Under the pieces are notes generated by a model. That model saw only the letters and a program-made list of their open reading frames with translations. It ran no database searches and had not been told where the DNA came from. Positions 1-43,431 of a DNA stretch of 43,431 nt are shown piece after piece. Origin of the DNA: Microscillaceae bacterium (GTDB taxonomy: Bacteria > Bacteroidota > Bacteroidia > Cytophagales > Microscillaceae); NCBI GenBank assembly GCA_025455045.1, contig JALONJ010000009.1, positions 1 to 43,431 of the forward strand. The letters run 5' to 3'. Numbering within the stretch: the stretch's first letter is position 1; every line of letters begins with the position of its first letter. The translations under genes were made by a program, and so were the position numbers.

Positions 1-383
1 AAAAGGCAAATTCTTAAAATAAATAATTAAAATTTGATCCTGTATTTATTTAAACTTATACAAATTTTCTCCATCTTTTTTCTGTAGGGAGATTAGCTCC
101 GAAGGAGAGGGTGGTAGGTAGTAAATTTGAAATGCGCCCCTTATGAAAGGTTTATTTACCAAAAAAACAAAAAAAACTCGCTGGGTTTAAAAAACCTAAC
201 GAGTTTAGCAAGCGATAAATCATAACTGATACCGAATAAATTATTTTTGGAGAGAATTTTAAAAAAAACACCCTCCAAAAGTTTTAAACTTTGTCAAGGC
301 TACCCCACCCCTCCCCTTTTTTCTAAAGTGTATATGCCTATCAAGCCCAAGTTTATTAGCTTCGTTTGACGAAAATTCACAGT
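1..383. other. Intergenic region with truncated repeat and terminator
   Basis: No gene is seen here. Bases 121-139 match one terminal repeat of the 88-90 bp inverted-repeat element found whole at 3299-3386 and 40421-40510. The inner GGAGAGGG-type hairpin arm lies just before it, but the other end is missing, so this is a truncated copy. A terminator hairpin lies at 171-206. A second weak hairpin pairs TTTTGGAG (245-252) with CTCCAAAA (273-280). Confidence 0.6.
170..206 (-). terminator. Rho-independent terminator, minus strand
   Basis: AACTCG...GGTTT (175-188) pairs with AAACC...CGAGTT (192-205), with two mismatches inside the stem. Read on the minus strand the hairpin runs into a tract of T residues. 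It would end transcription of the small gene at 384-596, about 180 bases upstream of it on that strand. Confidence 0.6.
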
Positions 384-596
384 TTAATCCTCATCAAAAC
401 CAAAACTTGTATTACCTTGCAAAATATTTTTGGCAAGTTCGGTCTTGTTTTCAAAATAATGTTTTAAAAGATACAAAGATTTGTAAGCCTGAACTACCGC
501 CAAACGCGAACTGTCGGCGGGCTTGGTCTCGGTATGTATCTCAATGGTATCAATAATTTGACTAATCCAGTGATTAAATTCTATTGACTCGGACAT
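384..596 (-). CDS. Small acidic hypothetical protein
   Basis: The product is 70 residues starting at MSESIEF. An in-frame ATG 15 codons upstream (641) would add only a lysine- and asparagine-rich stretch (FFYNKKIKIKN) that looks like AT-rich leader DNA, so I chose the inner start. The sequence is mostly predicted helix and ends in an acidic tail (GFDED). There is no signal peptide, membrane segment or metal-binding motif. I do not recognise the family. It reads as a real gene because codon use and composition resemble the neighbours and a terminator hairpin follows at 170-206. It stands alone: the next gene diverges from it. Confidence 0.6.
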   Translation of the reverse strand: MSESIEFNHWISQIIDTIEIHTETKPADSSRLAVVQAYKSLYLLKHYFENKTELAKNILQGNTSFGFDED

Positions 597-960
597 ATTT
601 TTAATTTTAATTTTTTTATTGTAAAAGAAGCTATATTTCAATTTTGCGACTTATTTTTACGTAGTTTTTAAAGTCGCTATATTTTCGGATTAAGTATTTG
701 ATTATCAATAACTTATGTAATTTTTTACCCAAAATCAAGTCATAAAAAGCAGTATTTCACACATCAATCATCAAACTCAAAGTACTGATTATCAGTTTTT
801 TAGCTAAAAAATCTCTTTTCAAGGAGGCATCTCAAATGTACGTTTTAAAGGCATCACCCCTGCCCTCTTTTCTGAGAAAGGGAATCTAAGGAATAAATTT
901 GATTTACTCTACTATTTTACACACCATTACATAAACACCTCAAATAACACCAAATTATCA
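597..960. other. Divergent intergenic region with two palindromic repeats and a decayed element
   Basis: This gap separates two divergent small genes. It carries two TGATTATCA cores, at 699-707 (both TAA/TTA arms well kept) and 786-794. Bases about 824-902 look like a decayed copy of the 88-90 bp element: GCATCTCAAATGTAC on the left, a CCCTGCCCTCTT...GAAAGGG centre, AAATTTGA on the right. A 7-base inverted repeat GCGACTT/AAGTCGC flanks about 648-675. No further gene is seen. Confidence 0.5.
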
Positions 961-1194
961 ATGATTAATCAGGCAAATATTCTAAAATCAATCCGTGAAA
1001 TTTTAGAAAAATACCCCCAAGATGTATCTAATGAGCATATTATGGCTCTTTTGGAACTGTATGCCGACAATAAACTCAAAAAGCTCAAGACCAAAATTGT
1101 GAATGAAATCAAAGATGTACTTGAGACCGATAGTGAACAAATCAGCAAAGAGCAAATCCAACAATTGATTCAAAGAGTACTTGCTCTTCAATAA
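961..1194 (+). CDS. Small helical protein with internal duplication
   Basis: The product is 77 residues, all predicted helix, with no signal peptide or membrane segment. It appears to be two copies of one helix-turn-helix unit. Residues about 7-34 (ILKSIREILEK...ISNEH-like, LLELY) align with residues about 45-75 (IVNEIKDVLET...ISKEQ, LIQRV). The shared pattern is I-hydrophobic-x-E/S-I-(K/R)-(E/D)-(I/V)-L-E, then V/I-S-(N/K)-E-(H/Q)-I, then a leucine-rich helix. The family is unknown to me. A two-fold helical hairpin like this suits dimerisation or protein binding, but that is inference. Confidence 0.65.
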   Translation: MINQANILKSIREILEKYPQDVSNEHIMALLELYADNKLKKLKTKIVNEIKDVLETDSEQISKEQIQQLIQRVLALQ

Positions 1195-1536
1195 TTCAAA
1201 CGTTTTCTGAACGCTATAAGTTAAGGACTTGCAATTAAACTATTGGAATAGATTCTCTAATTGATTTTTTATTGCCAAAATGGGAAGGTTTCTCGGTAAA
1301 CCGCAACTTTGGTTCGGTAAATGAAAATAGGATTTTGTAAGTTGTATGATTTTATTTGACAAAAATTCATTTTTGGCTTTATATCTTACAAACCTATTGG
1401 CGATTTGGGCGAAAAATGCAAGCTAATTTCTACTTTTAAGCCCTAATTTGCCTCCAATACATTAATTTAGCTGCCAAGAAATGAATTGAATACTGTTTAT
1501 TTCATCAATATTTTACTGACAAACCTTATTTATATT
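1195..1536. other. Intergenic region, no recognised element
   Basis: This AT-rich stretch lies upstream of lplA. I see no convincing gene, hairpin or member of the repeat families. It is one of very few gaps of this length without a TGATWATCA core; the nearest core lies just inside lplA at 1548-1556. Confidence 0.5.
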
Positions 1537-2529
1537 ATGCTATTCATTGATAATCAAGGAATTAACGACCCACGGATTAATTTGGCTTTGGAAGAATACA
1601 TTGTCCGCACTTTTGAGCCGGAAGAAGATTATTTGTTGTTTTATATCAATCAACCGTCTATCATCATTGGCAAACATCAAAATACGATTGAAGAAATCAA
1701 CGCCGATTTTGTCAAAGAGCGCGAAATCATTGTAATTCGCCGCATTTCGGGCGGTGGGGCAGTATATCACGACTTGGGCAATTTGAATTTTAGTTTTTTG
1801 ACTAAGTATGATTCTACCAAAGTCAATAACTTTATTCAATTTGTTCAGCCTATCGTAGATGCCCTGCACAAGTTGGGAGTACCTGCCGAAATGACCGGAC
1901 GCAACGATATTGTTGCCGAAGGGCGCAAAATATCGGGTAATGCACAGTTTTCTACCACCAAAAAGATGTTTAGCCACGGTACGCTCTTGTTTGATGTCAA
2001 TATTGAAGACTTGGTAAATGCTCTGAATGTATCGGGCGAAAAAATCACTTCTAAAGGCATCAAATCAGTCAGAAGTCGGGTGGCTAATATTACGGAGTTT
2101 CTTGTCCAACCTATGACCTTGCTAGAGTTTAGGCAATTTATTTTACAAGAAATTTTTAAAAATGAAGCCGAAATTCGCACTTATCAATTGAGTGAGGCGC
2201 AATGGGCAGAGGTACATCAACTTTCAAAAGAAAAATATCAGACTTGGGAATGGAACTACGGACGCTCGCCCGAGTTCAATATACGGCGCAAAAATAAGTT
2301 TGACTTTGGTATTGTCGATGCGCGCATTGATGTCAAAGACGGGCATATCAAAGAAATAATGTTTTTTGGCGATTTTTTGGGACACGGCGACCTGCGCGAG
2401 TTTGAACAAAAGCTACTCAATGTCCGCTATGAGCCTCAAGACTTGCAAAACGCCCTAGCACACCTTGATTTGCAGGCTTATTTTGGGCAAATTTCTGCCG
2501 AAGATTTTGCTAAGTTTTTATGTGATTGA
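1537..2529 (+). CDS. lplA: Lipoate-protein ligase A
   Basis: This enzyme activates lipoate with ATP and transfers it to the lysine of E2 and GCS-H lipoyl domains in the cytoplasm. With the start at 1537 the product is 330 residues, usual for the family, and begins MLFIDN, the usual opening of Bacteroidota LplA. An ATG at 1486 would add 17 hydrophobic residues atypical of this soluble enzyme. The catalytic-domain signature RRISGGGAVYHDLGN is at 68-82, the lipoyl-AMP-binding lysine motif KISGNAQ at 131-137 (K131), and HGTLL follows near 147. The C-terminal third is the accessory lipoate-ligase domain. The first codons contain a TGATAATCA core (1548-1556) that encodes IDNQ. No operon partner is adjacent. 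Confidence 0.95.
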   Translation: MLFIDNQGINDPRINLALEEYIVRTFEPEEDYLLFYINQPSIIIGKHQNTIEEINADFVKEREIIVIRRISGGGAVYHDLGNLNFSFLTKYDSTKVNNFIQFVQPIVDALHKLGVPAEMTGRNDIVAEGRKISGNAQFSTTKKMFSHGTLLFDVNIEDLVNALNVSGEKITSKGIKSVRSRVANITEFLVQPMTLLEFRQFILQEIFKNEAEIRTYQLSEAQWAEVHQLSKEKYQTWEWNYGRSPEFNIRRKNKFDFGIVDARIDVKDGHIKEIMFFGDFLGHGDLREFEQKLLNVRYEPQDLQNALAHLDLQAYFGQISAEDFAKFLCD

Positions 2530-2555
2530 GAAAATAAACTCATTCGCTTATTATA

Positions 2556-2582
2556 TAATACACTGATAATGAGATAGTTATA
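2556..2582. repeat. Variant TGATWATCA palindromic repeat
   Basis: The core at 2564-2572 is TGATAATGA, one mismatch from consensus, followed by the usual TTA arm (AGTTATAA). It lies between lplA and the phosphoesterase gene. Confidence 0.55.
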
Positions 2583-2656
2583 ATAAATTCAATCCAAACC
2601 TTAAGATTTGTATAGACAGCTTTTGCTTGAGTACTCAGTATAAAAAACTCAATGAT

Positions 2657-3277
2657 ATGAAAATTGTGTGTATTTCCGATACTCATTCCCAGCACCATCA
2701 ATTTGAAATACCTATGGGTGATATTTTACTTCACGCGGGCGATGTATCCAAACGGGGTCGCTTGCCGGAAATAGTCGCTTTTAATGAATGGCTCGGTACA
2801 TTGCCCCACCCTCATAAGGTAATGATTGCCGGAAACCACGATTTTTTGTTTGAGCAAGAACCAACAGTCGCCCAATCACTGATGAGCAATGCTATCTATC
2901 TGGAAGATTCAGGTGTGGAAATTGGCGGGCTGAAAATATGGGGTTCGCCAATGTCGCCTTGGTTTTTTGATTGGGCTTTTAATCGTGAACGGGGTGAGGA
3001 AATCAAGCGACATTGGGAGATGATACCTTCGGATACCGATGTGTTGATTACCCACGGACCGCCTTGGGGAGTATTGGATATGACAATTCATAGCCAGCAA
3101 GTTGGTTGCGAGGATTTGTGGGAAGTAGTCAATCATTTACAACCCAAAGTGCATTTGTTTGGGCATATTCACGAGGCTTATGGCAAGCGCAAAATCGGCA
3201 ACACGCAATTTATCAATGCCAGCCTTTTAGATGTAAATTATAAACCGGTAAATCAACCGATTGTAATTGAATTATAA
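2657..3277 (+). CDS. Calcineurin-like metallophosphoesterase (MPPED-like)
   Basis: The product is a 206-residue cytoplasmic metallophosphatase. All the metal-binding blocks are present in order: DTH at 8-10, GDV at 28-30, GNHD at 59-62, then THGPPWG and GHIH in the last third. The pattern and length fit the MPPED1/2-like branch, whose bacterial members are mostly uncharacterised phosphodiesterases. The natural substrate cannot be read from sequence. The ATG at 2657 puts the first beta strand (MKIVCISDTH) at the N-terminus as in relatives. A TTG-initiated extension from 2627 is unlikely. The gene stands alone and is followed by an inverted-repeat element 21 bases after the stop. Confidence 0.9.
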   Translation: MKIVCISDTHSQHHQFEIPMGDILLHAGDVSKRGRLPEIVAFNEWLGTLPHPHKVMIAGNHDFLFEQEPTVAQSLMSNAIYLEDSGVEIGGLKIWGSPMSPWFFDWAFNRERGEEIKRHWEMIPSDTDVLITHGPPWGVLDMTIHSQQVGCEDLWEVVNHLQPKVHLFGHIHEAYGKRKIGNTQFINASLLDVNYKPVNQPIVIEL

Positions 3278-3683
3278 GGCACAAAATAAAACGATACTGG
3301 GTGCATTTCAAATTTACTACCTATCACCCTCTCTTTCGGAGAGGGCAGGGTGAGGCAAAAGAAATGCGTAAATTTGAAATGCGCCCACGATACTTAAATT
3401 GTTGTTGTTAAAAGTGATACAAACACTTGATAATCAAGCATTTACAGAAATTTCATTTGCAAAAGCTAAGGCAAGAATAAACTATTTAAACACCAAGAAC
3501 ACCAAGAAAATACCCACAAAGCCCACCAAGACCTTAGTGCTTCTTTGCGATTACCTTTATGAGCTTTGTGGTAAATTGGACAGTATTAGTTGTAAGTGAT
3601 TGATTATCCGCCGGAGGCGGATTACCAAGTAATTAACTAAAAAACTCGAAACTGCCCAAACTATTGTTCATAAAACCATTTTC
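3278..3683. other. Intergenic region with several repeats
   Basis: The gap holds the 88 bp inverted-repeat element (3299-3386) and a TGATAATCA core at 3428-3436. It also has a CACCAAGAACACCAAG-type low-complexity tract around 3492-3530 and a hairpin ATCCGCC/GGCGGAT at 3606-3622. Near 3650-3665 is AAACTGCCC..ACTATTG, resembling one end of the paired-palindrome elements at 20060 and 35183. I do not accept any gene here. Confidence 0.6.
3299..3386. mobile_element. Short inverted-repeat element (family A), non-coding
   Basis: GGGTGCATTTCAAATTTAC at 3299-3317 is matched in reverse complement by GTAAATTTGAAATGCGCCC at 3368-3386 (18 of 19 bases). The middle holds a perfect hairpin CCCTCTC-tttc-GGAGAGGG. 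It has no coding capacity, so it would be a MITE-like or structured intergenic repeat. A second whole copy is at 40421-40510, a truncated one ends at 139, and a decayed one lies near 824-902. Confidence 0.75.
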
Positions 3684-5591
3684 TTAAAACAAAACCTGAC
3701 ATTGGGGCATACGTTTTTTGATTTCGGCGATTTTTTTATGCAAAGGATTGTTGCGAATATCCAAATACTTTAGTCGGGGCAATTGAAAAAGGCTTTCGGG
3801 CAAACGGCTGAGTTTGTTTCGAGAGAGGTGCAAATATTTTAAATGACTTAAATTGCCGATTTCTTCGGGCAAGTCTGCCAAACGATTGCTTGAAAAATTG
3901 AAATCTTCTAAATTTTGCAACTCGCAGACTATCGCCGGAAAATCAGGAAAAGAATTGCGCATCAAATTGAGGGTTTGTAAATTTTGCAACTCAGCAAGCG
4001 TATTGGGCAAAGTTTGTAAGCGATTATTTTGCAAATACAAAACCTTTAATGCCGGAAAAAGGCGAATATTGGCTTCCAGATGCTCTAATTGATAATCGGC
4101 TAAAGGTAAGACCCGATTGTGAATTAGTTTGCGACAAACTTCTACAAAACCCTGCGGAAATCCCAAACAATACTTTGCGCCGATTTGATGGCTACGATAA
4201 AAATGCAAACCCAAGTTATCGGCATCTATTTGCTCAATTTCCAAATTTTTGAGGTAGAGATACATACTGGCTTCAGCCGCTTGCGCATACCAACTACGGC
4301 AATTTGCCTTCAAATGGATATATACTTGCTCAGGCATAAATTTTTGGATAACTCGCTCGGCTAGGTTTTTGATACTTGTATTAGGATTCCAAAGATACAA
4401 CAACAAAATATCGTACAAATAAATTTCATTAATCCCCCCTCCTAGTGCCATTTCCAAGCCTAGTTGCTGATTCGGTACTTCGGGACTACGCAATAAACCG
4501 GCTAAATTTTGGGCTAGTTGGCGGGTTTCATCATCGTTTTTGGCTAAATAATAGTTCGCAATATCTTGATAATAGGCTAACAAATGCCCAATTGCCAACA
4601 AAGGTTTTTGCGTATCAAGTGCCAATTTGAGTAGTTTTTGCGGTTTATCACCCAAAACTATCCAATCTACTTTCGCATCAAGGCGAGTGGCGAATCGGAA
4701 GTTTTTTTCCTCAAGTGTAGCTTGTATGCCCTCCCAATCGCTCAAATTCGAAGTACCAGCTACAAACAATGTAAGCAACTGATTATCAGGCTTTTGCAAA
4801 AAAAGATTGGTATTTTTTTGATGCAAATAATCCAAAGTTTGTTGTCGCAAGCCCAAATGTTCGGCATTTAATCCAGTCAAAATTTCGGCAAAACTTCCCA
4901 ATGTTTCGGCAAGTTCAAATTTGCCCAAAAAAATTTGTAGATATACTTTTCGAAGTTCAGATGAGATTTGTTTTTTTTGAAAATATTGTAATAAGGGTAC
5001 AATTTTTCGTGAGTTTTGCCCCAATGAATTGTAAAAAGGTGTAAACCCAAAATGCGCATTTTCCAAATTAAGCAACGCAAAATTTAAAGGTAATTGCTTG
5101 ATTTGGGTATTGGTAAGTATCAGCTTTCGCAACATTTCCAATTGCCCAATTGTTTCGGGCAGGCTCTCGATTGGTAAATTTTCAAGGTCTAAATGCTTCA
5201 AATTTTTTAGCTCGCCGATTTCAGGCGGCAAAACTTTAATTTTGGTATTTTTTAAAGACAATTGCGCTAAATTTTGCAAATTTCCAATCTGTGGCTTTAT
5301 ACTTTTGAGATGGCTATGCTCTAGACTCAAAGCAGTAAGTTGGGTCAATTGATAAATAAACTCGGGAATTTCTTGAGCAAATCGGCTCAAATGCAGTTTT
5401 CTGAGCTTGGGCAATTGCTTTATGCAGCTCGGAATTTGTTCACCAACAAAGCCAGTCAAATGAAGATACTCCAAATTTTGCAATTCTGACAAACCCGAAA
5501 TATCCAAATTGTCGGTAAAATGCAAATACAAGTAAACAACTTTAGTCGGGTTTCTGAGGGCAGTTTCTAAATCGTAAGTGTATTGCGCCAT
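3684..5591 (-). CDS. Leucine-rich repeat protein with BRCT-like central domain
   Basis: The product is 635 residues with no signal peptide or membrane segment, so probably cytoplasmic. Residues 18-185 form about seven leucine-rich repeats of the L..L..L.L..N.I..LP..I type. Residues 505-620 form five more, the best being LKYLHLSRNKLSRLPESL. Between them, residues about 272-342 resemble a BRCT fold: LLTLFVAGT start, then TLEEKNFRFATRL, then KVDWIVLGDKP..KLLKALD-like and a final LLAIGHLLAYY. Residues 343-500 are helical and unassigned. LRRs normally bind proteins and BRCT domains bind phosphoproteins or DNA ends, so a scaffold is plausible. The LRR call is sure; the BRCT call is by eye. The gene stands alone between repeat-bearing gaps. 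Confidence 0.85.
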   Translation of the reverse strand: MAQYTYDLETALRNPTKVVYLYLHFTDNLDISGLSELQNLEYLHLTGFVGEQIPSCIKQLPKLRKLHLSRFAQEIPEFIYQLTQLTALSLEHSHLKSIKPQIGNLQNLAQLSLKNTKIKVLPPEIGELKNLKHLDLENLPIESLPETIGQLEMLRKLILTNTQIKQLPLNFALLNLENAHFGFTPFYNSLGQNSRKIVPLLQYFQKKQISSELRKVYLQIFLGKFELAETLGSFAEILTGLNAEHLGLRQQTLDYLHQKNTNLFLQKPDNQLLTLFVAGTSNLSDWEGIQATLEEKNFRFATRLDAKVDWIVLGDKPQKLLKLALDTQKPLLAIGHLLAYYQDIANYYLAKNDDETRQLAQNLAGLLRSPEVPNQQLGLEMALGGGINEIYLYDILLLYLWNPNTSIKNLAERVIQKFMPEQVYIHLKANCRSWYAQAAEASMYLYLKNLEIEQIDADNLGLHFYRSHQIGAKYCLGFPQGFVEVCRKLIHNRVLPLADYQLEHLEANIRLFPALKVLYLQNNRLQTLPNTLAELQNLQTLNLMRNSFPDFPAIVCELQNLEDFNFSSNRLADLPEEIGNLSHLKYLHLSRNKLSRLPESLFQLPRLKYLDIRNNPLHKKIAEIKKRMPQCQVLF

Positions 5592-5616
5592 AAATAAATG
5601 CTAAAAACGAATTAAT

Positions 5617-5690
5617 AGTTAAGTTATTGATAATCAGGTAATTACAATATTTTTTTATAAACCATTGATTATCAGTAAGTTATGTACTAA
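5617..5690. repeat. Pair of TGATWATCA palindromic repeats
   Basis: There are two cores 38 bases apart, TGATAATCA at 5628-5636 and TGATTATCA at 5666-5674, each with TAA/TTA arms. They lie between divergent genes. The pair resembles those at 20137/20183, 26538/26583, 35231/35275 and 39984/40029. Confidence 0.8.
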
Positions 5691-5829
5691 CCTATTGAGA
5701 ATGAAATTAGTTTTAATCAACAAAATTGAACAAAACAAAATAATTTGCGAGCTTGTTATTCAAAAAATCTTTGAACTATTGTAATTTGGCGAGCGAATTT
5801 ATCAAAAAAACACTCAATTAATCCAAATT

Positions 5830-6549
5830 ATGCGTGCTATCATACTTGCTGGCGGCAGAGGAACCCGACTAAAACCATATACGGCAACTATTCCCAAGCC
5901 TTTGGTACCCATTGGTGGCGAAATGCCTATCCTCGAAATCATCATCAAACAGCTTGCCAACGCCGGATTTAGCCATATTACCATTACGCTCAATCATATG
6001 GCAGATTTTATCAAGGCTTTTTTTGGTAACGGGAGCAAGTGGCAACTCCAGATAGACTATTCTACCGAAGACAGACCGCTTAGCACCATTGGTCCTCTGA
6101 CTTTGATTAATGACTTGCCCGAAAATTTTTTGGTGATGAACGGCGATATTTTGTGCGATTTGGATTACCGAGCCTTTTATCAGCATCACTGCCAAAACCA
6201 CAACGATGTGTCGGTTTCGGTGTATAAACGGGATTCAAAAATTGATTTTGGCGTATTGCAATACAATGAAAATCAGTTGATTACCCAATTTATTGAAAAA
6301 CCTGTTTATCAATTTGATGTCAGTATGGGCATTTACTGCCTCAATCGCCGCGTGGTCGAGAGCCTACCCAAAAATGAACCTTATGGTTTTGATAGCTTAA
6401 TGCTTGACGGAATTGCCGAAGGCAAACAACTTGAGGCTGTACCTTTTCCCGGCTTTTGGCTCGACATCGGCAGACCCGACGATTATGACTATGCCAATGA
6501 AAACTTTGCCGAAATAGCCCAAAAACTGGGTATTGATATTCGGCACTAA
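5830..6549 (+). CDS. Sugar-1-phosphate nucleotidyltransferase
   Basis: The product is 239 residues. It carries the nucleotidyltransferase loop GGRGTRL at 8-14 and the PKP motif at 22-24. The metal-binding block MNGDILCD lies in the centre, and the C-terminal FPGFWLDIGRPDDY is typical of GDP- and dTDP-sugar pyrophosphorylases that lack the left-handed helix domain. The family joins a sugar 1-phosphate to an NTP in the cytoplasm for cell-surface glycan synthesis. The following gene resembles GDP-6-deoxy-hexulose reductases, which favours a mannose- or heptose-1-phosphate guanylyltransferase, but the sugar cannot be fixed from sequence. It probably shares a transcript with the SDR gene 46 bases downstream; that gap has no palindromic repeat. 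Confidence 0.88.
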   Translation: MRAIILAGGRGTRLKPYTATIPKPLVPIGGEMPILEIIIKQLANAGFSHITITLNHMADFIKAFFGNGSKWQLQIDYSTEDRPLSTIGPLTLINDLPENFLVMNGDILCDLDYRAFYQHHCQNHNDVSVSVYKRDSKIDFGVLQYNENQLITQFIEKPVYQFDVSMGIYCLNRRVVESLPKNEPYGFDSLMLDGIAEGKQLEAVPFPGFWLDIGRPDDYDYANENFAEIAQKLGIDIRH

Positions 6550-6595
6550 CTCACTCATTCACTTGTCTGCCTTCGGTGGATTAATTCATTTACTT

Positions 6596-7453
6596 ATGCG
6601 AATCCTTATTACAGGGTCAAATGGTTTTTCGGCACGCCATTTAATTGCTCATTTGTCCAAAAATACGCTGGCTGATTTATTTTTGACCGATATACACGAC
6701 ACGGGCGGGAAAAATTATTACTCCGCAAATCTTGCTGATTATCAGTCGGTTATGTATTTGCTTCAAGCCATCAAGCCCCAACAAATCTATCACTTGGCGG
6801 GGAGTTTTAGTCAAGATTATGCGCTGGATTATGCGGTCAATGTACTAAGTACTCGCCATATTTTGGAAGTCATCGCTACTACTCAACTTGATTGCAAGGT
6901 ATTGTTGATTGGCAGTGCCGCCGAGTATGGGCAGGTAAATCCCGAAGACAATCCCGTCAAAGAAACCCAAGCTTTGCGCCCACTCAATCCTTACGGTTTG
7001 ACCAAGGTTTTTCAGACCCAATTGATGGATTTTTATGTACGGACTCGGCAGTTGGAGGTGGTGATGGCGCGCACTTTCAATTTATTTGGCGAAGGCATCT
7101 CTCCGCGTTTGATGATAGGCAATTTGTATCGCCAACTAGCTGATTTTCAAGCTCATAAACTCGAGAAAATAAAACTCGGCAATTTGGCAACCCAACGCGA
7201 CTATATCTCAATTGAAGTCGCCGTTGCCGACTACTATTGCCTGATGAATGTGGGCAGGTCGGGCGAAGTCTATAATGTGGGTTCAGGCGAGGCTATTTTG
7301 TTGGAAGATTTAGTCCAAAAAATTTTAGCTACCCACGGAATTGATATGCAAGTCGTTGATTATCAAATGATTAGCCCACAAACGGCTGATGTAGGCACAA
7401 TTTGGGCAGATATTGCTAAAATAAGAGCCTTGAAAAACATTTTTTTGGTATAA
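6596..7453 (+). CDS. NAD(P)-dependent sugar epimerase/reductase (extended SDR, Rmd-like)
   Basis: The product is 285 residues from the ATG at 6596, which places the nucleotide-binding strand MRILITGSNGFSARHL at the N-terminus. The ATG at 6533 would overlap the previous gene and add about 20 residues ahead of the Rossmann fold, so it is rejected. The active-site block has the catalytic serine in LLIGSAAEYG and YGLTK with the Tyr-Lys pair. The stretch SAAEYGQVNPED, then RPLNPYG, then ARTFNLFGEG is close to GDP-6-deoxy-D-lyxo-4-hexulose reductases. It probably acts on the product of the preceding nucleotidyltransferase. Two TGATTATCA cores fall inside this gene (6736-6744 and 7357-7365), each encoding DYQ. 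Confidence 0.85.
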   Translation: MRILITGSNGFSARHLIAHLSKNTLADLFLTDIHDTGGKNYYSANLADYQSVMYLLQAIKPQQIYHLAGSFSQDYALDYAVNVLSTRHILEVIATTQLDCKVLLIGSAAEYGQVNPEDNPVKETQALRPLNPYGLTKVFQTQLMDFYVRTRQLEVVMARTFNLFGEGISPRLMIGNLYRQLADFQAHKLEKIKLGNLATQRDYISIEVAVADYYCLMNVGRSGEVYNVGSGEAILLEDLVQKILATHGIDMQVVDYQMISPQTADVGTIWADIAKIRALKNIFLV

Positions 7454-7746
7454 TTGCTTAATAAGGAATGAATAGTGAATAATGTAGCGTAAATAATTTT
7501 TTAATCGTTTGAAAATCCACCAGAGGCGGACACGTCAATAGATTATCAGAAAATATTGTTTACTTTATTTATTTCCCGTTCCTAATACAATGAGCTGATG
7601 GACTGATATACTAATACCTTAATGGGCTGATATACTAATCCAATAAAGGCAAATAAGTTGTAACATATTGATTATCAATTATTTATAAAATAAAATTTTT
7701 GAATTTGTATTTTTTTAATCAAACTTTAAAACATTTGGGCTAATTT
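7454..7746. repeat. Intergenic region with palindromic and direct repeats
   Basis: A TGATTATCA core lies at 7669-7677 with good arms, and a weaker AGATTATCA copy near 7542. GACTGATATACTAATA and GCTGATATACTAATCC form a direct repeat at about 7601-7642. A degenerate hairpin TCCACC-aga-GGCGGA is at 7516-7530, similar to 3606-3622. No gene is seen. Confidence 0.6.
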
Positions 7747-8646
7747 ATGCAAATCTCTCAACTCGAACCCATTCAAAACTTACTGGCACAGCAAGGCTAC
7801 ATTAGTGAACCCAATATTGTGATGTCGCTTTTTTTGGCTATGCAATTGGGCAAACCTTTGTTGATAGAAGGTCCGGCGGGAGTAGGCAAAACCGAAATAG
7901 CCAAAGTAATGGCAAAATCGCTCCAAACTGATTTGATTCGTTTGCAATGCTACGAAGGACTGGACGCTAATCACGCGTTGTACGAATGGAATTATCAGAG
8001 GCAATTTTTGCATTTGAAAATGGAAGAAAACAGCGACAAAACATTGAACGAAAAAGAAAAAACAATCTTTGGGGAAAATTTTTTGCTCAAACGCCCACTT
8101 TTACAAGCCATTACCCATTCCCAAGCTCCGGTTTTATTGATTGATGAGATTGACCGCGCCGACGAAGAATTTGAAAGTTTTTTGCTGGAGATATTGGCAG
8201 AGTGGCAAATTACAATCCCCGAAATCGGTACGATTCAAGCTACGCATATTCCTTATGTGGTGGTTACGAGCAATCGAGTGCGCGAGCTGTCGGAGGCTTT
8301 GCGCCGCCGGTGTTTGTATTTGTGGATTGATTATCCGGCATTTGACAAAGAATTGGCAATTGTAAAAAGCAAAGTGCCACAAATTGATGCCCTATTGGGC
8401 GAGCAAATCTGTAAATTTATGCACACCCTACGCGAGCAAAAGCTGGAAAAAATCCCCGGCGTAGCCGAAACCCTCGACTGGGCAAGGGCTTTGGCTAGTT
8501 TACACCTCACGCATTTGGACAAAACGGTCGTAGAACAAACTTTGGGGGTCATATTGAAAGACTGGCAGGACATTCGCCAAACCCAACTTTCGCTTTCGGA
8601 ATTGTTGGCAAAAACCGGGGTAGTATCCAAACTAGACGGGATTTAA
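7747..8646 (+). CDS. MoxR/CoxD-family AAA ATPase (first copy)
   Basis: The product is a 299-residue AAA+ ATPase. Walker A GPAGVGKT is at 42-49, Walker B LLIDEID at 130-136, a sensor-1 VVTSN block follows and an arginine cluster EALRRRC lies near 190. The RLQCYEGLDANHALYEWNY segment at 65-83 is characteristic of the CoxD branch of MoxR ATPases. These remodel or load metal centres with a VWA partner. The gene runs into a minus-strand VWA gene (8653-9858) with 6 bases between the stops. A second MoxR gene lies at 10801-11601. A chaperone role with the VWA protein is inferred from family and position. Confidence 0.9.
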   Translation: MQISQLEPIQNLLAQQGYISEPNIVMSLFLAMQLGKPLLIEGPAGVGKTEIAKVMAKSLQTDLIRLQCYEGLDANHALYEWNYQRQFLHLKMEENSDKTLNEKEKTIFGENFLLKRPLLQAITHSQAPVLLIDEIDRADEEFESFLLEILAEWQITIPEIGTIQATHIPYVVVTSNRVRELSEALRRRCLYLWIDYPAFDKELAIVKSKVPQIDALLGEQICKFMHTLREQKLEKIPGVAETLDWARALASLHLTHLDKTVVEQTLGVILKDWQDIRQTQLSLSELLAKTGVVSKLDGI

Positions 8647-8652
8647 GAAGAC

Positions 8653-9858
8653 TTACTCTTCAAATTTCCGTTTTTTGTCTTTCAAGGCGCGCATTGCTTG
8701 GGTAAGTCCTCCCATAGTAAGGGGAAACATTCGATTTTCGGTAAATTCTCGAAGTACGCCAATGGAATGTGTATAACTCCAATATTGGGGCTGAGTAGGG
8801 TTGAGCCAAACCATATAATTGAAGTGTTCTTTCATTCGGGTAAGCCAAGCAATGCCCGGTTCTTCGTTGTAATGCTCAATACTGCCGTGTTTGGCGGTGA
8901 TTTCGTAGCTTGCCATCGTGGCATCACCCACAAAAATCAACTTATAATCCGAATTGTATTTGTGAATCAAATCTAAGGTAGGAATCCGCTCCTCAAATCG
9001 CCGGCGATTGTCTTTCCAAACCGATTCATACAAGCAATTGTGAAAATAATATTGCGCCAAATGCTTAAATTCGTACTTTGCCGCCGAAAAAAGCTGTTCG
9101 CATTGTTTGATATGTACGTCCATTGAGCCACCAATGTCAAATAACATTAAAATTTTGACATTATTTTTTTCTTGCGGGCGCATTTTGAGGTCTAAAACAC
9201 CGGCATTTTCGCTGGTTTTTTTGATAGTGCCGTCTAAATCCAGTTCATCAGGGCGACCTTCGCGGGTGAGGATACGCAGGCGTTTGAGAGCCATTTTCAT
9301 TGTGCGGGTGTCCAATTCCACGTCATCTTGCAAGTTTTTGTAAAATCTTTTATCCCAAATCTTGACGGCACTCCCCTGCTTTCCGCCTTCTTTTTGCCCC
9401 ATTCTTACGCCCTCAGGGTTGTAGCCATACGCGCCAAAGGGTGATGTACCTTGAGTACCAATGAAAGTATCGCCCCCCTCGTGGCGTTCCTTTTGTTCCT
9501 CAAGGAGTTTTTGGAGTTTTTCCATCAAAGCCTCAATGCCGCCCATTGCCTCAATCATTGCCTTTTCTTCTTCAGTAAAAATACGGTCTTCTAAGCCCTT
9601 TTTGAGCCACTCGGCAGGAATCTCGACCATTTTCTCGACCGGCAGGCGGTCAATTGCTTTGAAATATTGCCCAAACAAGACATCATATTTGTCTAAATTG
9701 GCTTCGTGTTTGACATAAATTGCTCGACTCAAAGCATAAAAATCATCTACACTATACTCTACCACGCGCTCCTTGAGGGCTTCCAGCAAAGTAAGATGCT
9801 CGCGCAAAGTAACCGGCAAGCTGTGGCGTTTGAGAAAAAGGAAGAAATCAAGAAACAT
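8653..9858 (-). CDS. VWA domain protein, CoxE-like
   Basis: The product is 401 residues with no signal peptide. The N-terminal 130 residues are helical, with a charged coiled-coil-like run near 95-127, followed by a glycine-rich linker (130-162). The C-terminal half is a von Willebrand A domain whose metal-ion site is D-I-G-G-S at 241-245, in place of the usual DxSxS. Tail segments YMVWLNPTQ and PLTMGGLTQAMRAL are typical of CoxE-type proteins, which work with MoxR ATPases such as those at 7747-8646 and 10801-11601. Gene order on the minus strand is MoxR, nuclease-like, VWA, with repeat-bearing gaps between them, so separate promoters are possible. Confidence 0.88.
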   Translation of the reverse strand: MFLDFFLFLKRHSLPVTLREHLTLLEALKERVVEYSVDDFYALSRAIYVKHEANLDKYDVLFGQYFKAIDRLPVEKMVEIPAEWLKKGLEDRIFTEEEKAMIEAMGGIEALMEKLQKLLEEQKERHEGGDTFIGTQGTSPFGAYGYNPEGVRMGQKEGGKQGSAVKIWDKRFYKNLQDDVELDTRTMKMALKRLRILTREGRPDELDLDGTIKKTSENAGVLDLKMRPQEKNNVKILMLFDIGGSMDVHIKQCEQLFSAAKYEFKHLAQYYFHNCLYESVWKDNRRRFEERIPTLDLIHKYNSDYKLIFVGDATMASYEITAKHGSIEHYNEEPGIAWLTRMKEHFNYMVWLNPTQPQYWSYTHSIGVLREFTENRMFPLTMGGLTQAMRALKDKKRKFEE

Positions 9859-9914
9859 ATATCTTAATATTTTTGAATTTTGGAATTAGTGAATTTTTAA
9901 ATTTAAAAATTTTA

Positions 9915-9943
9915 TGTAAATAATTGATAATCAGTTACTTATA
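9915..9943. repeat. TGATWATCA palindromic repeat
   Basis: The core TGATAATCA is at 9925-9933 with TAAATAAT on the left and GTTACTTA on the right, one of the most symmetrical copies. It fills the 88-base gap between the VWA and nuclease-like genes. Confidence 0.8.
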
Positions 9944-9946
9944 TAA

Positions 9947-10594
9947 CTATGGATTTTTTTGAATAAAATCCTCAATCATCAATTGGTGTTTTTTGAGAAT
10001 TTTAAAAATTTGGAAAATATCATCAGAAGTTGCTACATAAGCATCACTGACCGAGTATTTTTTATCTTCTAAAACCACAAAAAACCAGTTGCGCCCCGAG
10101 ACATAAGCCCCATAGATAGGCATCTCGACTTCATTTTTGGATTGCGCCACTACCATCGCTATCAATAATTGCCCTAGTGGGTCATTGTCGCGTTTGTTTT
10201 CTTGTTTGTATTCGTGCAAACAAAAAAACGGCTGACGCGGAATTTGTTTGCCTCGGGCAATCATAAAATCAATTCGCCCTACGGTTTCTACTCCGTTGAC
10301 AGTACCTCCCAGCTTTCTCTGCATAAATGGGCGATATTCTGTATGATTCAAATAAAGCAGTCCCAATAATGGAGCAATAAAAAAAGTTTTGATTTCTTCT
10401 TCGTTCCAATTTTCAACTTGTAACAATAATAACTTACTAAGCCTTTCCAATTCAGGAATAGTATTGTCAATATCAATTTGAGAATTTAATAAATTAACTA
10501 GAAGCGGGTGGTTTTGAACCCGCTCAATTCCACAAACTATTTCTACATCTTCATATAACCAATTCTCAAAGGGTTTAATTTTTGACTTTGCCAT
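9947..10594 (-). CDS. PD-(D/E)XK nuclease-like protein
   Basis: The product is 215 residues and soluble. The order D109 (GRIDF), then E128-Y-K130 (LHEYKQ), then Q142 in a helix (LGQLLIAM) matches the D...ExK...Q pattern of PD-(D/E)XK nuclease-fold proteins. It is preceded by acidic helix residues (NEEEIKTFF, 64-72) that could supply the first catalytic acid. Similar proteins are common as uncharacterised families in Bacteroidota. Whether it cuts nucleic acid is unknown. It sits between the CoxE-like VWA gene and the second MoxR gene on the same strand, an unusual insertion in what is normally an adjacent pair. The fold assignment is by eye and moderate. Confidence 0.65.
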   Translation of the reverse strand: MAKSKIKPFENWLYEDVEIVCGIERVQNHPLLVNLLNSQIDIDNTIPELERLSKLLLLQVENWNEEEIKTFFIAPLLGLLYLNHTEYRPFMQRKLGGTVNGVETVGRIDFMIARGKQIPRQPFFCLHEYKQENKRDNDPLGQLLIAMVVAQSKNEVEMPIYGAYVSGRNWFFVVLEDKKYSVSDAYVATSDDIFQIFKILKKHQLMIEDFIQKNP

Positions 10595-10667
10595 AATTTT
10601 AAAAATTAAACGATAATTTAATCATTTGCTTAGAAAAAACCAAATATTGTTTCTACATAGAACCTTA

Positions 10668-10778
10668 AATATCTAATAATCAAGCAATTACAAAAAATCA
10701 ACAAATCTCTAAGGAACAAGAATAAAATAAAGTAAACAATTGAATTTATGAATTAATTGATAATCAATGGATTACATT
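10668..10778. repeat. Two TGATWATCA palindromic repeats, one variant
   Basis: A variant core TAATAATCA lies near 10673-10681 and an exact TGATAATCA at 10758-10766 with TTA arm. Next to the latter is ATTAGCACATCAGCACATC, a phrase that recurs in altered form near 32541 and 39871. Confidence 0.7.
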
Positions 10779-10800
10779 AGCACATCAGCACATCTTATAA

Positions 10801-11601
10801 TTAACTCATTTGTTCATTTTTCAACAACGCACCGGTGTAGGGCGGCATTTGGGTAATCATATCGGCATTATTGAGGTCGTTGGCTTTTACCTCGCCATAT
10901 TTTAAGAGTTTTATCCAGTCGATGAGTTCGCTAGTCGAGGGTTTTTTCTTCAAGCCTTTCACTTCTCGGATGTTGTAAAATACCTTCATCGCATTGTCCA
11001 TCAATTCCTCATCTAACTTGTCAAAATGCACATTGATAATGTCTTGCATCGTAGCAGGGTCAGGAAAAGTAATGTAATAAAAGAAACAACGGCGCAAGAA
11101 GGCATCGGGTAGTTCTTTTTCATTGTTGGAAGTAATGATAATAATTGGGCGGTGCTTGGCGCGGATGGTTTCTTGGGTTTCATACACATAAAACTCCATT
11201 CTATCCAACTCTAGCAATAAATCATTGGGGAACTCGATATCTGCTTTATCAATTTCATCAATCAACAATACCACTTGCTCATCGGCTTCAAAAGCCTCCC
11301 ACAGCTTACCTTTTTTGATATAATTGTGAATGTCTTTTACGCGTTCTTCGCCGAGTTGCGAATCGCGGAGGCGCGAAACCGCGTCATATTCATACAAACC
11401 TTGCTGGGCAATGGTGGTGGATTTGATGTGCCAAGTCAAAAGTTTTTTGTTCAAAGCGCGGGCAATTTCAAATGCCAAAAGGGTTTTGCCGGTGCCGGGT
11501 TCGCCTTTGACGAGTAGCGGGCGTTGCAATTGAATAGAAGCGTTGACCGCCACTTGCAGTTCGCGGGTGGCAATGTAGGTATCTGTGCCTTGAAAATTCA
11601 T
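10801..11601 (-). CDS. MoxR/CoxD-family AAA ATPase (second copy)
   Basis: The product is 266 residues. Walker A GEPGTGKT is at 33-40, Walker B LLIDEID at 112-118, then ITSNNEKELPDAFLRRC with sensor 1 and arginine finger region. The LTWHIKSTTIAQQGLYEYDAVSRL stretch (55-78) is typical of the MoxR relatives that Bacteroidota genomes place beside a CoxE-like VWA gene. It is clearly diverged from the ATPase at 7747-8646, so the two are paralogues and not a recent duplication. The VWA gene is downstream on the same strand, with the nuclease-like gene in between. The cofactor or complex served is unknown. Confidence 0.9.
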   Translation of the reverse strand: MNFQGTDTYIATRELQVAVNASIQLQRPLLVKGEPGTGKTLLAFEIARALNKKLLTWHIKSTTIAQQGLYEYDAVSRLRDSQLGEERVKDIHNYIKKGKLWEAFEADEQVVLLIDEIDKADIEFPNDLLLELDRMEFYVYETQETIRAKHRPIIIITSNNEKELPDAFLRRCFFYYITFPDPATMQDIINVHFDKLDEELMDNAMKVFYNIREVKGLKKKPSTSELIDWIKLLKYGEVKANDLNNADMITQMPPYTGALLKNEQMS

Positions 11602-12022
11602 TTTTTAAGTATCTTTTTAAATTATAATTAAGTAAAAATTAGGTTGAAAAAATTGTCTTATCCCAATAATTAAATTCAATTTCCTAAGTCAAAAACCCAA
11701 AACTACAACAAAAGTTCAAATCCAACAAAATGAAGTCATTAGCAGCAGCCATCTACAAGTAGGCAATTTTAAATAGTAAATACATAAGTAACTCATTATC
11801 AGTTAGTTACAAGTAATATTTAGCTACATTCTTTGTATTTATCAGATGAATCAAATTTTTCAAATTAACTTCTAAACAAATAAAAATATTGGTGGTTGTA
11901 ATTTTTGTTCACCAATTGCGACTTATGCAGTCAGATACTGAAATAGCCGGAAAATTTGTGAATATTGTTTCATAATTCCCTAATAATCAGTATTTTAACT
12001 TTTAATCATTATTTAACCCATT
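11602..12022. other. Divergent intergenic region with two variant palindromes
   Basis: Both flanking genes are transcribed away from this region, so promoters for the second MoxR gene and sppA should lie here. I cannot place them with confidence. Variant cores TCATTATCA (about 11794-11802) and TAATAATCA (about 11983-11991) are present. No gene is seen. Confidence 0.5.
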
Positions 12023-13825
12023 ATGATTGACTTAAATAAATCAAAAGGTATGTCATTTAAAAATTATAGTATTCGCCGTTTTTTTAGCAATATTTTAGCC
12101 ACTGCTTTGGGCTTGGGCTTATTTATTGGTTTGTTCTTTTGGATTTTCTCTTGGTTTGTTCCCAGTGATGAAGTCAAGATTGCCGACAACTCGGTACTAC
12201 GCCTCAATTTGAACCGACCTATTTTGGAGCGTACAGTCGATAATCCATTCAACGATTTACCTATCTCCGACCAATCATCAGGCATTGGTTTGGTGGAGCT
12301 AAAAGCGGCAATTCGCAAAGCCAAAAACGATTCCAAAATCAAAGGTATTTATTTGGAAGTTAGTATGATTCAAGCCGGATTTGCCACCATCGAGGATATT
12401 CGCAATGCCTTGATTGATTTCAAAACATCCAAAAAATTTGTCTATGCTTATAGCGAATTTATGACCGAAGGGGCTTATTATTTGGCTTCGGTAGCCGATA
12501 AAATCTACCTCAATCCGGCGGGTGGTTTGGAGTTCAACGGCTTGGCAAGTACCCTCACGTTTTTTAGAGGAGCAATGGAAAAACTGGAAATCAAACCCGA
12601 GATATTTCGCGTGGGTGAGTTTAAAAGTGCCGTAGAGCCGTTTTTATTGGATAAAATGAGCGATGCCAACCGCAAACAATACGAAGAGTTGCTCAACTCA
12701 GTATATGGTTTTTACTTGGCTAATGTTGCCAAATCTCGCCAAATTGAACTGAGCGAACTCACGCGCATATCCAAAGAATATTTGGCTCAAACCCCCAAAG
12801 ATGCCCTCAAATACCGCTTGGTGACTCATTTGGCGTATTATGACGAGGTAGAAGCCGAAATGAAAAAAAATCTTAAGCTCAAAGAAAAAGATGATATTGA
12901 GTTTGTAAGTTTTAAAACCTACGACAAAGCCCCCGATACCGAAAAGCTAGGCAACTATGACAATCGCATTGCCGTCATTGTGGGTGAAGGCGAAATATTT
13001 TCGGGCAAAAGTAGCGATAATACCATTGGGTCGGAAACCATAGCCGCCGAAATTCGCAAGGCTCGCCAAGACAAAAAAGTAAAAGCAATTGTTCTGCGAA
13101 TCAACTCGCCGGGCGGTAGTGCCTTGGCTTCGGACGTGATGTGGCGCGAAGTAATGCTGGCAAAAAAAGTAAAACCCGTCATTGCCTCTATGTCAGATGT
13201 AGCCGCTTCGGGAGGTTATTATATGGCAATGGCTTGCGATGCCATCGTTGCCCAACCCAACACCATCACTGGCTCAATTGGCGTATTTGGGGTATTGTTT
13301 AATACCAAAGATTTTTTCAAAAACAAATTGGGCATCACGTATGACCAAGTCGAGACCGGCGAGTACTCCAATTTGGCTAACCCCAATTTTGAAATGAATG
13401 AACAGGAACGCAAAATGGTACAAACTGCCATCAATCAAATTTATGATGATTTTACCGGCAAAGCCGCACAAGGACGCAAAATGCCACTCGATTCTTTGAA
13501 AAAAATTGCAGGTGGGCGCGTATGGTCGGGCATTAGTGCCAAAAAACTCGGACTGGTTGATGCACTAGGCAATTTGGAAGATGCCGTAAAACTTGCCGCC
13601 CAAAAAGCCAAACTCAAAGAAGGCGACTACCGCCTGCGCTACTACCCTACGCAAAAAACCTTTTACGAAAAATTAATGGATACTTTCCAAACCCAAGCCA
13701 AAACCGAAGAAAGACTGATTCAAGAAAAACTGGGTGAGTTGTATCCCTATTACCGCATTATGCAACAAGTCAAAAAAACTTACTATGTGCAAGCCCGATT
13801 GCCTTATGATATTGAGATAAAATAA
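12023..13825 (+). CDS. sppA: Signal peptide peptidase SppA, long form
   Basis: This membrane-bound serine protease degrades cleaved signal peptides at the inner membrane. The product is 600 residues, matching the double-length (67 kDa) type. One N-terminal transmembrane helix spans about residues 24-46, followed by two ClpP-like halves. The Ser-Lys dyad is visible: K201 in GEFKSAVEPF in the first half and S396 in DVAASGGYYM in the second. NSPGGSA marks the oxyanion region. An ATG at 12050 (MSFKNYS) is an equally good start and would remove 9 residues. A hairpin ending in T residues follows at 13864-13907. The gene stands alone. Confidence 0.93.
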   Translation: MIDLNKSKGMSFKNYSIRRFFSNILATALGLGLFIGLFFWIFSWFVPSDEVKIADNSVLRLNLNRPILERTVDNPFNDLPISDQSSGIGLVELKAAIRKAKNDSKIKGIYLEVSMIQAGFATIEDIRNALIDFKTSKKFVYAYSEFMTEGAYYLASVADKIYLNPAGGLEFNGLASTLTFFRGAMEKLEIKPEIFRVGEFKSAVEPFLLDKMSDANRKQYEELLNSVYGFYLANVAKSRQIELSELTRISKEYLAQTPKDALKYRLVTHLAYYDEVEAEMKKNLKLKEKDDIEFVSFKTYDKAPDTEKLGNYDNRIAVIVGEGEIFSGKSSDNTIGSETIAAEIRKARQDKKVKAIVLRINSPGGSALASDVMWREVMLAKKVKPVIASMSDVAASGGYYMAMACDAIVAQPNTITGSIGVFGVLFNTKDFFKNKLGITYDQVETGEYSNLANPNFEMNEQERKMVQTAINQIYDDFTGKAAQGRKMPLDSLKKIAGGRVWSGISAKKLGLVDALGNLEDAVKLAAQKAKLKEGDYRLRYYPTQKTFYEKLMDTFQTQAKTEERLIQEKLGELYPYYRIMQQVKKTYYVQARLPYDIEIK

Positions 13826-13863
13826 GCTCATCATCTGGGTTTTGCTCATTATATTTTTTTTAT

Positions 13864-13907
13864 AAATCCATAAACTGTTGATAATCAATGATTTATGGAT
13901 TTTTTAT
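13864..13907 (+). terminator. Terminator of sppA built on a palindromic repeat
   Basis: AAATCCATAAA on the left pairs with TTTATGGATT on the right, and the TTGATAATCAA palindrome (core 13879-13887) forms the top of the same stem. A run of T residues follows at about 13899-13905. This suits an intrinsic terminator and shows one copy of the dispersed palindrome acting within a transcription stop, by structure at least. Confidence 0.65.
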
Positions 13908-13980
13908 GTTATAAATGAAAAATGAAATAATTTGACAACTTATTTTCGCAATCACGTAATTTTCAAAATAAATTTCATAA

Positions 13981-14095
13981 TCACCTAACAATCAGTCATT
14001 TATGTAACGCAGGCTGTCTAGCCTGCACCCGCAAATGAGTTTAGACTTAGCATAAAGCTAGACTTTACTCAAAATAGGTGAAGAAGCAAAACAAT
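13981..14095. repeat. Variant palindrome plus diverged GCAGGCT-hairpin repeat
   Basis: A variant core (TAACAATCA, about 13987-13995) is followed directly by GTAACGCAGGCTGTCTAGCC from 14004. That phrase begins the repeat duplicated at 14801-14990. The rest of this copy (AAATGAGTT..AGACTTAG..AAAGCTA) is recognisably similar but diverged. The hairpin GCAGGCT-gtct-AGCCTGC has a 7-base stem. Confidence 0.65.
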
Positions 14096-14253
14096 CCTTC
14101 TTTGTTTGCGCCCTCCTCAAACCAAGCCCTTATTTTTGTATAAAAAGCATTTTAAAACCAATTTTTGTTTTTCAAAATCCCTATATTGGGCTTTATTTTT
14201 CAAAAATTAAAATGTAAAACTATCGAGATAGTTCGATTACTAATCTATTTTTT

Positions 14254-14709
14254 ATGAAAAGACTATTTTTAAGCCTTTTGCTTGCTTTGCCGATGATGGC
14301 TTATAGCCAAACTACTGCCGAAAATGAGGTAATTGCCGTTATCAAACAAATGTTTGACGGTATGCGCAAAGGGGACAGCTCTATGGTAAGGGCGGTTTTT
14401 GATGCCTCCATCCGTTTGCAGACCACTTTCACCAACAAAGACGGCAAATCCGGGCTACACACCGAAAACACACTTGACAATTTTTTGAAGGCAGTTGGCA
14501 CCCCTCACCCCCAAGTTTTCGATGAAAGAATCAAAAGCTATGAAGTTCGAATCGATGATAACCTGGCTACCGTCTGGACTCCCTACGAGTTTTATTTGGG
14601 TACTACTTTCAGTCATTGTGGGGTCAATGCCTTTCAGTTGTTCAAAAGTGAAAAAGGTTGGAAAATTATTCATATTACAGATACGCGGCGCAAGCAAGGT
14701 TGTCAGTAA
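14254..14709 (+). CDS. Secreted NTF2-like (SnoaL/lumazine-binding-type) protein
   Basis: The product is 151 residues. A signal peptide is clear: MKR, a leucine-rich core (LFLSLLLALPMMA), then cleavage after YSQ. The mature part opens with the ENEVIAVIKQMFDGMRKGD helix and continues with RIKSYEVRIDDNLATVWTPYEFYL and a closing strand GWKIIHITDTRR. That is the usual layout of the NTF2-like/SnoaL fold used by putative lumazine-binding and DUF4440-type proteins. No catalytic set can be named, so the ligand is unknown. A periplasmic location is inferred. The gene is flanked on both sides by GCAGGCT-hairpin repeats. Confidence 0.8.
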   Translation: MKRLFLSLLLALPMMAYSQTTAENEVIAVIKQMFDGMRKGDSSMVRAVFDASIRLQTTFTNKDGKSGLHTENTLDNFLKAVGTPHPQVFDERIKSYEVRIDDNLATVWTPYEFYLGTTFSHCGVNAFQLFKSEKGWKIIHITDTRRKQGCQ

Positions 14710-14752
14710 AGTATAACCCTTTGAGTTTTGAATCTACGGAATTGAAAAAACA

Positions 14753-14777
14753 TAACTAATTGATTATCAATTAATTA
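14753..14777. repeat. TGATWATCA palindromic repeat
   Basis: The core TGATTATCA is at 14761-14769 with TAACTAAT before it and ATTAATTA after it, near-perfect symmetry. It lies 52 bases after the stop of the NTF2-like gene. Confidence 0.8.
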
Positions 14778-14800
14778 GTTATAAATTATTAATTCTTTAG

Positions 14801-14990
14801 TAGTTTGTAGGAAAATTGTAACGCAGGCTGTCTAGCCTGCCCGCGTAAATGAGTTGGGACTTAGAATAAAAGCTAAATCTTCCTAAAAATGGGCGTAGTT
14901 TGTAGGAAAATTGTAACGCAGGCTGTCTAGCCTGCCCGCGTAAATGAGTTGAGACTTAGAATAAAAGCTAAATCTTCCTAAAAATGGGCA
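14801..14990. repeat. Tandem duplication of a 95 bp hairpin-bearing unit
   Basis: Units at 14801-14895 and 14896-14990 are identical at all but about two positions (gttGgg/gttGag and the last base). Each contains the GCAGGCT-gtct-AGCCTGC hairpin. A diverged third copy lies at 14004-14090, and a related hairpin occurs twice on the other strand at 37977-38088. The second unit ends 10 bases before the 3' end of lnt. Confidence 0.9.
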
Positions 14991-15000
14991 AAGCAACAAT

Positions 15001-16590
15001 TTATTTAATTTTTTTACGAAATCCTGCAAACAAGTATAAAAAAATCAAAAATCCGCTAAGTAGAACACAAATTCTACCTATATAATCGCCATACAATACA
15101 TAAAAAGTAAGCCTCGAGTTGGCTTGAATAGTCTCTACTAAGGCAGTCGCACGGTCAGTGGGCGTAGTTTGGATTATCTCTCCTTTTTGATTGATAAAAC
15201 CGGAATAAGCGTGGTGCGAAGCCCGCGCAATGGCTCGTCGGGTCTCGATAGCCCGCAAGCGGTCAATTTGTAGGTGTTGCCAAGGCTCGGGAGAGTTGCG
15301 CCAAAAAGCATCGTTGGTAATGATGGTCAAAATTTGGGCACCATTGCGGACAAAACCATTGGCAAACTCGCCAAAAGTGGATTCATAACATACTAAAGCG
15401 GCAACTTTGACTTGCTGGGGAGTTTCAAAAACCGTTGGTACATTTTGCGGAGTAACTACCCCTTTCAAATCATCAAATTGCTGATAAATTGGTTTGAGCC
15501 AAGCCAGCAAAGGCAATGACTCGCCACCCGGCACCAGTTTTGATTTGTGGTAAATTGCTACTCGACTGTTGGTATCACTCGCAAAAACCGCCGAATTATA
15601 TTTTTGGTAATAAACCGCCGAATTACGCATTTTGATAGCTGTAGGCAAATGTCGCAAACTATCGGGCAAAAAGCGAAACGTATTGATTCCCAACAGCCAA
15701 GCTGTAGGCGGGTCAGTCGCAAAAAGGCTTTTAAACTGCTTAAATTCCAAAAAATTGTTGGACTGCTTGCGCAAAGTGTTTTCGTCCCACAATACGCCGG
15801 TGGCAGCTTCGGGATAAACCACTAAATCAAGATTAGATTTTAAATGCGGGTGCGTAAGCTTTTCTAATCGGGCAAATTGCTGGGCAAAAGGTATAAAATG
15901 ACTTTGTTTGGCGAATTTTTCGGTATAAGGATTGATATTGGGTTGAACAACCAAGATTTTGACCGCTTTACCGATGTCGCTATAACTCTCAAAACGATAC
16001 CAAGAATATAAAGGAGGCAAAAGCACCAACAAACTCAAAACTATTCCCAATTTTCGATTTTGGTTACGAAACAGCTCCCATATCGCCCAATTGACCACCA
16101 ACAACCAAAGACTACCGCCTAACACGCCTGTAAACTCATAATACTGAATTATCGCCGGAAAAGAAGCCAAACCATTGCCCAAACTAAGCCAAGCCCAAGC
16201 CAAATCCCATTGCAGTTGGACAAATTCATAAGCCACCCAAAGCACAATCCAGCCGAAATAGATAAATTTAGTGTCAAATCGCCGGTGAAGATAATGAAAC
16301 AACAACAAAGGCACACTCATCAACATAGGATTGACCAGCAAAGCAACTACTCCACCCAGCCATTCAATCATTACCAGCCACCAAGTAGCCAAAATATTCC
16401 AAATCCACATCGCCAAATAAAAATGGACAAATACAGATTTGAAAGGGTATTGTGTAGGGTTTTGTTGCATTCTGGCTTCCAAATTTAGCCAAGGCAACCA
16501 AGCAACCAACAAAAAAATCGGGCTAATCAGCCAAGCACCGGCTAAAAGCAAGCCACTTAAAATCGATAAAAACCAAGTTTTTTTTTGCAT
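15001..16590 (-). CDS. lnt: Apolipoprotein N-acyltransferase
   Basis: This inner-membrane enzyme adds the third acyl chain to lipoproteins. The product is 529 residues, the usual length. Five to seven membrane helices fill residues 1-205 and one more is near the C-terminus (about 503-522). The periplasmic carbon-nitrogen hydrolase domain lies between them. Its Glu-Lys-Cys triad is visible: E261 (VVYPEA), K349/K351 (YHKSKLVPGGESLP) and C401 (LVCYES). TNDAFWRNSPEPWQHLQI and the AIETRRAIARAS segment are also typical. The 3' end abuts the 95 bp tandem repeats. The upstream gap to the next minus-strand gene has no TGATWATCA core. Confidence 0.95.
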   Translation of the reverse strand: MQKKTWFLSILSGLLLAGAWLISPIFLLVAWLPWLNLEARMQQNPTQYPFKSVFVHFYLAMWIWNILATWWLVMIEWLGGVVALLVNPMLMSVPLLLFHYLHRRFDTKFIYFGWIVLWVAYEFVQLQWDLAWAWLSLGNGLASFPAIIQYYEFTGVLGGSLWLLVVNWAIWELFRNQNRKLGIVLSLLVLLPPLYSWYRFESYSDIGKAVKILVVQPNINPYTEKFAKQSHFIPFAQQFARLEKLTHPHLKSNLDLVVYPEAATGVLWDENTLRKQSNNFLEFKQFKSLFATDPPTAWLLGINTFRFLPDSLRHLPTAIKMRNSAVYYQKYNSAVFASDTNSRVAIYHKSKLVPGGESLPLLAWLKPIYQQFDDLKGVVTPQNVPTVFETPQQVKVAALVCYESTFGEFANGFVRNGAQILTIITNDAFWRNSPEPWQHLQIDRLRAIETRRAIARASHHAYSGFINQKGEIIQTTPTDRATALVETIQANSRLTFYVLYGDYIGRICVLLSGFLIFLYLFAGFRKKIK

Positions 16591-16695
16591 AAAAAAGCCG
16601 GAGATTTGTTAGCGAAGTTAAAAGAAGATTCTTAATTTGACAATTTTATTTTTTGCCCGAGTATTCAAAAAAAACAATTGATATCCAAAAATCAC

Positions 16696-17925
16696 CTAGG
16701 GTTGGTCATTGTCTTGAAGTTCCGATTCGGGGGTATAATCAAAGGGCAATATTTCGGCGATTTTTTCTTGCCAGCCCCAATATCCGTCCATAATCACTGC
16801 CAAAGGATTGCGGAGAATACCATTGGCTTCAATCAAAGCGTAGGGTTCTATCAGATGAATGGTGGAAGATTGGTAATTTCGTTTGTTGATATCCAAACCA
16901 TTTTGTTGCAAATATTCCAGCGATTCTTTTTCTTTTTTATAAACAATGTATAGATAATCGGCAAATTGCAGCTGAGGCAATGAATCGGTTTTGTGGCGAA
17001 TACTATCAATGGGCAAAAGGTTGGGTTCGAGAACTTCTACAATTTTGGGTTTTTTTGCTTCATTGAGCCAGTATTGTAGGGTATCGGAAGTAGAGGAATA
17101 TTTTTGGGTCATCAATTCTCGAATCATATAACGAATTGTGGTTTCGGGGCGGCGATTGGGGTTGGCTACTTTGCGGAGTTTACGCACCAAAAAGCCTTCT
17201 TGCTCGTGATTTTGATGATAAAGCGATTTAAAAAAATGTTGGCTTGAGCCGGAGTAGGCTTCAAGACGATTTTTTCGCCATTTTTGGGCTTGGCGTTTAT
17301 TTTTTGGAATCAAATTTTCAAAAAAAGCAAATCCCCAATGCGTTTGATAATTATGGCGATAATATAGACTAAAATTTTTTAATAAATATTTCAAACGATA
17401 GCCAAGGGCTTGATTTTCAATGATTAAAAAATCTTTGGAGCGTACTTTGAGCAAGGCACTATCAGCATCAAATTTTATGGACAAAATATCAGGATTGACA
17501 ATTTTGCAACTTTTGCTATGCGGAGTTTGTCCAATAAAACTCCTGACAAAAGTTTCGTAATTGTATTTCCAATTTTTATCTTCGGTTACTACTACTTCTT
17601 GCAGCTCGAGGGTTTGCGGTTTGAGTTCAATCGTAATTTCTATATCGGTTTGGCTTATCTGAATACTTTGAAAAAAAGTATGATAGCCCACATACGAAGC
17701 TACTATTTCATAAGTACCTGATTGTAAATCACTTATACTAAAGTTGCCGTTTTCATCGCTTGTGCCGCCTTTTTGGGTATTGTTCAAAAAAACACTGGCA
17801 AACCCCAAGGGCTGGCGGTCGGTTTGGCTTATTATTCGCCCGCGTATAGATTGGGCATTGGTGGAGAGATTGAAACAAATTCCAATCAAGAAGATTGAAT
17901 AAGCTAATTTTAATTTTTTTTTCAT
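16696..17925 (-). CDS. Exported CarboxypepD_reg-like domain protein
   Basis: The product is 409 residues. A signal peptide (MKKKLKLAYSIFLIGICF, cleavage near TNAQS) precedes a carboxypeptidase-regulatory-like beta-sandwich at about 26-110: IRGRIISQTDRQPLGFASVF, GTSDENGNF, GTYEIVASYVGY, then LELQEVVVTE. The remaining 300 residues are rich in aromatic and basic residues and lack a TonB-dependent receptor barrel. It is therefore not a SusC protein but the freestanding type common in Bacteroidota, of unknown role. A location in the periplasm or at the outer membrane is inferred. It lies 105 bases upstream of lnt on the same strand. Confidence 0.82.
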   Translation of the reverse strand: MKKKLKLAYSIFLIGICFNLSTNAQSIRGRIISQTDRQPLGFASVFLNNTQKGGTSDENGNFSISDLQSGTYEIVASYVGYHTFFQSIQISQTDIEITIELKPQTLELQEVVVTEDKNWKYNYETFVRSFIGQTPHSKSCKIVNPDILSIKFDADSALLKVRSKDFLIIENQALGYRLKYLLKNFSLYYRHNYQTHWGFAFFENLIPKNKRQAQKWRKNRLEAYSGSSQHFFKSLYHQNHEQEGFLVRKLRKVANPNRRPETTIRYMIRELMTQKYSSTSDTLQYWLNEAKKPKIVEVLEPNLLPIDSIRHKTDSLPQLQFADYLYIVYKKEKESLEYLQQNGLDINKRNYQSSTIHLIEPYALIEANGILRNPLAVIMDGYWGWQEKIAEILPFDYTPESELQDNDQP

Positions 17926-18098
17926 AAAAAGATTCAGATTAATCCTAGATAATCAATTGATAATCAATAGATTATGCCTTATTATAATACTTACCTAGCA
18001 ATACCGGCTATAAAATAATTAAGCAAAAATTAAGTAACCATACGAAACAAACTTGTTATTTTCTGCTAAAAATTTAGGTTCTTCCGACTTTTTACGCA

Positions 18099-18126
18099 CC
18101 CTTGCCTGTGGGGACACAGGCAAGGG
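18099..18126. repeat. Perfect 12 bp hairpin
   Basis: CCCTTGCCTGTG pairs perfectly with CACAGGCAAGGG around a GGGA loop. It is notably more GC-rich than its surroundings. There is no T-run on either side, so it is not an obvious intrinsic terminator. Confidence 0.7.
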
Positions 18127-18390
18127 CTTAGACTCCATTTTGACCTATCTTTAATTGATTGAAATCTTCAAAATTTTATTTTTAAAAATAATTAAAACTA
18201 CCTGATTATCAAGTATTTGAGTATGGTTAGGTAGTTTTGAACGCTGATTACGCAGATTGTTATGATGATTATGATGATAAAAAATCTGCGTTCTAATAAA
18301 ATATTGGTTAATCCTATTTTACAACAGTTTCTAAGAAGTTACATATCTATCTCAACTATAGTGGAAATTGCTGATATTTACCATTTTACA

Positions 18391-18428
18391 AAAAAAAACA
18401 GCTAGTAAGTTAATTACTAACTGTTTTT
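18391..18428 (-). terminator. Terminator of the WG-repeat gene
   Basis: On the minus strand AACAGTTAGTAA pairs with TTACTAGCTGTT, with one mismatch, followed by a long T-run. It lies about 30 bases past the stop of the gene at 18461-19867. Confidence 0.8.
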
Positions 18429-18460
18429 GTTAAAATATGTTAATTGACGCTTAGAATTGC

Positions 18461-19867
18461 TTATTTATTGTCCGGTTTGTCGGTGGCTATATATTCTTTG
18501 CCGGTTTTATCAATATAAAATGTCTTATCACCTTTGGCAACCAAAGCAATACCCCGCACAAAACCGGTCTCGATAGACGAGTATTTTGCCGGAATTACCA
18601 CGCGCCCATTGGTATCAACAAATCCCCAAAACGTACCGGTTTCTTTGAAAGCCGCCATACCATCGTGAAAGTCCTCTACTGCCGAGTATTTATGCGGAAT
18701 AACCAGCTTACCGGTAAGGTCGATAAAACCCCACTTGCCTCCACTTTGGACGGCGGCTAGTTTTTCACTAAAGGCACGTGAAGCCTGATATTTGCTTTGA
18801 ATTCGAATCACGCCGCCTCTATCAATCCAGCCGTCTAAGTTATTGATTCGAACCTTTGCCATACCATTTTGAAAAACCCCACTGTTATCGCCCGGATCTT
18901 GATAGCGGAATTGAATGACCTCTTTGCCGGCTTTGTCAATAAAGCCCCATTTTTGGTTTTGGCTTTTGTAAACCCTTGCCAAGCCGTCGCTAAAGTCGTG
19001 CGCTCCCTCAAACTGGCGCGGAATTATCTCTATCCCTTGCTTATTGATAAAACCCCATTTGCCATCTAGTTCTACGGCGGCTAGTCCTTCGTGAAAAGGT
19101 TGAACGCTGGTATATTTAAAATCAACTATCAGTTTGCCAGTCATATCAATAAAACCGGTACGTCCTTTTTCTTGGTCAATGACAGCTACCATTCCTTCGC
19201 TGGGGTCGCCGAGCGCATCATATTTGGTAGGTACTACTTCGCGCCCGTTTTCATCAATGATGCCATAGCGAGTCTCGAAGTCAATCTCATCACCTACTTT
19301 TACTTCTTCGCCGGTACCGACAATCGCATAATTATTTGAAAAGTCGTTGGCAATATAGTATTTGAAAGGCACTATGTTTTTGCCACTGCGGTCAATATAC
19401 CCCCATTTGCCCCCTTGACTTACTGCCGCCAATATCTTCACTTCTTCGATATACGTTGAGTCTTTTTGCTTAAACTTAGGCTTTTTGGTTTTAGGGTCAA
19501 TAATCGGTTTTTTGTTGTTATCCAATTCCGGCACACTGATTTTGACGGTTTTGGGTCGCAAAATTGGGCGAAAAGGTTTGGCTTCTTCAAAAGTCAATTT
19601 ATCAATCCCACTATACACCCAGATATCGCCTTTGCGGGTAGGAATGGGGTCGGGTAGCGGCTTAACATCTTCCTTTTTGGCTACGGCATCTTTGGTAGTA
19701 GGATTGGTGGTATTGGGTTTGTTCGTAGTCGTAGGCTTAGTAGTAGGTGTAGTAGTAGGTTTTTGGGTATTATCATTTGGTTTGGTTTGCGCACCAACCT
19801 CCTGATAACCGAAGCCCAAGCATAGACATAAAACACAACCTTGAGTAATTTTTTTGACTGTTTTCAT
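18461..19867 (-). CDS. Secreted WG-repeat protein
   Basis: The product is 468 residues. A signal peptide (KKITQGCVLCLCLGFGYQ, cleavage near VGAQ) is followed by a threonine-, proline- and asparagine-rich linker at about 28-60. The rest is a chain of about eight WG repeats built on GKWGYIDRSGKNIVPFKY. Good copies are GKWGFINKQG, QKWGFIDKAG, GKWGFIDLTG and FWGFVDTNG. These beta-rich repeats are common in Bacteroidota surface or periplasmic proteins, probably for binding, and the partner is unknown. A terminator follows at 18391-18428. The gene appears monocistronic. Confidence 0.9.
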   Translation of the reverse strand: MKTVKKITQGCVLCLCLGFGYQEVGAQTKPNDNTQKPTTTPTTKPTTTNKPNTTNPTTKDAVAKKEDVKPLPDPIPTRKGDIWVYSGIDKLTFEEAKPFRPILRPKTVKISVPELDNNKKPIIDPKTKKPKFKQKDSTYIEEVKILAAVSQGGKWGYIDRSGKNIVPFKYYIANDFSNNYAIVGTGEEVKVGDEIDFETRYGIIDENGREVVPTKYDALGDPSEGMVAVIDQEKGRTGFIDMTGKLIVDFKYTSVQPFHEGLAAVELDGKWGFINKQGIEIIPRQFEGAHDFSDGLARVYKSQNQKWGFIDKAGKEVIQFRYQDPGDNSGVFQNGMAKVRINNLDGWIDRGGVIRIQSKYQASRAFSEKLAAVQSGGKWGFIDLTGKLVIPHKYSAVEDFHDGMAAFKETGTFWGFVDTNGRVVIPAKYSSIETGFVRGIALVAKGDKTFYIDKTGKEYIATDKPDNK

Positions 19868-20348
19868 ATTACTTTATTAATTTGCAATGTACCTGTTGGA
19901 GTTAATTCTTTGATAAATTTATTAAAATCAAAAAAAAGCATTATATTTCACTTTTGCAAAAGCTATACCGCTTGTGATAGCCCGCAGTATTTTTCAAACA
20001 TTATAACGTCAATGCTAAAAATATAGTCTATTTTGCAGTCTTTTTTTCAAGTTTAAGTATCAATAGTTCGGTAGTTTCTAGTTTCTAAGCCCCTGCTCCC
20101 GGAGGGGGTTCTATTCTGAGTTATTTGCTAAGCATTTGATAATCAGGTAGTTATATAAAATATTTAAAATAACATAACCTATTGATTATCAATTACTTAT
20201 AGAGACTGTCCGAAGTATTGAGTATCAAATATACCTTTTTCTGCGAACTTATTGACTTTTTAGTTAAAAAAATCAATAAAGCAATTGTTATCAAGGCTAT
20301 TGAGCTTAATTTTCTACTATTTAAAAATTCCTTATTCAACTCCGGAAA
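19868..20348. other. Intergenic region carrying a paired-palindrome element
   Basis: Most of the gap is the element at 20060-20221. The rest is AT-rich with no gene. The promoter of the WG-repeat gene should lie at the left side but cannot be placed. Confidence 0.5.
20060..20221. mobile_element. Paired-palindrome element with terminal inverted repeats (family B)
   Basis: TCAATAGTTCGGTAGTTT (20060-20077) and GACTGTCCGAAGTATTGA (20204-20221) are imperfect terminal inverted repeats. Between them are two TGATWATCA palindromes, cores 20137-20145 and 20183-20191, separated by ATATAAAATATTTAAAAT-like sequence. The copy at 35183-35313 has the same order and spacing. This copy has about 30 extra bases (GCCCCTGCTCCCGGAGGGGG region) near the left end. 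It is non-coding. Confidence 0.75.
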
Positions 20349-22289
20349 TCAAGAAAGTACTTGAGTCATAGTCAAAGGAAATAGCAAATTTACTTCTGTT
20401 CCACCGCCAATGTTTGAGTTTATTTGCAGTGTTCCTCCTAGCAACTTTGCTCGTTTTTGCATATTTTCCAGCCCAAAATGCCCGACTTGGGCAGTATTGA
20501 GGTCAAAGCCTTTGCCATTGTCTTGAATTTTGAATTGAATATGGTACGAATCAATCATTTGTATTGCAAATTGAATATGCGTGGCTTGTGCGTGTTTTTT
20601 AATGTTTTGCAAAGCCTCCTGCGCCCAACGAAACAAGTGCAAGACTTGCTCGGCAGTCAATTGTTGGGATAATACCTTATCACATAAATCATTTTGAAAA
20701 TGCCATTCATCGGCTTCAAACCGACTGTTGAGATAGTTTTTCAATCTTTGGATAAATGCCTGAAAATCAATGCTTTCTCGATTCAAAACCCAAATCGTAT
20801 TGCGCAATTCCTGCATAGTTTCGCGGGTGGAATCACTGAGTGCCTCCAACTTTTCGGGCAAGTCGGGGTTTTGCTTGCCAAATTGATGCGCCAAAAAATC
20901 CATCGAGCTGGTCAAATAAGTCAAATGTGAGCCGATATTGTCGTGCAAATCCAAAGAAATGCGCTCTTTTTCGGCTTGTAGTTGCAGTTGGGCGGTCATT
21001 CTTTTTTGTTTTTCTTCGTCGGCTTGCAAGCGGGCTTCGTAAGCCAGTTTTTGCTGGGCGTTTTTTTCATCTCTATAGGTTTTGAAACGATAAGCCAAGC
21101 CCGCCGACAAAACCAAAACCTCAAAAATAGCCGCCATCGGCGCGCCATACCAATAAATGCGATAGGTAGGCAATACTTTGAAATTGGTCAAAATCATCGC
21201 AATCGCCAACCCCAGCATCGGCAAAAGTGCCAGCGCGTGAATATACCCGGGAACAAACCGCAAAGCAATGCTAAAAACTATGTAAGTTACCAAGAGCAAA
21301 CCGGTCAAAAAACTCAAGAAATTAAAAATATGTAAAGCCCACAAGCGGCTCTCATCATCAGTCCAAAATTCCAAAAGAAAGGGCAGCCAAACAAGTAACA
21401 AGCTGATAATCAGTAGATTAACTAAAAAATGAAGCCGATATACTGCCGGAGAAGGGAATTGTAAAAAATATTGAGCAAATTTTAGAGTAAAAATCATTAC
21501 TAAAGAACTAGCCAACAACATCACCTGCCAGCCTGTCCAAAAGTAGGCATATTGGGGCAATAAGTAATAAAGCACGGCATCGCCCTCAATCATCATCAAC
21601 CAAAGACAAAATACATAGCAAGTATAATAAAAATATATACGCTCAAAATTGGTCAAAAAAAGAAAGAAACTAAATACCCCCACCAAGCCCATTAGCCCCG
21701 AAAACACTCCCCAAAACAATAAAATTTCGGCAAATTGCCGAGCAAAAGCCTTTTGCTCCCAAAGAATGAGTGGGGCTTTGAGCGTAAGAAAGGGGCTGTA
21801 AAATTTGATATAAACTGTATATTGGCTAAGTGGTTGTAAATCAATGGCTTGCGTAGGATATATGTACTCGCGCGGGTGGTTTTGGATAGTTTGCCAGCCC
21901 AAAAAAGAATTTTTGAGGTATAACTCATTCTTTTGATTAAAAATATAAATTTCAAAAGTGTGGGTAAAAGGCTGGATATATTCTAAAGTACTGTGAATCA
22001 GAGACTTATGAGGGTTTTTGATTTTAAATTTGAGCCAATGATAGCCACTCCCCCGCCCAAAACTTGGAATTGCCGAAGGAGTTTTGTACCACTGATGCAC
22101 GTTTTTGTAAATTTCTTTGAGGTCTTTTTTGCCTGCCTTATCGTCCAAAATCCAAATATCATTTTCAATATAAATCTTTTTAAAATGAGGTGGCATAATA
22201 AAAGTATCTCCTTGATTATCAAGGCTTTGCGCATATAAATTTGAAAAAAAATAAAGTGTAAAAATGACTAGAAAAAATAGTTTATTCAT
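20349..22289 (-). CDS. Sensor histidine kinase, 7TMR-DISM type
   Basis: The product is 646 residues. A signal peptide (LFFLVIFTLYFFSNLYAQ) is followed by a periplasmic 7TMR-DISM extracellular sandwich domain (about 30-180). Seven membrane helices span about 185-405, a coiled coil about 407-440, and a HisKA_3 dimerisation domain carries the phospho-accepting H449 in SLDLHDNIGSHL. The HATPase_c domain ends the protein, with RWAQEALQNIKKHA (N box), DNGKGFD (G1) and GHFGLENMQKRA (G2). HisKA_3 kinases normally pass phosphate to a NarL/LuxR-type regulator, but none is adjacent, so it is an orphan here. The signal is unknown. Two TGATWATCA cores lie inside the gene (21404-21412, 22213-22221). Confidence 0.92.
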   Translation of the reverse strand: MNKLFFLVIFTLYFFSNLYAQSLDNQGDTFIMPPHFKKIYIENDIWILDDKAGKKDLKEIYKNVHQWYKTPSAIPSFGRGSGYHWLKFKIKNPHKSLIHSTLEYIQPFTHTFEIYIFNQKNELYLKNSFLGWQTIQNHPREYIYPTQAIDLQPLSQYTVYIKFYSPFLTLKAPLILWEQKAFARQFAEILLFWGVFSGLMGLVGVFSFFLFLTNFERIYFYYTCYVFCLWLMMIEGDAVLYYLLPQYAYFWTGWQVMLLASSLVMIFTLKFAQYFLQFPSPAVYRLHFLVNLLIISLLLVWLPFLLEFWTDDESRLWALHIFNFLSFLTGLLLVTYIVFSIALRFVPGYIHALALLPMLGLAIAMILTNFKVLPTYRIYWYGAPMAAIFEVLVLSAGLAYRFKTYRDEKNAQQKLAYEARLQADEEKQKRMTAQLQLQAEKERISLDLHDNIGSHLTYLTSSMDFLAHQFGKQNPDLPEKLEALSDSTRETMQELRNTIWVLNRESIDFQAFIQRLKNYLNSRFEADEWHFQNDLCDKVLSQQLTAEQVLHLFRWAQEALQNIKKHAQATHIQFAIQMIDSYHIQFKIQDNGKGFDLNTAQVGHFGLENMQKRAKLLGGTLQINSNIGGGTEVNLLFPLTMTQVLS

Positions 22290-22679
22290 AAAATTACCGA
22301 CCCAGAAATAGTCAATGCCTTAATTGGATTGACCTGAAAAATCAAGTAAAAATGCCAAAAAAGCAAGCAAAGCCTCAATTTAGTAATGAATTAGTGATAA
22401 AACGGGCTAGTGTATTGATTTAATATGCTGATTACCAATTATTTACAAAAAATTAATTTGCTAATTGTTTTTAACACTTTACTTATCAACGAAAAAAATA
22501 AACGAAGATTAGCGAAGAATTAAATCACGCCAAAAACAAAGAGGCAGAAAAGACGGATTAAAGATTTTGGCTTTGGGTAAAAACTAGGACAACCGCCTTT
22601 AAATGGCTATATTTGTCCGCAAAGCTAGAAAAAGGACCAAAAATGTCAATTTATCGAATTAGTAATGATATTTTTTATG
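22290..22679. other. Divergent intergenic region
   Basis: This gap lies between the divergent kinase and TPR genes. A variant core TGATTACCA lies near 22429-22437. A candidate -7 box TATATTTG is at 22608-22615. No gene is seen. Confidence 0.5.
22608..22615 (+). promoter_or_regulatory. Candidate Bacteroidota -7 promoter box
   Basis: TATATTTG fits the TAnnTTTG -7 consensus of the Bacteroidota primary sigma factor exactly and lies about 65 bases upstream of the TPR gene start. No good -33 TTTG element is found at the usual spacing, so this is tentative. Confidence 0.35.
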
Positions 22680-23870
22680 ATGAAAATAAAAATATACTTT
22701 TTTCTGAATAATTTATTGATTATCAATCTATTAACTTATACTTTGGGCAAATCTCAAACTGCCGCCGAGTACTATAATTCAGGTATTCAATTCCATCAAC
22801 AAGGGCAATACAACGAGGCTATTTGGGCTTTTGGGCAATCCTTGAGTCAAGCACCGCAAGTCGCCCAAGTATATGCGGCGCGGGGGCGAGCATATATGCA
22901 AAAAAATCAAACCGTCCAAGCCCTAGCCGATTTTGACCAAACGCTGGCTTTACAGCCGCAAAATTTGGCAATTCTCGCCGAGCGAGCTTTGCTTCAGCTT
23001 CGCTTGGGCTGGTACGAAGGCGCACTGCAAGACTTTGACCGCTTGGTGGTACTCGACCCACAGGCTGGCTGGAATTTTATGATGCGTGCCGAAGCCAAAT
23101 ATTTGGCCAAAGGACTGTTCAAAAAAAATGCTTACTACAGTTATTATGAAATTGTCGATGACTTTACCCAAGCTATTCGCCGCGACCCAAGTTTGGCTTT
23201 TGCTTTTCGTCGCCGAGCGCAAGCCCAACTCGATTCTTTGACAATAGCCAGCCAAATGCCCGGTACTCGCGCTTGGGAAGCCATTTGCAATGATTTGTTT
23301 TTGGCGCAGGGCTTGGGCGATGGTCAAGCCGCCGAATTGAGCCAACAAATTTGTGGCAAACAAATCACCCAGCAATTGATGAAAAAAGCCTATGAATTGG
23401 CAGAAAAAAAACAAACTTGGCAAAATCCCCGCGAAGCCTTCCAACTTTATGAGGAGGTAATCAAACAAGGAGCTTCGGACTCACCCTATTTGGTCAAAGC
23501 CCTGTTCCAACGCGCCGAAATGAAAAATCAAGCCAAAGACTATCAAGGCGCAATTCAAGATTATACTTTGATAATTGCCCTGCAAAATGAAAAAAATCAC
23601 GCCCAGCAATCGGCTTATTTTCGGCGTGGAGTAGCTTATCGGCAATTAAATATGTACAGTCGGGCTATCGATGATTTTGACCAAGCCATCAAGCTGGGCT
23701 ATGACCAAGCCAAAGTGTATCTCGAGAGAGCCAATGTATATCAATTGCTCAAGCAAACCGATAAAGCCTGCCAAGATTGGCAAATTGCCGCCGACAAAGG
23801 CAATGCCGATGCTCAAATTTTACTTAATGAATTTTGCCCCAAAAAGAAGAAAAAACGCCGATGGTTTTGA
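22680..23870 (+). CDS. Exported tetratricopeptide-repeat protein
   Basis: The product is about 396 residues. The start lies in a cluster of ATGs at 22665, 22677 and 22680. The last gives the tidiest signal peptide (MKIKIYFFLNNLLIINLL, then TYTLGKSQ). At least six TPR units follow, such as AAEYYNSGIQFHQQGQYNEA, VYAARGRAYMQKNQTVQALA, AYFRRGVAYRQLNMYSRAID and VYLERANVYQLLKQTDKACQ. It ends with a basic tail KKKKKRRWF. TPRs bind proteins, and a periplasmic scaffold role is inferred. A TGATTATCA core (22717-22725) lies inside the signal-peptide codons and encodes LIIN, which is odd for a repeat otherwise found between genes. Confidence 0.85.
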   Translation: MKIKIYFFLNNLLIINLLTYTLGKSQTAAEYYNSGIQFHQQGQYNEAIWAFGQSLSQAPQVAQVYAARGRAYMQKNQTVQALADFDQTLALQPQNLAILAERALLQLRLGWYEGALQDFDRLVVLDPQAGWNFMMRAEAKYLAKGLFKKNAYYSYYEIVDDFTQAIRRDPSLAFAFRRRAQAQLDSLTIASQMPGTRAWEAICNDLFLAQGLGDGQAAELSQQICGKQITQQLMKKAYELAEKKQTWQNPREAFQLYEEVIKQGASDSPYLVKALFQRAEMKNQAKDYQGAIQDYTLIIALQNEKNHAQQSAYFRRGVAYRQLNMYSRAIDDFDQAIKLGYDQAKVYLERANVYQLLKQTDKACQDWQIAADKGNADAQILLNEFCPKKKKKRRWF

Positions 23871-23892
23871 TTTAGTTTGAAAAGAAATCACT

Positions 23893-23919
23893 TAATTGCT
23901 TGATTATCAATTAATTATA
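23893..23919. repeat. TGATWATCA palindromic repeat
   Basis: The core TGATTATCA is at 23902-23910 with TTAATTGC before and ATTAATTA after. It fills the 88-base gap after the TPR gene. Confidence 0.8.
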
Positions 23920-23958
23920 AAATATTGAAAAGCAAAAAACACCTTAATCACCTCAAAA

Positions 23959-25149
23959 ATGACTTTAAAAACTTACGAACAATACCGTGAAATTTTTAAA
24001 TTTATTGAAAAACCATTTGCTTTTGTGGATTTGGATTATTTTGATGCAAATGTCCAATCCATCAAAAACCGCGCAGGTAGCAAAAAAATTCGAATAGCAA
24101 CCAAATCCTTGCGCTGCACACATTTACTGCAAAGGATTTTGAATCAAGATGCTCAATATCAAGGACTTATGACTTATTGCGCCCCCGAAACAGTTTATTT
24201 GAGTCGATGGGGTTTTGATAATTTATTGCTGGGTTATCCGGTATATGACCCTAGCCAAATTGAAGATTTGGTCAAAGAAATCCAAAAAGGAAAAAAAATT
24301 ACACTGATGGTGGACAGTGAAGCCCATATTCGCCAAATTGCCTCTATAGCTGAGGCTTATCAGGTAGTAGTATCGGTTTGTTTAGATGTAGATATGTCAT
24401 CTGATTTTTGGGGCGGAATCCACTTTGGCGTATATCGCTCGAGTGTCAAAACTCCCGAACAAGCCCTTAAAGTCTGGGAGATTATCAAACAACAACCTTC
24501 TATTCGTCTGAGTGGAATTATGGGGTATGAAGCACAAATTGCCGGTTTGGGCGCAAAAAAACCAACTTTGATGAATCAGTTGATTCGTTTTCTCAAAAAA
24601 CGGTCTATTCAAGAATTAGCCAAACGCCGTGCCGCCGTTGTAGCAGCCATCACCAGCCAAAACCCTGATTTGGAATTTGTCAATGGTGGCGGAACCGGCA
24701 GTTTAGAATCTACCATTCTCGAGAAAGTAGTGAGCGAAGTTACGGTGGGTTCGGGTTTTTACAGTTCGGGGTTGTTTGACAACTATCTGGAATTCAAGCA
24801 CTTACCGGCAGTTGCTTATGCTATAGAGATTGTCCGGCAGCCCCAAACAAACATTTATACTTGCGCGGGGGGCGGGTATGTAGCTTCGGGGGCAGTGGGC
24901 AAAGAAAAACTTCCCAGCCCTTATTTGCCTTGGGGCTGTGCGTTGATTGCCAACGAAGGCGTGGGCGAAGTGCAAACGCCGATTGTGTATCAAGGCAGTA
25001 GCGAACTCCAATTAGGCGACCCTATTTTTTTGCGACACGCCAAAGCCGGCGAAATTGGCGAGCGGTTTACGCATTTTTATACCGTAGAAGGCGAGCGAAT
25101 TACCGGCAAAATCCCAACCTATAGAGGCGAAGGGCAGTGTTTTATTTGA
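23959..25149 (+). CDS. PLP-dependent amino acid deaminase/aldolase (alanine racemase-like fold)
   Basis: The product is 396 residues and cytoplasmic. The N-terminal half is an alanine-racemase-type PLP barrel, with the cofactor lysine probably K49 in RIATKSLR. The strand GIMGYEAQIAG and the phosphate-binding FVNGGGTGS match the D-threonine aldolase/amino acid deaminase group. The C-terminal beta domain contains YTCAGGGYVASGAVG and GDPIFLRHAKAGEIGERF, where the HAKAGE motif probably places metal ligands as in D-threonine aldolase. The reaction cannot be told from sequence: aldol cleavage or dehydration of a D-beta-hydroxy amino acid is likeliest. No operon partner is adjacent. Confidence 0.82.
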   Translation: MTLKTYEQYREIFKFIEKPFAFVDLDYFDANVQSIKNRAGSKKIRIATKSLRCTHLLQRILNQDAQYQGLMTYCAPETVYLSRWGFDNLLLGYPVYDPSQIEDLVKEIQKGKKITLMVDSEAHIRQIASIAEAYQVVVSVCLDVDMSSDFWGGIHFGVYRSSVKTPEQALKVWEIIKQQPSIRLSGIMGYEAQIAGLGAKKPTLMNQLIRFLKKRSIQELAKRRAAVVAAITSQNPDLEFVNGGGTGSLESTILEKVVSEVTVGSGFYSSGLFDNYLEFKHLPAVAYAIEIVRQPQTNIYTCAGGGYVASGAVGKEKLPSPYLPWGCALIANEGVGEVQTPIVYQGSSELQLGDPIFLRHAKAGEIGERFTHFYTVEGERITGKIPTYRGEGQCFI

Positions 25150-25207
25150 AAAATAATTTTTATTTCGGGATTAAAATGCCTCTTTTACCCATTCGTACTT
25201 TAGGTTA

Positions 25208-25310
25208 AGCCTACACTCATTGACGAGTGTAGGCTAGACAACTTGCGTCATAATTTTTCTAAAAGTGGTGAAGAACCAAATTTTATTTATAAATATCTGA
25301 TAATCAATGG
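25208..25310. repeat. Hairpin and palindromic repeat between genes
   Basis: AGCCTACACTC (25208-25218) pairs perfectly with GAGTGTAGGCT (25225-25235). The phrase GGCTAGACAACTTGCGTCA that follows resembles the GCAGGCT-hairpin family. A TGATAATCA core with TTA arm lies at 25298-25306. The hairpin may terminate either convergent gene, but it has no adjoining T-run. Confidence 0.65.
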
Positions 25311-25347
25311 ATTACATATTTTTACTTGAGCTTAAAAACCTTTATTT

Positions 25348-25791
25348 TTAGCCTTCAAAGTTGGCGGCAATATGCGAACCATCACAAAAGGGTTTATTGT
25401 TTGAAAACCCGCAACGACAAAAAGCAGTAGTTTTATTGCGTTTGATTACTTTGCCGTCTTTGTCGCTGATAGTGAGTGTGCCATACACCAAAAGAGGTCC
25501 GTTGGGCAATACTTCTACTTTGGTCTCGAGTACCTCTTGTGGGCTTTCGTTTTGTTTTTCTGCGTCATTATAATAAAATGACAAAGCTCCCGAAGGACAT
25601 TGTCGAATTTGCTCGACGATTTTTTCGGTAGTCGCACCCTCTGTATTGACCCACGGGCGGGCTTTGGGATTGAAAACTCGCGGCAAGCCCTTAAAACAGA
25701 TTGTAGAGTGGATACACTTATGCGGTTGCCAGACTACGGTTACTTCACCATTGGTATATTCTTTTTGGGTTTCTTCGTTGGTTTGCTCCAT
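25348..25791 (-). CDS. Fusion of YjdI-like 4Fe-4S domain and CDGSH iron-sulfur domain
   Basis: The product is 147 residues. The N-terminal part (about 17-72) is a divergent mono-cluster ferredoxin-like domain of the YjdI/Fer4_19 type, with C26, C32 and C65 in HKCIHSTICFKG and QCPSGALSF. The C-terminal part is a CDGSH zinc-finger-like domain. C125, C127, C136 and H140 fit the C-x-C-x8-C-D-G-S-H ligand pattern of a 2Fe-2S cluster. Both domains bind redox-active clusters, so the protein probably carries two. Its electron partner and role are unknown; CDGSH proteins have been linked to iron and redox handling. It has no signal peptide and is likely cytoplasmic. Confidence 0.88.
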   Translation of the reverse strand: MEQTNEETQKEYTNGEVTVVWQPHKCIHSTICFKGLPRVFNPKARPWVNTEGATTEKIVEQIRQCPSGALSFYYNDAEKQNESPQEVLETKVEVLPNGPLLVYGTLTISDKDGKVIKRNKTTAFCRCGFSNNKPFCDGSHIAANFEG

Positions 25792-25856
25792 TTTTATTCA
25801 ATTTTAGATTTTTTAAATTTTTTGGGGAAATATACAAAAAAATTTGATTGTATCTA

Positions 25857-25878
25857 TATCTAGTTGATAATCAAGAAC
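25857..25878. repeat. TGATWATCA palindromic repeat next to the maf stop
   Basis: The core TGATAATCA at 25865-25873 ends five bases before the maf stop codon (25879-25881). The right arm is therefore replaced by coding sequence. Confidence 0.75.
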
Positions 25879-26463
25879 CTACGAAAAATTGAGCGGATAG
25901 ATATTACGGTCTTTTAAATATTGATACAAGCGCGATAAAGGCAAGCCCATTACATTATAGAAGTCGCCTTCAATCCGTTCTATACCTACCAACCCCAGCC
26001 AATCTTGAATGCCATACGAACCGGCTTTGTCTAAGGGGGGCGATATTTGCAAATAATAATCAATCTCGGCTTCGGACAAGGGCTTGAAATAAACCAAAGT
26101 AGTTTCGGAAAAAGTCGTAAACCCTGCTAAATCGGTCAAACAAACTCCCGTAACTACCGTATGGCACTTGCCCGAGAGTTGTTGGAGCATTTGTTTGGCA
26201 TTAGCCAAATCTTGAGGCTTACCGATGATGGCATTGTCTAAAATGACCACCGTATCGGCAGTAATCAACAAATCATTAGCTTGTAAATCAGGAATGAAGG
26301 CTTGGGCTTTTTTTTGGGCTAAAAAAACCGGCACATCTACCAATGGCAAATCATCAGAAAAGTCTTCGGGCGTATTTTTGCTAAGCACCTCAAACCGAAA
26401 ACCGGCATTTTTGAGTAGCTCTTGGCGGCGGGGCGATTGCGAAGCTAGGATTAAATTTATCAT
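25879..26463 (-). CDS. maf: Maf-family nucleoside triphosphate pyrophosphatase
   Basis: This cytoplasmic house-cleaning enzyme hydrolyses dTTP/UTP or modified nucleotides to monophosphates. With the start at 26463 the product is 194 residues, the family length, beginning MINLILASQSPRRQELL with the phosphate-binding SxSPRR motif at about 8-13. ITADTVV (about 69-75) and the IGKP motif follow, then GVCLTDL and DKAGSYGIQDW near the C-terminus. A longer reading frame reaching 26628 runs through a pair of palindromic repeats and encodes no family sequence, so it is rejected. Which of the TTP- or CTP/UTP-preferring subfamilies it belongs to is not certain; the DKAGSYGIQ motif favours the TTP/UTP (YhdE) type. 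Confidence 0.93.
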   Translation of the reverse strand: MINLILASQSPRRQELLKNAGFRFEVLSKNTPEDFSDDLPLVDVPVFLAQKKAQAFIPDLQANDLLITADTVVILDNAIIGKPQDLANAKQMLQQLSGKCHTVVTGVCLTDLAGFTTFSETTLVYFKPLSEAEIDYYLQISPPLDKAGSYGIQDWLGLVGIERIEGDFYNVMGLPLSRLYQYLKDRNIYPLNFS

Positions 26464-26527
26464 TGCTTGACAAAAATGGATTGAAATAATAGGCTTATAC
26501 AATAGGTCAAATGATTCAGATTTATTC

Positions 26528-26607
26528 GTTAAACACCTGATAATCAGACAGTTATACAAACATTTAAAATAACCTAACCTATTGATTATCAATGATTTAC
26601 AAAAAAC
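26528..26607. repeat. Pair of TGATWATCA palindromic repeats
   Basis: Cores are at 26538-26546 (TGATAATCA) and 26583-26591 (TGATTATCA), with CATTTAAAATAACCTAACCT between them. Spacer and order match the pairs inside the family B elements at 20060 and 35183, but the TTCGG-type ends are absent here. Confidence 0.8.
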
Positions 26608-26612
26608 ATAAT

Positions 26613-26649
26613 AAAAAATGGTCAGCAACTTACTAGGAAACTGACCATT
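26613..26649 (-). terminator. Terminator of the desaturase gene
   Basis: AATGGTCAG (26617-26625) pairs perfectly with CTGACCATT (26641-26649). On the minus strand the stem is followed by a T-run. It starts about 20 bases past the stop of the desaturase gene. Confidence 0.85.
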
Positions 26650-26667
26650 GACAAAAAATCATCTTGT

Positions 26668-27783
26668 TTACTCGACTGGTATTGATACCGGCTCTGTCGC
26701 CGTTTTTACCGATTCGGGCAAGCCCATCGCATACAAAAACTTGAAGTGCGAAACAATGGCTTGACTAAACGAAGGAATTTGATGGTAAGGTATATCAAAA
26801 TCTAGGGCAGTTTGTTTAATAATCGGCACTAGAGAACGGTAATGGGTATGATTGACATAGGGAAGCAAGTGGTGAATCACGTGGACATTGATACCCCCCA
26901 AAAACCAAGTAAGTACCGCATTTTTGGTGGCAAAATCGTTGGTGGTTTCGTACACGTGAATTGCCCAGTTTTGCGACAATTTGCCGTCGGCTTCTACTTC
27001 GGGGAAGTGCGCTTCTTCGGTCAAATGACCAACAATAAAAGTAAGAGCCAAAATATTGCCCACCAAAACGTGCACCGTAATAAAACATAAAACTACATAA
27101 TACCAAGCAACCGGCAAAAATACCATCGGCAAGATGAGCATATAAGTCATATAAAACAGTTTGCTGGCAAATAATGAAAATATCTCCGAAGTAGGAACTT
27201 TTTTGCCCCTGGCGTATAGTTCGCGCATTATTTTAAAATCTTTGGCTAAGACATAATTAATTGTACTGACCGAGTACAAAAGTGGGGCATACAAATATTG
27301 ATACCGATGAAAAGATTTGTAGGGTGCTTCGGGCGATAGACGCAACAAACCATAGCCTTCAATATTGGAATCAACGCCTTCTACATTGACATAGCCGTGA
27401 TGGTCTTGGTTATGCGCTACCCGCCACAAATAAGAACTAACGCCTATCAAGTCCAAAGTGTAAGAAAGCAGGCGATTGACATTCAAATTGCGTGAAATGG
27501 CGTTGTGGTTGGCATCGTGAGCAATGTTGAAAGCAATAAATACGTGAGTTAGCCCGTGCAATATACCTACCAAAAACAACCAAATTCCACTGACCAAGCC
27601 ACTAAAAGCCCAAACATAGGTTGCTACCCAAGCCACTAGCCAAAACGCCACTTTGAAATAGATAGCCGGTGAGTCCTGAGCCGTCAGATTTTTGTCAGTT
27701 AAGTATTGGGTTACTCGGCGTTTCAGTTCCGGTAAAATATCAGGTTGGATTTGATTATTAAATTTTACGTTTTTTGCTTTCAT
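26668..27783 (-). CDS. Membrane fatty acid desaturase (acyl-CoA/acyl-lipid type)
   Basis: The product is 371 residues and an integral membrane protein with about four to six helices. The three histidine boxes that hold the di-iron centre are all present: HDANH at 89-93, HNQDHH at 124-129 and HVIHH at 301-305. The spacing and the NQDHH and HVIHHLLPYVNH forms fit the linoleoyl-CoA/delta-6-like front-end desaturase group, here without a fused cytochrome b5 domain. It would introduce a double bond into membrane acyl chains using oxygen and an external electron donor. A strong terminator follows at 26613-26649, so it is probably a single-gene transcript. Regiospecificity cannot be read from sequence. 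Confidence 0.92.
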   Translation of the reverse strand: MKAKNVKFNNQIQPDILPELKRRVTQYLTDKNLTAQDSPAIYFKVAFWLVAWVATYVWAFSGLVSGIWLFLVGILHGLTHVFIAFNIAHDANHNAISRNLNVNRLLSYTLDLIGVSSYLWRVAHNQDHHGYVNVEGVDSNIEGYGLLRLSPEAPYKSFHRYQYLYAPLLYSVSTINYVLAKDFKIMRELYARGKKVPTSEIFSLFASKLFYMTYMLILPMVFLPVAWYYVVLCFITVHVLVGNILALTFIVGHLTEEAHFPEVEADGKLSQNWAIHVYETTNDFATKNAVLTWFLGGINVHVIHHLLPYVNHTHYRSLVPIIKQTALDFDIPYHQIPSFSQAIVSHFKFLYAMGLPESVKTATEPVSIPVE

Positions 27784-28302
27784 AAGCAGATGTTCATTAA
27801 ATTGGGTTAAATATTAACAAGCCTAGTTTGAAAAAAAACACCATACCCACTGATAACTTGAATTTGCAAGTGCTTCATTATCAGTTATATACAAATAAGA
27901 TTTATCAATTAATTAATATTAAAAAGAAATAATTTGGATTTATTGAGCCAGCCGGTTTATAGCCAGTAAAGTGTTATGCAAGTGTTTTTTCTCTAAAAAA
28001 GCCTAAATTCATCTGCTATTTGGTCATTTATTTTGGATTTAGAAAGAGTTAAGTCAAATTAATTTTTAATTTCCTACCTGCTTGTTTTCAAAATTTGCGG
28101 GTATTCCTTCTAAAAAAAAGAGTAATTTTTTTTATAAATTATTGATTATCAATTATTTACAAAATAATTTTTACCAACAAGAGCTAAAAATGAAATAAAA
28201 AGCCATTCCATAAATTTTGAAAAAAAATTGTCTAAGACATAGGGGTAGTGAGCAAGTCATTTGTCATAGGTACAAAGTTGTTAATTAAAATACCATATTT
28301 CT
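27784..28302. other. Divergent intergenic region
   Basis: The gap holds a variant core TCATTATCA (about 27877-27885) and an exact TGATTATCA at 28143-28151 with ATTTACAAAA after it. Promoters of the divergent desaturase and lipoprotein genes should lie here but I cannot place them. No gene is seen. Confidence 0.5.
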
Positions 28303-29019
28303 ATGAAATCTATTCGTTTAGTATCGATCCTTCTTCTCAGCTTAGTTTTCTTAATCAGTTTCAGCAGTTGTATGCGCGAAGACATTGGACCTTATCAAGA
28401 GGACTTTCGCACCTATGATTTTTCGGGTTTTGACTACTTGAAAATAGCCGCCGGAGCTAAAGTCCACATCCGACAAGGCTCTAGCTATAGTATTATGGTG
28501 CGTGGCGACCGCCGAAACTTAGACGATTTGGGGGTTCGAGTACAGGGTTCTACTTTGGTTTTTGATTATGTAAATTATCGCAAGCGCAAGTACGCCAATG
28601 AGTACACGATTACGATGCCTACATTGAAAGGTTTTGAGTTTTCGGGGGCTACTCATTCCGAAATCATTGGTTTCAATAATCTATCAGCCTTAGAAATCCG
28701 GCTTTCGGGAGCTTCGACCAGCAACTTTGAAGGCGAAGCTCAACAAATTACGGCACATCTATCGGGCGCATCGCGCTTGTCGCTCATAGGCAAAACCAAA
28801 TTTTTGACGGTGGAGGCTTCGGGCGGGGCAGAAGTACAGGCATACGCATTGGCAAGTGCGCGCGCTCAGGTAAAAGTTTCGGGCGGTAGCGAAGCCCGCA
28901 TAAGTGTCAGTCAAAACTTGTCGGCAGAAGCCACCGGCGGCAGTCAGGTGCGTTATCGCGGCAATCCTACCGTCAGTAGCCAGACTTCGGGGGGCGGTTC
29001 GGTAATCAGAGAGCTATAA
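28303..29019 (+). CDS. Lipoprotein with DUF2807 head GIN domain
   Basis: The product is 238 residues. The N-terminus is a lipoprotein signal: MKSIRLVSILLLSLVFLIS followed by a lipobox ending FSSC, with acylation predicted on that cysteine. The mature part is a beta-solenoid-like DUF2807 domain. DFSGFDYLKIAAGAKVHIRQG, GSTLVFDYV, LSGASRLSLIGK and repeated ASGGAEV/SGGSEAR/TGGSQVR turns are typical. The family is widespread in Bacteroidota and usually annotated as putative auto-transporter adhesin head, with no proven role. An outer-membrane or periplasmic location is inferred. It stands alone. Confidence 0.9.
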   Translation: MKSIRLVSILLLSLVFLISFSSCMREDIGPYQEDFRTYDFSGFDYLKIAAGAKVHIRQGSSYSIMVRGDRRNLDDLGVRVQGSTLVFDYVNYRKRKYANEYTITMPTLKGFEFSGATHSEIIGFNNLSALEIRLSGASTSNFEGEAQQITAHLSGASRLSLIGKTKFLTVEASGGAEVQAYALASARAQVKVSGGSEARISVSQNLSAEATGGSQVRYRGNPTVSSQTSGGGSVIREL

Positions 29020-29138
29020 ATAGCTAAGGAATTAGGAATGTTATAATCACTTGACCGAGTCCTTCTTTGGCGAATTATCAGTTTTGATAAAAATAGATTA
29101 TGTTTTTTACAACAGTTCGTATAGTTTCTTACGCCGTT

Positions 29139-29250
29139 GCTTGTCCGCCCAAGACGGAAGCAATCATTGTAACAAATGCGCTAAAGGTACGGAAGAACCA
29201 AACTTTTAAAAAAACATAATCCATTGAAAATCAGGTAATTAAATAATTCC
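29139..29250. repeat. Hairpin and variant palindrome between convergent genes
   Basis: A hairpin near 29139-29161 has TCCG-cccaaga-CGGA at its heart and is related to the TCCGCC/GGCGGA hairpins at 3606 and 7516. A variant core TGAAAATCA is near 29224-29232 with GTAATTAA after it. Confidence 0.5.
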
Positions 29251-29288
29251 TAATTCCCGATTATTAATTCCTAATTCCTCAGAGTGAA

Positions 29289-30269
29289 TCAAGGTACAAG
29301 TACGACCTTGCCAATTACCCGCCTTTCTGCCATTTCTTGGAGGGCTTCTACAGCTCTTTCCAAAGGATAGGTAGCGTGAATATGGGCTTTGAGTTTGCCG
29401 GTTTGAAACATTTGCATCATTGCCATAAAATTTTGCATATTTTTCTTGGGTTCGCGCATTGTAAACGAACCCCAAAACACCCCTACAACTGCCGCGCCTT
29501 TGAGCAAGGGCAAGTTTAAGGGCAATTTGGGAATGTTGTTGCCGTCTGAGGCAAAACCTACCACCAAAAAACGCCCATTCCAAGCAATAGAACGAAAGGC
29601 CGGTTCGGAATACACGCCGCCAACGGGGTCATAAATTACATCTACTCCCCTACCCTGCGTAATTTCTTTGATGCGGTCTTTCAAATCGTCTTGGGCATAA
29701 TTAATCACTTCTGACGCGCCAAACGCTTGACAGACCGCCAATTTGTCGGCAGTAGAAGCCGCCGCTATGACTTTTGCGCCCAATGCCACCCCTATATCCA
29801 CTGCCGCCAAACCCACTCCACCGGCGGCTCCCAAGACCAAGAGGGTCTCTCCGGCTTGCAAATTGGCTCTATCTACCAGGGCGTGGTACGAAGTACCATA
29901 GGTCATCATAATGGCTGAGGCTTGCACAAAATCCATACCTTCGGGTATCGGAAAAAACATATTGGCATCACCGACAACTTCTTCGGCAAAACCGCCAAAC
30001 ATCAAGCCACCAAATACCCTATCCCCTACTTTCAAATGATTGACTCCTTCGCCCACGGCTTTTACGATGCCGGCTACCTCGCCCCCGGGCGAAAAAGGCA
30101 CGGGTGGTTTAAACTGGTATTTGCCCTCGCAGACCAAAATATCGGGGAAATTGACCCCACAGGCTTTGACCGTTATTACTACTTTGCCTTTGGCGGCTTG
30201 GAGGTCGGCAACTTCCTCGACGACCAAATTTTGAATACTGCCTACTTCTTTGCACAAAACTGCTCGCAT
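29289..30269 (-). CDS. NADPH:quinone oxidoreductase, MDR family
   Basis: The product is 326 residues, cytoplasmic, zinc-free medium-chain dehydrogenase/reductase. The GroES-like N-terminal half contains VKACGVNFPDILVCEGKYQ and PFSPGGEVAGIV, typical of quinone oxidoreductases. The nucleotide-binding motif LVLGAAGGVGLAAVDIG is in the centre, followed by QGRGVDVIYDPVGG. It would reduce quinones or enones with NADPH; enoyl-CoA or crotonyl-type substrates cannot be excluded. No zinc-binding cysteines are present. It stands alone between repeat-bearing gaps and converges on the DUF2807 lipoprotein gene. Confidence 0.9.
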   Translation of the reverse strand: MRAVLCKEVGSIQNLVVEEVADLQAAKGKVVITVKACGVNFPDILVCEGKYQFKPPVPFSPGGEVAGIVKAVGEGVNHLKVGDRVFGGLMFGGFAEEVVGDANMFFPIPEGMDFVQASAIMMTYGTSYHALVDRANLQAGETLLVLGAAGGVGLAAVDIGVALGAKVIAAASTADKLAVCQAFGASEVINYAQDDLKDRIKEITQGRGVDVIYDPVGGVYSEPAFRSIAWNGRFLVVGFASDGNNIPKLPLNLPLLKGAAVVGVFWGSFTMREPKKNMQNFMAMMQMFQTGKLKAHIHATYPLERAVEALQEMAERRVIGKVVLVP

Positions 30270-30376
30270 ATTTGTTGATTAAGTTTTAATTTTTTGCTAA
30301 AGTATGATTTACAGAGATGCCCGAAATTTACTTCATACAATCGAATTATCGAGCTACTTATTTTTCAATAGATTCA

Positions 30377-30405
30377 GTATAACTAACTGATAATTAAATA
30401 GTTAT
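30377..30405. repeat. Variant TGATWATCA palindromic repeat
   Basis: ACTGATAATTAAATAGTTATAA lacks the right half of the core but keeps the TTA arm. It lies between the divergent quinone oxidoreductase gene and the small gene at 30522. Confidence 0.5.
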
Positions 30406-30521
30406 AAAAAATATAAAAAAATACCTACTCGCAATTTCAAAAAAATATTTAAAAAAAATGAATAATTAGACAATAAATGAGTATCTTATCTCAAAAAAAT
30501 TACTTATTTATTCAATAATGT

Positions 30522-30863
30522 ATGGAACTAGGTAAATCAGGCAAAAAAATCGCTCGAGAAATCATCGAAAAAGGCTTACAAGCCGAATTTGCCAACGGGC
30601 TGGAAATGGCACTCCAAGTATTGAAAGATTGGCAAGCTGGTAAAATGCCGAACCGCGAAGCCTATCACACCTTATACAAGTCAATCATTGGTTTTGACAA
30701 ACACATTGCGCAAAGATATGATCGTATGAGTGGTTCTGATTATTTTTGGCTTATTGAAGCTCAATTGATTGATGGTCTTATTCAAGAAGCCGATTTGCAA
30801 GGCTTCGCGCCCGAAGTGCGCCAAAAACTAATTGACTTGGCAAAACAAGCCCAAAATGAGTAG
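30522..30863 (+). CDS. Small helical hypothetical protein
   Basis: The product is 113 residues, almost entirely predicted helix. It has no signal peptide, membrane segment or cysteine. Recognisable segments are KKIAREIIEKGLQAEF, ALQVLKDWQAGK, YKSIIGFDKHIAQRYDRM and FWLIEAQLIDGLI. I do not recognise the family. Balanced amphipathic helices and neighbour-like codon use support a real cytoplasmic protein. The upstream AATAATGT contains an out-of-frame ATG that stops after five codons, so 30522 is the sensible start. No conserved partner is visible. Confidence 0.65.
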   Translation: MELGKSGKKIAREIIEKGLQAEFANGLEMALQVLKDWQAGKMPNREAYHTLYKSIIGFDKHIAQRYDRMSGSDYFWLIEAQLIDGLIQEADLQGFAPEVRQKLIDLAKQAQNE

Positions 30864-31140
30864 TCAATTCCACCCGTTAAGGTTAAAAATACGCCATTTT
30901 AGCTTTCTTAAAAAATAATGTTGGGTAAAAAATAAAAAACCTGATAATTGTTATTGTTTTTTTTGCAATAATTATATAATTTGATGTCAGTTTTAGCGTA
31001 ACACAATAGAAAAGGTAGTTTGACTTTTCATAAAAATATTGTTAAGCTATTCATTATCAAGGATTTACTTCTTAAGGTTTTAACATTTTTATAGTTTGAA
31101 AAAATTTTACATTCCAAAATACTCTAAATTTTAGGCGAAG
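30864..31140. repeat. Intergenic region with one variant palindrome
   Basis: A variant core TCATTATCA with TTA arm (ATTCATTATCAAGGATTTAC) lies near 31050-31069. Nothing else is recognised in this AT-rich gap. Confidence 0.5.
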
Positions 31141-31371
31141 ATGATGATGCTGGTGTACTTTTTAATTTGTATGGTGAGTTTTTCGCTCGTAACTTGGGTT
31201 ATGATTAAATCCATTCGTGGTAGCAATTACCCGCCCAATAATGATGATGATGGAGGAATGCCCGGAGGCAATAATTTCCCCATCATTGACCTACCACCCG
31301 GAGGCAAATGGGAAGACTTGTTTGTGGATCGTTGGTATGATGACGTACGCAAACCTACGCGACAGTCATAA
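31141..31371 (+). CDS. Small single-pass membrane protein with acidic glycine-rich tail
   Basis: The product is 76 residues. Residues 3-23 (MLVYFLICMVSFSLVTWVMIK) form one membrane helix with a short N-terminus and a basic stop-transfer end (KSIRGS). The soluble part has a PPNNDDDGG stretch, a PGGNNFPIIDLPPGG proline-glycine turn region and a charged tail. Similar tiny membrane proteins with an acidic glycine-rich segment are common in Bacteroidota but unstudied. Three ATGs in a row at the start leave the exact N-terminus open. It is not obviously co-transcribed with the 30522 gene, because a 277-base gap with a palindrome separates them. Confidence 0.65.
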   Translation: MMMLVYFLICMVSFSLVTWVMIKSIRGSNYPPNNDDDGGMPGGNNFPIIDLPPGGKWEDLFVDRWYDDVRKPTRQS

Positions 31372-31394
31372 ATAACAATCGCACAATAGACTCA

Positions 31395-31502
31395 ATTAGC
31401 AAACCTTTGATTATCAATAAGTTAAAGCATTGATTGATTGAAAGGCTTTCAAGACTATTAAACAAAATAGCATCATAATCAGTTGATTATCAAGTACTTA
31501 CC
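31395..31502. repeat. Two TGATWATCA palindromic repeats
   Basis: Exact TGATTATCA cores are at 31408-31416 and 31484-31492, each with TTA arm, between convergent genes. Confidence 0.75.
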
Positions 31503-31550
31503 AAAAAGCATATCTAGCAAGGAAATCTAATCTTGTTTTATTGAACAACG

Positions 31551-31593
31551 CAAAGCCCGCCAAACGAAACCAATTTTCGTTTGGCGGGCTTTG
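31551..31593. terminator. Perfect 19 bp hairpin between convergent genes
   Basis: CAAAGCCCGCCAAACGAAA (31551-31569) pairs perfectly with its complement at 31575-31593 around a 5-base loop. It is the strongest hairpin in the window. It lies about 40 bases past the stop of the minus-strand gene at 31635. No strong T-run follows on either strand, so it could be a transcript-end stabiliser or an inserted palindrome rather than a simple terminator. Confidence 0.6.
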
Positions 31594-31634
31594 GATTTGT
31601 CTGTTCCAAACAAGCTAAACGCTCATACGGTTGG

Positions 31635-32474
31635 CTATTCGAACTCCAACCACACCCTATCGAGCAAAGTACCCGAAGTGGCTTTGAGTTTAAAAATCTG
31701 ATTTTTTGAGTTATCAATCTGGGTTTCATATATTTCGCTGGCTTGAGAAGTTTTGACCAACAGTTTTACAAAAAAACCGGCTTTGGCAGTAGTTTGGCTT
31801 GCCAGATAAAAATGATTGTTTGGGGTGGTTTTTTCGTAGTTGGGTTTTGGGTCAGAAGCAATTTTTTGCCACTCTGCCAAGTCAGTGGGCTTCAAAGCAG
31901 CAGTTGGGTAGTCGTTGCGCTCTTTGGCTTCGCGGCGGGCTTCTTCGGAGGCAGGCATTACCACCACCTTTGCCGGAACAAACAAATTTTCGACAAACTT
32001 GTGGGCAGTATCTTCCACCCAAATTGCCATCACGGGCATTTCGGTAGCTTGGGCTTTTTGGACAAATAGTCTAATTTTAGCTCCTTGCCCATCGGTTCTG
32101 GTGCTTATTTTTTCAAAATTCAGCATTTCTTTCTCTACTTTGGGGGGGCGTTTGGCGGCAAAAACCTTACCGGCTTCGGCAATTGGCTCTAGCACTTCGG
32201 TAAGCCCACCCGCCAAAACCAAAATACCCAAAATACTGACAGTCCAAAACTCTTTTTGAATACCGCGAGTAGCCCGCGATTGCGTATAACTCGTCAGCGA
32301 AGACCAGTTGTTGATGATATGAAAAATGGCAAAGCCGACAAAAGCCAAGCCGAAAATCGTGTGCGTTATCTCAATAAAATGAGCTTTTTGTTTGATATAA
32401 AGCAAAATACCGGTAATAGCCAGCGTAAAAAAGGCAAAAGCCACCGAAAGACTAATCAAATTTTTACTTTTCAT
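31635..32474 (-). CDS. DUF4405-type membrane protein fused to a DUF2271-like domain
   Basis: The product is 279 residues from the ATG at 32474; an ATG four codons upstream is less likely. Three membrane helices lie at about 6-26, 34-56 and 74-94. Histidines in HFIEITHTIFGLAFVGFAIFHIINN sit as in small b-type-cytochrome-like DUF4405 proteins, where paired histidines may hold haem. Residues about 120-275 form a soluble beta-rich domain with RLFVQKAQATEMPVMAIWVED, FVENLFVP and a final TSGTLLDRVWLEF. This resembles DUF2271, a predicted periplasmic domain. A membrane redox role is plausible but unproven. The gene ends beside the 19 bp hairpin. Confidence 0.65.
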   Translation of the reverse strand: MKSKNLISLSVAFAFFTLAITGILLYIKQKAHFIEITHTIFGLAFVGFAIFHIINNWSSLTSYTQSRATRGIQKEFWTVSILGILVLAGGLTEVLEPIAEAGKVFAAKRPPKVEKEMLNFEKISTRTDGQGAKIRLFVQKAQATEMPVMAIWVEDTAHKFVENLFVPAKVVVMPASEEARREAKERNDYPTAALKPTDLAEWQKIASDPKPNYEKTTPNNHFYLASQTTAKAGFFVKLLVKTSQASEIYETQIDNSKNQIFKLKATSGTLLDRVWLEFE

Positions 32475-32977
32475 AATAAAAGGCAATAATTGTTTTTTTT
32501 AATGTATAATTTTTAAGTAATGAGTTAATTATTAAATGTGCTAGTGTGCTGATGCAATACATTGATTGTCAATTATTTACTTGCTGTACGATTGTCCGTG
32601 AAAAGAAGGTTTTTGTCATTTTGAGCATTATCAAGCAAAATGAATATTTTGCGAAGATACCGAGCGAAGCTCCGAAAAATCTGGATTTTCGCTCACAACT
32701 CGTTGATTAACAGCGAGATACCTCGCCTTGTTCAGCATAACAAAATCCGCCATCACGGAAAATCGTACAGTAACATTATTTAACAATTAATATTGTTTAC
32801 TTTATTTTTAAATCATTCCTAATGCGCAAGGCAATAAGGTTGGATCTTTCAAAAAACTTGTAAAAGAAATCAAAATAAATTCATAATCTGTTGATTATCA
32901 AATATTTAGTTTTTTTTATGACCATAAATAATCCGACTATACAATTCTATTTTAATTCAAAAATCTGAAAATTCACC
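32475..32977. other. Intergenic region with a 187 bp inverted-repeat element
   Basis: The gap holds the element at 32584-32770, a variant core TGATTGTCA (about 32563-32571) and an exact TGATTATCA at 32892-32900. The phrase GTGCTAGTGTGCTGATG near 32539 recurs in altered form near 10780 and 39871. No gene is seen. Confidence 0.6.
32584..32770. mobile_element. 187 bp inverted-repeat element (family C), non-coding
   Basis: CTGTACGATTGTCCGTGA at the left end matches the reverse complement of TCACGGAAAATCGTACAG at the right end, with one mismatch in 18 bases. The similarity goes on imperfectly inward (GTTTTTGTCATTTTGA against GATTTTGTTATGCTGA). The centre carries further inverted arms (GCGAAGATACC / GAGATACCTCGC). 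Only one copy is present in this window. It has no reading frame for a transposase. Confidence 0.65.
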
Positions 32978-33595
32978 CTATTTGTCTTTGTCAGTCAATG
33001 GATAAAAATAATATATCATAAATGTAAGCCCTGTTCCCAAAATAGCCCCAAAATATGTATCCAACCAAAAATGTTGCAAAAGATAAACCCGCGAAAATCC
33101 GGCAAAAACCGCCAATAACAAAAACACTAAGCCCCATTGCTTGACGCGAACCAACAAACTCAACAAACAAAACACCGAAAAAGCCGTAGTGGTATGCCCC
33201 GAAGGAAAACTTTGACTGGTGTGGATTTCCAGTCCTTCTACAAAATGCAAAACAACCCTATCAGCAAAAAATGCCTTGGGGCGCAAAACATCAGGAAAGA
33301 CAAAATGCTTAAGAAATTGTGCCGCCAACCCTGTAGCGGCAAAGCAAAGCCCACCCAACAACGCAGTTTGCCAACTACGCCACCACCACAAGCCCAAAAT
33401 CACCAGAGCATAAAATAAACCATCACCCACCCAAGTATAGTAGCTGAAGAAAAAATCGGCAATGGGCTGGTGGTGTCGATTGAGCCACAATTCAAACTCT
33501 CCACGTTGGTGAGTAAGCAAAATTACTGCCCCCAAAACCAGATAAATGCCAAAACCAGCCCAAAACCAGCGATTTGTCCGAATGATTTGATACAT
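32978..33595 (-). CDS. PAP2-family phosphatase
   Basis: The product is 205 residues with five to six membrane helices. The three-part PAP2 signature is complete: K96...R105-P106 in KHFVFPDVLRP, PSGH at 131-134, and SR(168-169)...H175...D179 in SRVYLLQHFWLD. Family members dephosphorylate lipid phosphates such as phosphatidic acid, phosphatidylglycerol phosphate or undecaprenyl pyrophosphate on the outer side of the inner membrane. The substrate here is not decided by sequence. It lies 54 bases downstream of queA on the same strand, and that gap contains a palindromic repeat, so co-transcription is uncertain. Confidence 0.92.
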   Translation of the reverse strand: MYQIIRTNRWFWAGFGIYLVLGAVILLTHQRGEFELWLNRHHQPIADFFFSYYTWVGDGLFYALVILGLWWWRSWQTALLGGLCFAATGLAAQFLKHFVFPDVLRPKAFFADRVVLHFVEGLEIHTSQSFPSGHTTTAFSVFCLLSLLVRVKQWGLVFLLLAVFAGFSRVYLLQHFWLDTYFGAILGTGLTFMIYYFYPLTDKDK

Positions 33596-33597
33596 TA

Positions 33598-33623
33598 TAA
33601 GTATTTGATAATCAGATGTTTAC
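33598..33623. repeat. TGATWATCA palindromic repeat
   Basis: The core TGATAATCA is at 33606-33614 with GATGTTTACG after it, in the 54-base gap between queA and the PAP2 gene. Confidence 0.75.
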
Positions 33624-33649
33624 GAATAAGCAAAAATTTTATGTAAAGA

Positions 33650-34885
33650 TTAAGGAATCAACAAAGACGAATCGCCGTAACTTAGGAATCGGTAATCGTT
33701 TTCAAGAGCTTCTTGATACACCTTTCGCCAATCATCGCCGATAAATGCCGCTACCAATAGAATAAGCGTAGTATTGGGCAAATGGTAGTTGGTAATCAAA
33801 CCTTTACAAATTCTAAAAGTATAACTCGGAAAAATAAAAATTTCGGTTTCGCCAATCAATTCTTCCCATTCTTGATTTTTCATATATTTCAAAATAATCT
33901 CAAGCGATTTTTCCAAAGGAGGAAGCTCGTGATTTTCAAACTGATAAGGGTACAATTTTTCAATGGAAAAAGGAATCAAATTGCCCTTAGTCTTAGGCAA
34001 AGGATTTTTCATCAGCTTTACCCCGTACCAATACAAACTTTCCAAAGCTCGCATTGAGGTAGTACCTACTGCTACTATTTGTTTGGGGTTGGCAAGCAAA
34101 TTTTCTAAATTTTTGCGCGTAAAAATCAACTGTTCCGAGTGCATCGGATGCTCAATTACCTTGTTGGTTTTGATAGGTTGGAAAGTTCCGCCGCTTACGT
34201 GCAAGGTAAGAAAGTCTTTTTGTATTCCCTTTTTTTCCAAATTAGATAATACGTCTTCGGTAAAGTGTAGTCCGGCGGTGGGAGCGGCTACGGCTCCGGC
34301 TTTTTCGGAATATACCGTTTGATACTGAGTTTTGTCTTGCTCGGTAGTTTTGCGTTTGATATAAGGTGGCAGAGGGATTTCGCCAAATTTAGTTACAATA
34401 TCCACAAACCGCCACTCGGCATTGTTCCAACTCAATTCCACCCGTTGTGCTTCGCGGTCGAGCAATTTGGCTTCGAGTACAACTTCCTGATTATCAATGA
34501 TTAAGACTTGTTTCAAAATTTCTCCATCTTTCCACCGGCGTTTGTTGCCAATCAGACACCGCCATACGGTTTTTTGATTTGCCAACATTGCCGTACTTAC
34601 CAGCTTGGGTTCTTCGGGTTGAATCAAAAAAACTTCAATCAATGCCCCCGTAGGACGCGAAAAGTGCAAGCGTGCCGGAATCACTTTGGTATTGTTGAAA
34701 ACCAACAAGGTCTTGGCAGGCAAAAAGAAATGAAGTTTGTAAAAACGACTATGGGCAAATTCGCCTTTTACATACACTTGCAGTTTGGCATCATCACGTT
34801 TATCCAAAGGAAACTTAGCAATTCGGTCTTCAGGGAGTTCATAACTAAAATCAGCCAGATTGATGGCAGGTATATTTTTAGGCAT
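33650..34885 (-). CDS. queA: tRNA S-adenosylmethionine ribosyltransferase-isomerase
   Basis: This cytoplasmic enzyme moves the ribosyl part of S-adenosylmethionine onto 7-aminomethyl-7-deazaguanine in tRNA to make epoxyqueuosine. The product is 411 residues, longer than the roughly 350 of Escherichia coli but usual for Bacteroidota. Signature segments are present: INLADFSYELPEDRIAKFP near the start, FNNTKVIPARLHF, EKAGAVAAPTAGLHFT in the centre, VGTTSMRALES, and NYHLPNTTLILLVAAFIG near the end. A TGATTATCA core at 34488-34496 lies within the gene and encodes IIDN. No other queuosine gene is in the window. Confidence 0.96.
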   Translation of the reverse strand: MPKNIPAINLADFSYELPEDRIAKFPLDKRDDAKLQVYVKGEFAHSRFYKLHFFLPAKTLLVFNNTKVIPARLHFSRPTGALIEVFLIQPEEPKLVSTAMLANQKTVWRCLIGNKRRWKDGEILKQVLIIDNQEVVLEAKLLDREAQRVELSWNNAEWRFVDIVTKFGEIPLPPYIKRKTTEQDKTQYQTVYSEKAGAVAAPTAGLHFTEDVLSNLEKKGIQKDFLTLHVSGGTFQPIKTNKVIEHPMHSEQLIFTRKNLENLLANPKQIVAVGTTSMRALESLYWYGVKLMKNPLPKTKGNLIPFSIEKLYPYQFENHELPPLEKSLEIILKYMKNQEWEELIGETEIFIFPSYTFRICKGLITNYHLPNTTLILLVAAFIGDDWRKVYQEALENDYRFLSYGDSSLLIP

Positions 34886-35054
34886 TGTTGTTCATTTTTA
34901 AATAGTCGGCAAAATAAGCCTCTAATTTGGAAATCAAAAATAGAAAAAAATATTATTTTTTTTTAATATAATAACCTTACTTCAATGAAGTTTGTGATTC
35001 TGATTTTTGAATTAAATTATAAACCCCTGATTATCAATGAATTATAAAAATTGC

Positions 35055-35096
35055 AACCCAGCCTTCAGGCTGTAGGAGGCATAGCCTAAAGGCTGT
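35055..35096. repeat. Two small AGCCT/AGGCT hairpins
   Basis: CAGCCT-tc-AGGCTG (35059-35072) and AGCCT-aa-AGGCT (35083-35094) stand side by side. They resemble the GCAGGCT hairpins at 14004, 14820, 37977 and 38066 in sequence theme but not in flanks. Confidence 0.6.
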
Positions 35097-35182
35097 GGTA
35101 CATTCCATTTGTCAAAAGTCAAAGATTATCAATTACTTACAAAAACTACCCGAATTATTGTAAAACCATAAGCTCATAAAAA

Positions 35183-35313
35183 TCAATAGTTCGGACAGTT
35201 TCTAGTTTCTAGTTATTTACTAAGTATCTGATAGTCAGCTCGTTACATAAAATATTTAAAATAGCATAACTAGCTGATAATCAATTACTTATAAAAACTG
35301 CCCGAAGTATTGA
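35183..35313. mobile_element. Paired-palindrome element with terminal inverted repeats (family B)
   Basis: TCAATAGTTCGGACAGTTT (35183-35201) and AAACTGCCCGAAGTATTGA (35295-35313) are terminal inverted repeats, 17 of 19 bases matching. Inside are a variant core TGATAGTCA (about 35229-35237) and an exact TGATAATCA (35275-35283), joined by ATAAAATATTTAAAATAGC-like sequence. It is the cleanest copy of the family also seen at 20060-20221, and is non-coding. Confidence 0.78.
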
Positions 35314-35341
35314 AAAATAATGTGAGATTAAAATACAAAGC

Positions 35342-35371
35342 AAAAAAAAAGCCCCGCAAGAGGCTTTTTTT
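35342..35371 (-). terminator. Terminator of the rpsU-xerC-hpf operon
   Basis: AAAAAGCCCC and GAGGCTTTTTTT form a GC-rich stem with GCAA-type loop, with A-run on one side and T-run on the other, so it can work in both directions. It lies about 55 bases past the hpf stop. Confidence 0.85.
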
Positions 35372-35425
35372 GATAACCAATTGATTATCAACTATTTACA
35401 TATAGTTAAATAAATTTTTAAAGGT

Positions 35426-35728
35426 CTATTTAGCCATTAGTTTTTCTTTATGTTTATGAATTTGTCTTCGCAAACTCTCTATGGCTTCATCGGCGGCGGC
35501 TTCAAATGAGGTATTTTGGGCTTTGGCAAACAAAGTTGCGCCCGGAACGCCTATTTTCATTTCCACTACTTTATTTTCGCGGCTATGTTCGCCTTTGTCG
35601 AGTTTCAGAAAAACCTCCCCTTCGGTAATGCGGTCATAAAATGTGTCGAGTTTATCGCTTCTTTTTTGGATAAAGTCCAACAATTTGACATCAGCATCGA
35701 AGTGGATAGAATGAATTTGTAATTTCAT
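35426..35728 (-). CDS. hpf: Ribosome hibernation-promoting factor, short form
   Basis: The product is 100 residues, the short Hpf/RaiA (YfiA) type without the C-terminal dimerisation domain. The beta-alpha-beta-beta-beta-alpha order is visible: MKLQIHSIHFDAD, helix LLDFIQKRSDKLDTF, ITEGEVFLKL, ENKVVEMKIGVPGATLFAKA, then helix FEAAADEAIESLRRQIHKHKEK. It binds the decoding centre of the 30S subunit and silences ribosomes in slow growth. It is the last gene of rpsU-xerC-hpf, 33 bases after xerC, with a strong terminator after it. No palindromic repeat separates these genes. Confidence 0.94.
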   Translation of the reverse strand: MKLQIHSIHFDADVKLLDFIQKRSDKLDTFYDRITEGEVFLKLDKGEHSRENKVVEMKIGVPGATLFAKAQNTSFEAAADEAIESLRRQIHKHKEKLMAK

Positions 35729-35761
35729 AAAATTAAGTTTTAAAGGTTAAACCAAAAAAAA

Positions 35762-36646
35762 TTAAGCTTTAGGGTGCGCCTGTTCAAACACAGCTTTGAG
35801 TTTGTCAAGCGTATTGTGTGTATAAATTTGCGTAGCACTCAGACTCGAGTGTCCGAGCAAATCTTTGACTGCGTTCAAATCCGCACCTTTGTTGAGCAAG
35901 TGCGTGGCAAACGAATGGCGAAGGGTATGCGGACTTTTTTTGTCTTGAGTGGTAGCATAAGCCAAATATTTTCGAACAATTTTATAAATCAAACTTGGAT
36001 AAGCCGGTTTGCCCTCATCGGTCAAAACCACAGCTTGATTAAACAAATCATTGCCAAAAGTTTGATTGCGACTTTTTTCATATTCTTGCAATACATTGAT
36101 TAATTGTTGATGAATCGGAATAATTCGTTCTTTGTTGCGTTTGCCCAATACTTTGATGGTTTTTTGATAAAAATCAATATTTTTCCATTGCAACCCCAGC
36201 AACTCAGAGAGCCTGATTCCGGTTCCGTACAAAATTTCTAAAACCAATCTATCGCGCCAATGATAAAAGTCATTCTCAAAGGGGAATTGGTCAAAGAGCC
36301 GCAGGAGTTTGTCTTCTTCTACAAAATCGGGCGATTTTTGGGTGGTTTTGAGGGGTTTGAGGCGTAGCGTGGGGTTTTTGCTTATCTCACCTTTTTTGAG
36401 CAAAAATTTATAAAAAGATTTGAGGGTCGCAATTTTGCGATTGATAGACGTAGGATTAAATTCGTTTTCGGACAATTCGACGACCCACGAGCGCAACATT
36501 TCAAAGCTCACAACTTGGAGGTCTTTGAGTTCATAAATTGTCCATAAATGTTCTTGGAATTGTTGAAGGTCGAGTTCATACGAAGTAAGGGTATGAACGC
36601 TGTATCTTTTTTCGTATTGTAGATAGCTTAAAAAGGTGTCAATCAT
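35762..36646 (-). CDS. xerC: Tyrosine recombinase XerC
   Basis: The product is 294 residues, full length. The N-terminal SAM-like core-binding domain covers about 1-85 (TFLSYLQYEKRYSVHTLTSY). The catalytic domain has R145 (GTGIRLSELLGL), K169 (VLGKRNK), H240 and R243 (PHTLRHSFATHLL), H266 (LLGHSSLSAT) and nucleophile Y275 (QIYTH), so it is intact. It resolves chromosome dimers at dif with a XerD partner not present here. Its place between rpsU and hpf is the conserved Bacteroidota housekeeping context, which argues against a mobile-element integrase. A hairpin 8 bases upstream of its start (36655-36693) could affect translation. Confidence 0.94.
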   Translation of the reverse strand: MIDTFLSYLQYEKRYSVHTLTSYELDLQQFQEHLWTIYELKDLQVVSFEMLRSWVVELSENEFNPTSINRKIATLKSFYKFLLKKGEISKNPTLRLKPLKTTQKSPDFVEEDKLLRLFDQFPFENDFYHWRDRLVLEILYGTGIRLSELLGLQWKNIDFYQKTIKVLGKRNKERIIPIHQQLINVLQEYEKSRNQTFGNDLFNQAVVLTDEGKPAYPSLIYKIVRKYLAYATTQDKKSPHTLRHSFATHLLNKGADLNAVKDLLGHSSLSATQIYTHNTLDKLKAVFEQAHPKA

Positions 36647-36654
36647 ATATTAAA

Positions 36655-36693
36655 TTAGTGTTAAAATTCAGCTTAGCTGATTTCTAACACTAA
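36655..36693 (-). promoter_or_regulatory. Hairpin just upstream of xerC
   Basis: TTAGTGTTA and TAACACTAA (36655-36663 and 36685-36693) form a perfect 9-base stem, with TCAGC-tta-GCTGA forming a second stem inside. On the minus strand it ends about 8 bases before the xerC ATG and has no T-run. It could mask the ribosome landing site or protect the processed operon mRNA. Confidence 0.55.
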
Positions 36694-36727
36694 GATAACA
36701 TATATAAGTAAAAAACAAAATATCTGT

Positions 36728-36922
36728 TTAAATATTTTCAGAATCGCGCAATTTTTGGCGATAGGCGGCACGCAAAACTACATTGCGTTTTTTGATAGAG
36801 GGTTTTTCAAAATAACTGCGTCCGCGAAGCTCTTTCAATACACCGGTTTTTTCAAATTTCTTTTTGAATCTTTTTAAGGCTTTGTCAATTGATTCGTTTT
36901 CCTTAATTTGAACGATAATCAT
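36728..36922 (-). CDS. rpsU: 30S ribosomal protein S21
   Basis: The product is 64 residues from the ATG at 36922. It begins [19 protein letters not shown] and carries the basic [26 protein letters not shown] segment typical of S21. A longer frame to 36985 adds only low-complexity residues from the AT-rich leader and is rejected. S21 lies on the platform of the small subunit near the anti-Shine-Dalgarno region. It is the first gene of rpsU-xerC-hpf. The tRNA and tuf genes that often follow this trio in Bacteroidota are absent here. Confidence 0.95.
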
Positions 36923-36974
36923 ATCTAAATTTTTTGCTTTTGGGTTTGTTTTTAATAGTTTTTTTAACGGATTG

Positions 36975-37006
36975 CAAAATTGCAAAAAAACTTCTTTGAA
37001 AGCAAG
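36975..37006 (-). promoter_or_regulatory. Candidate promoter of rpsU
   Basis: On the minus strand CTTG (37006-37003) is followed after 20 bases by CAATTTTG (36982-36975), one mismatch from the TAnnTTTG -7 box. The spacing fits the Bacteroidota promoter pattern (TTTG, about 19 bases, TAnnTTTG). It lies about 50 bases upstream of the rpsU start. Confidence 0.4.
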
Positions 37007-37035
37007 TATTTTGCTTAATTCTTAGCAAGTTTTTT

Positions 37036-37043
37036 TATCTTTG
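37036..37043 (+). promoter_or_regulatory. Candidate -7 box upstream of aat
   Basis: TATCTTTG matches the TAnnTTTG consensus. A TTTTGC upstream has a spacing of about 22 bases, slightly long. The aat start is 169 bases downstream with a palindromic repeat (core 37091-37099) between, so the assignment is tentative. Confidence 0.3.
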
Positions 37044-37082
37044 AAGATATTTAACTTGGCTCTTGAAAACAAGACTAAATCA

Positions 37083-37108
37083 TAAACAATTGATAATCAG
37101 CATTTTAT
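37083..37108. repeat. TGATWATCA palindromic repeat
   Basis: The core TGATAATCA is at 37091-37099 with AAACAAT before and CATTTTATA after, in the divergent gap between rpsU and aat. Confidence 0.75.
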
Positions 37109-37211
37109 ATATTTTTATAACAATATGGTAAAAAGCTGGGCGAGCTTGACGCAATCCAAACTTTGGAACTAGAAGCCAACAAACTATTGTAAAACTACTA
37201 AACAACCGCCG

Positions 37212-37922
37212 ATGGCATATTATTTTTTGAGTGAAGAACTTTGGTTTCCGTCCGTAGAGCGCGCCGATGCCCACGGAATTTTGGCAATTGGCGGCGATTT
37301 ATCTCCCGAAAGGCTTTTATTGGCGTATCGTTCGGGTATTTTTCCTTGGTTTTCCGAAGGTGACCCGATTGTGTGGTGGTCGCCCAACCCACGCTTTGTG
37401 TTGTATCCCGAAAAACTGTACATTTCCAAAAGTATGCGCCAGATTTTGCGCCAAAACCGCTTTATGGTTACTTTTGACCAAGATTTTCGCGGGGTTATCA
37501 GCCGTTGTCAAGGTAGCAAGCGGGTCGGGCAAAACAGCACTTGGATAACCCAAGAAATGCTAGAGGCTTACTGTCATTTGCACGAATTAGGCTATGCCCA
37601 CTCGGTAGAAGTCTGGCAAAACAATGAATTGGTAGGCGGCTTGTACGGGGTATCGTTGGGCAAATGTTTTTTTGGCGAGTCAATGTTTACGCAAGTAAGC
37701 AATGCCTCCAAAGTTGGGTTTATTACGCTGAGCGGATATTTGCAAAAATTGGGCTTCCCTCTGATTGATAGTCAAGTATATACGCAGCATTTAGAAAGTT
37801 TGGGGGCGGAAGAAATCCCTCGTCGACAGTATTTGCAAGAATTATCCGCTTGTTTGGAAGGTGAGACCCGACAAGGTAGTTGGGCTGACTTAGCAAATTG
37901 GGCAGAAAATAAAACGGCTTGA
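37212..37922 (+). CDS. aat: Leucyl/phenylalanyl-tRNA-protein transferase
   Basis: This cytoplasmic enzyme adds Leu or Phe from aminoacyl-tRNA to proteins with N-terminal Lys or Arg, marking them for ClpAP. The product is 236 residues, the family length. Typical blocks are FPSVERADAHGILAIGGDLSPERL, AYRSGIFPWFSEGDPIVWWSPNPR, the GGLYGVSLGKCFFGESMFT core, and GFPLIDSQVYTQHLESLGAEEIPR. No clp gene is near. It is followed by GCAGGCT-hairpin repeats at 37977-38088. Confidence 0.96.
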   Translation: MAYYFLSEELWFPSVERADAHGILAIGGDLSPERLLLAYRSGIFPWFSEGDPIVWWSPNPRFVLYPEKLYISKSMRQILRQNRFMVTFDQDFRGVISRCQGSKRVGQNSTWITQEMLEAYCHLHELGYAHSVEVWQNNELVGGLYGVSLGKCFFGESMFTQVSNASKVGFITLSGYLQKLGFPLIDSQVYTQHLESLGAEEIPRRQYLQELSACLEGETRQGSWADLANWAENKTA

Positions 37923-37976
37923 GTGTTGCCCTCGGAGTTTTTGAAAATCTCCACATCTTTGCAGAAAAATGGTAAT

Positions 37977-38116
37977 GCAGGCTAAACAGCCTGCGTTACA
38001 ATATGGTTCTTTATCCATTTTCAGGAAACTTCAGCTTTATCGCACGCCTAAACGACTTGGCGGGGGCAGGCTAAACAGCCTGCGTTACAATATTTCATAA
38101 ACTATTGATAATCAGC
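37977..38116. repeat. Two GCAGGCT hairpins and a TGATWATCA palindrome
   Basis: GCAGGCT-aaac-AGCCTGC followed by GTTACAATAT occurs at 37977 and again at 38066, 89 bases apart. In reverse it matches the GTAACGCAGGCT...AGCCTGC units at 14004, 14820 and 14915. A TGATAATCA core is at 38106-38114. Confidence 0.75.
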
Positions 38117-38137
38117 TAATTATACAATTCCCAATTC

Positions 38138-39643
38138 TCAATTCAATCTTGTAAACCAACTGCCAAAACTCAACATTTCTAAGGGATTGGTAGCTTTGAT
38201 TTTGCCGGTCATAAAAGCCTCTTGCGCATTGGCTCTCCCTAACTCAACATCTTCATAGATTTTGGCTTCGGTTTCTACCAAGCATTTGGCTTCGCCTAGC
38301 AAACCTTCCAAGACCTCTACCCTGCCTTGCTCTATCTTGACTGTAAATTGCCCACCCGTATCACCTTCTAAATCAAAATGAAATATGCCCGAATAATTGG
38401 CTATTTTGTGGCTTTTGGCGCGCTGGACAAGCGATTGAATAATTTGGCGGGCTGTATAATGGGGGTTTTTGGGCTGATTAGCGGTTTCGCTATTGAATTG
38501 TATATCATCAACAATCATTTTGCTCAATATTTCGCGCATAATTTCTGAACTTCCACCGCCAATCGTACCAATTCGTGTATCACGATACATTCGCGCTATT
38601 TTGTAATCTTCAATAAATCCATATCCGCCAAAAAACTGCAAACACTGGCTCATCACTTTATCCGAGAGTTCAGTACCCAAAAGTTTTGCCATAGATGCTT
38701 CTTTGACGCAGTATTTGCCGTCATTGTGCAAGCGGCAGACATAATACACAAATTGCTTGATAGCTTCTATTTCGGAGGCAATATCCACAACTCTATGTCT
38801 CAGCACTTGAAATTGGTTGAGCTTGCGATTGAACGCCGAGCGTTGCGACATATACTCGAGCGCGTAGTTGAGGGCAAACTCCGAACCGGCTACTCCCCCG
38901 ATGCCCATAATCAGTCGTTCCAATTGGAATTTTTCCATAATATAATAAAACCCGCGATTTTCTTGCCCCAACAAGTTCTCAACCGGAACGCGCACATTGT
39001 CCAAGGATATTTCGCCGGTATCGGAGGCGTGCCAGCCTAACTTGTTCAAATTTCGGGCAGATACGCCCGGCGTATCCCGCTCTACGAGTATCAAGCTAAT
39101 ACCCCCAGCTCCGGCTTCGGGGTTGGTTTTGCAAGCTACAATGATATAATCGCTATACACACCATTGGTGATAAAAGTCTTAGAACCATTGATAACATAC
39201 TCATTATCAATGCGTTGGGCTTTGGTACGAATGTTGGCAACATCTGAACCGGCATTGGGTTCGGTAATTGCCAAAGCTCCAAGTAGTTCGCCTTTGATGC
39301 TAGGCATTAAGTATTTTTGTTTGAGATACTCCGAGCCTTCGGCAAGCAAGTGCGCTCCTGTCATATAGAGAGTTACACCATTGGAAGCCCCAAAACCACC
39401 CGAATTGACCCTTGCCAATTCTTCCAAATAAACTACGGTATAAAAAAAATCTAAATTCAATCCGCCATATTCTTCGGGATAATTTAAACCCCAATAACCC
39501 ATTGCGCCCATTTTGCGCCAAATCTCTTTGGGAATGTACTCGTTTTTTTCCCATTCATCAATAAAAGGGCTTACTTCTTTGGCTAAAAATTGGCGAAGGC
39601 TTTGACGAAAAGCCTCGTGTTCTTCGGTGAAATAATAACTCAT
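38138..39643 (-). CDS. Acyl-CoA dehydrogenase fused to a C-terminal SCP2-like domain
   Basis: The product is 501 residues from the ATG at 39643 (MSYYFTEEHEAFR). The ATG at 39679 adds leader-like residues. The first 385 residues are a full acyl-CoA dehydrogenase: FAD-binding segment ALAITEPNAGSDVANI, then NGSKTFITNG, then the helix with LERLIMGIGGVAG. The catalytic base is probably E242 of LERL, as in isovaleryl-CoA and long-chain types. The usual glutamate in the YEG position is replaced by glycine (IGGGSSEIMREIL). Residues about 395-501 resemble an SCP2 lipid-binding domain: GIFHFDLEGDTGGQFTVKI, ANAQEAFMTGKIKATN, then LEMLSF. The fusion suggests the enzyme holds a bulky or long acyl chain. 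No other beta-oxidation gene is near. Confidence 0.88.
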   Translation of the reverse strand: MSYYFTEEHEAFRQSLRQFLAKEVSPFIDEWEKNEYIPKEIWRKMGAMGYWGLNYPEEYGGLNLDFFYTVVYLEELARVNSGGFGASNGVTLYMTGAHLLAEGSEYLKQKYLMPSIKGELLGALAITEPNAGSDVANIRTKAQRIDNEYVINGSKTFITNGVYSDYIIVACKTNPEAGAGGISLILVERDTPGVSARNLNKLGWHASDTGEISLDNVRVPVENLLGQENRGFYYIMEKFQLERLIMGIGGVAGSEFALNYALEYMSQRSAFNRKLNQFQVLRHRVVDIASEIEAIKQFVYYVCRLHNDGKYCVKEASMAKLLGTELSDKVMSQCLQFFGGYGFIEDYKIARMYRDTRIGTIGGGSSEIMREILSKMIVDDIQFNSETANQPKNPHYTARQIIQSLVQRAKSHKIANYSGIFHFDLEGDTGGQFTVKIEQGRVEVLEGLLGEAKCLVETEAKIYEDVELGRANAQEAFMTGKIKATNPLEMLSFGSWFTRLN

Positions 39644-40632
39644 ATTTATTTTTAAATTTTTGAATTGGCAAATTTTCAAATTATGATTTTAATTCAATTT
39701 CGGGCTTTTGATTTTTACATTTATCATTCATAAAATATCAAAATCCTGTTTTTGAATGTTCTAAAATAAAGCATAAGAAAATCAAAAAGAAGAATAATGG
39801 AAAATATTTTCATTAAAATATTTTCCTAAAGTTGATGAAGGCATAAGAATTATCAAATGATTTAATTTGAAGGTGTACTGATGTGCTAATTAAAAACCTG
39901 ATTATCAGGTAATTACAAAATATAAACTCTTCAATATGTGTGAAAGTTTTTAAAAGTTAATTTATTGAAATACATAACTACTTGACAATCAGCAAGTTAC
40001 ATAATTTAGATTAAAAAACATAACTTGTTGATAATCAGCTAGTTAGCTATTTTTAATAATTGGAAAATTAATTTTGTTACACATATTGCTCTTAAGTTGT
40101 TTTTTAATCGTTCCTATGCTTTTAAATCCAGTTTTTGAATATTTAAAAATCGTTGCGTGATTATGTAATAGTAAAATAGACCAGCAATTCTCACTTTGTT
40201 ATATCTAACTTAGACAGTACAAACGGATTAAATTCTTCCCCCCGTTTTTGACTATAATTTGAGGAGATTATTTACCTAAATTTGGGCTTGACTATGAAAA
40301 ATATGAAAACAAATTTTGATTACCAAATTTGGTTTAATAAAATCTCTTAAATATTTGATTATCAATAGATTATGGGTGTATTTTTTAATAATCAATGGGC
40401 AATTTATTTCTCAATAAATAGGGTGCATTTCAAATTTACGCGGTTTCTATTGCCTCACCCTAGCCCTCTCCGAAGGCGAGGATATAAGGTGGTAAATTTG
40501 AGATGTACCCCAATAAATACTTCATTCTTTTTGGTCTGTCAAGGTAGCAGTATGATAAAAACAGGGAGAAGAAATTTTGGCTTTTGAACTGCCTTAGATA
40601 GAGATATTCAGAAGCAATTTTGCCCAAGTTGC
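39644..40632. other. Large intergenic region next to the CRISPR array
   Basis: This is the longest gene-free stretch outside the array. It contains exact cores TGATTATCA at 39899-39907, TGATAATCA at 40029-40037 and TGATTATCA at 40356-40364. A variant TGACAATCA is near 39984-39992, forming a pair with the 40029 copy. The family A element lies at 40421-40510. The phrase GTGTACTGATGTGCTAAT near 39871-39889 recurs elsewhere. Apparent reading frames at 40372-40587 run through these repeats and are not accepted. Confidence 0.6.
40421..40510. mobile_element. Short inverted-repeat element (family A), non-coding
   Basis: GGGTGCATTTCAAATTTAC (40421-40439) and GTAAATTTGAGATGTACCC (40492-40510) are terminal inverted repeats with two mismatches. 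The centre holds the CACCCTAGCCCTCTC-type arm and a matching GAGG. Compared with the 3299-3386 copy the centre is inverted, meaning the element lies in the opposite orientation. Confidence 0.75.
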
Positions 40633-40661
40633 GTTTCAATTCCAATAGGATCAATTAAAAG
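40633..40661 (-). repeat. Degenerate terminal CRISPR repeat (leader-distal)
   Basis: This copy differs from the other 41 at two positions (GGATC for GGTTC inside, and G as first base). Read on the minus strand it ends in ATTGAAAC. Degeneration of the oldest, leader-distal repeat is usual. Confidence 0.9.
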
Positions 40662-43314
40662 CTTATGCTTATGGCTGGGAATACTTGCTGTAGCCTATTT
40701 CAATTCCAATAGGTTCAATTAAAAGTAAAAGAGATGCGCGAGCAAAACGTCAAACTACAGTATTTCAATTCCAATAGGTTCAATTAAAAGGAATTGAAAT
40801 TTTTTTCGTTTCAATTCTTGTTTTTCATTTCAATTCCAATAGGTTCAATTAAAAGTTGATAGAAGCATTAAAATCAAAAGCCACATCTAAATTTCAATTC
40901 CAATAGGTTCAATTAAAAGCGTACAGGATAAGAATGGAGTGCGCCGGTTCTCGGATTTCAATTCCAATAGGTTCAATTAAAAGACATTTAGGTTATCCTA
41001 ACCTTGAAATTATTTCTGCTATTTCAATTCCAATAGGTTCAATTAAAAGGACCGAACAACAATGGTACAACGCAATCAAAAAAATTTCAATTCCAATAGG
41101 TTCAATTAAAAGCTGCCTTTTAGTTTATTGATTTAAGCAACCGCTTCGGATTTCAATTCCAATAGGTTCAATTAAAAGTGTAAATCTGTGGTTGGCTGGT
41201 TGGTTTGTCTAGGTATTTCAATTCCAATAGGTTCAATTAAAAGGTTACTTGAATCGGATTAATCAAATGATAGCTAAAAAATTTCAATTCCAATAGGTTC
41301 AATTAAAAGTAATGAACCGAGTAATGATTTTGGAAAATTTTGGAGTATTTCAATTCCAATAGGTTCAATTAAAAGCGGGTTAATAAAGACTTTCATTGAT
41401 TTGTAAGTTTAATTTCAATTCCAATAGGTTCAATTAAAAGCTATTGAGGCTAAAATGAATGACTACCTGCGCCGAAAATTTCAATTCCAATAGGTTCAAT
41501 TAAAAGGGCACTACGCTCACCATTACGCACCGAGATTCGCTCAATTTCAATTCCAATAGGTTCAATTAAAAGCATTGACTGATTTAATCAAAGAAATTGA
41601 AATCAAATTTCAATTCCAATAGGTTCAATTAAAAGTATACTCCGCCCTGTTGAACAATCTAGTAAATAACGATTTCAATTCCAATAGGTTCAATTAAAAG
41701 CGGGAATGCGCCCAAATCCAATACTTTCTGATAAACATTTCAATTCCAATAGGTTCAATTAAAAGTTCCAAAAGTTTTGTAATGCAATAATTACAAGCAT
41801 ATTTCAATTCCAATAGGTTCAATTAAAAGCTCAAAAGAAAAATGCTGGGCAATCCGTATTTATATTTCAATTCCAATAGGTTCAATTAAAAGTCCACTGC
41901 TCCTTGGCGTATCGGAGCGGACTTTTAAATTTCAATTCCAATAGGTTCAATTAAAAGAAAATCAAACTCAATGAGATTTTAAAATTTCTTGAGCTATTTC
42001 AATTCCAATAGGTTCAATTAAAAGCAATCTGCAATACTTAGATATGTTTATTAGTGATACATTTCAATTCCAATAGGTTCAATTAAAAGCAATTCGAACT
42101 AATTGAATTGGCTAATTTTATCAAATTTCAATTCCAATAGGTTCAATTAAAAGGAATGTCGGTTGTGCCAACGATTATCCAATCTGCATATTTCAATTCC
42201 AATAGGTTCAATTAAAAGAATGTGACATATAACAGAGCCTTTGTTGTAAAACGATTTCAATTCCAATAGGTTCAATTAAAAGCAAGGTAAAAAATTTTGT
42301 ACGTTTAGTATTGCCATATTTCAATTCCAATAGGTTCAATTAAAAGATGGCATTTATCAAAGTTAAAGAATCGATATTTATATTTCAATTCCAATAGGTT
42401 CAATTAAAAGAGCTAGTCAAATATGGCTAGAAAGTTTGTATTACTTATTTCAATTCCAATAGGTTCAATTAAAAGCCAAACTGATGCGTAATCAAATCCA
42501 AGCCTATTTATTTCAATTCCAATAGGTTCAATTAAAAGCCGGTTTAGGAGTGCCGACAATGGACGGGTTTCACGCATTTCAATTCCAATAGGTTCAATTA
42601 AAAGTTTTTCTACCTTACGCTTAGTTTTGAGGCGCGTAAGATTTCAATTCCAATAGGTTCAATTAAAAGCAAGGTTGGTTTTGGCACTCTGATTTTAATT
42701 TCATATTTCAATTCCAATAGGTTCAATTAAAAGAATTATCGCTCTAATTACCTTTAAACTAGGTTCGCTATTTCAATTCCAATAGGTTCAATTAAAAGAG
42801 AAGTACAGCCGATAAAATTTGAAAAAATCCGAGTATTTCAATTCCAATAGGTTCAATTAAAAGGTTAATACCAGCATCTTGCAATTCAAGAACTGACTTA
42901 TTTCAATTCCAATAGGTTCAATTAAAAGAAACAATAAAAAAATGAGCGATGTATTTTTAAAATCATTTCAATTCCAATAGGTTCAATTAAAAGCCTCAAT
43001 TCCCTCGATTTCCGAACCGCCAAAACTATTTCAATTCCAATAGGTTCAATTAAAAGTTGAGTTTGCCGAAAAATCAAAAAGCCCAACGGTTATTTCAATT
43101 CCAATAGGTTCAATTAAAAGGTTGCACGGGGGCGTTGAAATTTAGCAGCCTTGCTTATTTCAATTCCAATAGGTTCAATTAAAAGTTCCTGTGAATTTTG
43201 TGATGTAAAACAGCTTCGTTATTTCAATTCCAATAGGTTCAATTAAAAGGCAAGCTAAAGCTCAAGCGCAGTTAAGAGGTTCGGTATTTCAATTCCAATA
43301 GGTTCAATTAAAAG
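40633..43314 (-). CRISPR. CRISPR array, 42 repeats and 41 spacers
   Basis: A 29-base repeat (plus strand ATTTCAATTC...CAATTAAAAG) recurs 42 times with 41 spacers of 34-38 bases, all different by eye. Read on the minus strand the repeat ends in ATTGAAAT, the 8-base 5' handle typical of crRNAs from type I and III systems. The only degenerate repeat is the leftmost (40633-40661), with G for A at position 1 and A for T at position 18. Both facts say the array is transcribed leftward with the leader at the right edge. The repeat is nearly unstructured, which needs a Cas6-type processing enzyme. Repeat and spacer lengths suit subtype I-B or type III, but no cas gene is in the window, so the subtype is open. 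Confidence 0.98.
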
Positions 43315-43431
43315 TGCGTCTAACTTTTGTGCAGGGTGTGATTTCAGTATGATGTAGTTAATTGTCTCTAGGGTAGAGGAATTTCCAAGCTTGTTCCCAT
43401 CGACCTTTGGTCAAGACTAAACTTCTTAGCA
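43315..43431 (-). other. Sequence flanking the array, possible leader side
   Basis: No repeat follows within one spacer length after 43314, so the array ends here on the right. By orientation this should be the leader side. However, the stretch is more GC-rich than a usual leader, and a minus-strand reading frame ends within it (43358), leaving only about 43 bases for a leader. The last 43 bases next to the array show no TA-rich tract. Confidence 0.45.
43358..43431 (-). CDS. Possible C-terminal end of a gene cut by the window edge
   Basis: On the minus strand the edge of the window opens with a frame reading LRSLVLTKGRWEQAWKFLYP followed by RDN and stop (TAA, 43360-43358). The residue mix (two tryptophans, basic and aromatic) looks protein-like. 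The fragment is only 23 codons and no family can be named. It could be the end of a cas gene upstream of the array or of an inserted mobile element. Confidence is low. Confidence 0.3.
   Translation of the reverse strand, partial: LRSLVLTKGRWEQAWKFLYPRDN

Follow-up and report, generated by a model that had tools for sequence, protein, structure and literature searches.

The window analysed here (43,431 nucleotides, contig 130 of a Microscillaceae draft genome of 6.8 Mb in 697 contigs) contains the palindrome TGATWATCA 40 times, compared with 0.5 expected, and at two places a pair of these palindromes is enclosed by inverted repeats. This raises the question of whether the pairs belong to a mobile element and what role the palindromes might have in it. 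An earlier note on this DNA had described both places as related, MITE-like elements. MITE copies were counted in a sample of 1.063 Mb from 49 contigs (about 16% of the genome), while the palindrome consensus was built from 762 core sites in 0.87 Mb. The reversed pattern served as control for the MITE end counts.

MITE copies and remnants in the window

Both elements are found, each with terminal inverted repeats and paired palindromes, at limits corrected to 20061–20220 and 35184–35312, the true ends lying one base further inward because the outer T/A is part of the target duplication. The two are close relatives of each other and belong to a real MITE family, whose ends in the window are CAATAGTTCGGACAGTTT and CAATACTTCGGRCAGTTT. 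Most of the length of copy 35184–35312 is matched by at least 39 other places in the genome (BLAST), and its left palindrome core, TGATAGTCA, has a single mismatch. Copy 20061–20220 has an extra GC-rich hairpin at about 20087–20112 and a small deletion in the left terminal repeat. The features are as follows.

35184–35312, plus strand: full MITE copy, short form, 129 bp (profile, 119 bits)
35178–35183 (left) and 35313–35318 (right), plus strand: target duplication AAAAAT, exact over 6 bp (sequence)
35184–35201, plus strand: left terminal repeat CAATAGTTCGGACAGTTT (sequence)
35295–35312, minus strand: right terminal repeat CAATACTTCGGGCAGTTT (sequence)
35221–35245, no strand: left palindrome of copy 35184–35312, putative double IHF-type site with one mismatch, TAAGTATCTGATAGTCAGCTCGTTA (sequence and consensus)
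35267–35291, no strand: right palindrome of the same copy, TAACTAGCTGATAATCAATTACTTA (sequence and consensus)
20061–20220, plus strand: full MITE copy, long form, 160 bp (profile, 96 bits, and sequence)
20056–20060 (left) and 20221–20225 (right), plus strand: target duplication AGTAT (sequence)
20129–20153, no strand: left palindrome of copy 20061–20220, TAAGCATTTGATAATCAGGTAGTTA (sequence)
20175–20199, no strand: right palindrome of the same copy, TAACCTATTGATTATCAATTACTTA (sequence)
26514–26605, plus strand: remnant with both palindromes and link, ends gone (profile, 34 bits)
39975–40046, plus strand: likely remnant with both palindromes and a diverged link (profile, 25 bits)
35101–35160, plus strand: right-hand MITE part, palindrome cut internally by a TTTGACTTTTGACAAA element (profile, 24 bits, and sequence)
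3577–3666, minus strand: left-hand MITE part with a GC-rich hairpin insert in its palindrome (profile, 22 bits, and sequence)
5558–5682, minus strand: doubtful remnant, palindrome pair at spacing 38 (profile, 15 bits, palindrome-driven)

The partial copies previously placed at 35124–35160 and 3650–3665 are thus real (24 and 22 bits, respectively). The further proposal that bare palindrome pairs of the same spacing are decay products holds in part: judged by its link (75% identical), the pair 26538/26583 clearly reads as a MITE remnant, and 39984/40029 (link 67% identical) is likely one, whereas 5628/5666 is doubtful, with a spacing of 38 and not 46.

Elsewhere, the window contains a long CRISPR-type array (40633–43000, about 40 copies of the repeat ATTTCAATTCCAATAGGTTCAATTAAAAG) and, at 14800–14989, two tandem copies of a 95-bp unit that are 99% identical and include CAGGCTGTCTAGCCTG; the unit recurs in diverged form at 13986.

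Copy number and mobility of the family

The family ends are 18-bp terminal inverted repeats, CAATA[GC]TTCGGRCAGTTT. Allowing at most one mismatch, this end sequence occurs 548 times genome-wide, compared with 0 for the reversed-pattern control and a maximum of 3 in any of 56 relatives. By BLAST, 49 matches were obtained genome-wide, about 40 of them covering most of the element, and many copies are about 84–97% identical to the window copy. The profile search of 1.06 Mb yielded 148 copies or fragments, 58 of them full length, excluding that the genome holds no further copies; scaled genome-wide, this corresponds to about 950 copies or fragments and about 370 full-length copies, estimates that may be somewhat high as the sampled contigs were mostly picked for containing the MITE. 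Two size classes are present, mostly 122–139 and about 151–175 bp, the left arm of the longer one usually containing a GC-rich hairpin, for example, in the copy starting at 20061. The element is short and without coding capacity, no transposase frame being found inside it, and 146 of the 148 copies or fragments lie outside long ORFs.

The MITE-like mobile nature suggested in the earlier note is confirmed by the true ends and hundreds of copies as well as by target duplications and unfilled sites. An exact target duplication of 5–7 bp flanks 41 of 61 short elements, compared with 0.8 expected from mispaired flanks, and the duplications of the MITE are 5–6 bp long, varied and AT-rich. Unfilled paralogous sites are available for the MITEs in L097 and L032, which lie inside another repeat, other copies of this repeat having no MITE and a single target. 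A search for the family elsewhere gave no match in plasmids and none in 84,980 GTDB genomes (exact pattern); eight matches in viral contigs were rejected as chance ones without MITE structure. In L143 and L060, a MITE end is interrupted by a GGGCGCATTTCAAATTTAC...GTAAATTTGAAATGCGCCC element; for the L143 insertion, there seems to be an 8-bp repeat, GACAGTTT.

Search for a parent transposase

A transposase with ends matching those of the MITE, which the earlier note had proposed to look for, did not turn up between MITE-type ends in the 1.06 Mb read or at the five DDE_Tnp_1 loci, none of which bears MITE ends, and rve and IS1380-type families are absent. As self-comparison of the portion of the draft that was read revealed no assembled multi-copy IS, the absence of a partner is weak evidence. 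Candidates for an autonomous partner deduced from long end pairs were rejected as fortuitous matches spanning host genes or nested elements, and MITE ends with an unusual next base represent nested insertions or further MITE variants, not a partner. The transposase that we infer would act in trans, recognise CAATA[GC]TTCGGRCAGTTT and make 5–6 bp staggered cuts in AT-rich intergenic DNA; it would be expected, bounded by CAATASTTCGGRCAGTTT, in a complete IS set.

Distribution of the palindrome

The palindrome has the two-fold symmetric 25-bp consensus TAANNNNYTGATWATCARNNNNTTA, which is matched 3,697 times in the whole genome (control 0). Among 395 genomes of the phylum, the second-highest count is 111 matches, a slightly looser pattern gives 2–66 per genome in family members, and the palindrome is present at low copy in related genera without the MITE. 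The main contig of genome G437, which belongs to the same order, carries 111 palindromes dispersed over its length, compared with 0 and 1 in two congeners.

The palindrome is no MITE invention, and the MITE is just one among several elements carrying it. In the 1.06-Mb sample, 178 of 1,038 palindromes (about 17%) are within the MITE or its fragments. By flank similarity, 466 of 1,009 lie in register inside repeats, and the palindrome-bearing repeats split into at least 10 communities, most of them not the MITE. Hence, the earlier view of single palindromes as remnants of a mobile composite applies to a minority only and fails as a general explanation, given at least 10 other families and the genera lacking the MITE; its other suggestion, a building block, fits better when taken as one captured by mobile elements. 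Palindrome spacings of 45–46 are strongly over-represented (48 pairs in 1.06 Mb), most other spacings occurring only a few times, and 560 of 583 sampled strict palindromes are outside ORFs. A joined-flank search for the 25-bp palindrome moving alone gave junction-spanning matches that were mostly partial or of low similarity, to the filled site or to other repeats.

In several palindrome families, a long fold-back has the palindrome at its tip, for example, ATACTACTATACA... and CTTCACCACTTTTCAGGAA... Besides, a hairpin unit of about 20 bp, represented by CTCCAAAGGCGGACACGGTC and its variants, interrupts palindromes at one exact point, after TGANWATC and before the A, and is found in both orientations (L118:6563–6680, L130:6271–6376 and window 3577–3666, with unfilled repeats for comparison). 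The right palindrome half is present in 44 of its 54 matches and both halves in 27 of 54. The hairpin unit has the look of a very small insertion unit with the palindrome as its target. In 23 of 38 matches, the palindrome is truncated at TGATWATC where a repeat starting TTTGACTTTTGACAAAT, with a CAGCCTTTAGGCTG hairpin, adjoins it; this repeat is seen at window 35000–35140 and on other contigs.

Resemblance of the palindrome to IHF sites

Read outward from the centre, each palindrome half is WATCARNNNNTTA, in agreement with the published IHF consensus WATCARNNNNTTR (PMC8421141, PMC9519438) at all specified positions and in spacing, mirrored about the central W. The A/G position of the half-site is A in 61% and G in 37% of cases, fitting the A/G choice of IHF (PMC8421141), and the palindrome core, at 9 bp, is as long as the interval separating the two bends that IHF introduces into DNA (PMC8421141, PMC9519438). 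In the sample, the IHF consensus WATCAANNNNTTR is found 1,810 times versus 137, and 1,294 of these sites are mirrored. The presence of the IHF consensus in each palindrome half is new relative to the earlier note, and each MITE most likely carries two double-headed sites, putatively of the IHF/HU type. Presumably, as in the co-crystal, the IHF dyad falls on the W. The IHF of E. coli is asymmetric, with the A-tract on the other side, so that mirrored sites are atypical for it. An FNR box (TTGAT-N4-ATCAA) and a Fur box were considered and rejected, as either spacing or flanking base is wrong.

Searching the assembly with the HU/IHF family model revealed no canonical HU/IHF gene, its matches being limited to an HU-CCDC81/SPOR protein and an IHF/HU-like reading frame broken by a stop codon (L193:1500–1680); a canonical gene may be located in the missing 5% of the assembly or be too diverged.

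We consider it probable that the MITE is moved in trans and carries two symmetric IHF/HU-type sites that are bound and bent. It is a non-autonomous DNA transposon of about 129–162 bp with imperfect fold-back, each half bearing one 25-bp site TAANNNNYTGATWATCARNNNNTTA with centres 46 bp apart, and each site consists of two WATCARNNNNTTR facing outwards from the shared central W. We infer a symmetric IHF/HU-type dimer that binds and bends the palindrome, and the bend may bring the MITE ends together for transposition.

Rather unlikely, albeit the strongest competitor, is an operator of some other dimeric DNA-binding protein, for example, a chromosome-organising factor, with the match to IHF being coincidental. 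Such a protein would be compatible with a symmetric site showing no hairpin covariation, with the 111 copies scattered along the G437 chromosome and with the failure to find a canonical IHF, whereas coincidence hardly accounts for a half-site fitting WATCARNNNNTTR everywhere specified, including the A/G position (PMC8421141).

Constraint on the palindromes

As full-length copies were recognised largely by their ends, the palindromes within them can be scored without much bias. Among the 58 full-length copies, 56 of which were testable for constraint, identity to the consensus amounts to 94.5% for palindrome-defining bases and 93.2% for the ends, compared with 77% for the bases inside the palindrome between the defining ones and 82% for link and left arm. 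Palindrome-defining bases exceed the link with p = 5e-9 (56 testable copies), and 22 of 24 changes at the central W are A to T, compared with a share of 22% in the rest of the element (p = 8e-13); both p-values overstate independence as the copies are related by descent. Likewise, changes at the flanking Y/R positions mostly exchange one pyrimidine for the other or one purine for the other, for example, with T in 30 and C in 28 copies at the Y position beside the left core. In copies with poorer ends (n = 11), the palindromes stay at 92% while the ends drop to 84%, which hints at selection on the palindromes after insertion; the sites seem to be kept under chromosomal selection once the ends decay. 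Part of the constraint could, however, stem from a small number of source copies having multiplied recently.

These values also bear on the simpler assumption of a plain MITE whose palindromes are passive cargo of the founding copy, with nothing binding them. Many copies are indeed young, as judged from their similarity to the window copy, and the HU/IHF family search revealed no binder. Passive cargo is nevertheless improbable, since the defining bases are far better kept than spacers and link, substitutions match the degeneracy that the motif shows across the genome, and the same motif is present in at least 10 other families and in relatives.

The palindrome arms show little or no covariation (z ≤ 2.9 at any position) and, hence, the palindrome reads as a two-fold protein site and not as a hairpin. 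Together with the missing gene-orientation bias, this leads us to reject the palindrome as hairpin or terminator: 53–57% of gaps are occupied in every gene orientation (tandem, convergent and divergent), and a sharp peak at stop codons is not observed. Despite the fold-back of the complete element (z = -6.25), it is therefore very improbable that the elements are transcription terminators or RNA hairpins instead of mobile DNA, all the more so as they have target duplications. A repeat of the BIME/REP type that is mobilised by a RAYT (Y1) transposase, which would likewise explain high-copy paired intergenic palindromes, is hardly conceivable in view of the true ends with 5–6 bp duplications and of arms lacking covariation.

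Significance and comparison with known systems

Taken together, the sequence comparisons suggest that small mobile elements helped to spread IHF-like sites through the chromosome. More tentatively, several unrelated MITE families might independently have carried one symmetric, putatively IHF/HU-type site to thousands of intergenic places within this one genome, thereby building or rebuilding its nucleoid-protein binding map. If true, this would parallel some transposons in animals that spread regulatory sites. From tens of copies in related genera, the palindrome has been amplified to 3,697 strict copies. This offers a natural setting in which to ask if MITE movement is assisted by a nucleoid protein, if the nucleoid map is built by MITEs and if the E. 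coli site has a symmetric counterpart that is recognised by a homodimeric protein of the IHF type.

Paired intergenic palindromes are also characteristic of BIME/REP sequences. However, BIMEs have no terminal repeats or target duplications and REPs are hairpins, whereas both repeats and duplications are present here and the palindromes are not hairpins; due to its ends and duplications, the family is thus not a BIME, and the distinction drawn in the earlier note from true terminal repeats stands (18-bp ends, 5–6 bp duplications). For ERIC of enterobacteria, we know of no IHF-type palindrome pair. ERIC sequences are likewise short, intergenic and present in hundreds of copies, with 711 in Photorhabdus (PMC10969869). 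BrickBuilt of Porphyromonas gingivalis is a Bacteroidota MITE also spreading an unrelated motif along with itself, but its cargo is a 23-bp tandem repeat in 19 copies between ends like ISPg1/ISPg9 (PMC4596501), in contrast to the palindrome pair found here.

Closer still are MITEs with an IHF site. QMITE1 of Coxiella burnetii has a conserved IHF consensus, and bending is thought to help its transposition (PMC5896051), but it is about 400 bp long with other ends and a single site, compared with about 129–162 bp and two sites here. Correia/NEMIS elements of Neisseria (107 and 155 bp forms) are intergenic MITEs of the same size with terminal repeats and target duplication, and the IHF site of the long form has been shown to bind IHF (PMC2229807). 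In contrast to their TA at ends and target, the element described here starts with CAATA and generates a varied 5–6 bp duplication; in contrast to their one IHF site, it has two mirrored, putative IHF-type sites, and its palindrome, unlike the Correia/NEMIS site, is also found in at least 10 other families and at thousands of intergenic places. Hence, a MITE with a single IHF site is of a known kind, and what differs here is that the sites are mirrored, doubled, as conserved as the ends and shared by unrelated elements.
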